This document shows positions 1 through 64,000 of a DNA stretch of 64,000 nucleotides, one piece after another. A program made the translations under genes and the position numbers. Numbering within the stretch: position 1 is the stretch's first letter; every line of letters begins with the position of its first letter. The notes under the pieces are model-generated. The model made no database searches. It saw only the letters and a list, made by a program, of their open reading frames with translations, and had not been told where the DNA came from. The stretch covers positions 62,001-126,000 of the forward strand of contig CAUWAG010000014.1 in assembly GCA_963556695.1 (NCBI GenBank), in the 5' to 3' direction. This stretch comes from Anthostomella pinea (taxonomy: Eukaryota > Ascomycota > Sordariomycetes > Xylariales > Xylariaceae).

Positions 1-787
1 TCCACCCGAGACATCACAGAATATTGTTCTATAATTTCAAGAACTTGCCACAGCACACACTCCTGGAGTGACCGTCAAGTGGATTCTTGGACACAGAGAT
101 ATTGATGGTAACAAAGCTGCCAACATACTAGCAAAAAAGGGTGCCATGCTAGAAACAAACATAACAAATCTTTCTACAATCTCTTGGGTCAAGAGAGATC
201 TCAAAAGAAAGGGCAAGAAAGAGTTCAACCAATAATAAAAAGACCAATCAGAACCTAGATATCAAGAAGTATACTTATATATAATAACTAAAAGAGACCT
301 TATATCTTTTAAGAGGAGTACTTTACACAGATTTTTAGCAGCCAGATCTGGACATGGCGACTTTGCCAGATACTACGAACGCTTTGGGCATACAGACTCG
401 AATGATCATTACAGCTGTGGTGAGAAGAAAATACCACAATACGTTTTCTTTTGTAAGAGGCTGGGAAAAAACTGGCTGCTGCCCAGGTACTCGCCTAGGG
501 CAGCTTGTTTACAATACTTAGGGGAAAGGAGCACAGAATGGGCAAAATTTGTGGAGAAGAGCAAATTCTTTTCATTAATCTGCCCTCGATAAATAGCTGT
601 TCTTGAAGGACCAGATGGATGACCCAAGGTCATACCGCCGCAATAACGGGAATGGGCTCGTGAGCGGGACTGACTGTACTTATTTTCTTGATACCTCCAC
701 AACCCTGCGATGCAGAGGCTCTGGGAGGCGTGGTCTGCACTACTGAGGAGCTACCCCCCACGTTAAATACAAAACAAACACAACATT
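1..787 (+). mobile_element. Tad1-like LINE (copy A), 3' part: RNase H and 3' UTR
   Basis: This is the 3' end of a Tad1-type non-LTR retrotransposon that enters from outside the window. Read on the plus strand it encodes the C-terminal RNase H (HRDIDGNKAAN, then AKKGAM) and the conserved tail AARSGHGDFARYYERFGH, with a cysteine/histidine cluster near DHYSCGEKK. The frame ends at TAA 590-592. Two adjacent stops at about 232-237 replace the WW of the copy at 13.7-21 kb, which implies TGG to TAA changes and fits RIP. The 3' UTR (593 to about 770) contains the GGCTCTGGGAGGCGTGG block shared with the other copies and ends in an A/C-rich tail. It is an inactive relic. Confidence 0.9.
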
Positions 788-797
788 TTGGAGCTGG

Positions 798-873
798 ATG
801 GGACTGTACATATCTTCTAACACATCCACAACCATGTGATACACCGGCTCTGGGAGGCGTGGCTTGCAGTGCT
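798..873 (+). repeat. Diverged partial copy of the LINE/SINE 3' tail
   Basis: About 75 bp aligns with the 3' UTR of the LINE just upstream (GACTGTAC..., CATCCACAACC..., GGCTCTGGGAGGCGTGG, TGCAGTGCTG), with many more mismatches than the other copies show to each other. It could be an older LINE/SINE tail or a second subfamily. It lacks the final block and the simple-repeat tail. Confidence 0.65.
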
Positions 874-928
874 GTCCTAGAGAGAGAAACTGAGAAGTTC
901 GAGTCCATGGTGCATGCATTTTGAACGT

Positions 929-1200
929 TCAGAAAAGGTCAATAGTAGGTCCACACAGTAGCCTGTCAAGATCATCCATGTCTAACGCCAACGCAGTTTT
1001 TGGATCTGTCGCACGCAAACCAACTGTCACCCGCCCTTTTAGCCTAAGTGGGATCCGATTGTGACCAGGAAGCTGGTTATCGACTGGCCCGATTCCTGAA
1101 TCTCTCGCGATAGACTTGCCAAACCTTTCCTGCATGACTACATAATGGAGACCTCTTGTCAACTCATACTGCAGTTGCCGAATTATGAATTATTGCAAGC
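929..1200 (-). pseudogene. C-terminal exon-like fragment, function unknown
   Basis: The minus-strand frame opens after a CTGCAG-type splice acceptor near 1190 and ends at a stop at 929-931. It encodes a well-formed sequence with an amphipathic start (QLQYELTRGLHYVVMQERFG), then DSGIGPVDNQLPGHNRIPLR and a leucine/aspartate-rich end (LDMDDLDRLLCG). Composition and the clean stop look like a real C-terminal exon. No upstream exon could be joined with confidence; the membrane-protein frame at 1514-1837 on the same strand may belong to the same gene. I do not recognise the family. Confidence 0.3.
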
Positions 1201-1513
1201 ATACCAACAATCTACGCCTAACCCAACGCCACCGCCATCTAACACTGGTCGCGTCCAAACAAAATGTACAATTAATTGTTCTACGGGCTCGAAGGCTAAA
1301 ATGGCTAGTATATACATGATAAGTTGCGTAACTCAGAGACTTTCAACCATTCTCGATCGAATCGTAGAAATCCAGAATCTATTCGATTCATGTTCCAATG
1401 CAACAGCATGGGCAGGTGATGCCTGTGACACAGATTAAGGGAAGAGGAGAGAAAGGTCTCTGGCCGTGTTACCTGGTCCCCACTGCTAGTAACGTCTTTT
1501 GGATATCAGTCAT

Positions 1514-1837
1514 CTAGAGCATGCACCACAGGGCTCGACTTACTTGACGTATCATGCTCCAGAGAACTGCCGTTCCGAAGAACCAATCCGGCCAATATCC
1601 GCTCTTCAGACATGAGAGGATTGCAAAGGCAACCGTGAGCGACGTGCTCAGTGCCGCCGTTGAAGCTACAGCAACTGTGTATGAGCGCCTGTACAGGACC
1701 CTCACCGGGAATGGCGGCTGGTGAGATACTTGACTTAGTAGCCTGATGGTGGCAATCAAGCTCGGAATTGTAATCGGGCTCTCAATAGCAAGTACCGTGT
1801 AGATTGCCGAGATTTGAAGGATAGTAGGACTTTCCAT
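1514..1837 (-). CDS. Membrane protein fragment, function unknown
   Basis: A 107-residue frame with at least three hydrophobic segments: residues about 5-32, a stretch around AVASTAALSTSLTVAFAIL, and one near DWFFGTAVLWSMIRQVS. Residue patterns such as SHQPPFPVRVLYRRSYT between segments look like a loop of a polytopic membrane protein, not random translation. It begins at an ATG at 1837. It may be the 5' exon of the same gene as the fragment at 929-1200, but the 310 bp between them contain stops in all useful frames, so the locus may be decayed. Family not recognised. Confidence 0.3.
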   Translation of the reverse strand: MESPTILQISAIYTVLAIESPITIPSLIATIRLLSQVSHQPPFPVRVLYRRSYTVAVASTAALSTSLTVAFAILSCLKSGYWPDWFFGTAVLWSMIRQVSRALWCML

Positions 1838-2029
1838 AATGTGTCAACTTATAAAAAACTGGCGCCTCATTTCACAGTACAACAATGACAGCAAGGAGGT
1901 TAGGACCCTTGATAAGTACTTATAGATAGGCACGAGAAAACTGTAACATTACATCATTAGGGAGAATCGGGATCGGGTAAATCTGCCTCCGATAAATAGC
2001 TAAAGCATTGTGGGAGGCGCATTGTCGGC

Positions 2030-2191
2030 TTAATCCAGGTCCATTCTATCATGTTCAATCTGACTTCGAAGTGTGGTGACTTGTTCGCTGATGCTCGGAT
2101 CATTTTTCGCCTTGGACTGTTCTTCCAAGACAGCTAACCTGGCTTTAGCATCCTGTAGTTCGGCTGCTTTTGCAGCTGCTGTGCTCACCAT
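2030..2191 (-). CDS. Short coiled-coil frame downstream of the 2.3-3.4 kb gene
   Basis: A 53-residue frame starting at ATG 2191, preceded by a very basic stretch (KKTRAVDKGRRPRTRR). It is strongly helical and charged (AKAAELQDAKARLAVLEEQS, then EQVTTLRSQIEHDRMDLD). It could be an extra 3' exon of the gene at 2255-3377 or a separate small protein. I saw no convincing splice donor that would link the two. Confidence 0.25.
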   Translation of the reverse strand: MVSTAAAKAAELQDAKARLAVLEEQSKAKNDPSISEQVTTLRSQIEHDRMDLD

Positions 2192-2254
2192 GCGTCTAGT
2201 CCTCGGGCGCCTGCCTTTGTCTACCGCTCTAGTTTTCTTTACTCTATAGTGTGC

Positions 2255-3377
2255 CTAGTTATTTAATTGTTTGCGACCGACATCGATGTTGATGCCATCT
2301 TTCCAGCCTCGCCAGTAAGGACCAAGGTTTCTTGGGATCGAGCACTGCCGCGACAGGCACTGGATAGAAAATATAAGTATATGTCATTTTTATGCTGAGG
2401 TTTCTCTTACTTACTTTGTGTGCCGGCTGATTAGACATGGTGCCTCCATATCTTGCGTGATTACGGACTTCCTTTGCCAAGCAATCGACAAACATCTCAT
2501 TCTCCTGCTTGAGCTGTCGTGCCCGAATTGCGATTCTTTTCTGATATAGTCTGAGGCTGCCCAGTTGTCGGCTGGCAAATGACCCTGCCGCCCTCCTCTC
2601 GAAAAGAGTCAGCCTTTTGGTAGCGTGTGTGTTGGCCCCTTTGCACGCTATGCTTATCCGAGACTCTTGACTTGTTGGCGAATGCGTCCTTGTCCGATCT
2701 TGTCTAGCTTGGTGTGTTGCATAGTATGATTCTTGCCGGTCTCTTAGTTCACAGATACTGCGGGTTAAATTCCAACCATATTCTTCCAAGTTGCGTCCAA
2801 TTTTTATAAGCTCCACAAGTTCTCCATGACGTTGGCAATGTTGTCGTGTCTGGCTTGCCAGATTTGTCATTAGAGAGACCTCGTTCCTCATCCGCTCTGC
2901 TAACGAACACAGCCCATGCGCAACCCCTAGGCAGTAGCTGCACCTGTCGGAAGCTCGACAGCTCCTGGCTGCCAAAGCCAGCGTTATATTATAGGTGATT
3001 TCAAACGCTACCGCCGCGTTGGTGGTGGCTTCGGCTGTGCCGTGGAACTTCCATTCCAAGCAGGACGGAGTCGATGCCATGAAGCTGACGCAGCCGAAAA
3101 GGTGTGACATCGTTTTCGCAAGACAGCCGGTGAAGGCCATGTTCACGGCCTTGGTGGACGTGTCCGCCGTAATAGAGACAACGCTCTCCTGTGTACCAGG
3201 TGACTTATTTGTGAGACCAGGAGGAGACACTGGCAACTTATGCCTTTCGACCAACTTACAGCACGTTTGAAGTGCCATCTGGGCTTCTTGGATAGATACA
3301 GAAGGATAACAGGATTTTTCAACACATTTCAGGATAAGTCTAATTGTACGTATGTCCAGGTTTGTTTGACTCGACAT
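2255..3377 (-). CDS. Orphan two-exon protein with coiled-coil character
   Basis: The predicted coding sequence has exon 1 at 3377-2415 and exon 2 at 2359-2255, separated by a 55-nt intron with GTAAGT donor and TTTTCTATCCAG acceptor. The join gives about 355 residues ending in GRKQLNN. The ATG at 3377 is chosen because the frame further upstream runs into a LINE fragment (3401-3660). The protein is rich in cysteine and charged residues, with helical stretches such as CSLAERMRNEVSLMTNLASQ and LYQKRIAIRARQLKQENEMF. No domain is recognised. The LINE insertion 24 bp upstream of the start has probably replaced its promoter or cut off an older 5' exon. Confidence 0.5.
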
Positions 3378-3400
3378 TCCATGAATTTTTACCGGCGTTG

Positions 3401-3660
3401 GAATGGGCAAAATTCGTGGAGAAGAGCAAGTTCTTTTCAACAATCTGCCCCCGATAGATAGCTTTTTCTGAAGGACCAGATGGATGACCCCAAGGTCATA
3501 CCGCCGCAACAACGGGGATGGGCCCGTGAGCGGGACTGACTGTACTTATTATCTTGAGACCTCCACAACCCTGCGATACAGAGGCTCTGGGAGGCGTGGT
3601 TTGCACTACTGAGGAGCTACCCCCCACGTTAAATACAATCAATCAATCAATCAATCAATC
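3401..3660 (+). mobile_element. 5'-truncated Tad1-like LINE (copy B)
   Basis: A 260-bp fragment that begins inside the last codons of the LINE ORF2 (GAATGGGCAAAATTCGTGG, matching copy A at 532-551). It continues through the complete 3' UTR and ends in a (CAAT)n tail of about six units. 5' truncation plus a simple-sequence tail is the signature of target-primed reverse transcription. Flanks at about 3384-3400 (ATTTTTACCGGCGTTG) and 3660-3677 (ATTTTACGGGCGCTGTTG) look like a diverged target-site duplication. Confidence 0.88.
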
Positions 3661-4678
3661 ATTTTACGGGCGCTGTTGCGAGATGAGTCACCCGCGCACG
3701 CTGCTTTGGTGGTATATGGGCGGGCGGCATCTTCGAAGTTGCGAATGCTGTATTGGAAGAAGTGTTCGGGATTTCTCTCGAATTCCTTCTCTCTAGAAGT
3801 CTTCAAGGCTTGAGCTACCGCTAATGGTCGAAAACAGATAAATAATGTAGCCAAAGATGGCTGTTGGTCACATGGCCCCAGCCTTATTTTGTGCTTCTAT
3901 CCTATTCGCGGGAAACTGCCGAGTCCGCCTATTTGCCTCCACCTCGCGCAATGATTGTCGAAAGAGCCATCTTTGGCCACGGGTCTTTCTCAGATAGGCT
4001 CTCGCAGTAGATGACAAATGTCTTTCTGGATGCCTCTGAGGGCTGATTTCGGCCATGCTTGAGATGCAGTGCTGTCTCGTACCCCTATGTCTACAGACGG
4101 TTGAACTGGCCGCGTCCATACCTGGATCTCGAGTATCGCGTTTGCAACCTCCAAGTCGCTATAACCACATGCGGCTGCTTCGTTCACTTTGTGTCAGGAG
4201 CTTGTTCCTGCTGTTGGCCCCGTAACGGATGCTGGTGTTTTGGTGGCTCGCTGGGAAGATAATTCTGTCACCGGGAATCGCCATATACGACTTTCAATAA
4301 GAACACTCAAAGATCGCCGGAACCCCAAGAAATACACAAAATGTCTACCCTCACCATGACTTCTTCTCACCATCACCATCTTGTCGTCCACAAGGCGACC
4401 AATCATCAACACGAAGACGAAGCCGACTAGGTCGCTGTGGATGGAGGGTTATGGCGACAAGATGGTTGGCATCAGCCAGATGTTGAAATAGAAGAGGACC
4501 AATTCTCCGAAGTCATCAAGGCAGGTACCAAATACATGTATAATAATAGGCCCTGTGGGCTCGATGTAAACTTAAACACCGTCATTAAACCATCAGCCTT
4601 GCAAATGTCACTCATATGCCGCTCGTCAGTATTATCTAAGCTCTTCAGATAAGCGCGGTGATCTCAGGTTTAGTGTTT
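3661..4678. other. Intergenic stretch with weak reading frames only
   Basis: Minus-strand frames of 60-83 codons at 3651-3854, 3868-4119 and 3990-4187 overlap one another and could be remnants of one decayed gene, but no family is recognised and no intron chain could be built. 4194-4678 shows nothing I can support. Confidence 0.4.
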
Positions 4679-5017
4679 TCAGGGAAGTCCGTCTCGGTAA
4701 TTGTCGCGGGCCCTACGGCATTTCGACCAGATTCTGCACCCTGGATGCTCACTTGGGGATGATCGTAGCGAGTCCGGTTTATCTAGCGGGCTGTCGTCGG
4801 TTCTGACGTTGAGCGATACTGTGTTGCTGACAGACACAGGGGTCATGAGCTGCACTCCATTCTCCGGCTGAAGGAGATACTCCATTACCAGCGCATTAGT
4901 ATGCTTTTGCTCATGCAGCTCGAGGTATGCCACATCTAGGGGGAGCAAATGGCGCGAGTCCACTGTACCGGAGAAGCCAGTGGTCAGTCGCTCTCGCACC
5001 TTGCCGATGTCCCGCAA
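4679..5017 (-). CDS. Hypothetical protein fragment
   Basis: A 112-residue minus-strand frame beginning at ATG 5017 and ending just after DNYRDGLP. It contains a plausible helical segment (DVAYLELHEQKHTNALVMEY) and a Ser/Thr/Asp-rich second half. It lies downstream of, and on the same strand as, the pseudogene at 5170-6787. A short duplicated segment (5050-5110 against 5225-5285) connects the two, so it may be part of the same decayed locus. Family unknown. Confidence 0.3.
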   Translation of the reverse strand: MRDIGKVRERLTTGFSGTVDSRHLLPLDVAYLELHEQKHTNALVMEYLLQPENGVQLMTPVSVSNTVSLNVRTDDSPLDKPDSLRSSPSEHPGCRIWSKCRRARDNYRDGLP

Positions 5018-5049
5018 ACCCCCAAGTCCCGCGACCGGTTCCGCGCTCT

Positions 5050-5285
5050 TTCCCTTTCATCCTGATCCCATGCCCGAAGGTCGTCCGTAGGCTGCGCTCG
5101 CACCTCAAGCCCCGTGGGACGCTGCGCCGCAAGTGACGAAGACGCCGGCGCGAGTGAAGGCGGAAGCCCTTACTCGTCTTCTAAGCCCACCGATCCGTCC
5201 CCTAGCCCCATTGTCCTTTTGTTCGCCCTCTCCCTTTCCCGCTCATCCTCTTCCCATGCCCGATGGTCGTCCGTGACCCTAGAGC
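5050..5285 (-). repeat. Short direct duplication within a decayed locus
   Basis: Segments at about 5050-5110 and 5225-5285 are recognisably similar: both encode, on the minus strand, TDD(H/L)RAW(E/D)(E/Q)DERER followed by a basic run. This indicates a roughly 175-bp offset duplication of a charged, repeat-like C-terminal region. Confidence 0.55.
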
Positions 5286-6787
5286 GCTTCTTCGGGTTCG
5301 GGCCCGTGTAGCGCATGCTGGCGTAATGCTTCCGGGATATACGCCGGAACTTGCTGCATTGCAGCGTGACCGGGACGTCAGCGCTGAGGCTATCGTGGAG
5401 GTCGCGAAGCGTAAGGTTGACATGAGCGTCGGTGGCAGTGGCGGTGGAGATGACAGGATGGATTTACACGTCGCGCATGAAGTGGTCAACAGGGCCAAGA
5501 GAGCCGTGCTGTGTCACGTCGTGTCGGAGGGCGTTAAGAGTGATTTGGGGAAGTGTAGGTGTCGTCGGCTGGTCCTTGGGCCAGACGTATTTAGCGTTGA
5601 CGAGGAGGACGGCCCGGACTAGGCCATTGCCGTGGCGTATGTACTCTGACAGCGATGGGTTAATACCTGTAATCAGCAGCATGATGAAAGGAATATGTAC
5701 GTGTGAATAAGCAAGGAGGGCGTCGGAGAACTTCAAGACTGCTTATTTGAGGGTGCTTATTCCAGACGGATCGCTTGCCTATTGCCATCCTGGGAGCCAT
5801 GTTGACGGAGACTGATGGCTTGACTGTAGATGGGAACTGGTGAACGATACGGAGACTTACTTGCAGCTTGATCGAGCGGTGTATGATGCGACCAGCCGAC
5901 CTCGACGATCAGGCCCGGGTACAGGTCTCTGACCTCCTCAGCTTCTCCTTGCGCACTGCCACTCCCACTGTCCGGTCCAGACCCATCATCACTCCCCGTA
6001 GATGTACTGCCCTCCTCACTACTGGCATCCTCGTCCTCCCACCACACGTTGCATCTGGCTCAAACTGAGTGCTTCGGGTGAGCGTCAACTTGTACCCGCC
6101 AGTCCTGCACACACCGCTGAGCAAGGCTCGTTGGAATTGCTTTATTATGTGTTCGCTAATGTCGTTCGTCGTATCGAAGTGGATCTCGGTAGGCATGCGG
6201 AGGACGAGGGACGACCCATCGAAGTCCCAGCGGACGCGCTCGAGAAACCAGCCGCCGAAGCCGTCGGAGCGCAGTCGCCGGGGCCACGAGTAGGGGAGGT
6301 GAGCGTCTTCGGGGGATAAAAAGGACGACGGGCTGCCGATACAGGCTTCGATGGTTCGGAGCAGACAGTCGAAGTCGGTCGTGGAGAATGAGATCGGGGC
6401 GGGCTGTTCGGGGTGCTCAACGTATACCTCGTAGAGCTTCTCCAAGGCCGTCAGGACGGTGGGAGGAATAGTTGGCGGATTACCGATAGGAACTCCGAGG
6501 ACTACCTTCCTGGCGGTTCGCGGGCCCTGGACTTTGGGCGCGTCCTTGCTGTGCTGCTGCTCGTGGTGGCTGGACCTTGACGAGGCCCTGTCGCTAGCCG
6601 AGTCTGCAAGGTCGCCACCAGCAGAAGCAGAGGTAACAGAGGAGGAGAACGACTCGTCGATTGGAATTGCGTGGAATGCGCGATGCTTGAGACCTGTCGC
6701 TGGACGGGGCGCCGAGCGAGATGGCCGTGCTGTTGCGGTGGTCGAGGTGGTGAAGAGAGATGGGTGGATGCGGAACTGGGAATGCAT
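5170..6787 (-). pseudogene. Decayed fungal PD-(D/E)XK-nuclease-like protein gene
   Basis: Exon 1 runs from ATG 6787 to 5861 and exon 2 from 5666 (intron GTAAGTCTCC...GATTACAG). The N-terminal half is low-complexity; the middle holds HLPYSWPRRLRSDGFGGWFL and VRWDFDGSSLVLRMPTEIHF. The C-terminal part, YPGLIVEVGWSHH ... LSEYIRHGNGLVRAVLLVNA, resembles a group of fungal proteins with a restriction-endonuclease-like E-x-V-x-S core, a resemblance from memory only. There are two disruptions. A one-base shift is needed near 6047 to pass from FEPDA into the WWEDEDASSEEGS frame. An in-frame TAA at 5464-5466 (probably from CAA) precedes a still open, sensible frame (IHPVISTATATDAHVNLTLR) to 5170. Confidence 0.55.
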
Positions 6788-7689
6788 CTAGAGACTGGAA
6801 GGGGAGACAGGACAGAATCTGGGGTCGACCCCACCATCAGAGGCAGAAACGCGCTGTCACATGACCTGCAGAAACCCATTCAAGCGACATGCACTTTGCG
6901 GATATCTTTAAAAGTAGTACTATCCAAGTGTAGAGGCAAGAATAGGGGTCAATGCCGGAGGAGCAAACCACGAGCACGACGTGGAATCAAAATGCGTACA
7001 ATCTAAAACACTACGTTTTGCATCGTGTCTATTCTACTCCTAAACTTTAGGTCCATCTTGGACCGGACGAATTGCCATGCAGCAAGTCAAGGCGATTGGA
7101 AAGCTCGCCGAACGTGGAGTTTCCTGATAATAGCAGGCAATGAATTAATGGTTCATTCCGGATTAGCACAAGGACGACTCACATTCTTCGTCTGAAAATG
7201 AGGGTTACGATATGATTGCAGATGATGATGCATGGCTGATGCGCGGCTGATGTGTGGGTGATGCAGCATTCTCAACCAGCTGTCAAGGCTGAGACGAACG
7301 AAGATTGGCCGGTGAGTAGATCGACACTGATATTGCTATCATATGCACTAGTGGTATAGTACAAGACGAGAGACGAAGAGAAAAAGAGAAAACAAACAAA
7401 GAGAGGTTTCACAAGCCAATTAGGTACCCGCTACCGTCGGATACTGTTGGGGTATGGGGCATTGCGTAGAGTCCTGGGCTCGTTCTGCTGAGAGGTGTGA
7501 GCATGGTCGGTCCCGGGCCTGAAGGGAGCTGCGAAGAAGGCGATGCGGACTAGAGTATTGTCTGTTAGCCTCGTCGTACCACACGTTATGATACTACATC
7601 CAAGACGAGACATGAGCTGCAAGATTGGAAAATCACTCGATCGCAAGGTGCGAGAAAGAGAAAGAAAAGATGGCCAGGACGGGGACTTT
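6788..7689. other. Intergenic stretch, nothing recognised
   Basis: About 900 bp separate two same-strand pseudogenes. Purine-rich stretches occur near 7370-7400. No convincing gene, RNA or repeat was seen. Confidence 0.5.
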
Positions 7690-8515
7690 CACGTAATTCG
7701 GATATAATCTTCTTGAGCGCCCCAGCCAGTATTTTCTAAGGAAACACCTTGACGTGCTTCTTGATATTGCGCGGCTTCGGATCCGGAAATGCCATGATGA
7801 TCTTGAAGAACTCTTCGCTGTCTGCCTTAGCCTTGCTCACCGTCAGGGGCCGGAATTCCTCCAGGTTGCGCCGTATCCGGTTCTTCTTTTCTACCGTGAA
7901 CCTCGCGGGAGACGCCACGAGCTGCTCTAACAGCGAGATGGTGTCGACACTGGTCACATAACACTCGTTCTTCTCTGCCCAGTATATGCAGCTGATGCAG
8001 ATGCTGTTCGGTGGCCTTTCACTGATGGTGACAGGTTTGAAACTTGTTGACAGTATTAAGCCCTGCTGCTACTTGTTGAACATGACTATGCCCCTTCAGT
8101 TCTCCCACTCCTCCTGTGTCCAGTTGCTTGCTATCGCCTCCAGGTCGCTGTCGATCTTGAGGTTCGCCTTGGCCGAGTGCATGGCATACGGGTTCATCTG
8201 CGCGGGACTGAAAGATCCGGACGTCTGTATCGTGCTGGTCCGGATCAGCTGCGGTGCGCTCGACGTTGGCATGGGCAGAGTCGTGATGCTCGGGTGAGTT
8301 ACCATCGCGTGATGAATGGCAGTGGGACTATGAGGCGTTATGGACGATCTGTAGGGACTCCATGTCGGAGCTTCAAGCAGTGGTGGTTGCGGGTAGTCGG
8401 CCGCGTACGACGAGCGGTGGCAGGGGCCGATCATGCTATTGTTTTTGTTATAACCTGTTTCATAACTTGAAGTGACAGCCGGATAGGCCGCCGGAGGGTA
8501 GCCGTAGCTAATGGT
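7690..8515 (-). pseudogene. MedA/Acr1-type (DUF7082) developmental regulator, C-terminal pseudogene
   Basis: The minus strand reads through a Pro/Ser/Tyr-rich region (SYGYPPAAYPAVTSSYETGY) into the highly conserved domain of the medusa-like conidiation regulators. Recognisable blocks are LEAIASNWTQEEWEN, MFNK, TSFKPVTISERPPNSICISC, VTSVDTISLLEQLVASPARF, NRIRRNLEEFRPLTVSKAKA, EEFFKIIMAFPDPKPRNI and KVFP. The frame is broken by three stops: after EWEN (TGA), after MFNK (TAG) and at VFP-stop-KIL (TAG, where the family is expected to have Trp). The stop pattern fits C:G to T:A decay. It looks like an inactive extra copy; a working copy would lie elsewhere. The gene-family name is from memory of the domain. 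Confidence 0.75.
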
Positions 8516-8877
8516 AGCAGCGTCGTGAGCTGGTCGGGCTCTGGTCTGGGTGGGCTCGGTCTTTGCTCAGGTTTTTTTGACTCCTTACGCGTGACAACCT
8601 CATGCGGACTCTCTGCCGCATTATCTTGCTCTGCTTAATATTGATACTGAGACCTCGATGAATCAAATGCTGGAGATCGCGGGGTAGTCAGTTGCAATTC
8701 GACCAAGTGGCGACCAATACCACCCAATCCGATCATAATTCCGATTTCGAAATAGTGGCGTTGAGAAGAATATCAACTGGGAAAAAAACACTCACCATGC
8801 ATCTGGGGCAGTTGCGGCTTTGGGTATGCCGACATAGACAGGAGACCAGGTGGGAAATATCCCCACGAAGGTCTCCG
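8516..8877. other. Region upstream of the MedA-like pseudogene, no clear gene
   Basis: The minus-strand frame of the pseudogene can be followed weakly to about 8560 (PTQTRARPAHDAATI) and is then lost. 8600-8877 shows nothing recognisable before the solo LTR. Confidence 0.4.
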
Positions 8878-9037
8878 TGTGACAATCAGGCCTGCAGCTG
8901 CGCTGGTCAGGGCTGATGGGATGAAATATCTAGATTCAACGATATCTAAGGAAGAAGAGACAAGGTAAGAAAAAGAAAGGGAAAGATAGGGTATATATGT
9001 ACAAAGATATGTGGAGGTATTACGTAATACCGTAACA
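8878..9037. mobile_element. Solo LTR 1, with 5-bp TSD
   Basis: A 160-bp element starting TGTGACAATC and ending CCGTAACA (5'-TG...CA-3' with short imperfect inverted ends). It is flanked on both sides by the direct repeat CTCCG (8873-8877 and 9038-9042). It shares CAGGCCTGCAG, GATTCAACGAT and GTGGAGGTA blocks with the LTR at 13,362-13,530. There is no internal domain, so it is a solo LTR left by recombination. Orientation cannot be fixed. Confidence 0.9.
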
Positions 9038-9042
9038 CTCCG

Positions 9043-9982
9043 CCGTTCGCTCTCGCCGCAGCCTCTTCTACGTATCAGAGGGTCACCGTCTCCGGTGAGT
9101 CAAGCGCGTCAGCGTCGACGATGATGCGCCTCTGAGGATAGTAATGAGGCTGTCATCCCTCGTCAATAGGCTTTCTGAAAAGGTAGTCGAGATTATATGG
9201 AATATTCGCAGCTGTGTCAGCCTGAAGAATTATTTTCAGGAAATATATAAGCCTCATTGTGGCAAGGCCAATCCTTTACGCCCGAGGTCTTCACATTTTG
9301 GCAACATAGAATCTGACGATCTGGATGACTCGCAAACAGACCACAGGCCAGGGTAGGCTTTATACCAATAAGCTACCATTATTAACAAAATCATTCTTAG
9401 GGGCCATCACCTTCTCTTACATGCTTTGGTTCTTGCAGGCGAACCGTAAGGAAACTCAAATTATGACTAAGAATGATTGGCCATCAATATGACAGGGTGT
9501 TTCCCATGTATGTGTATTACGCCACGTCACTGCCCCCTGACCTATCCTTCATAGCCTCTCTAGAGCATCGATAACGTGCCATCGGACGAGGCATCGATGG
9601 CCGCTTTGGAAATCTGCGAGGGCGCTTTCAGGATGACTCATGGACATTCAGGAAACCCGCAGAGACTGCCGACCTATGGATGCAGGCGGCTGAGAATGAC
9701 TGGTCATGAGTGCCTATGAATCCAGAAGTCCAAGTAGGAACACGACGGAGACGCATGCATCTTCCAGCTGTCACACATGCCGCTGCTTCTCCACACTCCA
9801 CAATTGGGGTTCTTCTGTCCTGCCTAACAATATCCACAAGCTAGTATCGAAACAAGTCACCAGCACTGCCTCGGCGGCCGACACGACCAGGCTAGACGAT
9901 CAGCTATCCGGCTGAAGTCAAGGTCAAGAGACGTCACCCTGTGTGAGAGCCGAAGACTGAGGAGATCCTCTCCGGCGGCGAG
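9043..9982. other. Intergenic or decayed 5' region of the SGNH gene
   Basis: 9043-9700 has no recognisable gene. Between about 9750 and 9982 short plus-strand pieces (TTRLDDQLSG, EILSGGEMSQIDAF) look like the region that precedes the GGND block in SGNH hydrolases, but they lie in different frames separated by stops. Confidence 0.4.
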
Positions 9983-10873
9983 ATGAGTCAGATCGACGCG
10001 TTCAACGCCTCGTTCCCCGCCGACTCCGCGCTGCTCTCTATCGGCGGCAACGACCTCTGCTTCTTCGACGTGATGAACGCCTGCATCTTCCGCTTCTACG
10101 ACTTCTACTCCGGGACCTGCGAGACGGCGCTCGAGAAGTCACGCCACAGCATCGAGAGCGAGGAGTTCGAGAACCGCGTGCAGATTCTCATCATGGAGAT
10201 CCTCGACAAGGTCCGCTGGGAGAAGAAGCCGTGGTTCTTCGTCGTGATGACGGGGTATGGTAGGTTCTTCAACGAGATGACGGACGGGTGTGACGAGATG
10301 AGCTTCGGCGTCTGGTGGAACGGGCCGAAGCTGAAGAAGGGACTGAGACTCCAGATGAATGCGCTGGTGCTTGCCGTCAATGCCAAGCTGAGGAAAATGG
10401 TTGATATGGTGAACTCGCGGTTTAACAGGGACAAGGTCCTCTTCGTTGACTATGATGAAAAGTTTGATGGCCATCGCTTCTGCAAAGCGAATGTTACGGA
10501 GCCGGATTACAGCCGCAATGAGACGTGGTTCTTCCTCGTCGGCGGGCCAGATAATGCGCGAAACGACACACGAGCGAATCATACGTCGGACGTCGAAACG
10601 TTGTCACCAGCATCGACCTTGGTTGACCCGTCGTCCTGCCTCGAGCCGGCTCGAACGTCTGGCGACTGGGGCGAGCTCGCCTTGTGCTATATGGTTATGG
10701 CGAAGCAACGCGACCCGATGCTCAAACCTACCCGTGGTGGTCTTTATGCCCAGAGTAACGGGATGTGGTACGTCCCGACATACTACGGCAAGACCTTTCA
10801 TCCTAGAACGCTCGGGCATGAGAGGGTGAGAAACGCCATTTACAAGGCGTGGCACGAACTTGAGTCACGATAA
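9983..10873 (+). CDS. SGNH/GDSL-type hydrolase, N-terminally incomplete
   Basis: A 296-residue GC-rich frame. SIGGND (residues 19-24) matches the conserved block III, and FHPRTLGHERVR (about 272-283) matches the C-terminal block carrying the catalytic histidine. SGNH hydrolases are esterases or lipases of diverse substrates; most fungal ones of this size are secreted. The N-terminal GDS block with the nucleophilic serine and any signal peptide are missing. The frame upstream of ATG 9983 is open only to a stop at 9944-9946 (TEEILSGGEMSQ). Either an upstream exon was not resolved or the gene is 5'-truncated and inactive. The Cys-containing middle (GTCETALEK, TDGCDEMSFGVW, DGHRFCKAN, SSCLEPARTSG) is consistent with a secreted protein. 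Confidence 0.6.
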   Translation: MSQIDAFNASFPADSALLSIGGNDLCFFDVMNACIFRFYDFYSGTCETALEKSRHSIESEEFENRVQILIMEILDKVRWEKKPWFFVVMTGYGRFFNEMTDGCDEMSFGVWWNGPKLKKGLRLQMNALVLAVNAKLRKMVDMVNSRFNRDKVLFVDYDEKFDGHRFCKANVTEPDYSRNETWFFLVGGPDNARNDTRANHTSDVETLSPASTLVDPSSCLEPARTSGDWGELALCYMVMAKQRDPMLKPTRGGLYAQSNGMWYVPTYYGKTFHPRTLGHERVRNAIYKAWHELESR

Positions 10874-11162
10874 TATGTGTGATACATACGTGAATATATA
10901 GTTGGCAGGTTCCTTCGTTCAGAGAGTACTCATCCATTTTCGTGTGATTCATGTGCTCATGCACACACTAGACTGTGTCATGCAAGCTGGGATTACAACC
11001 ACGTTCGATGATGTATGAATATGAACACCTATAGCATTGCAGGCTTTTTACTCGCTGCCCTACGCACTGTCCCAACTAGGCGTCGCATATTATAATGTGA
11101 GAATATGTAACTATGTCAATTTAACCTCTAATCAAGGCCCGCGTAAGAGAAAAAGGGGGTTA
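10874..11162. other. Intergenic stretch between convergent genes
   Basis: AT-rich spacer between the plus-strand SGNH-like frame and the minus-strand 2EXR gene. It must hold both 3' ends; no specific terminator sequence can be assigned. Confidence 0.5.
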
Positions 11163-12155
11163 CTAGATGCCCCTACCCCCAGGCAACCACGAAGTCAAAT
11201 CCCCGACAATCTCAAAGCGAATAGCACCAGCGCGCTCATCCCCAAGCACGACCCTCAGCTGATCCATAACCCGGCGCGCCGCCGCCTGCTTTTGATGCAC
11301 GCCGACGAGCCTCCACCCGTCCTGCTTCTCCAGTCCCGCACTCGTGAGGTACCGGCCGAACAAGATGCGCAGCCCGTTCTTCTTGCAGAAGCTCGGCAGA
11401 TGCGGCAGGCTGCGCCCGCAGGGGGCGTACGGGCTGTGCAGGCCGTGCACAAGGAAGACGGTATGCAGGGACATCGCCTGCCGGAGGGCCGCGAGGTCGG
11501 CGGCCGAGATGCACGCGAAGTCCGTGGCTACGGACAGGAAGAGGTAGCGCGTGTGCTGGATTGGCAGAGGTACGGCTGCGGTGAGGGATCCATCCTGCGG
11601 AGGATTCTGGGCCTGATCCTGTCCTGAAGAACCGAAGTCATCTGCCGGCCGGCGGTACAATGACAGAGCAGATAACCAGTCCGTCGTCCCGTCATTAGTG
11701 ACGCGGATCGTCTCCAGGCTCAGAGGCTCACGGACGGCATCCCACCACGCGAAGTCCACATCATCCGTAATGTTGACCGCGGGCAGCGGCAGGCGCTGGA
11801 ACCCGCTGAAGACGGCGTCGTTGAGCTCCTTGAACGGCGACATCCGCAGCCGGGCATCGTGCCGGACGCCCCGGACGCGCCGGTCGGGGTACCGCGCGTA
11901 GTACCGGTTCTCTGCTGGGTCGCGCCCGTCGGGCCAGCGGCGGAAGTGGTGGATGCGCGGGAGCTCTTTGGCGGCCCAGTAGAAGCGCCATATAATGCAG
12001 CGCAGCTCTGGCGGCAGCTGCGGGAATAGGTGAAATTGGGGTTGGGTACGGGTGGTGCCCTTCTTCTTTCTGCCGAAGTATTGTAGCTGCGACTGCGTGA
12101 GGGTGGTCCGCTTCTTCTTCCTGCTGCCGAAGTACTGGAGCTGTGTGCCTGCCAT
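11163..12155 (-). CDS. 2EXR domain protein
   Basis: A single-exon 330-residue protein with ATG at 12155. The segment FHLFPQLPPELRCIIWRFYW (about residues 41-60) is the hallmark start of the fungal 2EXR family, a very common accessory family in filamentous ascomycetes of unknown function. It is followed by typical blocks (LRMSPFKELNDAVFSGFQRL, then DDVDFAWWDA and TRYLFLSVATDFACI). The N-terminus carries an unusual internal duplication, QLQYFGSRKKKRTT followed by QLQYFGRKKKGTT, giving two basic patches that could act as nuclear localisation signals. The frame is intact, unlike most neighbours. Confidence 0.85.
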   Translation of the reverse strand: MAGTQLQYFGSRKKKRTTLTQSQLQYFGRKKKGTTRTQPQFHLFPQLPPELRCIIWRFYWAAKELPRIHHFRRWPDGRDPAENRYYARYPDRRVRGVRHDARLRMSPFKELNDAVFSGFQRLPLPAVNITDDVDFAWWDAVREPLSLETIRVTNDGTTDWLSALSLYRRPADDFGSSGQDQAQNPPQDGSLTAAVPLPIQHTRYLFLSVATDFACISAADLAALRQAMSLHTVFLVHGLHSPYAPCGRSLPHLPSFCKKNGLRILFGRYLTSAGLEKQDGWRLVGVHQKQAAARRVMDQLRVVLGDERAGAIRFEIVGDLTSWLPGGRGI

Positions 12156-12484
12156 GGTGTGTTCCTTATCGTGTCCACGATATTCACTATACTGCCCGAA
12201 CTTTAGAGTCCAAAGGTATTGCTGAAGGCCGAATTGCGGCCCTGTTTGACTGTTTACCGACGAATATTATGTGGTATAAGTTGGTAAAGTTGGAAACTGC
12301 AGGTGAGGGTCGAGGGGCGTAATAATTGTGGCGAACTGACTTACAGGCGGGAGGAGGCGATGCAGGTGGTTGCCTGGAAGGATCTGCCGATCATGACCGC
12401 CAAGCCGAGGGCTACTGCCACTTGCAACCGAAGTGTTGTTGCCTCGCCTTAAATCGCTCCAGCCTTGGAACTTTTTGACTTGGT

Positions 12485-12715
12485 TATACCACGTCGGACT
12501 AGAAGAGGCCGAAGGGTGCACTGTGGGGACCAAGAGCAACTCCCCGGGAGTAGACGCCCTCACGGTACGGATTCTGAAAGCTTGCTGGCCAGTTATCGGG
12601 GAACATGTCAGAGCCCTTTTCCAGACCTGTCTACAAATCGGACACCACCCTCAACCATTTAAAGTAGCTGAGGTGGTAATGATCCCAAAACCAGGCAAGA
12701 AAGACAACTACGAAT
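12485..12715 (+). mobile_element. Internal LINE fragment (RT N-terminal region)
   Basis: About 230 bp closely matches the reverse-transcriptase entry region of the large LINE (minus strand, about 17,165-17,400): GLEEAEGCTVGTKSNSPGVD, LTVRILKACWPVIGEHVRAL and FKVAEVVMIPKPGKKD. Neither the 3' UTR nor the 5' end is present. An internal-only piece is unusual for a LINE copy, which normally keeps its 3' end, so it probably reflects deletion or recombination. Confidence 0.85.
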
Positions 12716-12781
12716 CAACCTCTGCTGGTGCCTAATACTTGCGACCTCTGAGAGTTGGGCACGGATCATAGTCACGTGCCT

Positions 12782-12823
12782 ACTTTGTGGGCCGCACTTT
12801 GTGGGCCGCACTTTGTGGACCGC
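12782..12823 (+). repeat. Three tandem copies of a 14-bp unit
   Basis: ACTTTGTGGGCCGC is repeated three times without gaps; the third copy has one change (GGGCC to GGACC). It is a small minisatellite 70 bp downstream of the LINE fragment. Confidence 0.9.
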
Positions 12824-13356
12824 ACATGCAGCCCAGCTAGCGGGTATAACCCTCATGCGATAATTGCTGAGTGGGAAGTTGTCGGCGGTTTGACTCAACA
12901 TCACGTTTGTCTAGATGACTAGGAGAACGCGGCTCATCAAGTGATTACATCATCTTTACTGTCATGACTGTTCCATCCTCTGACAACACCCGTGCAATAT
13001 CTAATCCCTTTGCAGAGAAGACATCGCCACGACACACTTGACAACACGTGGGCAGAGGCGCAGGCACGTCTGCCCCTTCCATCTCAATCTTTGATTGGAA
13101 GACTGGAGGCAGGCAAGCAGGCTGCAGTCTGCAGTCTGTAGGACAGGTTGCGACGCATTGCGACGATCATCGGGATTGACGTCTGAGCACAGTCGCGACA
13201 TTGCGACGGCCAACCACCCCTCGGCAAGGCAACAATCTTGTTTGCGTCAGCAACTCCCACCAGCTCGGGGGCCCTATGGTTGAACGAGGTTCGAATGGAT
13301 GTTCCTGGGAACGAATGATCGGTCCAGTAAGACCTTGCGGTTAGGTACGGTAACCT
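12824..13356. other. Non-coding stretch between LINE fragment and solo LTR 2
   Basis: About 530 bp without a convincing gene. A short CTGCAGT repetition occurs near 13,120-13,135. Nothing else was recognised. Confidence 0.4.
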
Positions 13357-13361
13357 TGAAG

Positions 13362-13530
13362 TGTGACGATCAGGCCTGCAGTACAACTGGTCAGGACTGA
13401 TGGATAGATAAAGCTAGATTCAACGATCTATGAAGAAGGAAGAAGGAAGAAGGCAGGCCGCTTCAGGTGAGAGGTGGGCCTCCCATATATATAGGTACAT
13501 GTGGAGGTACAATGTACTTGTACCGTAACA
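13362..13530. mobile_element. Solo LTR 2, with 5-bp TSD
   Basis: A 169-bp element, TGTGACGATC ... CCGTAACA, flanked by the direct repeat TGAAG (13,357-13,361 and 13,531-13,535). Same family as the element at 8878-9037, but the middle differs in length and sequence (a short GAAGGAA repeat here). It lies in the same orientation about 4.4 kb away. Each LTR has its own TSD, so they are independent insertions and not the two ends of one element. Confidence 0.9.
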
Positions 13531-15775
13531 TGAAGTAGGCATGTGCGTCTGACCGTCGAAACTCCTCGCGGCCAGTTATGACGGTGCTAATATCTGCACG
13601 TGACCTGAAATGGGTTGACCTTCACGAGGAGTTTGTAAACAGGATTCCCTGGCGAAGTTTTGGGTCTCTGCAGGTCCGTTACTGTACGAACTTCAACATT
13701 ATGTAGGCAGGTATGATGATGATGATGATGATTGTATTTAACGTGGAGGCTCGCTCCTCAGTAGTGCAAACCACGCCTCCCAGAGCCTCTGCATCGCAGG
13801 GTTGTGGAGGTATCAAGATAATAAATACAGTCAGTCCCGCTCACGAGCCCATTCCCGTTGTTGCGGCGGTATGACTTTGGGGTCATCCATCTGGTCCTTC
13901 AAGAATAGCTATTTATCGGGGACAGATTGATGAGAAGAGCTTGCTCCTCTCCCCCAAGTACTGTAAACAGGCTGCCCTAGGCGAGTACCTGGGCAGCAGT
14001 CGGTTTTTCCCAAGCCTCTTGCAAAAGAAAATGTGTTGTGGTGTTTTCTTCTCACCACAGCTGCAGTGATCATTCAAGTCTGTATGCCCGAAACGTTCGT
14101 GGTATCCAGCAAAGTCGCCATGTCCAGACCTGGCCGCTAGAGGTCTGTGTAAAGTGCTCCTTTCAAAAGATATGAGGCTCCTCTTGGTTACTGTATATGA
14201 GTATATTTCTTGGTATTTAGGTTCTGATTGACCTTCCCACCATTGATCGAACTCTCTGTTGCCCATCTTCTTGAGATCTCTCTTTACCCAAGAGATTGTG
14301 GGAAGGTTCGTCGCTTCCGTTTCTAGCATGGCACCGTCTTTTGCTAGTACGTTAGCAGCTTCATTACCGTTGATATCTCTGTGTCCAGGGATCCACTTGA
14401 CGGTCACCCTAGGAGTATGTACTGTAGCGAGTTCTTGAAATCGTAGAAAAATGTTCTGTGATGTCTCGGGTGGAATCCCATTGAGTCCATCTACCACTGA
14501 TGTATTGTCCAGGCAGACATATAACTGTTTTCTGTGTCCAATTGTCCTGGCTGCTGCAAGCCCTTGGAGAGCGCCATAGACTTCAGCATCTATTACTTCT
14601 GTTTAGAAAAGTCTGCCCTTTCCCCGGTATACTTCTTGTATAGTGTTGTCTTTTCTGATGGTATAGCCCTATTTAGTGCGGGTTGTGCCTTTATCGTCCA
14701 ATTGTGATCCATCTGAGTAGATGAAAAGGTCAGTGTTCATATTTCTCTCTTGTAACCATTTCTTGAAGAGCTTTATTTTTTTGTCTTTATCTTTGCGGAT
14801 TAGGGATTTCTTTTATAATGGTTTGGTAAGTATTGGTCTCTAGAAGTCAGGGATTAACTGAAAGCTCCTTTAAAGCCTTATTGGTTCCTTGCGAGCTTGT
14901 ATTTAGAGCCTGCCAACAAGAGGGTGTCTTTGGTCTATTTATCCGAGTCGTAGGCCGTGACATCGTCTTATTGACTCTGCAAGAACTCCTGCTGGAGGAA
15001 TCTGTGATTCAAAGTATAGGATATGTCCAGGATATGTTTTCCAGACCGGCAGGATAGCCCCGATGGTTGTTCATAATACAGCGTCTATCGTTCCAAGAAG
15101 CCCCTTAATACGATATGCTGATGTCCCACCTGAGTTCCTGATTATTTTGGTTCCTGGGTACCAGGCCTCCAAGCCGTATGTAAGAATAGGAATAACACAA
15201 GCTTTCACAGCCCTCTTGGTCGACTTAACTGGGAGTCCTTTGACTGTGTTGCATAGTCTTCAGAGGTTATTTGCTACCTTATTAGCTTTCTTGGCCTAGT
15301 AGGAAACATGATCTTTGAAGTTTAGTTTCTATCCAAAAAGATACCTAGCCATCGCATGGAAACCTTGGCTGTTTTGTTCATTGTTCCGTGGCAGACTGGA
15401 GGGTTGTCTGAGTTTTTTTTTTTTTTATGAAGTGCATAATTTCAGTTTTGTTAGGGTCAAATTCAATAGCATTGTTATGTCCCTATTGATTGAGCAAGTG
15501 AAGATTTCCAGAAGCCTCTGTAGCTCTTTCCTTAAGGTTCTTTCCAATGCAGAGAGTTGCTAGGTTGTCTACATATCCAAAGCGTCTCTTTTTTCTATCA
15601 AGTCGGGCACAGATTGGCTCTGTATACAGCATATAAAGGATTGGAGAGGCTGGTGAGCCTTGTGGTAGCCTACAAGTGAGAGCTTTAATATCAGTCACAA
15701 TACCTTCAAATCGAACCCTTGCAGACCGCTCGAACATGAATGACTGGACCCATCTTATAAGGAAGCCTGGCCAGC

Positions 15776-15948
15776 TGTCAGATTTGAGCCAATCGTGAGG
15801 TTGAAGTGTGTGTGTGTATTCTGTGTGTCTGGAGTGTCCTTGTGCGATCGTGGCAGTTTTGTGCCAGAGGGGGCTGGATCGGGACGGAACAACTAGGGTC
15901 TGGTGTCTACCTATCAAGGTGACCTCTGTGCTCACCTTTAATCCAACA
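15776..15948 (-). repeat. Copia 3' LTR, 173 bp
   Basis: On the plus strand TGTCAGATTT ... ATCCAACA (TG...CA on both strands). It directly abuts the TSD copy at 15,771-15,775. It shares about 138 bp with the 5' LTR with roughly four differences. Confidence 0.9.
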
Positions 15949-16736
15949 CACGCCCTCAGCCAGGCAGGCAACGGCTCTGGCTGAACTAGTCTATAGAGTA
16001 AACTACCTCAGGGTCTTGACTCAGAATCTCTTCTCTCTTCCCAATGGCTCCCTTCTGTGACCTTAAATCAAGCTGCCTCGCCTGAATGTCTACCAATCCC
16101 AACTGATCCAGAAATCCTGCCCACCGTTGAGCCGGCAAGGCCTTGGTCAACCCATCCGCTTTCATCTGTGCTGAAGACGTATATTCGATGCTGACGGTTC
16201 CTTATTCCACTTCTTGTCGAAGCCAATGGTTGTGTATGTCTACATGCCGCAACTTGGTTTTTAAAAGGGCGATTTTGGCTGTCACTAGCTTAATTGTCTG
16301 TGTATTGTCACATTCCACTTTGATCTTCTCGCGTTTGAGTTGAACACTAAGTTCCGTAACCAGCCGGCTGATGTACAAAGTCTTTTTGACTGCCTGAGCC
16401 AGTGCGAGTAGTTCCGCTTCTGTAGTAGATGTAGTGACCGTGTCTTGCTTATTGGCCTTCCAGCCGATCAATCCTCCGAAAAGAGTCATGGCGAAAGCCT
16501 GAGAGCTCTTTCTGTCGAGAGAATTGTCGGCAAAGGAAGCATCATTAGCCACCACTAAATCGTCTCCTCCTCCAAACTGGAGAGAGTGGTGTCTTGTTCT
16601 GTATAGATATTGGATGACTCGGTCAGCGGCATTCTGATAGATCTGACTTGGGTTTGTCAGGAATCTTGCGAGGCGTGATGTTGCGAAGGCTATGTCTGGT
16701 CGTGTGGAAACGGAGGCATATAGAATGGAACCAATC

Positions 16737-16877
16737 TTGTGTGTGTATTCTGTGTGTCTGGAGTGTCCTTGTGCGACCGTGGCAGTTTTGTGCCAGAGGG
16801 GGCTGGATCGGGACGGAACAACTAGGTTTTGGTGTCTACCTATCAAGGTGCCCTCTGTGCTCACCTTTAATCCAACA
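16737..16877 (-). repeat. Copia 5' LTR, truncated at its 3' end
   Basis: Matches the LTR at 15,776-15,948 from its TGTTGGATTA end through the (CA)n stretch, then jumps straight into the RT/RNase H coding region. CCAATC occurs at both sides of the presumed breakpoint and may be the microhomology used for the internal deletion. Confidence 0.88.
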
Positions 16878-17821
16878 CCAGCCCTGTTCTCTCATGCGAA
16901 CCACCAGCCGTCCCATTAGGGCAGCGTAAAAGGCCCCTTTCACATCTGACGTGACTACTGTTGTAACGAGGCCTTGGTCGAGGCCCTGCTCAATATCGTG
17001 TATGAGTGCAGCTACCAAGTCAGTGGCAGAGCGCTTTGGTAGAGCTCTAAAATATTGTGGAGCTAGAATTCCAAGTTTAATAACAAAACAGGTAATTCTT
17101 TTTTTAATGAGTCATTTAAGGCCTTTGCCAAGACATGATAACAGTGATATTGGTCTTTAGGCCCTGGGATTGGAGTAGTCTTTCTTGCCTGGTTTTGGGA
17201 TCATCACTACCTCAGCTACTTTGAATGGTTTAGGGTGGTGTCCAATCTGTAGACAGGTCTGGAAAAGGGCTCTGATATATTCCCCAATGAATGGCCAGCA
17301 AGCTTTCAGAATCCGTATTGTGAGGGTATCTATTCCCGGGAGTTGCTCTTGGTCCCTAAAGTGCACCCTTCAGCCTCTTCCAGTCCAACATGGTATTCAA
17401 GGGGGATATATGGCTTGGGTTGTGTGATCTGAGCGGACCAGGGGTCGATGATATCGTTGTCTGAAGTACTTCGTTCAAGCGTGGCTGAGCGTAATGCATT
17501 TGCCTTGCTCTCTTGTGACTCGAATATTTGGTCTCCTATGATGATTGGAGGGGAACGCAATCCTGCTGATAACTTGTGCCAAGAGACGATTCTGTATAGG
17601 TCCTTTGGCTCAGTTGCTGAATTAATTAAAGTCTGCCAGTACTCTCTCCTAGCTTTCTGAACCACGCGGCAAAATTCCCGTCAGGCTGAATTCCGCCCTT
17701 CTTGGCTTGTAGTCTGTTTAGAAAGGGCCCTATATGTCTGAATAGCTGCTTTGTAGTCATCATTCCACCAAGCAGTGGGCCGAGATTAATGGGGCTTCTT
17801 GCCCACTGTCTTGATACAGCC

Positions 17822-17913
17822 GGCCGTATGGCGCAATGGTCAAATGCGCCTGGTTGTGTTCTCGTTTGTGCGGTGGGCGACGAGAACAAGTGGGTTCGAA
17901 TCCTGCTATGGCC
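17822..17913 (+). promoter_or_regulatory. tRNA-like head of the SINE (RNA polymerase III A and B boxes)
   Basis: The acceptor stem GGCCGTA/TATGGCC pairs over 7 bp (one G-T). The D arm is GCGC-AATGGTCAAAT-GCGC. A long variable-type hairpin GTTCTCGT/ACGAGAAC follows, then a T arm around GGTTCGAATCC. The A box TGGCGCAATGG is at 17,829-17,839 and the B box at 17,893-17,903; both fit the polymerase III consensus. The large extra arm suggests a class II (Ser/Leu-type) tRNA ancestor. It is not annotated as a tRNA gene because it is followed by SINE sequence and flanked by a TSD. Confidence 0.85.
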
Positions 17914-18389
17914 CCCTTTCTGACCCGGCTTGTGCGAGTCGATAACCAGCACACGACAGTGGAGAGGCCCCATTTTATCGCAGAGCCCGATAGCCAAGCA
18001 GCTTGTCTCCACAATACCCACTCCTGCGAGGTTTTCCCCCTTGTGGTTTCCCTCGCCAGCAGATAACAAACACCTACTCCACCCACCAATGCGACATATA
18101 TCGAACGGCTACTGGAACGATATGTACACCAGAGAACTGAGGTTCACTGGGTCGCTTTGTCACTAGATAGGAGGTTTTTCTGACGGAATCGTGCTTGGGT
18201 ATTGACTAAAACCATCTGAACACTCCAGATTGGTACCGCTACAGCGAGGATAGGCTCGTGCGCGGATCTGAATGTATCTAATTTGACACCTCTACAACCT
18301 TGCGATGCAATGGCTCTGGGAGGCGTGGTTTGCACTACTGAGGAGCTACCCCCCACGTTAAATACAAAACAAACAAACAAACAACAAAC
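17822..18389 (+). mobile_element. tRNA-headed SINE with LINE-type 3' tail
   Basis: A 568-bp insertion in the LINE endonuclease/RT linker, flanked by a perfect 14-bp target duplication GTCTTGATACAGCC (17,808-17,821 and 18,390-18,403; the last base is shared-ambiguous). The 5' 92 nt form a tRNA-like structure with A and B boxes. The central 330 bp match nothing else in the window. The 3' ~140 bp (18,248 onward) align with the 3' UTR of the Tad1-like LINE (GGCTCTGGGAGGCGTGG, GAGGAGCTACCCCCCACG) and end in an (AAAC)n tail. There is no protein frame. This is the architecture of a SINE mobilised by the LINE whose tail it carries. Confidence 0.92.
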
Positions 18390-19472
18390 GTCTTGATACA
18401 GCCTTGGATCATGTTGATCAAGCTTTGTGTAAAGGCATCTACCTGGCCAGGGGATACACCCAGCCGGGGGAGTTCATGGATCCTGGTTTGGACATTATCT
18501 GCCAGCACTTGTAGTTTATCGTCCGGTACTATCCAATAGTTAGCCTTAGGGACTCGGTCTAGATCTCCCTGAATTGGGACAACTATTTGTAATATCTCAT
18601 GATCTGAAGTGCACTGGAGTGCATCATTCACTGAGGCTTCGGCCATGGGGACATCTGAGAACACCAGATCTAGTACATTTCCGTCATCATGTGTTGGGAC
18701 ATCTGGTTCAGAAATCAGATCCAGTCCGTGGTCTGTCATAGTCTGTGCAAGTATGACACCACCATGATATCCTGGATTGCTCGAGTCCCAGGATGTGTCG
18801 TCAGCATTGAAATCTCCAGCTATAACGCAGCCAAAAGGTGGAGTCCATACTTCCAGAATATCATCCACTTCCTGTGGGTTGTCACATGGCCGATAGACAC
18901 TGGCAAATGTAATGCCTTATACCTTGACACAGGTGATGTCTCGTGTAACATAGAGCCAAAATTAATCCGCTTAAAAGGGTTTTCTCACATAGATGAGAGA
19001 TCTGGGCTGTGTACTATCGCTGTCCCAGGAATCTACTGAGGAGTATATATCGTAATTGGGGTGTGTCTTTACTCCTATTCTCTTGCCTGGTGGTATGCCA
19101 ACCCAGGGCTCTTACATCAGAATGATGTCTGCTTGTTCTCTTTTGTAATCAGTCAGGTTGATGGCTAACTCTGTAGGGCCTGCACTCTTTTGTCCTCTTG
19201 CTGCATTTATAGAATGGATGACTAGATGCCCGTGTCGATATGTTTTGTTTAATGTACCTAGCATTGACTGATAACAATGATGTCGGCATCTTTGGGATGA
19301 GCTGTATCTGTTGTGTCGATTTGTATTGTGGTGTTGTTGGAACAGGCTTGAACGATCAATCATAATACTCGAGTATGGGGTCAAGGTCATGATGTTGCTG
19401 ATGGTTGGATTGAGAGGAATCTAGCTGGACTCGAAGGTCTGGCCAAGTGCCCTCTCAATCCACTATCTTATC

Positions 19473-21042
19473 TTATCTAATCATACATATGGGTCCTGGT
19501 ATAGATGGTTTGCAGTCTGGAATCGCATGGATCCAACAGGTGTCTTTATTATTATTGTTAGGTATTGACCCAGCTTGGTTTCTGCCTGTTTTATTGAAGG
19601 CCCTGGATCTGACTCTTTCTCCAACCAGCCTTATTTCCTGGATTTGCTCCCATGTGTGCTTATGGATGATGTCTTTCACGACCTTGGGGCGTGCAGGGTA
19701 TTTGTCGAAGTTGGCAACATGAGGTCCTTTGCAGTTGACACACTTTGGGATTGGTTTTTTGCACTCCCCCTGGTGTACTGCGCTGGCGCAACGTGTACAT
19801 ACTTGCTTTTCATATCGGTAGTTCTTACCATGGTATCTGAAGCAGCTCGCACATTGGTGAACCTTGGGAAGTATTGAATGTGCCTTGAAGTCATTAAGTG
19901 AGCAAAAAGTGTGAATAGTTCCTTTGCTGCACGGGGCAGAGAGATCACCCATGTGGTTTCCGGATCAGAATCAACTGTGTTCTTTGAGAATATGCACTTT
20001 AAAGGTCTGTCATTCATTTGGGCTTCAACTTCATCAGTAACAACAATGTCAGTAATATCGATTGTCAACCCTTCTGCACTGATGACCTTTCTTAGGCATC
20101 CATTGAACTTGTAGTGATGCCAGACCGTGTGGGTCTCAATCTTTTCTGCCTTAAGAATGTCAGTGATTTCTTCTTAGAAGGCCAGGAGCTTAGCCTGAGT
20201 TGGCTTGTCCCTTGGGTGTAAGGTAAATCCAGAGGGGCACCCGGTCACTTCTCTAAGCTCTTGAGGGTGGAGCTTAAGTCTTATATTCAGTATAGACTTT
20301 ATCCCATAAGGCTCTAAGTGGCTATTATCCATACAGATAAAGACCCAGAGATCCTCCTGTTTTTTCTTTAATTGGTTGGCAGCGATGAGGGCCCAGGTTG
20401 TGTTTTCTTCATAGTAGTGTTGACCATCTGTGGATGTTGTTGTTGGCTAAAGGAGACAGCTTGGGCAAAGGTCATGGTAGACTTCATTATCCCTATCCTC
20501 CTAGGAATGGTCTTCCTTATGGGTAAATCTCGGGTTTCCAGCCACTCGCTCAGGCATTTAGAGAAGAAAGCGCTGAACTCCTTGGCATGAAAGTATAGTT
20601 CGGTTCCAGCTTTCTTGAGTGTTTTGTCAACTACTGCAGCATACTTCTGAAACGTTGTCATCCTGGCTTCATAAAGGTGCTTGTCTTTAGCCAGTATCTT
20701 AGCAACTTGGTCCTGGCACTCTGAAGAGGAGGCTTTGCTCCCTACATCACATCCAATGGCTTGGTCTGCAGAGATTTCGTTCAATTGAGGTTGTTTCATT
20801 CCAGTGGTGCTGCCGTCATTGACATTTCGGGATTTTCCTTTCAGAGGGGAAACAACGGTGAAGTCAGCCTCAGAGACCTGTGACGGGCTGCTGCTGATGT
20901 CGTCAAGCAGCGCTTGGCAGAGCCTGCTCGGAGTTGCCGGGCCATATGTCTTTCTAGGGGCCGGGGATTTGAGCATGCCGCCAGTGGTCATCTTTGGGAC
21001 GGCCACGGGCGTGTTTGGGGGCCCGTTGTGGAAGGGTGCCAT
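19473..21042 (-). pseudogene. LINE ORF1 (gag-like, zinc knuckles)
   Basis: The first ATG in frame is at 21,042 (MAPFHNGPPNTPVAV). An N-terminal Ser/Pro-rich part is followed by a helical segment (LYEARMTTFQKYAAVVDKTL), a region typical of Tad1 ORF1 (EGLTIDITDIVVTDEVEAQM, TTWVISLPRAAKELF) and cysteine-rich knuckles (CASCFRYHG, CTRCASAVHQGEC, PKCVNCKGPH) read in different frames at 19,680-19,950. Several stops and at least one frame change separate the pieces. The first 230 residues are intact and GC-richer than the rest. Confidence 0.8.
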
Positions 21043-21249
21043 CCGGCTTGTGGAAAAAAAATTCTTATGTCTTGGCAAAGATAGTCAGTTATTGAAAGAA
21101 GTGCCTGCTTTAGCGCAGGAATCGAGGTTGCGCCCTAACAGCGGGGCGCCAAGAAAAATAGTTATTTTTGGCAAGTGTGTGTGCTTGACATCTGAACGAT
21201 CCGAACTCCCATTCCATTGTGTTGACTCCTTCACTTGTGGCGGTCGTGG

Positions 21250-21888
21250 ACGTTCGGCAGAGGTCGTACAGAAGTGTCTGGCGAAAAAGTCGGAGAGTGT
21301 GTCGACGTTGACTAACGTTGCCGGGCCGGATACTACAAGGACTCGCGAGCGCTGATCCATTGGCTGCGGGGCGGATCGGATACGGTTCAATCTTCCCGTC
21401 GGCACGTAGCCATTGACAATGAACGTTCTTCGCTGAATCTGGTCGAGTAGTTTATCGACCCCTTCTCAATGGAAGAAAACCAGCTTCGCGGCGCAAGTCT
21501 GGTGACCAAGGTTCACCTCTGGGGTGTTCACGAAGGTCGCGTAGATCTTCGCGGTGCCTCGGAAGCTTCCTAGCAACATGCCCACCGTGCAGTCAGGCGG
21601 CAAACCGGTTAGGAACAGAGAGGTGTTTACCTCGTCACTGACATTCGCAGAGTGGTTGGCGGGCAGTTGGAGGTTGCCGCGATAGTTGGCCCCCGGTTGC
21701 TTCGGTGTGACAGACATTGGAGCAGGCGCCGATTCGGGTGTCGATACTGGGGTTGGGGCCGGTGCGCGCTGTGTCATGTGGCCTCGCATGAATGAGCGTC
21801 TCGAAACGTTCTTCAATCCCGGGGGATGGAAGGACTCTGGGTCCTGGGGAGCCCAAAGGTCCGGGTGAAGTACGAGATTTATGCTCAT
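21250..21888 (-). pseudogene. RRM-like fungal protein, truncated and with a nonsense codon
   Basis: The minus-strand frame starts near 21,888 (MSINLVLHPDLW) with a Pro/Ser-rich N-terminus. It continues into NTSLFLTGLPPDCTVGMLLG and GTAKIYATFVNTPE ... CAAKLVFFH, resembling the RRM-type fold of a fungal family with SLWLTNLPP-like starts. A TGA directly after FFH (likely CGA originally) is followed in the same frame by EGVDKLLDQIQRRTFIVNGY and RLNRIRSAPQP. Similarity fades near DTLSDFFARHF, about 150 bp before the LINE. Interpretation: an RNA-binding-like accessory gene cut by the LINE and then mutated. Confidence 0.55.
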
Positions 21889-22063
21889 CGTGGCTGTTGG
21901 CTGGATTGGAATGGGGTGAGCGAAGGTTCAGGAACAGAGATACAGTGTGCCGAGGGGACGGAAAAACTTACTCTCGAAGGTCGAGACGTGGTGGGTTGGT
22001 TAGTGGCGTTGGGAGATGTTGCGGACGTGTTCACAGAATCCTTTCCGCCTTGTACAGCGATGC

Positions 22064-22160
22064 GCAAAGCTATGGGATAGCGAAGCTTTGCAGAGGGGAT
22101 GGCGAAGCTTTGCAGAGGGGACGGCAAAGCTTTGTAGATGGGATGGCGAATCTTTGGGGC
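22064..22160 (+). repeat. 22-bp tandem repeat, about 4 units
   Basis: Units such as CGAAGCTTTGCAGAGGGGATGG occur in tandem at 22,081, 22,103 and 22,125, with degenerate partial units on both sides. Each unit carries an AAGCTTTG core. Confidence 0.9.
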
Positions 22161-22269
22161 GTTGTGAATTGAACCAAGAAGGGTTGAAAAGTTTTGACTG
22201 CGATCTTGAAGTTGGGATGAAATCCGAGAAGGAGGGATCCCGAACTGGAATGGAGGATGTGCCTTAAAT

Positions 22270-23731
22270 ACTTTAACCCAGTTAACCCGGCGGCAAATTT
22301 TGTGTGCCTCAGGCATTAACTAATGCACTAAAATTACAGCTCGGAGCTGTGGATTCTGCGGATAGCTGTATCGAGAGAAGGTGAGCTAAACTTACAGGCA
22401 ATATTTCATAACCTGAATCAAAATGTGAGCAGTATAATGAACATGACTATGCGCTTACATACCTGACAGAGGCCGTAACACCTGTCACTGAATGTATTTG
22501 AGTATGTTATATAACCCATTCTTGGCGCCTCAATAACTCTAAGGCTGTATCATCTGAGTTGGCTGAGGTGTCGAGCTGGACGCTGATTCAGGTTACTTGC
22601 TTGGTATACCAAAGAATGGGACTACTATCAAGGTATGAAACCCGATGTAAACCCAAGCAGGAAACTCTTCATATAGGACTCCGGACATATAGTAGCCCCT
22701 GTGCAGTGTGCACATCTACATTAGTTGTACGTCTCTGCTAGAAGACTGATTAAATATCCTCGATAAGAATGCAGAACTTGGATAGGAAGTAAGGAAAATT
22801 GGGGATGTTTTTATAAGGCCTTCACGACACCAAAGTAGGGTTACGAAAAATTGGCTAGCGTGAAGCACCGGTGACTCACCAGTAATACATTCATGTTGAT
22901 TGCATCGTGAGAAACCCTTGGCGACCTAGCCCTAACAACATTGGATTGTGCCGGAGTCACGAAGCTTGGGGTAGATCATAGCGCATAAACCTCCATAGTG
23001 ACCTGGCGAGCCTTTAGACATATCGTGCACACATTCTTCGTGGCTAGAGCTTCCAGGTACACAAAGCCAAGCTACCAGCTTACTTGCATCTCTCATGCTG
23101 AAGATACTATGGGACTGACCTTGCGCTTTTGGATCCAGCTGATTCCAGCTTTCGGGTGTCTTGTCGGTTGGGTCGGATTGTTGCCCAAGGGACAAGGTAC
23201 CTTTGTACTGTATCTAGTACTTGAGTGACCTTCTCTATGGGCAAAGCTCCCATCCTTCTAGACAGCAAGCAGAACATCCAGAATACAGACCAACACTATT
23301 ATCGTGACGTGGTTTGGGCCCCTGCCAGAAGGCACACGCTTGGTGCACGGCTTGATTTGCTCTAGTGAAGTACTCTCCCGTCTAGAAACAGATGGACAAA
23401 CAACAGAAGGCCAAGTCCAGATGGCAAACCGACCAAGTGGTTATAAAAGGAATGAGTCTTCCCTTCCACTCTAATTCGGAATTTGCACAGTTATGGTAAC
23501 ATTGTCACCTTGTGATCCGGTATCTCGGCCAAGCTTTGAAGCTGCGCCCCCCACCCGACCAGCCGGTGTCTGTGGAGGTCGGATTTAGTGGGCCCGGCCC
23601 CGATCCCCGTCACCCCGAGCTCTTTCCCACGTCATTGACTTTCGCTGCCGTCTTCCTTCCTGCCTTCCTCCTGACTACCAACTCGGTAAGATAACATACC
23701 ACGACCAACTAGATCATACATCAGGAAGCCA
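22270..23731. other. Long non-coding stretch upstream of the methyltransferase gene
   Basis: No convincing gene or known repeat. A TATA-like GGTTATAAAAGG lies at about 23,440, roughly 290 bp before the methyltransferase ATG, followed by a pyrimidine-rich leader; it could be that gene's promoter. The rest (22,280-23,400) shows nothing I can support. Confidence 0.4.
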
Positions 23732-24718
23732 ATGCAATTCGCTCTCGCTACCGGGGTCTCCAGGCAGCCAAACTTGACCATAACTCCAAGTCTCCAATTC
23801 CGCCGTGTTCGGGTGATGAGATCAGCAATCCGACCATTCTTCCGGCCCGGTCCGTTGCTCGGCATATCCATCGGCGGAGCCATCCTAGCCACCACCGTAC
23901 TCCCAATCTCCAGACCACAACACAGCATGTCAGCGCGCCAACGAAAAACGGCGTGGCCGGTGAAGAAGTACTCGCCACGCCACGCGACCTGGCCGTACAG
24001 CGACGCCGACTTTGCGCGCCAGGACATAGGCGTGGACTCGGACTTCTACTCGGCCCCGCGGTTCGTGGCCCACATCGACGACGCCGCAATCGCGTCGCTG
24101 AAGGAGTACTACGATGTCGTTCTGCCGCGCAAGGGCCGCATCCTCGACGTCTGCAGCTCGTGGATCAGCCATTACCCCTATGCCGTCGAAATCGCTGCCG
24201 CGAAGGGCGAGCTGAAGATCGCGGGTGTGGGGATGAACCGTGCCGAGCTTGCAGCGAATAAGGTGCTGAACTCCGGCGACATAATCATGGACCTCAACTA
24301 CGAGCCAGACGTCTTTGAAGTACTAGTCAAGGAGCATGTTGTCGGCGAATCGGAGGAGGAGATGTTGGATGCGAGTACAAACGTCGTGTCGATCGACTAC
24401 CTGACCCGTCCTGTCGACGTACTACAGAGCCTGAGGACTGCGACGAAGGTAGGAGGAACCGTGCATCTCGTCATCAGTAATCGGTGTTTCCCCACCAAGG
24501 CCGTCGACAGATGGCTAAACATCAACGAGGACGAGCGGTTACTCATGGTGGGCGATTACCTGCATTTCGCAGGCTGGAAGGACATCGAGATCGTCGAGCT
24601 GAGCGATGGAAAGCCGCCAGAAGGGCCCACGCAGGCTGGACTGGGCAACTTCTTGTCCGGGATCATCGGTATGGGTGGTCGCGATCCGTTGTGGGTTGTT
24701 CGGGCTAATAAAGTGTAA
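23732..24718 (+). CDS. SAM-dependent methyltransferase-like protein, membrane or mitochondrial
   Basis: An intact single-exon gene of 328 residues. The class I methyltransferase fold is suggested by motif I RILDVCSSW (residues 136-144, a degenerate form of the usual glycine-rich loop), GVGMNRAELAANKVL (about 166-180) as the beta2/alpha region, and VVSIDYLTRP (218-227) followed by a catalytic-core-like GGTVHLVISNRCF. The first 65 residues are arginine-rich without acidic residues, with a hydrophobic segment at 42-58 (LLGISIGGAILATTVLP). This fits a mitochondrial presequence plus membrane anchor. Later ATGs at residues 29 and 66 could give shorter, soluble forms. Substrate unknown. It is the only clearly functional gene between 12.2 and 41 kb. 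Confidence 0.72.
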   Translation: MQFALATGVSRQPNLTITPSLQFRRVRVMRSAIRPFFRPGPLLGISIGGAILATTVLPISRPQHSMSARQRKTAWPVKKYSPRHATWPYSDADFARQDIGVDSDFYSAPRFVAHIDDAAIASLKEYYDVVLPRKGRILDVCSSWISHYPYAVEIAAAKGELKIAGVGMNRAELAANKVLNSGDIIMDLNYEPDVFEVLVKEHVVGESEEEMLDASTNVVSIDYLTRPVDVLQSLRTATKVGGTVHLVISNRCFPTKAVDRWLNINEDERLLMVGDYLHFAGWKDIEIVELSDGKPPEGPTQAGLGNFLSGIIGMGGRDPLWVVRANKV

Positions 24719-26289
24719 GCTCCTATCACGCTGGAGAGATGCAATCGATTCGAGAAGGTAGCATCAGTGTACTCATTTCCATATCGCCTGTACATAAGGG
24801 CAGATCGCTTCAAAGCGGGCTCTTGCTTTTCTTTTATTCTCGTTATCGGCATCTCATATGGCGCTGCAAGGTCCTGGGTCCTGGACTACGGAACGGTAAA
24901 ACCTGAAGTCCTGGAGGCATTACATAGCTTTTGTCATTCATGCACGATTATGTACGATCACGCAGTCAGATAGACATTATACCACTCTGCCAACATATTC
25001 TCATGGGCTTTGCATCGTGAAGGGCAGCTTGTATTCAATTATATCCCTGTAAGGTCTTGGATGAGTGGTCGCAGCGCCCTGACCCCTTCTAATGAAAGGC
25101 GCGATAAACGGTCAAGGCCCCCACTGCATTGGGTGCAATCCCATGAGTCTACTGATCTTCAACGCATGCAGGGCCCTCAAACATGTTTGTGTTCATCCGC
25201 CGCAATGGAAACGTTAGTCATTAGTGGAAACGATGATGCAGTAAAACGACACATCCATCATTTCTTCTGTCACATCCCCTTTCGGCCAAGTATACTGCCC
25301 CATGTGGTCTCCTCTGGGGTACCCTAGACATCACGGAGACGGGAGAAAGGTTACAATGCGGGCTTCACATCCTGCGATTGCCTGCGTCGTTCTTACCCTG
25401 CCAGCCCCAAGCCTGGCTCATATACAGGTTGTCTAATCAGGGCTAACAGGCTGGTATTCTACTTCTCAACTCCATGGCAGTCACCGTATTCAATTGAGTA
25501 GAAGCATTGGCCATTATATATAAGTTCTAGGCAGCCATAAGCGTCTGTTGTATGTGGCGTGTAGCAGCACACCGGGGTAAGCTTCAAGCAATCACTATTT
25601 GAGCCCATCATCAAAGCCAATATATACAGGCAAATACTGAGACAACAAAGGTGACAGGTGGTGAACTCATGTGTCTCAGCCAGAGGCAACGTGAAAGGCT
25701 GCTTCCAGAAGATCTACTCCAGTAATCTACGTCGGTTAACACCCTATTCTTGTCACACGTCGGCCCCCAAAGCCACCTGTGTCCCACCAGACGTAATGGG
25801 AGGGTGTTCTTTTGGTCATCAACCGGCCCATGCGGCGACCGACGACCACATGAGCATGGGCCAGTTCAACGACAGCTCGTTCTTTGACCTAGCCCTTACA
25901 GGGCCTTCTTGCTGGCTTGTATGCGAACTTACCGCCCCGTAATTCAGCCCCGTACCACTGACTGACACCGCCAGCCAAGGTGTCGATGGCTTCAAGTTGA
26001 GCCCCGCTTAGGGCACAATGAGGTGACCATTCCTTGGGTAGGGCTAGCTAGTGCTCCGCTGTTTCTTTTGGAGTCGAGCAATTTAGTAAATTGAAACCAG
26101 TAAATTCCTCCCCCATCCTCCCCCATCCTCCCCCCGTATCTTCTTCCTCATCACACCCCTCCTATATACCACAAACTCGGTACTTACCTACTGTACCACC
26201 ACAACACTTTCTCACGATCTGTAAGTTTCCCTCTTTTGAATAGTTGCGCACTGCAGTAGGTTCACCGCGTAACTTGGCTTCGTCGATTA
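24719..26289. other. Intergenic stretch, nothing recognised
   Basis: About 1.6 kb. There is a CCCCCATCCTCC triplication near 26,107-26,135. Short frames on both strands (for example 25,010-25,327 and 25,658-25,942 plus) lack any protein-like pattern. Confidence 0.45.
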
Positions 26290-27249
26290 TTGTATCTTGA
26301 ATGTCGCTAACGACCTCTTTCCAACCATAACAGACTTCTTTAAACCATGTCCCCCCTTTTTCGGTGCCGTCGGCGACCATAGGGGCAATCTGCCTACCAA
26401 ACCTGCCTGGTCTTGCTATCAGGGTGACGAAACCCAACAGATGAACGTCCCGAGACTGGTTCTGACCGCGCCCTCAGTGGCTTTGTCGTCCGAAGCTGAC
26501 GCTGAGGGCGACGGCGACGAAGATGAAGAGATGCATCACTCCGACGGAGATGAATAGATGCTCGACTCAGACGCCGACGCTGACCACCGATCGAGCAACT
26601 GGCAACAGTCGCAACCACACAACCGCATTCCTGCTTCGTATGTTCTCTCTGAAAGCCTCCAGAATACGCGGGCACATCTGAGCTGACGCAAAGTAAGGAC
26701 CACAGGAATGCCTGCCGGTACGAAGATGGAATGCCATCGACAACGGCCGTCAAGCCGCTGACCAGGATTCAGGCTGCTTGATGGGTCAGCGACACCGATC
26801 CCAGCGAGAGGCGTCGGTCAAGAAACGAGGTATGCTATTGTCAGTTCATATCCTACCCTCATCCTCATCCACCGGTCCGCCCCCTCTAACGTCGATATAG
26901 CTGTGGCCTCAATTACAAGAACCTACATCATCCAACAAGTCGGGACGACGCCGGCGCGATGCAACTCGGCCATGGGACCACATGGATCAATCGTCATCAA
27001 GGATGGGTATGTCCGGCGTTATCTGCCGCGGTCCTAGAAGCACCCAGAGGCTTTCAAAGATGGACCGCGTAAAGGTAAGAAAACCGGCCTGCAATTTCGA
27101 TTCCTCTGTGGCAATGAGTCACGTCTGGCGCTACGGTGGTTAACCCATGGTCTTTTCCAATAAAGGAAGGGGGATTCGAGCAACACGGGTAATGTTTCGA
27201 GTCATGCCAGCCGCACGAGGAAAAAGACCGCAACTTCGATTACGCTCAG

Positions 27250-27560
27250 TGTTCGTGGGCTTACCGAGTACTTGACTTCGACAGCTGCTTGTGACAAGAA
27301 AATTCACTTGATTCAGGCCTTCAACATTTTCCTCAACCACTATTCCAAGCCTGCTGGTAACCTCGCCAGCATTAGGTCTAGCAAACCATTTTCGCTTGCC
27401 AATGACTCCAAAACCTGCTGGCTGCCATTCACGGCTTCTTCTCCAGCGTCCGTGTCGCCGCCAACCGCGTACTGGTCAATGTCAAGGTCAGCCACGGCGC
27501 TTTCTACGACGCTGGAGCCTATCGCTATGCGATCAAGTCCGCGGACCCTGACGCCGCCGG
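27250..27560 (+). pseudogene. Argonaute-like (QDE-2-type) linker region fragment
   Basis: Plus-strand frames read VRGLTEYLTSTAACDKKIHL, IQAFNIFLNHYSKPAGNLAS, IRSSKPFSL and, after a frame change, GFFSSVRVAANRVLVNVKVS with HGAFYDAG. This series strongly resembles the region between the N and PAZ domains of fungal Argonautes. The reading frame shifts near 27,410. Directly after HGAFYDAG comes AYRYAIKSADPDAAGKKRTQ, which looks like an Argonaute N-domain strand and is therefore out of order. It is a non-functional, apparently rearranged fragment. Confidence 0.55.
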
Positions 27561-28757
27561 CAAAAAGCGAACTCAGATCGTCCGACCCCTTCTTGAGACC
27601 CGGAGTGTTCAAAAGACTACTTGGGCTTTCTTCAAAGCCTGGGACGAGGAGAACCTGCGGCCGAAACGGCCACCCAGCGACCTAGATAGGTCGTACCCTC
27701 AGCAGGCACCCGACTTGCTCAAAGACGGCGATGCTTTGATTGTCATCCGTTTCCCTAATGGCGAGAATTATATCGACTGCGATGGCAACGAGGTAAGTGA
27801 ATCGCAATCTCCAACTTTTCTTCACTGCGCAAACCAGTGCCACGGTCTCACCGAGCCCCTGAGAATGTCGCTTGTTATCTGACACATACTTCACAAGACC
27901 AGCCACCCAGATCCGGATGATGGGCCCGAGGTGCAAGGACATTGTCACTGACTTTAACTTTAGGTCAACCCTATTCTCGCGCACGAGTTTCCCGGCGACG
28001 AGGTGGTTATCGCTGTCACCTACCGCTCTGAGGGCGAGGATGGGCCCGCCCTGCTCCATCATCGCAGTTATCTCGCCGGTCGTCCTAACGGAACCCTGGC
28101 AAGGTGACAGCTTCACACGGCCGGTGCGTGGCTCTACCAGGTGGCCGCTTGCACCACGAGGGACGTTGCCAAGCCGGATGGCAGGGAGCCAACTATAAGT
28201 TCGGCGTCGTCGTCGCCACATCAAGGCCCCGGCAACGAAAGCTACGAGAACAGAGCAGCCGATAACGATAGCGCCCGAGATGAACGAGTCGATGTAGATC
28301 AGATATTCCAAGAACTCAGAACTGAAGACATCCAGTGGATTTGACGAAGCGCCCGCGCCGGTCATGAAAGCCCTCGAGCGTCTGTTCGTTCGAGGCCGAG
28401 ATGTTCCGCCACCCCGCCTATACCTCACGATCGTCTAGTCATACTCATTTGTGCCAGTCAGAGACAAGCTAGGCTAACGCACAGGCAGGTGGGCTTGGGG
28501 AGGGACGAAGATTGGAACCACGATTCCATACTCGCCCAGTAGATGTTGGCAAGGGTAGGTCAATTCCAAGCCTACATAGCGCCGCGGCTAAGATCTGAAG
28601 CAGGTCTATCCTTTTGGCCATCGGCCCATGGCAGAGCAAGGCTGGAAACCTGACCATGGCCTTCGACCCGACGGCGTGAACAAGCCCGCGACGCGATAAC
28701 AGTTCGCGAAAGTGGAAAACAGGGGGGGAGTCGTCACTAGAGCCCCTACCTGACAAG

Positions 28758-28919
28758 ATGGCTTTCAAGTCCGCCACCGCGCTCGCCCTTCTGGGTGCAT
28801 CCTCCGTCGATGCCTTAATCCGCAAGGATTGCCGCGGCTCAACTGGCCTCGCCCGAATGGACCCCATCATGGATGCTGGCACCGTTAGTAGCCACGTGTA
28901 CACCATGCATATTAATTAG
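28758..28919 (+). pseudogene. DUF1996-type secreted protein, N-terminal fragment
   Basis: A 53-codon frame. MAFKSATALALLGASSVDA is a classic signal peptide (cleavage likely after VDA). Then CRGSTGLARMDPIMDAG and SSHVYTMHIN match the start of DUF1996 (CRG..GLARxDP, then a His-containing strand). The frame stops at TAG 28,917-28,919, where the family normally continues for more than 200 residues, and no continuation was found. It is a truncated relic. Confidence 0.7.
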
Positions 28920-30500
28920 GAGTGTCTTTTGTGTCATAATCTTTCGCACCCTGGAATGAGCATCTTGATTGGAAAGAAAAGGGTACTTCGAATGCTTTTC
29001 GACAGTGATGATTTCAGCAGCACACATTCAGTACATGGGACTCATCTAGGTGCGCCACGCAGGTACATTTCCACGCTGAATCCATCACCAGAGACGAGAT
29101 AGGAGACGCTGGGCCTTCTGTTCTCCGGCGGCTTGCTATTCCTCGATTCTGTCAGATTCAAGCGAGTTCAGTGATTGGAGGGTGATTATTGGTGTCTTGC
29201 ATCGTGTGTTCTATCTGTTCTGTCTGTTCAGGTGCCCCTGATTGATTCCCAGTTTTTGGTGTTGGTCATTTCCGCCGTACCGTGGTTTTTCCGGTCGGAC
29301 TCGGCTCATCTTCATTACCCCTGTTATCCAACAGATTCACAGGTGCTTCCGCCAGTCATCGAGGAAGCGATTATGTAAGTCACCCCACTTCACTAAGTAA
29401 CCTTGGTCCAACCCCTGTTCCCATGATGGTCTCATCAAGTTACAAACCAGGATTAGTGAGCAATACTAAACTCACTGGATATTTCTTCTACTAGATAGAC
29501 CACAAACACCCCCGTAGCGAAAAAAACGTGCCACGACCGACAGGTGACCAATATATCACCCCTGCTATGCGTGGACCACTGGCGAGCTCCAAAATGGGAC
29601 GGTGACGGAAGTTGATCTTGAGGACTGCTTAATATGCTACGAACTGTTGTGTTCAGACAATGTCAATGTCTTGATACAAGGTGCTTGTCATATCCTGGGC
29701 TTTCAACTACTCTGATAATTGCGTACGGAGGGAAGAGTGTGCCAATCATCCATGTAGCAACTGGAAGCAGACACAATGCCCAGTCAACAGCAAACCAATC
29801 ATAAAGGTTGCCTTAACTATCCTATTCTGTCAATGACCACGTTGGCGATGGACAGTCTGGAATAATGAGTTCTATAAGCTGCGATGGTTGAGTCCACCCT
29901 TCTTGGAATATTCCCCGGGATGCTTTGTGAAGTTTTTCACAAGAAACAGCAGCGTAGGCACAGAACTTTCCATTATCAAAGCTAGATCTTCTATAAGCAT
30001 ATTGATTTCAGTTTAAGTAGTCTGGTATGGATAACGCCATGTTAATCGACGACTTCCCTTTCAAACCAGACATGGCACCTTACCTAGGTGAAGGTTATAA
30101 AAATCATATATAAGCACATACAAGTATAGACCGCAATGTATTACCTTGTTCTTGTCATGCTTCTAGGAAGTGTCTACCAATAAAGCCCGCAATGTAGAGG
30201 TTGGATAGTGACAAGCCGCATGAGCCGCATCCATCAAACCTCGTCTCCTACATCACAGCCCCGTGTCGTGGCCCAGGGTCTGGCTTACCAGTTCTAGTCG
30301 CCGTCCATAGCCCTACTTGGTCGACGATGGCTTCAGAATTTAGGGCTAGCAAGAGCACACGTTTCTGAAACATTGGGCTCTGTATATTATATAATATTCG
30401 CATCTGCACACAAGAAATTTCTCCCACCTCTTCCACTACCTGCCCGAAATTTGACCTCCCACCACCTGATTACCACCACCTTTAGCTTAAAGCCGCTCTC
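28920..30500. other. AT-rich stretch without recognisable genes
   Basis: No convincing frame, RNA or known repeat was found. Confidence 0.5.
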
Positions 30501-30507
30501 TTCCACC

Positions 30508-31022
30508 ATGAACGACAACCTACAGTGGCTCGGGGAGTGGCCCAAGGCCGATGATAGCAAATACTTGCTAGGACCTGGAGAACTCTTCTGTCGTACGAAG
30601 GCCAAGGGCCGTCTTTGCGCCACCGAGGTATGCCTTCCACTTCAACTGTCATACGCATACCGATTCTCTCCCGCTAACCTTCATAGCCCTCCAACCAGGA
30701 GTACAAGGCCTTGGGGAGCCGCCCGAACTGGCTGGGCGAGTAGCCCAAGGAAGCTGATGGAGAGTACCTGATCGACCCGGGCGAGACGTTCTGTCGCGCG
30801 GTGATCTAGGGCCGACTTTGCGGTACCGAGATATGTCTTTCAGTAGAATTGTCATACGCGTGCTGATTCTCTCCCGCTAACCTTCGTACATAGAAAGCTT
30901 TCTCGTGCATGAAGGCGTTGAAACTTCATGCCGGCCGCCACGACATGGTCAAGTTCAAGCCCCCCGGACAAGGTGACACGAGTATCCGTTCCGCGGACGA
31001 TGTTGCTGGTAAGCTGATGAGC
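30508..31022 (+). pseudogene. Degenerate gene with tandemly duplicated exon-intron unit
   Basis: Starts at ATG 30,508. Exon 1 encodes LQWLGEWPKADDSKYLLGPG and ELFCRTKAKGRLCATE, followed by an intron with GTATGC donor and TTCATAG acceptor. Exon 2 encodes the same unit again (NWLGE-stop-PKEADGEYLIDPGE, FCRAVI-stop-GRLCGTE), followed by a second intron-like segment sharing GTCATACGC and GATTCTCTCCCGCTAACCTT with the first. Its donor has decayed to ATATGT. A third exon-like piece reads KAFSCMKALKLHAGRHDMVK, reminiscent of a zinc-finger helix (C and H-x3-H). The second unit carries stops; the gene is probably dead. Function unknown. Confidence 0.5.
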
Positions 31023-31130
31023 AGGCGCCCTACTACCTGATCAACCGGGTCACAGTATGCTATGCAATCTCAACCTTCAGCACCATATTCCGCATGCTTC
31101 CTTCCCCACCCTCTTCCTCCTTCAAGATGA

Positions 31131-31450
31131 TCCAGTACAGCAATAACCCTCGTACTTGTTATTTTGGAGTGAAGCCGCCCTCCCTCCCTACCAGCCCTAC
31201 TTCATCTGTCCAAGACCGCCGACGGGACCGAACTGGTCAATTACTAGAGAGTGGTAAACTCCACTACAGCCTGGGAGAGCTTGGAAAAGCCGCGGCGTGC
31301 TTCGAGCGTGTAAGTTCATCATGGTTTCCCTTCTGCCTGTACACAAAGACCCAGTAACTCATCCCATCATCATCATCAATATCCCATAACTATCAGGCAT
31401 TCCTGAACTGCCACGCTGTGGGAGAGCACGCCACTCTCCCATCTATTACA
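31131..31450 (+). pseudogene. TPR-like fragment with one intron
   Basis: The plus strand reads TGQLLESGKLHYSLGELGKA and ACFERV, similar to the start of a tetratricopeptide repeat. A GTAAGT donor at about 31,310 and a TATCAG acceptor at about 31,398 follow, then AFLNCHAVGEHATLPSITAA. The frame is then lost through stops. It is too short for a firm family call. Confidence 0.3.
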
Positions 31451-33360
31451 GCCGCTCGTTTCGATAGAAAACGGGCCACTTAAGTCTGACCATGTACAGG
31501 CTACCCACCGCGCCGACGGCTGCGGACAGCCTATGCATAAATGGTCGTGCTTTGAACGAAAAGGCCATTGGGCTCACACCCTCATCCAGCGGGGTACTGG
31601 ACCGCGCTGCTGAGATCCCGACGCCGTTCCCCCCAAGCAAGAACCGAACCCGCCCAGGAGACTGGACCTGCCATTCGCTTGTCTTCCATGCCCTGATCGA
31701 CCTTAGCCTACCTCCCCCACATCGCGGAGGTTCGCTTTTGCATACAGTCTTGCTGACGTTTTGAGCTGGATACGGCGGCATCCACGCGCAGAGCTCGGTA
31801 GTCGAGCGTCTTGCTAGCACAATGGCTTCACGACACCGAGCGGAGTACGCACTTGCACGCGAAGTCAACGATTTAACTAAACATAACCAACGTCTTGGAA
31901 TGTAGGAAAACAGCGAAAGATCATAGCGTCAAGCTATCGAGGAAGCTATCGCCTCTTCAGTAAGCCAAGCTTGCACTCATTTCTCTATAACGTTGCCGAA
32001 CTATAATGACTAATACTTAAAAAAAGACAGTCTTCAGTCAGCTAAAGGTCATTAATAAATCCGACTACTCCCAGGAAAACGTTCTAAGTCAGTGGCTAGC
32101 TACCATGTCGCCGTTTCTACCGTCGACGGTGGTTCTGCAGTGCGCGAGGAAACGCAAGTTCGACGCATATCGTCAATCATCTCGTCCGTCCATGCCCAAG
32201 ATGCTGCCCATCTCCCGGCAGGTTCTTAAGTTCGGAGAACAGCTGGACCGAGAGCTTACCTATGCAGGTATTGACGGAAGCAAAGACAAAGGCCAGAACG
32301 AAAGCAGCGACGGAGGCGTCGCAAGAGGACAAGACCAAGATCTGACCCGACTTGCCCCTGACCTCTCATGATGGGGTCTACTGCCGAAATGATCCCTTTG
32401 CCCTCCCCCCATGAGAAAGCGTACTGCTGCGCGTGGCGCCATGAACAACGAGGACGGTGGAGCTGATGGCGGCGGTCCGGAGCGCGGCTCAGAGCACCGG
32501 GCCCGAGAACGTTACTGTTCTGGCTACTGTTCTGGCACTATCGCAACACTTGCACTAGTGATCACTGACCCTGTCACGGGAATATACTTCACTGTACTTG
32601 TCTCGAGCATCAGGGAAACTGGCTGAGTTCCTGGAGCACCGAGCGGCCACCTCGAGACGAGCCCAACAAGCGCCGCCATCGCCTCCATCAAAGTCAACCC
32701 AAGCGCGCTCGCAGGGCTAAGGCGCGAGCCTAGGTTCGGTACGGCCTCCTCATCCACTAACGCTCATCCGCTCATGGAATAGATGTCAGAAGGGAACGAG
32801 CCGGGCTTCTCCGGTGGAGACCGTCAAGCCTGTCAAGCAGACCAAGCCTATCGACACCGCCGCTCAGAAGACCACCAAGGCAAATTGTGGTCGTATCACC
32901 AGCCGAGTCCGCATCACCAACGAGGCCGGTGAACCTATCGACTTCACTCGTAGTCTGTCTCCGCAACCAGCCCAATGCTCGTAACAACCATCTCTTCTTT
33001 AACAAGAAAGGACGAAGCTCCGAGGCTGTAGACGAGGTGAGTAACATTCAGCTCTCGTCCTTCTCCTATTTGCTTCCTCCTTGTAGTTTGGTCTCTGGTC
33101 CAAAGGACTTCTAGTTCCAGAGACTGTCTCTCGAACTACTGGGCATTTCAAACCATCCAGAAAGAATAAATGCTGAACATGAAATCTGAGTGCGAACAGG
33201 CGATAACCGACACCCGGGCGCCAGGGCGACGGCAATACCCACAGTCAGTCTCGCTTCCGAGACTCCTTCATCTACACCAGGCCTGCTGAACGTCTAACCG
33301 ATTCTTCGCCTTGCGGCGCCCTCAATCGACTGTGTACAAACTCCATAAGCCAGAAGTGCC

Positions 33361-34104
33361 GGTTGGTGCCGGTGAAGAACGAGGACGGCGAGGGCGTCAA
33401 AAGACCACTCAATCCAAGCGAAGCCGGGGCGACTCAGACTGCTGAGCAATTGATCGACGTGAAGCCAGAGGACCAGCAGACCATCAAGTTTGCCGAAGTC
33501 AAGACTGCGCTTTCCAAGGTCAAAACCCGAAGATCCCTCGAAACGTCTCGGTGTTCTCTGCCTCGGAGCCGGAACGAAGAGGTCGCCCTCGCAAGTCGGA
33601 GCCAAATGACCCTTGTATTCCCCTTGACGAAGCCTTGTTCGTGAATCAGTCAGCATCGGCGACTTGTAGACTGCCAGGGCAGCGTTCCCGCAGCAAGATC
33701 CTGCTTGGATTCCATGCCTACCGTCCGATCCTCACGCGCCTACTCTCACGCATAGCAACGGCCATGATACCCCGATGGGTATATCTGCTGTCAAGGATGA
33801 TCGCGACATCGTAATAACCGATGACGAAGATATTGGCTCGACGCCCACAATTTCTGAACGAAAGCGGAAGCGGGAAGATGAGATGGCAGGATCCCGTAGT
33901 CTCATACCGACAGAGGTACCCTCGCTCAAGCGCCTGAAGGAGGAGGATGGTGACGTTTTAAGCCCGCCTCCTCTTCCGCCTCTTCCACCACCGCCTGAGG
34001 GTGAGACTACGATAAACCTCGGCTTGGACGCAAAGCCAGAGCGTCTCCGACTGGCGTGCGAGGGGTTCGTCAAGACACGCGAAAAGGGGCCTAGCTGTCT
34101 TTGA
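33361..34104 (+). pseudogene. Acidic and proline-rich gene fragments
   Basis: Two protein-like plus-strand stretches: VKNEDGEGVKRPLNPSEAGA with VKTALSKVK (33,363-33,520), and from 33,775 AVKDDRDIVITDDEDIGSTP, ERKRKREDEMAGSRSLIP, LSPPPLPPLPPPPEGE. The KRKR cluster and acidic patches suggest a nuclear protein. Frame changes separate them; a GTGAGTATTT donor near 34,273 suggests more exons downstream. Not recognised. Confidence 0.3.
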
Positions 34105-36618
34105 GATCGAAGAGGATATGCCTTCCCCAAAAAGGAAGGGGTGAAGCGGAAAAAACCAGCAGGACCAAGCCATGGGACACGAAGACAGTGCTCCAAGAAA
34201 ACACCACGTTCGCAGCTCCAAAGGCCCGAGGGACGGACCTTAAATACCTCGCGAACTTCAAAATCTCGAGCTTGTGAGTATTTCCTCCAGCGCAAAGTTT
34301 TTCCTTTCCGATTTGTCTTGCGGCCCATATCATCGCAACGCCTTGACGCCTACGCCACGTATTGCATAGGGTGGTGGTGCCAAGGGAGGTGGTTACCAGC
34401 AAGCAAACATGGAGAAGCGAGGCCCAGGGGGCAACGGGTTTGCAAAAACTTGATGATATTTGCTTGTTTGGACCTCCTCGCCAGCCAGCTGCTCCATGTA
34501 CGGCATGCAGAGAGGATGGTCTCCCAGGTACCAGCCATGGTTCTTCTAGACCCTATCGCAGTAGTCGCTCCCCAGCGACGAAGATGATGGCTGAGAGCTT
34601 AGAGTCCCGCAAATTCGACCGCAACCCGATGCTCGATGTTGCCCTACCTGTTCGAGTGAAGACCCGCGAGATCCCTACGAGTACGGAACCTGAAGAAAAG
34701 AAGGCCGAGGGGACTGCGAACACCATGGCGTTCTCCCTTCTGACGTTCAGGAAACCAACGAGGTCGTTGATAGGTTTGCCCATCTGACACATGGTAGGCG
34801 GTTCAGCGCCTCAGTCACGCAGCTCCTCCACCTCAAGCTGACCATCGGACCAACGACTGGGACGGGCGAGTGAAGGAGCGGATCGTCAGACGACTCGCGA
34901 TGTACGCTGTTGTTGTAGTTTTTAGGATAGGGAGATCGGCGCCGGAACCGAGGAGATTCTCTTGACGCGGCACTCGCCTGGCAAGGAAGGCATGCTACCG
35001 GAGCAGCAGTGAAAGCCGCAAGTCGTGATCCGATCGCTTATGACTATGTTGGCCCGTGGCCGTAATGAGCCCCGGGTCAAGAAGGAGGACTCGGCCATCC
35101 CGCACCGAAGCTGGCGGTGGTCGGCTCGATCTCTACTCTGGCGGTGTTCGGCTTGACCACTACTCCAGCGCTCCTCTCGTGCCCGCCAGGGAAACCCAAC
35201 TTCCCCTACGCGCGACGGAACAAGAGCAGCGCGCCCAGCACGGGCAAGGTAATCGCCAACATGCCGCAGACCGCCGGCTGCACCACGTCATCACTATGGA
35301 TAGACGTGCACGCCTCGCAGATATAGGGGCTTCATCAACGTCCCCGTCGACAACCTATCTCGGTCGAAGTTGTCGGCCGTGTCGGTGTCGCCGGTCGTGT
35401 CGCCGGTTGCGTCGGTGAATCCAGTCAGGACCAGGTCGTCGACACGGGTCATGATGCCGTTGTCGTCAAGCTCGCTGTCGCCGGTATCCGAAGCAGGCTT
35501 TCTCCTCGTCCCTTCGAGGCCCAGCACGCCCAAAGCTCAGAGCCAAACCTCAGGCACCTTACATTCTCCTCACCCGGCCCCTCTGCCTGCCTCTTGCAGC
35601 ACCGACTCCGGCCTGGAGGAATCTCCAGATTCCAAGCAGCCCAAAACTCACGACGAGCCCAGCGTCCTGCACTGGATGACCGAGAACCTGCCCATGCTCC
35701 AAGGGTGTTGGCCCTGTCAACGACGTCCACCTTGTCTGCCAACGGTTCAACACCACCGGGAATATGATATCATGGTCATGACTAAAGCCTCCACCTTCCG
35801 ATTTGCCCATTCCATCAGCTTCTAGGTGATGGTGGCCTGGTCGCACTTCCTGAGCTCCTCGAAGAAAATGGTACCTAAGTCCCATCCGCAGCTTCACCAC
35901 CCAGCTCCCCGACCATCGCTGCTCTCGTTGGTAACAACAAGTCGGGTGTGAGGGCTATCTCGGCGGGCGCATGTGATAAAAGCACGCGCTCGCCGGCCCA
36001 GGCAGAGGAAAGCGCTCAGAACAAGCGTCCTGTGCCCTCTACAGTGTCTTAATCCCGCCGATGGGGTCAGCGAAGCCGTGCGAGACGCTGAAGAGGCATC
36101 CGTTCTCACCAAGGATGAAGCTTAACACGCTGAATCTTTCACCGCTTTAGGAGCCCGCCATCTGCGTAATCGGGACATCAACATGCAGGGCTGTATAGTA
36201 GATACCTATAGAGCGGGAGCGCGAGCAGCTCGAGGACATCCGGAAGCAGGCACGGCTCTTCCGCAACTTCGGTGGCGTCGTCTGTACCCAAATCAAAGCC
36301 TTTTATAGAACCCTGAGCACTTCTGCGCGCAGAAGACGACTTCGCGCACCGCAAAATGCACTAAGTGTACCTAGAAGCATGTAGGCGTGCATTTTACTAA
36401 CTGCCTTAAAGTAAGTTCTTATTACAAATCTGGCTTGCAAACGCCCTGCTAACGACTTGCAGCTCTAAACTCGCGCCTTTAAAGATAAGTACGATGCGTA
36501 ACACTTCGCGCGCGACGCTTACCGCAAAAGCCGTTCCAACCAGAACTTGCTTGCCTTCAACCACGCGGGTAGTAAGTTCCCATCATATTTACGAGTCTCC
36601 CGCGATCCGCTAACAATA

Positions 36619-38829
36619 CCATCCCCCCCTACATCTCGGACACCCCCACATCTCGTACAGCGAAACCCCACCACCACCACCTAAACCCTATATGTTCACT
36701 TATACGCTTTCAGCCCGATATTGAAGCTATTCAGAATGTATTTAGTGCTCTAGGTAGCCCTGATTTTAAGGTTTAATCCAATATAGAATTTACCCCGCGC
36801 GGCCTATGTGATTGGCTGTCTATTACCCCGCGTTTCTTATCCCGAATAGAGAATTTTGTGTGCTGGAGCCTCGTCTGAAGCCTTGTTCTGTATGCACCGC
36901 AGCATTGTATAGCCGCCTAAAATGCCTCCCAAACTATATACAGAGGATCAGATGGCGAATGCAATCTTAGATATCACGGATAAGGGCCTCTCGTTACAAA
37001 AAAGCGCTCAAAAATATGGCGTCCCTGTTATAATATTCTCTAACCAACTTATGGTAAGCCCTCAAAAGGCGAAAGCCATATACACCAATAGAGACTCTTT
37101 CCTGCTCAAGAAAGCACTATAATCAACTGGATTTTGTGTCAAGAGAAGCTAGGACTAGTCCCTTTGCACTCCCTGGTGCGTGAGATCATCGTAAAGGTGT
37201 TGAAAAAGAACGGAGATTCAGGCCCCCTTGAAGACTATTTCATAACCGGCTTCAAGCGCCGCAACCCCTAAATAAAGACCAAAATTAGCAAAAGGGTAGA
37301 ATCAGCGCGTTTTAAGGCTTCACGCCAAAGGCAGTTAACTGGTTCTTTGAAATCCTAGAGGATTACGGCTGGGTCAAGCCAGAAAACACGTATAATATTG
37401 ATAAAGGTGGCATCATAGCGGGTTTTAGTAACTATAACTAACCCTTTAAATCTATAGAAATTTTAATTAGTTTTATAGGCATTGATTCTTTGGTTTTAGA
37501 TAATTCTGTTATTAAAAAGGCCTTCTTAAAAAGCCCTTAAAGCCGTAACTGGACCTCCTTTATTGAGGCCATCTTTGCAACTAAAAAAATCCTCAAACCA
37601 GGTATTATCTTCAAGGGAAAGGACCTCCAGGCCTAGTGGTTAATTAAGGAGTTTCAAAAGACCGCCAATTGGCATTACATGTGCTCAGAAAACGGCTGGA
37701 CTTTGAATAACATAGCCTGCCGGTGGCTAGAAGATATCTTTATCCCGAAGGTAGACGAGATACAAGGAGAAGATCAGGCTGAGCCTGTTCTTTTGATACT
37801 AAATGGCCATGATAGCCACCCTCCGTATGTATATGATTTTTTCTTATTTTATATAGACTTCCTTTATTTTTTCCTGATTTAATAAGGGTTAACGCATATT
37901 ATAAGGACAAATTCATAACTATCTGTTATTTCACCAATATATTGTTCTGTTTCTTTCCTACACATACTAGTCATGGCATGCAACCCCTAAATAACGGGCC
38001 CTATAATGCCCTGAAGGCTCACTACCAGAAATTCCTTTCTGAACTAAATTCTCTGACGGATGCCTCGCCTGTTGACAAGATCAACTTCATTCGGTGCGAT
38101 AGCCAGGCCAGAACTGCTGCTTTTACTAAGGCAAATATCCTCTCTGGCTTCAGAACGACTGGATGTTATCCTATCAGCCACAAGAAGTGCTTAGTTCACC
38201 CAGAAATCCAGGAAGAAAAGCAGAAGACCCTTGAGCCTGAGACCCCTGAAAGCTCTGAATCAGAGGACTAACGGACCCCTATTACGAGCCGCCAGATCAT
38301 GAATTTCGGCAAAAATAAGTCCCCTAGTACCCCTGGCTGAAGTACAGGAAGATAGCCACTGAGTTTGAGGCTAAAAAGATTGACCTTATTATTAAGGACA
38401 GGAAGATCAAGGCCCTGGAGGCTGAACTGGAGTGGCTACGGCCCAAGAAACGGCAGAAGATCCCTAATCCTAACAGGAAGTTCAGAATAGTCACAGAGGT
38501 ACTGAATACAGTTGGTACTATCACCCTTAATGCCTTTGCGGATATACTAGAAATTGTGGTTAATAATGACGAGAAAAAAGAAGCAGAAGACAAAGACTCG
38601 GCTGAAGAGGCTGCTTTGGAGGCCATACAGGAGCCTAGGCAGACCCGTTCGGGGCGCTTCATTCGGGCGCCCACTAGATATTATAAATGATCAACCTCAG
38701 CGCTGTTGAATGATAATTTTGCTGGATTTCTCTGACCTGAATGACTTCTTTTACATGTGGGTGAATAAGGGGGTGTTTTGGTGGTGGTGGTGGGGTTTTG
38801 CTGTACGAGATGTGGGGGCGGGGGGATGG
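36619..38829 (+). mobile_element. Fot1/pogo-type DNA transposon with intact TIRs
   Basis: 2,211 bp between TA target duplications (36,617-36,618 and 38,830-38,831). Both ends start CCATCCCCCC inward and share CCCCCACATCTCGTACAGC, then ACCCCACCACCACCACC. The left end has a further 13-nt insertion that repeats ACATCTCG. The transposase frame begins at ATG 36,922 with a psq-type helix-turn-helix (YTEDQMANAILDITDKG). A DDE domain (NIDKGGIIAGF, LILNGHDSHPP, THTSHGMQPLNNGPYNALK) is recognisable to about 38,270, with an intron-like segment at 37,826-37,890. Two of the three catalytic aspartates read as Asn and there are many stops, so it is inactive. Confidence 0.93.
36922..38270 (+). pseudogene. 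Fot1/pogo transposase remnant
   Basis: HTH_psq N-terminus intact for 66 codons (ending TNRDSFLLKKAL), then a CENP-B-like part (REIIVKVLKKNGDSGPLEDY), then the DDE core. First Asp present (NIDKGG); second changed (LNGHDSH where the family has DGH); third changed (QPLNNG where the family has QPLD). Both changes are G to A on the coding strand. C-terminal frame ends at TAA 38,269-38,271 after ESSESED. Confidence 0.85.
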
Positions 38830-39124
38830 TACCTAATAGCGACGCAAACCGCGATGGCCCGGGCTGCTCAGGTTGCTGCGACTGAGGTACGCAGACCATG
38901 GCGCCCCTGAGTTTGCAATCTCAAGTCTCTGTGACGCTGATCGTCGACGCTATCAGCGGGCCGAGGCTAAGGCCGACCACAGCTGGTGTGACGGCCTGCA
39001 CAGACCTTCCCACATGACAAGCGGATACTTCCCAATAGGGGAAGGATCTAACCAAAGGATCCCCATAAAGGGGCAACCTCCCACTGTACCTATCTCTCTC
39101 TCTCTCTCTTCCTTTCCTCTCTAG

Positions 39125-41319
39125 TCTTGATATTCTCGTTAATAGAGTAATAGCTGCTTGCTGCCGGCCATGTCCCAGCTCCTCAGTACGCTCGCCGTGA
39201 CAGCTGGTGAGGAGCCGTTCCACGACGCCGCAGATTGGGTCCCTGGCTGTGTTGATAGAGTGTAGAATCTAAACTTCGAAGAAGACCTGCATGAACCTCG
39301 AGATGATGGGACATGCCACTGTCTTCGGAGAGCAAGAGGTAGGTGGCTTTGCTCGAGGAGAATGAGAGACGCACCGTGTGGAAGATGAAGCAGAGCGGCA
39401 GGGGCTCCGTGAGGAGGAAGCTGCTTTGGAAAGGGGAAAACGGAATCAACGCCCTGGATGTTTCTTCTATAATGAAAACCTCGTGCCCAACCCCAACGTG
39501 ACTAGACCAAGCCTCAATGTGACAGAAGACCATACCTTCAACCGATAAGTAGAATCTGCAACGCTGCGAAAAGAAACACCAAAATGAGCGGCCAGACTTG
39601 GTCCGGCATCATGTGAGTTACTACATCATGGTACTACGCAGTTCACGTTCTTTTCCGACAATTTGCAGCCAGCATCAAACCGCCACTGATGGAACCAGTC
39701 TCACCAAATCGTGTGCGCGTGGTGGGTAAAATGATTACCGTCCCGTGTGTTGCGAATGTTGGCAATAGGGTTCGACACGAGTATATCAAAAATCATGCCT
39801 AGCCACGAATAGAATAGTAGCTCGTACCCTGCTGTAAAGTGACTGACCCTGCATTCTTCGGTGTTGAGCTTGCTACCGGATTACCTATAGCTACCAGGTA
39901 CAACAAGGTCGAAACCGCCGACGTTCGATGGGTCTCCACGACCCAAGGACGAAGTGCTGCACCATGGTACTCGTCCTCTTCATTACAGGTAATCGCTGGT
40001 CTCAAAGGCTCCTCGGTGCTGCCATCGGTCAGGCGGACATGTCTGTACACGTACTTCGTAGATTGCAAGAACCCGAACACAAGTCGACAACCCCATTCAA
40101 GCTCAACACCAAATACAAACACAATGAGACGATATCGTCGGCATGCGGACTCGGCAGCGAACCCTGCCTAGTCAGATAACCACCCACGTACCATAGACAT
40201 CTGATATGGCGACCGCAAGTCATCCAGCGGATATGCGGGAACAGAATGCGCATGCCTTGTAACGAGTCAACATCATCGTCCTCTCGGTACAACGTCTTGG
40301 GTGGCAGAAATGCCTACTGACGGCCCCGGGCATGTAATTCCAAAATGTCCCCTAAAGCAGTGATGTTGGGGTGATGTACTCGAGAAGTGGAGTGCTACAG
40401 CACCCGATCTTCGCTGCTTAATGCCTCGTATGAGAACACCACCCGCTCAAAGTGATCGGTCCCGGCATCGGGATATGTACGATATGCTGCCAGTTAGCAT
40501 GGATATATATTTCGACCCATCTTAGGTATCGAGCACTGGGTCAGTGGTCCAACGGTGGTAGAACGGCTAATAGCGTAGGCGAGCCTCCATTCCTCCAGGC
40601 ACGACAGTCACAAGCACGAGATGGTAAACCTTTTCCATCTGGTAGAGCATAACCGCACGAGACGTGCATGGGCTTATGCGGAAATGCGTGCCAGGCAGCG
40701 GAGGGAGGACGAGGCTGTATCGACGGGTCGCGAATGCACGATGGATGTGTCCGATCTGCTGTTCCATCCCTTCTTTCTGTACGCACCAAGGACTAGACAC
40801 CGAGGATGAGACCGGCACGCATGGAGTGGTGACTGTTCGATGTATCTTCAGTTGGCTTCGGTTCGGACTTGCGAGTTGCTGCTATTTGCTGGAGCGAAAG
40901 GCTGGTTAAACACCAGTCGTCAGATCTTGACCCCTGGGCAATTCGGGAGACGAGCAGAGACGAGGGAACAGTTGCGCAGTCGGGGTTTCGACCTGCGGGT
41001 TAGTAAACATCAAGCTGGACCTAGAATCTGTGGCGCGAGTAAGCTTCACCTGGCAAATATCACATCCTCACAGAACACGAATGGATGTCTTGATTTGGTT
41101 CGTTTTCATTCGGTGCCTAGCGGCGAATTGACTGAACACAGGACCGGAGCCGGTGACCTATCCCCAAGCCTACGACCCCTTTGCCTTCCCTCGAATCGCG
41201 CGGTACGCAAAGGCAATTGTGATGCTCGTGACTCCCTAACCCACACGCCGGAATCTAGTTACCCGTTGTGGATGGTTGTTGTTGTTTTGGTGGTGTATCG
41301 GAAAATGCGGAAAGACAAA
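39125..41319. other. Long stretch without a supportable gene
   Basis: A plus-strand piece at 39,168 (MSQLLSTLAVTAGEEPFHDA, then ADWVPGCVDRV-stop) looks protein-like but ends after about 30 codons. A tRNA-like string at about 40,540-40,600 lacks a B box. Otherwise nothing was recognised up to the end of the uL13 gene. Confidence 0.4.
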
Positions 41320-42408
41320 TTAGTAGCCGAAACCCGCGAGGGTCTTGGCCGTCTTGTTGTCGACCTTGGCGTTCTTCTTGGCCTCCGATAGTTGTCTCGT
41401 CGCCAGCTTCTTGCGCTCGTAGTAGGCAGCACCCTTTGCCTTGCGGCGCTCCTCCAGACTGTAATTTGAATGTTAGTATACTGATGGCTGGAATCGTCAT
41501 GACTGTCACCGGTCGAACCAAGGTTTCCGGTCGCTGGGTGTCGGGAAAGAACGTACCGAGCTACAACATCCTGGTACTTCCAGCCATTCTCGTGGCTCAG
41601 TCTGCCGACAGTGCAGAACTTTCGGCCGGGCTGCAGTCTCAGGACACGGAGGGCCTGGGGAACAACCATCTTCTTCTGCTTGTCGTAGGGAGGGGGAACA
41701 CCCTCAAAGACCTTCAGTCGCTCCAACGCGGCAGCACCTCGGGCAGTCTTGTGGGGGATCATGCCACGGACGGCCTTGTAGAAGATTCTCGACGGGGCGC
41801 GGAAGTGGAAGGGACCTGGAAAGCGTCAGACGAAGCCATATTTTAACCGTGGTGCGCGATGGGATCGCAGTCGCGGTTCGGGGGGTTTCAACGTACCACC
41901 TCGAGTCGGGTTGTATCGAGTCATCTTTCGCAGGTAGGCGGCGTACTTCACTGTAGTCCGAATCAGATCCTATTCTCCAAGTTTCGGTGCAGCACACGCA
42001 GTTCCATGTTCTTTCGGTTCTAATGTGACCGATCGTTCCACCGGGGACGGATGGCGAAGGTTAACGGGAACCACGTACGCTTGGAGCGGAAGAATTCGCC
42101 AGAGATGTTCAGGTCCTCGCAGCGGACGATGACAATCTTCTGGCCGCTGAGGAGCTGCTTGGCGACGATACTGGCCAGACGGCCGAGGAGGTGGCCCTTG
42201 CCATCAATGACGACCTGGAATAGAGACTCGTGTTAGTGTCCGTCAAGATGCAGATGGTGGACGCCGGCTTCGGGGTTTCGCTGGCCGCCGCTGCAGCAAC
42301 GCAACAGTTCCTCGAATGCAGCGCCGCGCCACCAGTTTCTCCTCGCATGCCTTTAAATACGAGAGCCGGAAGCTGGGTATTACTCACAACAGTCTCGAAG
42401 GACGACAT
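41320..42408 (-). CDS. 60S ribosomal protein uL13 (L16/L13a)
   Basis: A component of the large cytosolic ribosomal subunit. Five exons were resolved: 42408-42388 (MSSFETV), 42214-42079, 41950-41897, 41815-41557 and 41458-41320. All introns are GT-AG (donors GTGAGT, GTACGT, GTACGT, GTACGT). The join gives 609 nt, 202 residues, the usual length for fungal uL13. Diagnostic sequence: [20 protein letters not shown] near the start, [40 protein letters not shown], and [20 protein letters not shown] near the C-terminus. The very short first exon followed by an intron is typical of fungal ribosomal protein genes. The frame is fully open, so it is almost certainly functional and essential. Confidence 0.97.
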
Positions 42409-43402
42409 CTTTCCGAATTGTCACCGCGGTGTTTGGGAGCTGGACAGAGTCGAAGGGGGATGGAGGTCAGGAGGAAGTAATAGCTCAGAAGCGCAATGGG
42501 CGATGCGTCTGAAGAGCTATTCTCGATATTCCACCTGTGGTCGTTAGTAAGGCCGGATGGGTTGTTGATGATGGTCGCAAAAGCCGCGAGTTGTTCACCA
42601 CAATTGAGAAAATATCGGGCACGCACAGAATCAGAATCAGCCCCAGTGTGGACGGTGGCAAAGGGCGGCTATTCCTGATTGGGGATGGTGGGGGTTTGCG
42701 CTGAAGCGAGAGGCTTTGTTCGTCTAGTGCTGCTAGGGCTAAGCAGACCTACCTTAGTCAGCAGTTGGCTGCAGGCAGCAGCTGCCACCAGATGCAGATT
42801 GTCGCAGATTGTCCTATCTTCGTCAAATGGGAGGCAAGCATCGTCATTCAGTGGGTCCGTTCACCGCGACCCGCTACTGCGTAATTGTCACATGCGTACA
42901 TAACCTCGACCAATGCATGGGTCCATCGTTCCGGTACATAAAACGTTGGATGCAAGACAGTCACTGAGTTTTACCATGCCACCATTCCTGGCCACGCATA
43001 GAGTCACGGCACCAGACAGTATCCATTTTGTTGTCATGATATAGTTATGCCTTGCAGGGTCGGCTATGCCCAATTATCATCTGACACTGTGGTTGGTGTC
43101 TTGTCTTGACGCCCTCAACGCCAGTGCTATGAGACCGTTCTCACCCTCATCGTGACGACTCGACGTATTCCTTGGTCATTACGGAGCAGTGGACAGACAG
43201 TCGTTCCATAGAATCCCAGTTTCCCCTAGTATAAGACGTGGTGACCAAGTCTCGTCAACTACCAGTACCCGTGTGCCAATCCAATAACCCTCCCCATTCT
43301 CCATGCGAGGATCCCAAAGTCAGTTGTGAGCGATGACATTACCGTATGCGGCTCGGCTGGGATATAACACTGAAGCCGCGAATGTCGCACGCGGATGGTA
43401 GA
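42409..43402. other. Intergenic region between uL13 and the BAG gene
   Basis: Contains the uL13 promoter (immediately upstream of 42,408) and the 3' end of the BAG gene. No gene was recognised. Confidence 0.5.
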
Positions 43403-44620
43403 TTACCGGTTGATCTTGGTACCAGCGGGCATAAGCTCGTCAAGTTCCTTGAGAATATCCTGGACATAGTTGACCAGGTCCTTCCTTCGCGATCTGATAT
43501 CCGGATCGCCGCCCGTCTCGACTTCGTCCAGCTTCAACAGCACGTGCTGCATCACGGTCTCGGTCAGCTTCCGATGCTCGTCCTCGCGCTTCTTGGCATC
43601 TTTCGGTGGGTCGGCCGTAAATTGTCGACATATGGGGAGAAGCTCTGCGTCGAAGTGGGATCGGATGGCCTCTAGCTTCCCTATCGGACCCGAAGGTACA
43701 GCGGGAGACGGTACGCGAGAAGGTTGTCGGGAGGGGGAGGGGCTTGCTCGTCGGCTGTCTCCTTCAGTCTGTCCCGGCACCCCGAGGCTGGCAGTACTGT
43801 CGTGAGGAGTGCCACGGTCCTTGTTGGGCTTCTTCTTCCGGTCCTTACTGTTCTTCTTCTTCTTCGGCTTGCCCTCACCCATGACAACAACTTCCTCGGC
43901 GCTGCTGCTGCTATCCTCGTCGTCGGATATCTTGCCCTCGGGAACCACTACCAACAACTCGCTGTTGTTCTTGACGCCGTAGTCGCGGATGGGAATGTCT
44001 TGCTCCTTGAGCTGACGGCCCTTGTAGAGCATCTTGACACGGCGAGCGCGGCGCGCACTGAGATCCATGACCAATCCGGCACGATCGCGCACATCCTGGA
44101 CGAGTAGCTTGCCATCGCCGATGGAGTAGGCAGGGAAGTGGACGGGATATGTGACGTTCTTGTTCTTGATCAATAGTATGTCGTCCTCGACGCCGGCGGC
44201 GGTCGGGGCTCGGCGGCCCTGTGGGTCATATGACGGGACGGGAGGCTGCAGCGAACCCTCGAGGTCTTCGGAAGTAATGTAGCTAAAGTCATCGTCGGTG
44301 ACATGTGGCATCTCCTGGCTGTTGGCCTGGGAGGCGAAGGGGGACAGGCCCTCGCGGTTCGCGGTCCAGCCGTATCGCGACATGATGAGCGATAGAGCAA
44401 CGGCAGCGGCACCGGCCAGGGTCGAGTAGAGGACGGTGGGCGAGGCTCCTCTTGCAGTTAGGTACTCGTTGGGCCCGGCGAATGCGTCGGAGACGTGGCC
44501 GAGGGTGGCAGCCACGTAGTTCTGCAGTGCAGATGGGAGCAGTGCGGTGATGTTCTGGAAGGCACCAGAAGATGCCAGTACTGCCTGATCCGAAGCCACC
44601 TTGACGAGGATTGGGTAGCC
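43403..44620 (-). CDS. BAG-domain chaperone regulator with ubiquitin-like domain (Snl1/BAG1-like)
   Basis: Regulates Hsp70 by promoting nucleotide exchange; likely anchored in the ER or nuclear membrane as in yeast Snl1. Numbering from the GTG at 44599: a transmembrane segment at 53-73 (SPTVLYSTLAGAAAVALSLI); a ubiquitin-like domain at about 150-220 (VKMLYKGRQLKEQDIPIRDY, NNSELLVVVPE); a Lys-rich linker (KPKKKKNSKDRKKK); a Ser/Pro-rich stretch; and a C-terminal BAG domain at about 310-393 (GKLEAIRSHFDAELLPICRQ ... RRKDLVNYVQDILKELDELM). No in-frame ATG occurs before residue 73. A pyrimidine-rich acceptor TGGTCTTCCAG at 44,621 suggests the frame begins in an unlocated upstream exon spliced at 44,620. 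The start is therefore uncertain; the rest is secure. Confidence 0.9.
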   Translation of the reverse strand, partial: GYPILVKVASDQAVLASSGAFQNITALLPSALQNYVAATLGHVSDAFAGPNEYLTARGASPTVLYSTLAGAAAVALSLIMSRYGWTANREGLSPFASQANSQEMPHVTDDDFSYITSEDLEGSLQPPVPSYDPQGRRAPTAAGVEDDILLIKNKNVTYPVHFPAYSIGDGKLLVQDVRDRAGLVMDLSARRARRVKMLYKGRQLKEQDIPIRDYGVKNNSELLVVVPEGKISDDEDSSSSAEEVVVMGEGKPKKKKNSKDRKKKPNKDRGTPHDSTASLGVPGQTEGDSRRASPSPSRQPSRVPSPAVPSGPIGKLEAIRSHFDAELLPICRQFTADPPKDAKKREDEHRKLTETVMQHVLLKLDEVETGGDPDIRSRRKDLVNYVQDILKELDELMPAGTKINR

Positions 44621-45998
44621 CTGGAAGACCAGGACACCCAGCTTAAGTATTTTATTGTGGGATCACAGGAACCTGAATGCAGCAGGAATGCAGGTGGCAG
44701 TTGGGCGACAAGGCGAGCGGCTGGCGGGCAGGAAGTAGTCACTGGAGCTTGGAGTTGGCAATGGCGACCAGGACCAGTCAGTCAGTCAGTCAGTGGAGAC
44801 GGCGATGCGTTGGTTATTGCAGGACGGGCGTCGGTTCAGCCAACGTCACGCGTCGAGTCGTTTTAAGGTAGGTAGGTAGGCACAGTGGTACAGTGGTACT
44901 GTAGGACAGGAGCGCCTCGAGTTGTGTTTGGTCTGTTGGTGTGACTATTTTCGGTGCGATTGGGCTGGCATGGCGGATGCCGTGGGGCAGAAGTTTTGGA
45001 GATGGGCGACCAAAGTGTCAGAGTGTCTTGATAACGGAATGGAAATCTGTCACAGTCTGTTTCCCGGTCACGCTTTGACACTTTTAGGTTTCATGTAGCT
45101 GGTACCAGGTACAGTAACCTAAACGGACCCCCCACTGACGTCTTGGCTGCCGCTGCACCCTGTAATCCATACGTGAGAAACGACAATAAAACAGCGTCAA
45201 GATACCTAATATGAATGGCAAAACAATGTCAATAGGCAAGGCCAGGAATTATTGCTACATTACTGAGGGTGAGGATGATGTATTGTCACTGCGAGGCGTT
45301 CGAGTCAGCTGCTGCTGCGGTGCTGCAGGCCATGCTTTGTCCTCAATGGCTCCCCTCAGAGGCAGCATGCTTCTCAAGAAGTATTTACAGTAATGATTTC
45401 CACCCCATTGAAGGAATCTTTATCGATTTCATACTTGCTGCAGTGAGATCTATACCACTTCTTCGAAAGCCGAGACCCAAGACATCCACCGAAAATGCAC
45501 ATAGGGATTATGTGAAGCTAGAGGCCTCGATACTGTCCGATGGAACTTCCAGTGGCTCTCAACTGCAGCGGCCTGAAGAATTTACTTCAACGTTCGTCGT
45601 ATTCTTGTCGGGTCGATTCTCTAGACCAACTGTTTGCAGTACGGAGTATCGGCGTGTGATGATGATTGCGTCATTTTGCACCTCGGTTGATCTGCGCTGG
45701 AGGTTCCGCCTCGTCGGGCCTCCTCGTGCCTCTCTAACAGCGAACCGTTACAGCTGTTAGGCCGAGTGCTAGTGCTAGCGAACAAACAAAGGCCCTGGAA
45801 GCTTCCGATTGCGCCTTCTGCCGTCATCCATGTCTGGCAGATGTTGAAAGTTGAAACACAAGATATTGAAGATTCCAGTGTCCACCGCCACCTCTGACAA
45901 ATACCCGTACCTGCCATACCTTTCAATCATACAAATACCCCACCATCCCTTCCCGCATCCCGATCTTTTGCGCCAAACCACCGCACCATCAACATCTA
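44621..45998. other. Divergent intergenic region of BAG and glutaredoxin genes
   Basis: Should hold the first exon and promoter of the BAG gene and the promoter of the glutaredoxin gene. (CAGT)n at about 44,776-44,794 and (GTAG)n at about 44,869-44,880 are simple repeats. The 163-codon plus-strand frame at 45,269-45,760 shows no protein-like pattern and is not called. Confidence 0.45.
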
Positions 45999-46479
45999 AT
46001 GAACCTTGTCCGCCGATTCTTCGCCAGTGCAACATCACCACAAGCCATGTCGGACGCAAAGAACAAGGCCCAGAGCATCATCGACGAGAACGCCGTCGGT
46101 ACGTAAACCACCTTACTCCTCATTTTTGCTCTGCGTTATGGTTTCCTCCCTTGGCGCATTCGTCTTCGACCCCGCCATGCAGGACGGATCCTCGCTAACC
46201 ACGCTCCTCCTCGCAGCCGTGTTCTCCAAGTCGTACTGCCCCTACTGCTCCGCCTCTAAGAAGCTCCTCGACAGCGCAGGCGCCAAGTACAAGCTCATCG
46301 AGCTTGACCAGGTCGGCGATGGCTCCGCCATCCAGGCCGCGCTGAAGGAGATCTCGGGCCAGTCCACCGTTCCCAACATCTTCATCAACCAGAAGCACAT
46401 TGGCGGCAACTCGGACCTGCAGGCCAAGTCAGGCCAACTCAAGAGCTTGCTGGCCGAGGCTGGAGCTGCCGAGTTGTGA
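45999..46479 (+). CDS. Dithiol glutaredoxin (CPYC), possibly dually targeted
   Basis: Glutathione-dependent disulfide oxidoreductase. Exons 45,999-46,098 and 46,217-46,479 (donor GTACGT, acceptor CTCGCAG) give 120 residues, the normal class I glutaredoxin length plus a short extension. Active site CPYC at 41-44; cis-proline loop TVP at 84-86; glutathione-binding GGNSD at 96-100. The first ATG gives MNLVRRFFASATSPQA, an Arg/Phe/Ser-rich, acid-free mitochondrial-type presequence. A second in-frame ATG at 46,047 gives MSDAKNKAQSIIDEN, a cytosolic glutaredoxin start. This mirrors yeast Grx2, where two starts give mitochondrial and cytosolic forms. It is transcribed divergently from the BAG gene. 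Confidence 0.93.
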
Positions 46480-47749
46480 CTGGGCCCCTCGAGATCTTCG
46501 AAGCTTTAGTCGGGGAAGGAACGGGGTAGGTCGGGACTTGATGAGGGATAACGGGAGGCTTCTGGATACGAGAGAGCGCGGTGGCCGTATCGGAAGGCAT
46601 GTTGGAAAGCGGTGCCGGAGATAGTGGCAGTTCTGGCCGTTCTCTCAGTTCCTACGGAACAGTACCTAGACGAGGTCAAGGCGAGCACCCGACAGATAGC
46701 TCGTACCTAGCACTTCTTCCAGTCCGCGAGGTACCTAGAAATAGAGATTATTCGAGAGCAAGAATACGTTGCTCCAATAAGCCATCCGATCAAGGTACAC
46801 TTCCCTCTTCCAAAGGGGCGCATGACAGTCAAGGGGAGCAGCTATCTCACAGACAGATATCTCAAGCTACACATCATCTAGCTCGTGTAGCTGAGAATTG
46901 AGGCACTGACGCGTTCCTGCTGAGAACATGGCAGCATTCAATCTCCGAAACTCATATAGAGTCATGTTTCCATTGTGACTGTCATCACCACCCAACAATA
47001 GAACTTCTATAAAGTTCCCTGTCCACGACACAAACACCAGACATCTCCCGAACAATCTATCTATCTATCACCGAGCCCCCGCTACCTACCCTACCCTAAG
47101 CCACCCAACATAGACAAAGCCAGCATAACAGGAGCAATCAGCGCCCCTCTGAGGTTCGTCGCCAAGCCGTTCGTTCCATGTTGGCCTTCAACACCACGCA
47201 ACAAGGCCAGAGGAACTACCACCAAAGGACCAGAGAGCGATAACATAATTACAGTGCCCAGTCACGTACTCCGCCCTCAACGTTTCTCGAGGCTTTCTAG
47301 GATATCTGAAGAGGCGCCGATATACGGCGGCAACTATGTCCAGAGAGCAGATTAAGACTCGTTTTGTTTTTTTTTGATGACGTCGGGGGTGTACTGAATG
47401 GTAATGGTAGATGTGGTTATCGCTGAGTAGTTGAGGGCAGGGGTAAATTGTCTCCTCCGTAGCTATCGCAACCGGCACGCGAGCTTGATCACGACCTTGC
47501 TGAAAGGGCAGATTTGGACTGCGACACCTAGAGGCGAATTAAATACCTGGCGAGTGTATATAGACCAGCGATGATGGTAGAATCTCCTTCTGCCTCGTCC
47601 AGCTACTCTGCACCTCAAGTTATTAAAACCCCCATAGCAATGGCCAGTATCAAGTTGTTGATTCTGAGCGCCAAGAACATACCCCTGAACCAGTGAATGC
47701 CTCGAGACGGCGACAACTCAAACGCGATCGAACCGATCCATCCGCACCC
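46480..47749. other. Intergenic region, nothing recognised
   Basis: Between the convergent 3' ends of the glutaredoxin gene and the lectin-like gene. It contains CTATCTATCTATC near 47,058-47,070. No gene supported. Confidence 0.5.
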
Positions 47750-49363
47750 CTAATCCAAATCCGAGCCCTTCGTCTCCAGCACCGTGTCCCCAGGCATCTC
47801 AAACACCTCCACCGACTCGGCTTCCCGGCGGTCATCCATTTCATGAGCGACATCCGGCTGTTCCATCTCGTGACTCAAATTCCCACCAGGCATCTCCTGT
47901 CTAGCCTTCGGCTCGTCCCCCAGCTCGTGAGCATCGGTCGGGTGGTCAGATCCATCTGATGTCTTCTTTGCGCGTATCTGTTGGCCCAGGGCGTAGCTGG
48001 CTGTGGTTAATGCGAAAAATGCGACTATTGAACCGGCGATCATACCGGCGATTATACCGGCTTTGGTTGGACCGGGTAGGTCACCGCCTGTTGATGCGCC
48101 CTTGGGTTCCGATGCTGCTGGCGTGGAAGGAGATGGCGACGTGTTGTTATCAGCTCCAGCATCTGCATTCGACGCTTTGAGCGAGATGGCAGGTTCCCAT
48201 ATTCCGTCGCCGGTAGCATCGAGTCCGGACATGTGGACCTGGACAAGTCCGTTACCGCTCATGTAGTAAATCCAGATCAAGTCGTGTGTGGAGTCGGATG
48301 CCAGGCCGAATTCTGGGTTTGGCATATCTGCATACGGCCAAACGTCTTCCTTTTGCGGCGGCATCTGCTGCCACTGACGGTCTACTTCGCTGACGAGGTG
48401 TAAGTTGTGATCCGTGCCAATATAAAAGATACTCCGACTCTCAGTGCTTGCGTAGGTCACGCCTATATTGCCGACCTCCCCATTCCATGCTTCAAGCGTG
48501 AAATGCTCGAGCAAAGGCCCTGCAATATTTATTTCTTCGTCCTTTGTTGCATTTGTGACTGGAGAGCCATCATCCCCCGTCCCCAGTCTATTTGGAAACG
48601 CACCTGCAATCTATAAGTCATGGCCATCTGGAGGATCGAGGACCACACTTACTGATCTGTCAATACTCTTTGGAGGCGGCTAACGTAGACACTACTATAT
48701 TGTGAACTTCTTCTGGCGTGACAACTGTCACGTTGTGGCTGCTACTGTAGCTCGCCCCTATTGCCAAGTTCCCCTTGACTCTGAACCGTGTCACGAAGCC
48801 TTCAGGAGCCCAGTACCCACCATCGGCCGCAGACGCACTCTGCAACGTTAAATTTGTATCGAAGTAGTACATTTGCCAGCCATCTTGGCCATGCTCCCTG
48901 GGCGCAATGCCTGAGCGGTCATGGTTGAATGGTGCATATGAAGTCGGTGTCGTCATCCCGCCTTCTTCCTGATCAATGGGCTCCAGGTAGCCAGACGCGT
49001 CGCACGATGTTTGCAAACGTCTGATCTCACTGTTCCAACTGGCATGGTACCAGAAAAGTATCTACACCTTGTTCAGTAAGTTTAGAGTAGTGCGAAGCAG
49101 TTGCTTCGACCGGGAGATTGTCATACCCTATATGTCCCATTGTCGAGATAGCCAGATACTGCAAGCTCCGACCCGTTTAGCGGCGGTTCGGACGTGTTCA
49201 GGGTCCTCCAATTCTCCGCCGTAGAGCTGTATTGACTGCTGTTGCAGGGAGTGTAGAGTATTTGGCCTGTCGTGTTGTCTTGCATGGCAACCTGCGGCAG
49301 ACCCTGCCCGCCATACCAGGCGGCGATTGCACCGCAGCGACCGAGCTCGATAAAGAGGCCGAA
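47750..49363 (-). CDS. Lectin-like single-pass membrane protein, with an in-frame stop
   Basis: Three exons were resolved: 49363-49127, 49061-48653 and 48603-47750 (donors GTATGA and GTAAGT; acceptors GTGTAG and TTGCAG). At least one earlier exon is missing. The extracellular part has repeated blade-like units with aromatic and Gly/Asp residues (CGAIAAWYGGQGLPQVAMQD, ILFWYHASWNSEIRRL, DGWQMYYFDTNLTLQS, SIFYIGTDHNLHLVSEV, LIWIYYMSGNGLVQVHM), like fungal fucose-lectin-type beta-propellers. A Pro/Ser-rich stalk is followed by a transmembrane segment (AGIIAGMIAGSIVAFFALTT) and an acidic cytosolic tail. NxS/T sites are frequent. At 48,660-48,662 a TGA follows SKEY, three codons before the donor. 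Only a sense codon there (TGG-like) lets both exons join in frame. The gene may be a recent pseudogene. Confidence 0.6.
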
Positions 49364-49972
49364 CTATCGAACAGATGAAGAGGAATGATCGAGACATTGT
49401 CGGATCAAATTGCTGGACAAGAAAGCGTAACCTCCGCCAGGACGGTCCCCTCCCAAGTCGAGCCTCGCAGGTCGGAATGAGAAGAAAGTGCGTCTGGAGA
49501 AGCAAGTGTGTTTTCTCTGCATTGAGTTTGTTCGCAACTGGTACGAGTCACAAAAATGACCACCCTCCCAGCCCGCATGGACAGAGACACCATTGGAGCC
49601 GACTACGCGGATATCCGCACCGTCACCACCCGTATCTTCTCATAATATGCAAGCTCCCGCTGCCGGCAGTTCCTCGTAAGCCAATGGAGTCCCGGATCTG
49701 AGTAAACGAGACCTTCGGAGGCCTTTGGACTTCATTTCCACGTTCGCTAATGGAAGTTTGCCTTCCATTTGCCTTGTGTTGTGTCCCAACAAGCCGACCT
49801 CGTAAGCCCCAGACTAGTTGCACACGTACTACGATGCGCGGAATCATCGCCACGATGGCCCATTTCGCAGTGCTGCTTCGTTTCCTGGGACCACCAGATA
49901 ACCTAGGCAAGACCTTGGCATCTGCAATTTCGTCTGTCTTTAGCGACAGCCGAGTTCGTCTCCAGTGTTTAG

Positions 49973-50993
49973 CTATCGCCATCGCCCGACCCTCTCCTTC
50001 TCATGCGCCTCCTCGGAGTAGGCCTCCCACGATCTCGAGCTACCGGGCGGTCCTCCATCGTCAGAGATCTGGTAGCCTCTGAACTTGACGTCCTTTCCCA
50101 GGAACGACCCCTGGAACAGTCCGTGGAAGACGTTCCAGTTGCCGTCTTCGAAGTCGATGTACCCTTGCTGGCTCCGATTACGGTCCAGCTGGATCTCGCC
50201 CTCGCCGGTCTCGCTGGCCGCGCCATAGGAAGTAGAGGCGTCGAGGGTGGTGTCGTCTTCCCGATCAGTCTCCGTCTTTTTGCGCGGAGCTGCAGATTCG
50301 CTGGAACTTGGAGGAGTGGGCTCGCTTACGCGTGTTGGGACTGGATCCGGAATCATTCGAATCAAGCATATCTTCGACTGCTTTCTTCACACTGTTGAAG
50401 TCGTCTTGCGTCAACATAGCGTCGGTCAGGAATTCCAGCTTCTTCTCTGTAGAGGCCAGCCGGCCCTGCAAGGTCGAGACTTGGCTTCGTAGCTCATTCA
50501 CCTCATCCTCGAGCGAATCCTCATCATCGAAATCCTCATCATCGACCTCATCCGCTTCATCCTCTTCGGGGTCTGTTATGAGGAAGTTGTGCGGAAGCGC
50601 ATCAAGATTTCTGGCGAAATGCATCACGCCCTCGAGAACGTCCCAGTCGAACGACCCCTCGGCCTTCGAACCCATGCCCATGCAGTTCATGGGCAGGCGT
50701 AGATCTTCTCCAATGTCGTCTCCTTTGATCAGCCAATGCCCTTGCAGATGATACTTGAGAAGTACATCCTCGTCCCTCCCTCGACGTTTGGCGACGAAGT
50801 CCTCATGCTGCTTGAACCTGTCTTCCCAGCTCACGCGTTCAAAGCCGGCGAAGTGGTGGTGAACCTGATGAATCCCGGCATTGTAGCTGATATTAGGTCC
50901 GTGCAAGAGGTGGTGGTGATGGTGGCGGTGGTGGTTGTAGTCGTGGAGGAGAGACTTGTCGAGCCTGGATTGAGACGAAGAAGTGCTGTGCAC
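49973..50993 (-). CDS. Acidic coiled-coil protein with a 40-nt intron
   Basis: Exon 2 is 50289-49973. Exon 1 ends at 50330, and its frame is open upstream to about 50,993. The intron 50,290-50,329 is only 40 nt (GTAAGC...TCTGCAG); without it the frame ends after 12 more codons, with it the protein gains 104 residues. Features: WEDRFKQHEDFVAKRRG; an acidic stretch (DPEEDEADEVDDEDFDDEDS); a coiled coil (EDEVNELRSQVSTLQGRLAS, TEKKLEFLTDAML); and a C-terminal block GNWNVFHGLFQGSFLGKDVK. The first in-frame ATG is at 50,690 (MNCMGMGSK); the frame before it contains a His-rich stretch that may be 5' UTR or part of another exon. Function unknown. Confidence 0.55.
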
Positions 50994-52228
50994 AGTTCAA
51001 TGTATGTGCGCTTGTGAAACAGGTGTGGCTTGTTGGGGCAGAACTTTAGTGGTGAATGCATGTGTTGCCCATGGCACCGTGGTGTGGATTGTGGCTCACC
51101 ACGCACTGTCCACTTCATGTGGTGCCTTCCGTTCTGTTAAGTACCTCGTTAGGAGTCTAGTTGTCCATAGTGTCACATGTTGCAGCGATTATCAGGCCAG
51201 GCTCGTGGATTGAATCGAGGTCTTTTGGTTTCCATTCAGGTTCCAATACTTGGAAATATTGATGGCTTCGTACAAGCATCGATCCATCCTGCGTAAATCC
51301 CGCCCTGGGCCTATCGCCTTGCATAACCGCTAGGCACTCGAACCCATCAAGATCCGAGCCTCCCATTGATCCAATACATCACGGTCTCCCCACTGGCACA
51401 TTTCCACTTGCCGGAAACGATGCCACTGCAGGTAAAATGATGCTTGCATCGCTGTGGTGTATGTTGGGTGGGTTCTTCGGAAACTCGAGCGGCTTGCACT
51501 GCTTTACCTATCGACTACGCGACAAGCCATCATGTATGCCCCAGAGCCTAACTCATCTTGGCCTAATGCCGACTCCAGCCTGTTCGCTGCCGTTGATAGT
51601 TGGCGTTTTGGGTGAATTATGTAGGGCAGTCATATCGCTGACCGAAGATCTGCTCGCGGATGTCGAACACCTCATCAATTTTGGGCTGGGTTTTGGTGAA
51701 GAACATGTTGAGACACCAGCGGGGGCTCGATTGGGCTGCTATAATCGACCAGCTACGGAATATCTAGACTCGAGAGTCGAGAGAAAGACTGAGCCTGCTT
51801 ATCTGGTTTACACTTGAGGAGAACAGGTCGCTTGATGATGAGGTAGTTGAATTGGTGAGTGTTGTGGCAGGCGTGATGATGGGCTTTGAGAGGAGACGGT
51901 GGTAAATGCCAGAGACGTTTGGATGAGAATGGAGGATCTGCGTCATGGTATTTATGTGTTCAACAAACGGAATTGTAGTATAACCTTCCGGGTGACGACC
52001 GTATCTGCAGCACTCAAACGAAGACCCCGTCTCAACCGCATGTCTGCTCAAACCCGTCGCCAGTGAAGGGGGAGCATGCTACCGAGCAGTCGATGCACAT
52101 AAACCCAGCCCTGATAAGTCTCCGTTCGCGACGTGTTGAGAGAGTCTAGATCACACATAGAAACTTGGAAATGATGGTATAAGCAGCTCTAGTTTGATAC
52201 GTTACTTTTCATGTTTGTTTCATTGTGC
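50994..52228. other. Intergenic region, nothing recognised
   Basis: Plus-strand frame 51,437-51,817 has no protein-like features. No RNA or repeat seen. Confidence 0.45.
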
Positions 52229-52893
52229 TTATTCCGATTTTTGGTACAAACACCGTTGGCTGCTATGTAGATGGGTGGTGTACGGAGACTTATGAGGGTT
52301 CAGTGTAGCTCCCATTCCAAGCATTACGTCCACGCCATCCTCGCCCGCCTTGTCAAAACCCCTGGGCGCGCACTTCTTGAGTGAGTAGCAGCGGCCTTGT
52401 CCCTCCATCTTCGTGGTCTGTGCATCCCCATTACGAACGAATTCCTTTTGGTCGAGTAAGATCATGGTCATCTCGAGAAGCTTCTGGAGAGCAGTCTCAA
52501 CAGAGGCGACGGGGTCGCTTTCGAGCATCACAAAGTGACGGTGTTTAGTTGCAACCTCGTAGAGGACGAATGCTATGAAGGTGGTGGTTCCGCGGACAGC
52601 GACGTGCATGGCCGGTGGAGGATGGGTAGATGTCATCATAAGCGGATAAGTATGCGCGAGTTGGCTATCAAGATGTGTCAGCGAAGTCAACGAGTGTCGA
52701 TACTAAGCGACTCACTGGCGATCTGCTGGCGGATATCGTATAATTCGAATGCAAAATTCGGAGGACGCTCAACCTCTGTGCTGCTCTCCGAAGTGGTGAC
52801 GGGCTTCTCGCTGGCCTGTTCGATGGACTTCTTGATGGAGGAGACGATCTGCTCGCCGATGATCTCGAAGTCGATGGTCACCTTGGAACCCAT
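52229..52893 (-). CDS. Hypothetical two-exon protein, 173 residues
   Basis: Exon 1 52893-52716 and exon 2 52572-52229; donor GTGAGTCG and acceptor CTTCATAG give a phase-1 join and a 522-nt coding sequence. Exon 1 starts MGSKVTIDFEIIGEQIVSSI and contains FAFELYDIRQQIA. Exon 2 reads TFVLYEVATKHRHFVMLESD, then VETALQKLLEMTMILLDQKE. The intron of 143 nt is longer than others here. I do not recognise the family. Balanced composition, a clean splice and strong amphipathic helices support a real gene. Confidence 0.55.
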
Positions 52894-54537
52894 TGCGATG
52901 ACTGACGGATTGGTAATTGTGGGGGGAAGGTTATCTTGCGTCAGTGTATACCGCTAAAGATGATAGACGCATGGCCTACTGTATCTGGTCCTGAGCCTGT
53001 AGTGAGCGAAGGTGCGCTGCGAAAGCTGAGTGCTTCGTAGAATCGTGCGTTGAAGAAATTCTGCATTGTGCGAAGAAGAGTTGGCTTCGAAGAACAGGAC
53101 GACTTTATGTTCCCAACCGGCAGATTAAGAGACAATATAAATATTGGAATCAATTTAGGTTCTGCCGCAACCTTGAGTAAATTAACGAAGGAGGGAAATT
53201 TAGTGGCTCATGGCTAAACTCTATCAATCCTTTCCTTCGACTTTAACGCCAATATGGCTCCAGCGAAACCTTCGTCTTTTTCTGATGAGTTACAAGAGCC
53301 CTATATAAAGACAAATCCTCGCACGGAGATCTTACCATAAATCTCTTTACGAACCACACACTATCATACAAATCGAATCGCTCCTACGGAATGCTGCAGA
53401 CTGCACGTCACATCCGCGCAATCTGCCTTCTTGCTCGTGGACCTTTCGCCGCTGGTGTTCGGTGCAAGTCTGTCATGTGCCAGATCTCTTCCGAGCAGAT
53501 CAAGACCCAAATCCGCCATCACGCGCCATCGCCAGCCCCTGCCTCAAAATCTCGATCCCATACATTGCCTTCTTAAACCCAACCCATATTTGCTCTTCCA
53601 GGCATGTCACAGATTGCATCCATAACAGCCTGGAACCGGCCTAATCACGTAGGCATCACCGCTCTCTCATGCCATCTGTTTCGCCCTGACTACACTGCTG
53701 AAGCAATGTGAATGCACACTTCACCCTTCGGCAGCAGTTCACCCCTCTCTTGACCTCCAGGGATTATTCGAGTGCTTGCCCCGGTACGTACTTCTATATG
53801 GTGACTGGGTCATGAAGCTGAGTCGATCGGCCGAGCATTTGCAGCCTGTTCCGTATCACTTCCATGACAGGCCAGGTACGTAACTGTTTCAGGTTGCTTC
53901 TTGACTGTAATTATACCTTTTATCGGGATAAAAACCTTGGCAGCTGTGGCCTCATTCTCGTCTTCGCTTGCGGTGCGAAGACCGCCAAGCCCCCCTTTTC
54001 CTCGTCACGAGGTGACTACAGGTCTAGTCACTGGGCATCACAACTACCACCGACACCGTGATGAAGGCGAGTTAGGCGGATACCTACCTTTCAATACCAG
54101 TGACATTACACTCGTTGCATTTGTAATTACATGGAATCAAATGCTGCTACATGTAGCTCTATTATTGCCCTATTGCCAGCAGGTATGTATTCTACCCAAC
54201 GCATCATTGTAAGTTGCAGTACAAAAACACTGACTTCAGGCTCACCTCCTGGCCCTCGGAAGCGGTACAAGAGCCCTCTCTCAATATAATCTTGCTACGA
54301 ATGAAATGATACATATTATCACGATCGCAGCGAGCCACATTACCCAGCCCAACAGAGTGTGTCAACCCCGAAGAGTCTAACCTCAGCCGTGGCCCGAATC
54401 TCCATTCCAGAACCCATCGCCCAACCAAGTCCATCCATCCATCCCCTATTTATCATCCTGTCCAAACCTTCAACTTCCCCCCACTGCTCACCTCACAAAC
54501 AGGCTTCATTCAAGCCGCCTAAGGCCTTTGCCCGAGA
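52894..54537. other. Intergenic region, nothing recognised
   Basis: Short plus-strand frames (53,391-53,644; 53,864-54,212) lack protein-like patterns. Confidence 0.45.
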
Positions 54538-54996
54538 TCAATCCATCAGACTGCTGCAAAAGCCACAGCCTCCCTCGACTGAGCCCATGATGGATCCTGA
54601 AGACAACAGCGCTCGAAACCAGTGGCGAGCTCCCTTCCCTCCCCTTCGCAAGTGATTCAACGTTGCAAAAGCGTCGACGATGCCGTCAACCGAGGCGCCC
54701 GTTGCCCTATCTGCAAGAGCATCAGCACCCATGGTGAAATGCGGTAATTGATCTACCGACCAAAAAATTTCCGGATAGCCTGACGACAAACCCGACTTGA
54801 CTATAGGCATGCCTAGTGGTCGACGGAAGAGAGGTCGGCCAGTTGTAACCGTACCACTCTGCCCAGCTGATCTTTTCAACCTACGCACTCTTCCAGTGGC
54901 CTCATTCAACTCCCAACTCGACAGGTCTTGAATGGGAGACAGCGTAGAAACAAACGCCAGCAGAGGCGTGACGAGCAGACCCGAGGACATCATCAA
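54538..54996 (-). CDS. Possible small secreted or membrane protein
   Basis: A 152-residue frame with ATG at 54996. The N-terminus MMMSSGLLVTPLLAFVSTLS is signal-peptide-like. Basic RVRRLKRSAGQ and HLRRGGKGARH follow. No domain, no cysteine pattern typical of effectors. It could be a chance frame. Confidence 0.25.
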   Translation of the reverse strand: MMMSSGLLVTPLLAFVSTLSPIQDLSSWELNEATGRVRRLKRSAGQSGTVTTGRPLFRRPLGMPIVKSGLSSGYPEIFWSVDQLPHFTMGADALADRATGASVDGIVDAFATLNHLRRGGKGARHWFRALLSSGSIMGSVEGGCGFCSSLMD

Positions 54997-55734
54997 GGCT
55001 TCACACTCACATCACAACTAGTCTCGCAGCGCTTTTCTCAGCAAAGTAGCGTAACATTTATGCAACAAAGAGCAATATGTATTCCCTGATTACTGCGGCT
55101 GGGATGCAAAACCCAATTAAATAACTCGGTTGTCTTCCAGCACGACTCTATGGTATCTTTTTACAGGCTCCCCGAACTTCAACGACGGAACCACAAACTT
55201 CCATCGTCTTCGTGTTCCTCTTGGCCTCAACTTAATACCTGGCCCGTTGTCGGCTCTCCTGGCATTGGCTTCACAGTCGGCTCCCGAGGGCCAGGCATCC
55301 TCGAGCAACATTGGGCTCGCCATGCAGACGACCAATTCCAATACGCGAAGGTGCGCGCCTGAGGCGGACGATACGAGCATAGCTCATTGTGAACGCAAGA
55401 AACATCTCGCAGTCAAACGTATGTAAATGACTCGCAAATGCCGGATTGTGACGCTCATGAACAAAGAGTATATCAAAAGCCTGCGAGCAAACGAGGTCTC
55501 GACTTGCTTGATCAACGCTAGGGTATCATCGCGGGGCCTGTGTCAGTCGAAGCCCCACCAATATGCAGCAAGTGTGAAGACGGCAGAGAGTCCGCTCTGT
55601 CCAGGAGCCCTGCGGCGATCCGGCTATAATCCTGAGTAATGGAGGCGCCATATCAAAGCTCAATACGGATGTTATTGGGTCAACGAGGCAGGCTTCGATG
55701 CCAATCAACGCCAGGTCTGAGGGTAGTAATCATA
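54997..55734. other. Intergenic region downstream of the Grr1 gene
   Basis: Overlapping frames on both strands at 55,117-55,426 have no support. Confidence 0.4.
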
Positions 55735-58235
55735 CTACGGATCGCGTGTCTCATCATCTTGGTCGATATGCGCTTGCATCGAAGCCGTGCTGGGACCGGG
55801 CGCCGATCCTTGGCGGCCAAACAAGCTCGACCCTGCAGTACTGGGACCTGGCATGGGAACTGCGATTTGATCCAGACTCGAGGGTGCATTGTTCTGCGGC
55901 TGATTGGACCATGAGTTCCACTGACCATTCAACGTGCCGAAAGGGTGATCCGTCGTGTTGGATTGGCTTTCGAAAACCGGTGGTGTTGCGATTGGGTGAG
56001 CGTGGGAGAATGTGGTTGCCATAGAATGATGAGGCGGCGGTGGAGGAATCGTGGCTATATCGACGAGCTCGTCTCCGCCAGGGTTTCCATTGTCGAGCGC
56101 GATCTCACTACCTTCACCCATGTCGTCATCCTCGGGAGTGTCGATTTCCTCAAAACCATCGATGTCTGGTATAGGTCCAGGGGCAATACCGCCTGTTGGA
56201 GTTGGAGGGGGCAAAGCTCTGCGTCTTTCATGTCTGCGACCCTCGTGATACTCGGCGAATTCTTCCCTTGTATTGAGATACCGCCTCAAACCAGCCACGC
56301 CCGCACCCGAAAACACGCAGAATACGGCTCGTTGGTGATCAGTAAAGTCTGTCGAAGAAAGTGAGCATGACTTGAGCACAGAGTTAACAATGATGGGAGG
56401 ATGGCATACCAACAGGCGCCTCGCGGCAGAAGGCCTCAAGATCGTCTCGTAGGAATGCAGGTACTCCGGTTAAACTTAGGTGGGTGAGTTTGGGGCAGCA
56501 GTTTAGCAGTTTGATAATACTCTGTAGATGTGGTCAATATGTGTCTCCTCGATCTGCCCCGTCAAAACATACCGGCAGGGTCAAATTGGTGCAATAGCTC
56601 AAATGCACGCGCTCCAAACTGCTTGAGCGATACTCGTGTCCAGGGATGATGTTATTGGACGCATCGCGACGGCTGTGCGTTCGGTAATTAGCTTTGGCCA
56701 ATGCGTACATACTCTCGTCTGTGATGCTAGCGCACTTCACAAGGCCAATTCTCTTGAGCTTGGGAAGCGTTGCCAGGCGCGTGACTGAGTCATCGGTCAA
56801 ATGCGTGCAGCAGCCCAGGTCGATATACCGGATACGGTTGCAGCATTGCACCAGACGCTTCACAGCCTCGTCCGTGATGTTACGGCAGTGTCCCAGGTGT
56901 ACGTAGTGAAGATTCTTGCCTAGACGCGAGATGGCAAAGACGGCGGCATCTGTAATGTTGTTGCACTTGGCGAGCACCAAGTTTCGCAGCCGAGGTGCCA
57001 CGTCGATGATCTTCTCGACGGCACGATCTGTCAAACGCGAGCACGAGGTCAGGTCGAGGATCCGAAGGTGTTCATACGTCTTTGACGAAGGCAGCGTCAG
57101 AAAGGCAGCATCGTCAATCAGTTCGCAACTGGATAGACGCAGCTCTCGAAGGGACTGTCCCCTAGCGAGGAGGGCCGTCACTGGGTCGTTACCGATTTTG
57201 TCGCACTGGTGTAGATCAATCTCGAGGATGTTCGGGCAATTGTGGGCAAACGCAAGAATGGCATTGTCGTTCAGTTGCACGCAGTCATTGAGCTTGAGCT
57301 ATATCCGGAACAGACTCGTCAGTAAAATAGTCATAGAAAAAGCAGAAACAGACAAATCAGGCCTAAATACGAAGATGGAAAGGACGGGATAGCCATACCC
57401 GCTTGATGTACTTGCAGTTCTCGGCGAGCTGGACCATGCTTTCATTTGAGATCTGCTTGCAGTTTGAGATGTTGAGACCCTGAAGTCTCCGACAATTCTT
57501 GGCAATGGCCATGATGGAGGCTTCCGTGATGTTGATGTCCCCTGATATATCCAGCGCCAGGAGGAATTGACTGCTTCCGACCAAAGGTATCAAACCAGAG
57601 TCGGTCAGACCTTTGCAGTTCGTCAGTGTCAGACGTTCAACCCTGGAGCAGGCAGAAAGGGGCAGGACACTGCCATCGTTGACCTCGGGGGCGAGGGCCG
57701 CGAGATTCAGACGTTTGATGAAGTCGGAGTAGGTGAAGAAGGGCTTCTCCAGCCCAAGCGTATTGCAGATGAAGGCATGCTTCTCCCAACTGGTGCAGGT
57801 GGGCCGGTGCCAGAGGATTTCGACCGCATTCCGAGCCCATCTCTTGCATGTCAGCATGCAGTTCAACAGTTCTGTCGAATTGCTAATGCGAGAGAAGATG
57901 CTGATGAGGATTTCGCTAGGCAGAGCGGCAACGGTGGGGAGGCATTCTGGATCGGTGACCTGCATGTCCTGCATGTTTGGTACGACTCCTAGTGATGACT
58001 GCGAGTCATTGGCGCCGAGGAAAAAATCCGATTCTTCGTTATCGGCAGGGGCGGGGGAGTTGGTCGAAGAAGAAGATCGCGAATCTCTCGGTTCATCCGC
58101 TTCGGTCATGACCATGGTGGGCGGGTTTGGGCCGGAAGCAGAGGCTGAGGCTATTGAGGGGCCAGAAGTAGCAGCTGCAGCTGCGGCCGAGTTGCGGGCA
58201 GCGATGACATCGAGTGAGGGAGCGGGAGGGCGCAT
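55735..58235 (-). CDS. grr1: SCF ubiquitin-ligase F-box/LRR protein Grr1-like
   Basis: Substrate receptor of an SCF E3 ubiquitin ligase; yeast Grr1 acts in glucose and amino-acid signalling and cyclin turnover. Four exons were resolved: 58235-57399, 57298-56573, 56521-56410 and 56348-55735. GT-AG introns use GTATGG, GTATGT and GTATGC donors. Total 2,289 nt, 762 residues. F-box at about 102-146 (LPSEILISIFSRISNSTELL, CMLTCKRWARNAVEILW). A long run of about a dozen cysteine-type LRRs follows from about 170 to 550 (LTLTNCKGLTDSGLIPLV, LNISNCKQISNESMVQLAEN, LDLTSCSRLTDRAVEKIIDV, YIDLGCCTHLTDDSVTRLA). Exon 3 holds FLRDDLEAFCREAPV. The C-terminus is disordered and Pro/Gly/Ser-rich. Architecture and length match filamentous-fungal Grr1 and the frame is intact. 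Confidence 0.93.
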
Positions 58236-60647
58236 CTTGCTCCAGTCGGCCTATACCTCGACGAGGAAGCAGACGGGCACAGCCTTGGCAAGTAGTATTG
58301 AGAGATCCTGGGTCTGGCGATGGATGGAGATGGAGATGGAGATGGATCTGTTCGCTTCGGTCGAGAGGTGGTCGAGATCGCAAAGGAGGGGCATGTACAG
58401 CAATGGTTGTTTACGTTATCGAGGCTGTGACGATGAGTAAACACAGACGATGGACGTGAGCCCAAAGCCTTACCGGATGGATAGCTGAGGGAATCGTTGG
58501 GCGGATAACGAGCAGGCCGGAGGAGCCAGCGGCAACGAGCGCGGGGGTCAAGATGCTCCGCTCTATTGTGACGAAAGCCGATGTTGCGATGGGCGACACG
58601 GGGCCTGACGGAGGCGCGGAGGCGCGGAGACGGACGGATGTTCGAGCGATCGGGCTGCGATGGAGTTGGAGTTGGAGTTGGAGTGATGAAGCTGGACTGC
58701 CGGTCAGGATGGGCCCTGCCAACCTTGAAGCTGGGATGTGCGTGTTTGTTGTGGTCGTGGTGTGCTGGCTTGACAATTTGAAAGTCTGATTCAACCAGGG
58801 GAAGGGCGTCGGAAGGGTATCAGAGGAGCGTCGAGGTAATGGTGTATGCCGGGTGACGATGCCAGGTGATGAGGATTGGGTTGGGTGCCCGGCTGCCAGT
58901 TCCGCAAGGTTGTTCTGGTGATACAATTAAAGGTCAGGGTGTAGCTAGCTACCTGCTCATCGGATGCCACCTGGCCCAAGATACCACAGATGGCGAGCCC
59001 GGTCGTTCCAGCTGCCTTGGCCTCACCTTGCTGCATCGGCCATCTGGCTGCCACCTGCCCTCTCTCCTTTGCCGTGAAGTACCTACGTACCTAAGTGTGA
59101 TGCCTTTAACGGCTATGTCATCTAAGGCATAAAAAGTGCGGGGTATGCACCTACTCGTAACTCATCCACCACCGCAGATTTCTCATGATCTGATCTCAAT
59201 CGTCTCTCCCCATCTGCAATCTGATTTTTACATGATCTGTCTGCCATGCATGTCTCACACAAGAACACCTTTATTCAATGCACCCAGCCGCTGAGAGACA
59301 CTAGCATTTTCCAATTCATTTCTGACGACTCAGAAACCCAAACCCGCCAAAGTTCAAACTGTCTCTATTGGACGACTGAAGAAGCGCCGTCAAACGGTGA
59401 AAATGATAACTTGCACAAGCGTCTGACAGAAACTGTTATTTCGGGGGCAATTGACTGCAATAATCAACAGACCTCTGCTTTACCTACCTACTGCAAATCA
59501 ACCGCTTAGGCTGTCTCATTCACCTCTAACGCGAGATGGCCTGATGTTTGGAGCTGTTGGGTTTTGAGTTCAGCCTCATGGGGGACTGCCCTCCACCTAT
59601 CGAAGTCTACCTACGTCTGCACACACATCAGTACACACACCAGCTGGATCTGCCACTATCACAGGGTACATTTCTCCTCCTAAGCATCCTGGCATTTACT
59701 TGGTTTCACTCAGCTCACTCAGCTCACTCTGTGTACTCCTCGGAGGCCCACAAGTTTATCTACTTGGGCTCGTGATTCCTCGTGAGCCGTTAGGCACAGG
59801 AGTGAACAAAGAGAATGCCTCGAAGTCGCCCTTAGCTGAATCCATCTTCCATCAGGAGGTCTACCACTTGACGTGTCTATTCCTTGATACGGTGCTTCCC
59901 AGGCTCCCATGTCAGGCCGAAATGTCTGCCATGTTTCTCTTTGCAAAAGAGAAAGACGGAATCTCGGGGGGAATCCACTCCACCTAGGTGGCTGGTGGTG
60001 ATACCAATCCACAATGCCTCGTCGTTCTACCTATGCCAACCGGCGCCCAGTTTGATATGATCCAGGGTAAAAAGGGCTGGCAGCAACCTTGAAGGGACTG
60101 ATCGGTGGAAGCATCTGTACACTTCTCATATGTTTCCGAGCCATAATCGGCTTGGGCCGGCGCAATGTTAACACTCAAGTGCGACACAAGATCATGACCC
60201 TTGGACTAGTGTCTACAGATCTCTGTCACACCGTTTTCCGCTCAATATCAACATTTACCAGCGAGACCAGTGGACATTTTCTTAAGGGCGTGGTCTCGAC
60301 TTCTGCCGCCGGTGTATATGTCGCAGCCTCAAAATGTGTTACTATCCTCGAACACGTGGTGGCGAATCATCCACCTAGCGTACGATGCAGAAGAACATCT
60401 TTGATTGCCGTGCTTACGAGCACCCCATGTCCTGGTACTTCGTCCGATGTGTTCATGCATGTTGCCCTGTCAAATGGCAACTGCAATTGGGCGTTACGGT
60501 TCTCAGCCCGCAGCTGGGACGGAGTCCTACTGACGCCTCCTGCCTTAGGTACTCCTTGCATGTAAGAGGTAAAGCCTCGCCTATGATGAAACGGCACAAC
60601 ACGCACTTCTCTCATTCCTGCCGCTTCTCACATCGCAGACATTCGAT
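58236..60647. other. Long divergent intergenic region of Grr1 and the SDR gene
   Basis: 2.4 kb. The first part would hold the Grr1 leader and promoter; long regulatory leaders are common for such genes. (GGAGAT)n at about 58,322-58,348 and (GTTGGA)n at about 58,661-58,684 are simple repeats. No supported gene; the minus-strand frame 58,411-58,926 is low-complexity. Confidence 0.5.
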
Positions 60648-61747
60648 ATGGCGGGCACGATCATCATCACTGGCGCCAACGGTTCTCTAGCAGGAAACAC
60701 CGTGCAGCATCTACTCACGAATACGCCCGATAATACCTTGGTCCTCACCGTCCGCAACACCTCGGACGAGGACCCCAACACCAAGAAGCTACGTGCCACC
60801 ATTGCCAAGTTCCCGAACGCAAAGGTGTCTATCCGCCAGCTCGACCTTGCCAACCTCACCGCTGTGCACGAATTTGCCGACACCGTCGCTGCAGAGGCAG
60901 CCGACAAGAAGCTGCCCTCCCTCGCGGCCATCGTGTGCAATGCCTATTATTGGAACATGGTGCGCGATCCTGAGCTCTCCGACGAAGGCTACGAAAAGTC
61001 GATTCATATAAACCATATCTCGCATGCGGCTTTAGTGTTGCGACTTCTGGGTAGCTTTGGTCCTGAGGGTGGGCGGGTGGTTCTCTTCACTAGCGACGCA
61101 CACGAGGATGGCAAGAATGGTCTTCAGAAGTATCCACCTGCTCTGCCTGATGGCCTTGACGCCCTCTTGAAGGCCGTGCCGGAGAGCGATAAGCAGGGAC
61201 GCGGCTTTCTGAACTATGCCAACTCGAAGCTGGCTATTCTCATGTGGACGTATGCGCTGAACCGTTATCTCGAGAAGGTAGGCCTACGAACCATGACTGC
61301 CCACAAGTCTTCTCTTCTTTCTACATTGATCTTATCCTTAGGGGAACAGTGGACCAAGTGACCTGCTAATTAGCTGTTCAGGACGAGGCACTGAGTAAGA
61401 TCACAGCAATCGCAATAGACCCAGGCAGTCTAGTCGACTCTCGCGCTCTGCGCACCAACACACCTCCGCTGGTGCAATGGGTCCAGAAGCTGGTGCTTCA
61501 GCCCTTCAGGCCAGTGCTGCGCTTTGTGGACCCGTACATACGTACAGCAGCCGATGCAGGCGTTGATGTAGCAGAACTTGCCCTCAACCAAGCACTTCCG
61601 GGCGAGCGTGGATATTTGAAATTGCTCAAGAGGGAGAGCAGCTCCAAGGACAGCCTGGACGAGGTCAAGCAGGAGAAGCTGTGGGCGAAGACTCTGGAAT
61701 GGGCGAAGATCACGAAAGAGAACACGCTGCTCGAGAGCGGCGTCTAG
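60648..61747 (+). CDS. Short-chain dehydrogenase/reductase
   Basis: NAD(P)-dependent oxidoreductase of unknown substrate. Exon 1 60,648-61,277 and exon 2 61,382-61,747 (donor GTAGGC, acceptor TGTTCAG, phase 0) give 331 residues. Residues seen: cofactor loop TGANGSLA at 8-15 (last position Ala in place of the common Gly), acidic/polar strand DLANL at 66-70, CNA at 97-99, catalytic Ser in FTSD near 149, and Y190-x3-K194 in NYANSKLA. The C-terminal helix-rich extension (PLVQWVQKLVLQPFRPVLRF ...) resembles fungal retinol-dehydrogenase/WW-oxidoreductase-like SDRs. It converges on the cupin gene 143 bp away. Confidence 0.9.
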
Positions 61748-61890
61748 GGTGACAGGAACACATTTGTAGTCGGTTCTATTCAAGAGTATGCGCCCCGTAT
61801 TGATACGCGACGTGATAACCAATAACCATCTTCCCACCGCGAAAGCTACGTAAGGTAGCGGTTCCAACAATGGCATATACCCAGAACAAG

Positions 61891-62676
61891 TTATGCCGTC
61901 TTTGCGCGGTCCGCAAATCGCCTTTGGAATATCGACATCTCCATCTTGCGGCAAGCTGACTCCCAATCCGTCGTCCACTTCCTGTAAAACGGCTGATAAC
62001 CCAGCAGCCCGCCTATCCATCTTCCAACCACGATACCCAGCGCTCGCGATATTGTCCGTCCGAGTGGCACCCACCATGGTAACGAGAGGTATGATCCGCC
62101 GGCATCGAACATCTGGGGCACAAGACAATTAGCAATGAACGAGACCGATGGAGGGGGGGGCGAAGGACTTGAAAAACGCGCAAGACTCACACTCAGGACC
62201 TGCACCAGATCGACCTTCTCCCCCTGCACCACGATCTGGTCCTGGTACGCATACCAGTTCTCGAAGAAGACGGTATCCAGCCTGAACGCCGCATCCGTAT
62301 ACTGGCCCGACAGCAAGAAAACCGTCTTCTCGCTCCCAGTCCCAGTTCCAGTCCCACTATCTACATCTCCCTCCTTCTCCGCCACAGTAGGCGCATAAAG
62401 CCGATGATTCGACCACGGCCTAAGGCAGAACTCGCCGTCGTCGGGCCCCAGCACGGACTCGACCCCCTCGACCTCGACGGCCAGCCGGCCCTCGACGATT
62501 TGGAGGTACTCCTCCTGGTACGGGTGGAAGTGCAGCGGCGGCTTCTGGGTCGCGACCTGCACGACGCGCGGGTGCTGCAGGAGGAAGGTGACTTCGTAGG
62601 CGAAGACGCGGGAGGGGTGCTTCGGGTGCGTGATTATGCGTGTGGTTATGCCGCCTTCGAAGCTGTTGGGTTGCAC
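61891..62676 (-). CDS. Cupin-domain protein
   Basis: Two exons of the visible frame: 62676-62191 and 62112-61891, with a 78-nt intron (GTGAGT...GCCCCAG) whose length is a multiple of three, so retention would also keep the frame. Spliced, the visible part is 235 residues. The cupin core is clear: HFHPYQEEYLQIVEGRLAVE (metal-binding H-x-H...E) and the second motif around WSNHRLYAP. The C-terminus has hydrophobic segments (LPWWVPLGRTISRALGIVVG) suggesting membrane association. The codon at 62676 is GTG; the frame continues upstream (DLPFLSTAQLTTPFVQPNSF) to about 62,722, so the true ATG lies in an earlier exon, perhaps near 62,790-62,850. Function unknown. Confidence 0.8.
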   Translation of the reverse strand: MQPNSFEGGITTRIITHPKHPSRVFAYEVTFLLQHPRVVQVATQKPPLHFHPYQEEYLQIVEGRLAVEVEGVESVLGPDDGEFCLRPWSNHRLYAPTVAEKEGDVDSGTGTGTGSEKTVFLLSGQYTDAAFRLDTVFFENWYAYQDQIVVQGEKVDLVQVLSVSLARFSSPSPPPPSVSFIANCLVPQMFDAGGSYLSLPWWVPLGRTISRALGIVVGRWIGGLLGYQPFYRKWTTDWESACRKMEMSIFQRRFADRAKTA

Positions 62677-62722
62677 GAAGGGGGTTGTTAGTTGCGCTGT
62701 GCTGAGGAAGGGCAGGTCTGTC

Positions 62723-64000
62723 TACGTGCGTAGGTATAGTCGGATGGGATGGAAATGAAAGCAGCAACATACGCGGTAATGGTGAGGCCGACATATGGAT
62801 CAGCGGTCGTCATGGCAGCCTCACTCTTCGTCGCCATCGTCATGGACATTCTCGCTCCTCTGGTGGGTTTCTTTCTGCTGGTGGTGTTGCAGCGCGAAGC
62901 TCTATGTTACACATCACATCACATCTCACAAGCGGCGTGAGGCTCTCCTGCCATTAAGAAGCACTGCACTTACCTAGGCTGCACCTCACAGCCGCCGCGG
63001 GAGGAACAACTGCTAGGTCCTTGTTGCCCATGTCCAGGACTTACAGGGTTATGGTTCGGTGAGGCTGTTTCGGTGAATGCCTCTCCCTCGACAACGACGT
63101 CCCGTATACGAAGGACTAGGCAGTGAGCCCCCTCCCACAGACTTCGTACGTATCGATGAATTTCTTCTTCCACATATTATTAGAGGATCGGGGAGAAGGG
63201 GGGGGGACTGACCCTCGTCGCTAGCGCTACTATACAGCCCCCTCTAGTCGGTCGTCTGTCGTTCATCACCATCCTTGTCCTGCGCCGCTGTCCTGCGAGT
63301 AAGGTATGCAGCCGCCGGCTGGCGGGCGATCTGGCTTCGGTCAACCCCTCCCGATCCCTGAGTTCGATTCAGCCCTTTCAACCCACAGTCATCTCTATGA
63401 TCGCCCAATTGGCGTATGCCAGACAGTAGGGCACCCCCGAGTGGAGCTAAAGGCGCAGAGGCGGTAAGAAGTGGGATCAGACAGCAAGTGGATGATCCAT
63501 CCCGGCGTCTGTTAGTGGACGGCTTACGGGAACTAGGACTATAGTTCAGCCCCCAACACCTCGACACCCACCGAGAAGGTCAGGCGCCGTGATCTATCAT
63601 ATCAGGTACCTGATGCTCCCTTGAAAGGGCATTTCACGCGGCAGGGTACGTGGTACAGGATGACTCAGAAGTCAGCCAATGGCGACACAAGGTCGACTCG
63701 AGCAGTCAAAGTCATCCCTACCGAAGGAATGGGGCGCAAATCGCACTCCGGTGGCCTATAGGCGTATCGCGATTTTTTACGATGGCTTGGGCAGCCCGCC
63801 GCCACTATTGGCTGGACTGGACTAGGGCCGTGTGGTGGACGGCATGCATGCATGTGAGACGCCGCATCTCTGCTGCCGGGTCAAACAATGCCGAGGATAC
63901 GGGATGAGGCCCGTCTGAGGCGCGGACATAGGCTTGGAATCGATCTCACTGCTGACCATAGGGCTTGACAGTGCGACGCTACTGCATGTGATAGACCTCC
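62723..64000. other. 5' region of the cupin gene and unannotated right end
   Basis: 62,723-62,860 probably contains the first cupin exon (minus strand ATGs near 62,814 and 62,850). No protein-like frame, repeat or RNA could be supported from 62,900 to the end. Confidence 0.4.

Follow-up and report, generated by a model that had tools for sequence, protein, structure and literature searches.

A young tRNA-related SINE family with a LINE-like 3' tail, seated in a putative Tad1-like LINE of a fungal genome

The DNA analysed here, referred to as the window, is a stretch of 64,000 nucleotides (contig C11, 62001-126000) from a source genome of 53.7 Mb in 16 contigs. One gene of the window has named relatives including Xylariaceae and Xylariales at 63-64% identity, with many others similarly identical, and an ITS stretch (L091) holds CTACCCTGTAG-like repeats, of a kind seen in Xylariaceae and their kin. 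At the centre of this study is a 568-bp element that interrupts a LINE copy on the opposite strand. Its parts, the LINE copy and further LINE 3' ends of the window are the following (percentages are identities; element positions count from the first base of the SINE):

638..785, + strand, LINE 3' end of the AAAC type (84.5% to element 415-558; read from the letters)
3504..3660, + strand, LINE 3' end of the AATC type (82.9% to element 415-563; read from the letters)
13732..13866, - strand, LINE 3' end of the host LINE copy, (ATC)n (83-84% to the SINE tail)
13732..21927, - strand, interrupted host LINE copy, limits approximate (Pfam EN_2, partial RVT_1 and RNase H; open frames; tail)
17808..17821, + strand, left target-site duplication GTCTTGATACAGCC (exact; two copies only in the window)
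17822..18389, + strand, SINE, 568 bp (head places genome-wide and scored near-identical copies)
17822..17914, + strand, tRNA-like head (ARAGORN; Rfam tRNA just below cut-off; fold)
17829..17839, + strand, A box TGGCGCAATGG, from element position 8 (match to the consensus)
17857..17888, + strand, long hairpin replacing a normal anticodon arm (minimum-energy fold, letters)
17893..17903, + strand, B box GGTTCGAATCC, from element position 72 (match to the consensus)
17914..18235, + strand, SINE body lacking homology to the LINE (rest of the window without a convincing match; a 44-mer at 213 genomic places)
18175..18179, + strand, internal TTTTT run at element position 354, possible Pol III terminator
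18236..18365, + strand, LINE-derived tail, element 415-544 (aligned to 30 of 30 fetched LINE 3' ends)
18366..18389, + strand, AAAC-type terminal repeat (letters; AAAC type in 30 of 30 fetched SINE copies)
18390..18403, + strand, right target-site duplication, exact GTCTTGATACAGCC

The host LINE is recognised by minus-strand frames that encode an endonuclease (PF14529, E 2.8e-16, above the cut-off), a partial reverse transcriptase (PF00078, E 1.1e-5, below the curated cut-off) and an RNase H (PF00075, E 4e-4, below the cut-off); five of the eight frames scanned gave nothing in Pfam at E 0.01. The SINE separates the endonuclease part from the reverse-transcriptase part. The 3' end of the LINE is near 13732 and consists of (ATC)n, and the upper limit, 21927, is the end of an open frame and not a proven 5' end. 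Its assignment to a Tad1-like clade is putative, the name being carried over from a preliminary description of the locus. Two further observations concern this region: a 148-bp direct repeat (96%; 15809-15956 and 16738-16885) brackets a stretch within the host LINE, and a minus-strand frame at 16202-16891 looks Copia-like by eye and has no match in Pfam.

A perfect 14-bp target-site duplication around a 568-bp element had been noticed before, and the letters bear this out: GTCTTGATACAGCC is exact at 17808-17821 and at 18390-18403, the insert between them measures 568 bp, and a third copy is absent from the window on either strand. Exact duplications of 11-17 bp were found around all 30 SINE copies fetched from the genome, 14 of them being exactly 14 bp long. 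In 23 copies the head follows the duplication directly; in six there are 1-2 extra bases in between, and in one, at locus L016, there are ten (before position 1501), which may reflect a transcript that began further upstream or the addition of bases. The duplication differs at each of the fetched sites, and the copies are spread over many contigs and both strands. With AAAC-type tails in all 30 copies, the variable duplications and tails expected of a SINE family are present. Homology extending past the borders, which had been named as evidence against a SINE, was not seen: the flanks of the 30 copies match one another in 13 cases, and no match pairs like sides in like orientation. The target sites have at most a weak compositional preference (A at -3 in 18 of 30), and the lack of A at -1 is a consequence of how the duplication was delimited.

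For a comparison with empty sites, the flanks of the 30 insertions were joined by script and then aligned to the fetched loci and the window. A paralogous stretch runs through the joined flanks of nine insertions (L001, L006, L007, L009, L011, L012, L016, L020 and L022). The joined flanks of the window SINE align to L011, L006 and L022 over 313 nt at 92-95% identity, and in part to L007; judged from these continuous alignments, GTCTTGATACAGCC is single in the three empty sites. Since other LINE copies keep the uninterrupted site, the SINE inserted into a pre-existing repeat, and the earlier view that it is seated within a LINE copy is borne out. Several of the 30 insertions (L001, L006, L007, L011, L012, L020, L022) are within apparent copies of one LINE family, at varied positions and in varied orientations.

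The element belongs to a real, recently active, young family of high copy number. The first 32 nt of the head occur at 264 genomic places with up to three mismatches (131 and 133 on the two strands), and the reversed control occurs at none; single-copy status, which would have spoken against a SINE, does not apply. In 29 of the 30 fetched copies the start is no more than 2 nt away from a common first base, so that the many copies starting at the tRNA-like head, as anticipated in the preliminary description, are indeed found. A 56-mer from the tail occurs at 320 places, a count to which LINE copies can also contribute. In a DNA search with the whole element the best 40 of 877 candidates were scored; all of them begin at element position 1 or 2, extend to 556-568 and are 99-100% identical, a value that describes this best-scoring sample and not the family average. 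The 41st reported match was a LINE-like tail (86%). Over the first 540 alignment columns 25 of the 30 fetched copies, again a best-scoring sample, equal the majority sequence without a difference; the other five have 10 differences in total, six of which are C>T or G>A. A copy in L013 (2869-3426) is only 93.4% identical, and therefore the family also has older layers.

A tRNA-related head is supported, one that departs from a regular tRNA in its middle. ARAGORN reports a tRNA-like gene at 17822-17916 with the anticodon gtg, in a layout with a weak anticodon stem. The Rfam tRNA model aligns over 17822-17914 with 28.2 bits, just short of its cut-off of 29 (E 0.00097 for 631 bases searched), and a scan of the whole window at cut-off gave no Rfam match. 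A PreQ1 riboswitch match in the Rfam search (E 0.72) was taken as chance. The head folds slightly better than its shuffled versions (z -2.04; 6 of 200 shuffles fold equally well or better). In its minimum-energy fold, arms resembling the acceptor, D and T arms are accompanied by a single long hairpin in the position of the anticodon arm. The preliminary description had read a long hairpin in the variable region. With the hairpin of the minimum-energy fold in the anticodon position, and with an ARAGORN layout that needs a weak anticodon stem, a 'class II' tRNA head is not established. TGGCGCAATGG and GGTTCGAATCC are presumably the A and B boxes, as sequence matches to the consensus.

No parent tRNA could be named for the head: no clear one was present among 50 distinct tRNA-like sequences (from 30 loci and 17 short stretches), most of which are of mitochondrial type. 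In the Rfam tRNA search of the genome the best 63 of 2100 candidates were scored, and because most of the tRNAs recovered look mitochondrial, this nuclear set is far from complete. A D-arm pattern excluding the SINE itself was found at one genomic place, and that locus, L109, has TGGCGCAATGGT in common with the SINE; it may serve as a lead to the parent tRNA, its letters ending before the acceptor end. Near-identical clusters of mitochondrial-looking tRNA genes are located on the nuclear contigs C1, C2, C9, C13, C15 and C16 and are either mitochondrial insertions or assembly joins. One SINE copy (C4:470894) has a tRNA gene of the opposite strand (C4:470744-470828) as a neighbour, about 65 bases from its start; judged by the length of the fetched stretch, this gene is tRNA-Glu(ttc).

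Downstream of the head the SINE holds, besides TTTTT, two TTTT runs at 17973 and 18032 (element positions 152 and 211). The first run of at least four T after five nuclear tRNA genes is 4-5 long. Given such equally short runs behind nuclear tRNA genes, full-length transcription by Pol III is not assured, and judging from these letters it would be the weakest step of the mechanism proposed below.

The central part of the element had been called unique in the window, and nothing convincing contradicts this: the sole match of the body elsewhere is 17 nt long (E 0.36), and clear outside matches within the window are confined to element 415-563, which matches the LINE 3' ends at 638-785, 3504-3654 and 13732-13866 (83-84%). 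A 55-nt fragment at 820-874 is 82% identical to the tail as well. Element 415-544 aligns to the 3' ends of all 30 fetched LINE copies at 83.5-85.7% (one alignment starts at 417), which confirms the earlier observation of a LINE-like 3' part with an AAAC-type ending. The similarity is not evenly distributed. In the alignment to the L024 LINE copy the SINE tail has 57 identical columns among its last 60, as against 56 among the preceding 73. The idea that the SINE carries the tail of the very LINE it sits in needs a correction: the tail is that of this LINE family in its AAAC form, whereas the host copy itself ends in (ATC)n. The stringent type of 3' recognition via a stem-loop, invoked in the preliminary description, has no support from fold energy or covariation. 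Single folds of the tails have z values from -0.92 to 0.33, and 10 predicted pairs include none with a pair-keeping change on both sides in an 11-row alignment, whose very similar rows make this a weak test.

One LINE family carries three different terminal repeats (L031-L060, L024, L026; window 638-785, 3504-3660 and 13732-13866). The 30 fetched LINE copies end in (AATC)n in 18 cases and in (AAAC)n in 12. Neither these counts nor those of the SINE endings give genome proportions, the LINEs having been ranked by likeness to a copy with (AATC)n and the SINEs by likeness to one with AAAC. Outside the 30, (ATC)n is the ending of the host copy and of a copy in L026. An AAAC-type ending is also present in the older SINE copy of L013 and in a partial copy, L110. 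The L013 copy represents a second, older SINE subfamily, in which the last ~35 nt before the repeat are clearly different. This ending occurs at 175 genomic places, 100 of which were listed. Among the 64 listed places on C2-C7 an exact SINE head is found 423-549 bases upstream in 28 and none upstream in 36; the latter may be SINEs whose head is damaged or truncated, and for at least one of them (C6:30504) the SINE body is found 117 bases upstream. A LINE with this ending was absent from the best 40 of 873 and the best 40 of 864 candidates. It is tempting to speculate that the 3' end of the LINE/SINE system is a switchable address and that SINE lineages re-tail to follow successive LINE subfamilies. 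This idea is based on the variation of the LINE repeats (at least three), on the AAAC type of all SINEs seen, a type shared by the one readable member of the LINE subfamily with intact ORF2, and on the exchanged last ~35 nt of the second subfamily, for which no LINE counterpart was found; we regard it as tentative and rather improbable.

A working LINE partner in the same genome is plausible from its coding frames. With the RNase H end of the LINE as protein query, the best 150 of 687 candidates were scored. Open frames of 1,254-1,256 amino acids, with no stop in the match, contain 24 of these places, and three more lie in a frame of the same size with a stop inside the match. With a joined LINE probe, 33 of 40 places tie at exactly one score, a tie that suggests a burst of the LINE in very recent time. 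Fourteen of the 24 intact frames are directly upstream of one of these 33 equal-scoring 3' ends, and the one tied end that is readable (L024) has an AAAC-type repeat together with the GATGCA form also seen in the SINE. Intact frames upstream of tied 3' ends and a readable AAAC member mean that a candidate autonomous partner subfamily is present. The LINE copies themselves also have duplications. By a homology test the LINE 5' end is within the fetched piece in 17 of 30 loci, and in six of the 17 an exact duplication of 13-17 bp begins no more than 3 nt from it. L056 has a 14-bp repeat 18 nt off the 5' end, duplications reported at L050 and L059 look spurious, and no duplication of at least 11 nt was found at the rest of the 17.

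Altogether, it is very probable that the element is a young tRNA-related SINE that is copied in trans by a putative Tad1-like LINE by means of the common tail. The identification as a SINE and the reading of its 3' part as a LINE tail are supported by copy number, the common 5' end, the duplications, the empty sites and the common tail. According to this model, Pol III would transcribe the SINE from its internal A and B boxes, and a LINE protein would recognise the LINE-like 3' tail, as suggested by the common sequence and the literature on such pairs. The likeliest source of this protein would be the LINE subfamily with an intact ORF2 and an AAAC-type tail. The LINE endonuclease would then nick the target, and the SINE RNA would be copied there by target-primed reverse transcription, with which the observed duplications are consistent, and the AAAC repeat, whose length is variable, would change by slippage. 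Points against the model are the overall tail identity of 83.5-85.7%, the missing support for a 3' stem-loop, the T runs, a head below the Rfam cut-off and a parent tRNA that was not found.

Some of these points lead to other explanations. A different LINE, or relaxed recognition of the AAAC repeat alone, could move the SINE, and the common 130 bp would then be a historical remnant. The divergence of the tail (83.5-85.7%), the lack of a supported tail structure and the different end of the second SINE subfamily, shared by no LINE among the best 40 of 873 and the best 40 of 864 candidates, are in favour of this. However, the divergence lies mostly away from the end, with 57 identical columns among the last 60 and 56 among the 73 before, and terminal repeat and duplication lengths agree in SINE and LINE copies; we consider this explanation possible but unlikely.

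The internal TTTTT and TTTT runs, the abnormal anticodon region and a head just under the Rfam tRNA cut-off would also fit a non-coding RNA made by Pol II that has a tRNA-resembling 5' end and is mobilised through its LINE tail, the head then being a relic without promoter function. Such an origin is hard to reconcile with the matches to the A and B boxes, with a 5' end that coincides with the tRNA-like head (offset 0-2 nt in 29 of 30 copies and 10 in one) and with hundreds of copy places without a common upstream promoter, and it appears quite improbable. An ordinary tRNA pseudogene region that was duplicated segmentally or in tandem could explain the very high identity among the copies, but not their spread over many contigs and both strands, the different duplication at each fetched site and the paralogous sites without insert, and can be set aside almost with certainty.

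A class II tRNA head joined to a Tad1 tail had been described as a configuration not recognised among named fungal SINEs. A tRNA head with a Tad1 tail is not new, having precedents in Mg-SINE/MGL, SINE2-1_BG/Tad1-24_BG and AfuSINE2-1a (PMC3747384, PMC5063351). Mg-SINE with MgL/MGR583 and SINE2-1_BG with Tad1-24_BG are tabulated as SINE/LINE pairs (PMC3747384). Few fungal pairs of this kind (Mg-SINE, SINE2-1_BG, AfuSINE2-1a) are named in the cited papers. In the present genome a young SINE family of hundreds of copies occurs together with no fewer than 24 LINE places that have an intact ORF2 and with varied LINE repeats. This would open tail recognition by a fungal LINE to direct tests, and single SINE insertions could be markers within the species. 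A word search of the literature, as distinct from a sequence search, found no published description recognisable as the present family, which is likely to be undescribed so far.

Mg-SINE of Magnaporthe has a 3' end that resembles that of MGL and is used for priming reverse transcription, for which molecular mimicry was proposed (PMC2104539); it is 472 bp long with ca. 100 copies (PMC5063351), and the Mg-SINE paper is cited where common 3' ends are mentioned for Tad1 in fungi (PMC5135761). By description, the element studied here is like Mg-SINE in being a SINE of a filamentous ascomycete, with a putatively tRNA-derived head and a LINE-like 3' end, and differs from it in its larger number of copies, as counted by pattern, and in its AAAC-type tail. 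SINE2-1_BG of Blumeria graminis, likewise compared by description, is a tRNA-derived fungal SINE with a Tad1 LINE tail from a different fungus. AfuSINE2-1a of Aspergillus fumigatus, described along with other named fungal SINEs, has a 3' part like I-4_AO#LINE/Tad1, a putative tRNA-Arg origin, a 3' ACT repeat and a very low copy number (PMC5063351). It is alike in its tRNA-related head and Tad1-LINE-like 3' part; in contrast to its ACT repeat and very few copies, the repeat of the present element is of the AAAC type and its copies number in the hundreds. Foxy of Fusarium oxysporum, an active SINE family of ca. 160 copies (PMC5063351), is similar by description as an active fungal SINE family. 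The arrangement is already known from other fungi, and the present element is a clean, young example of it and probably a new family.
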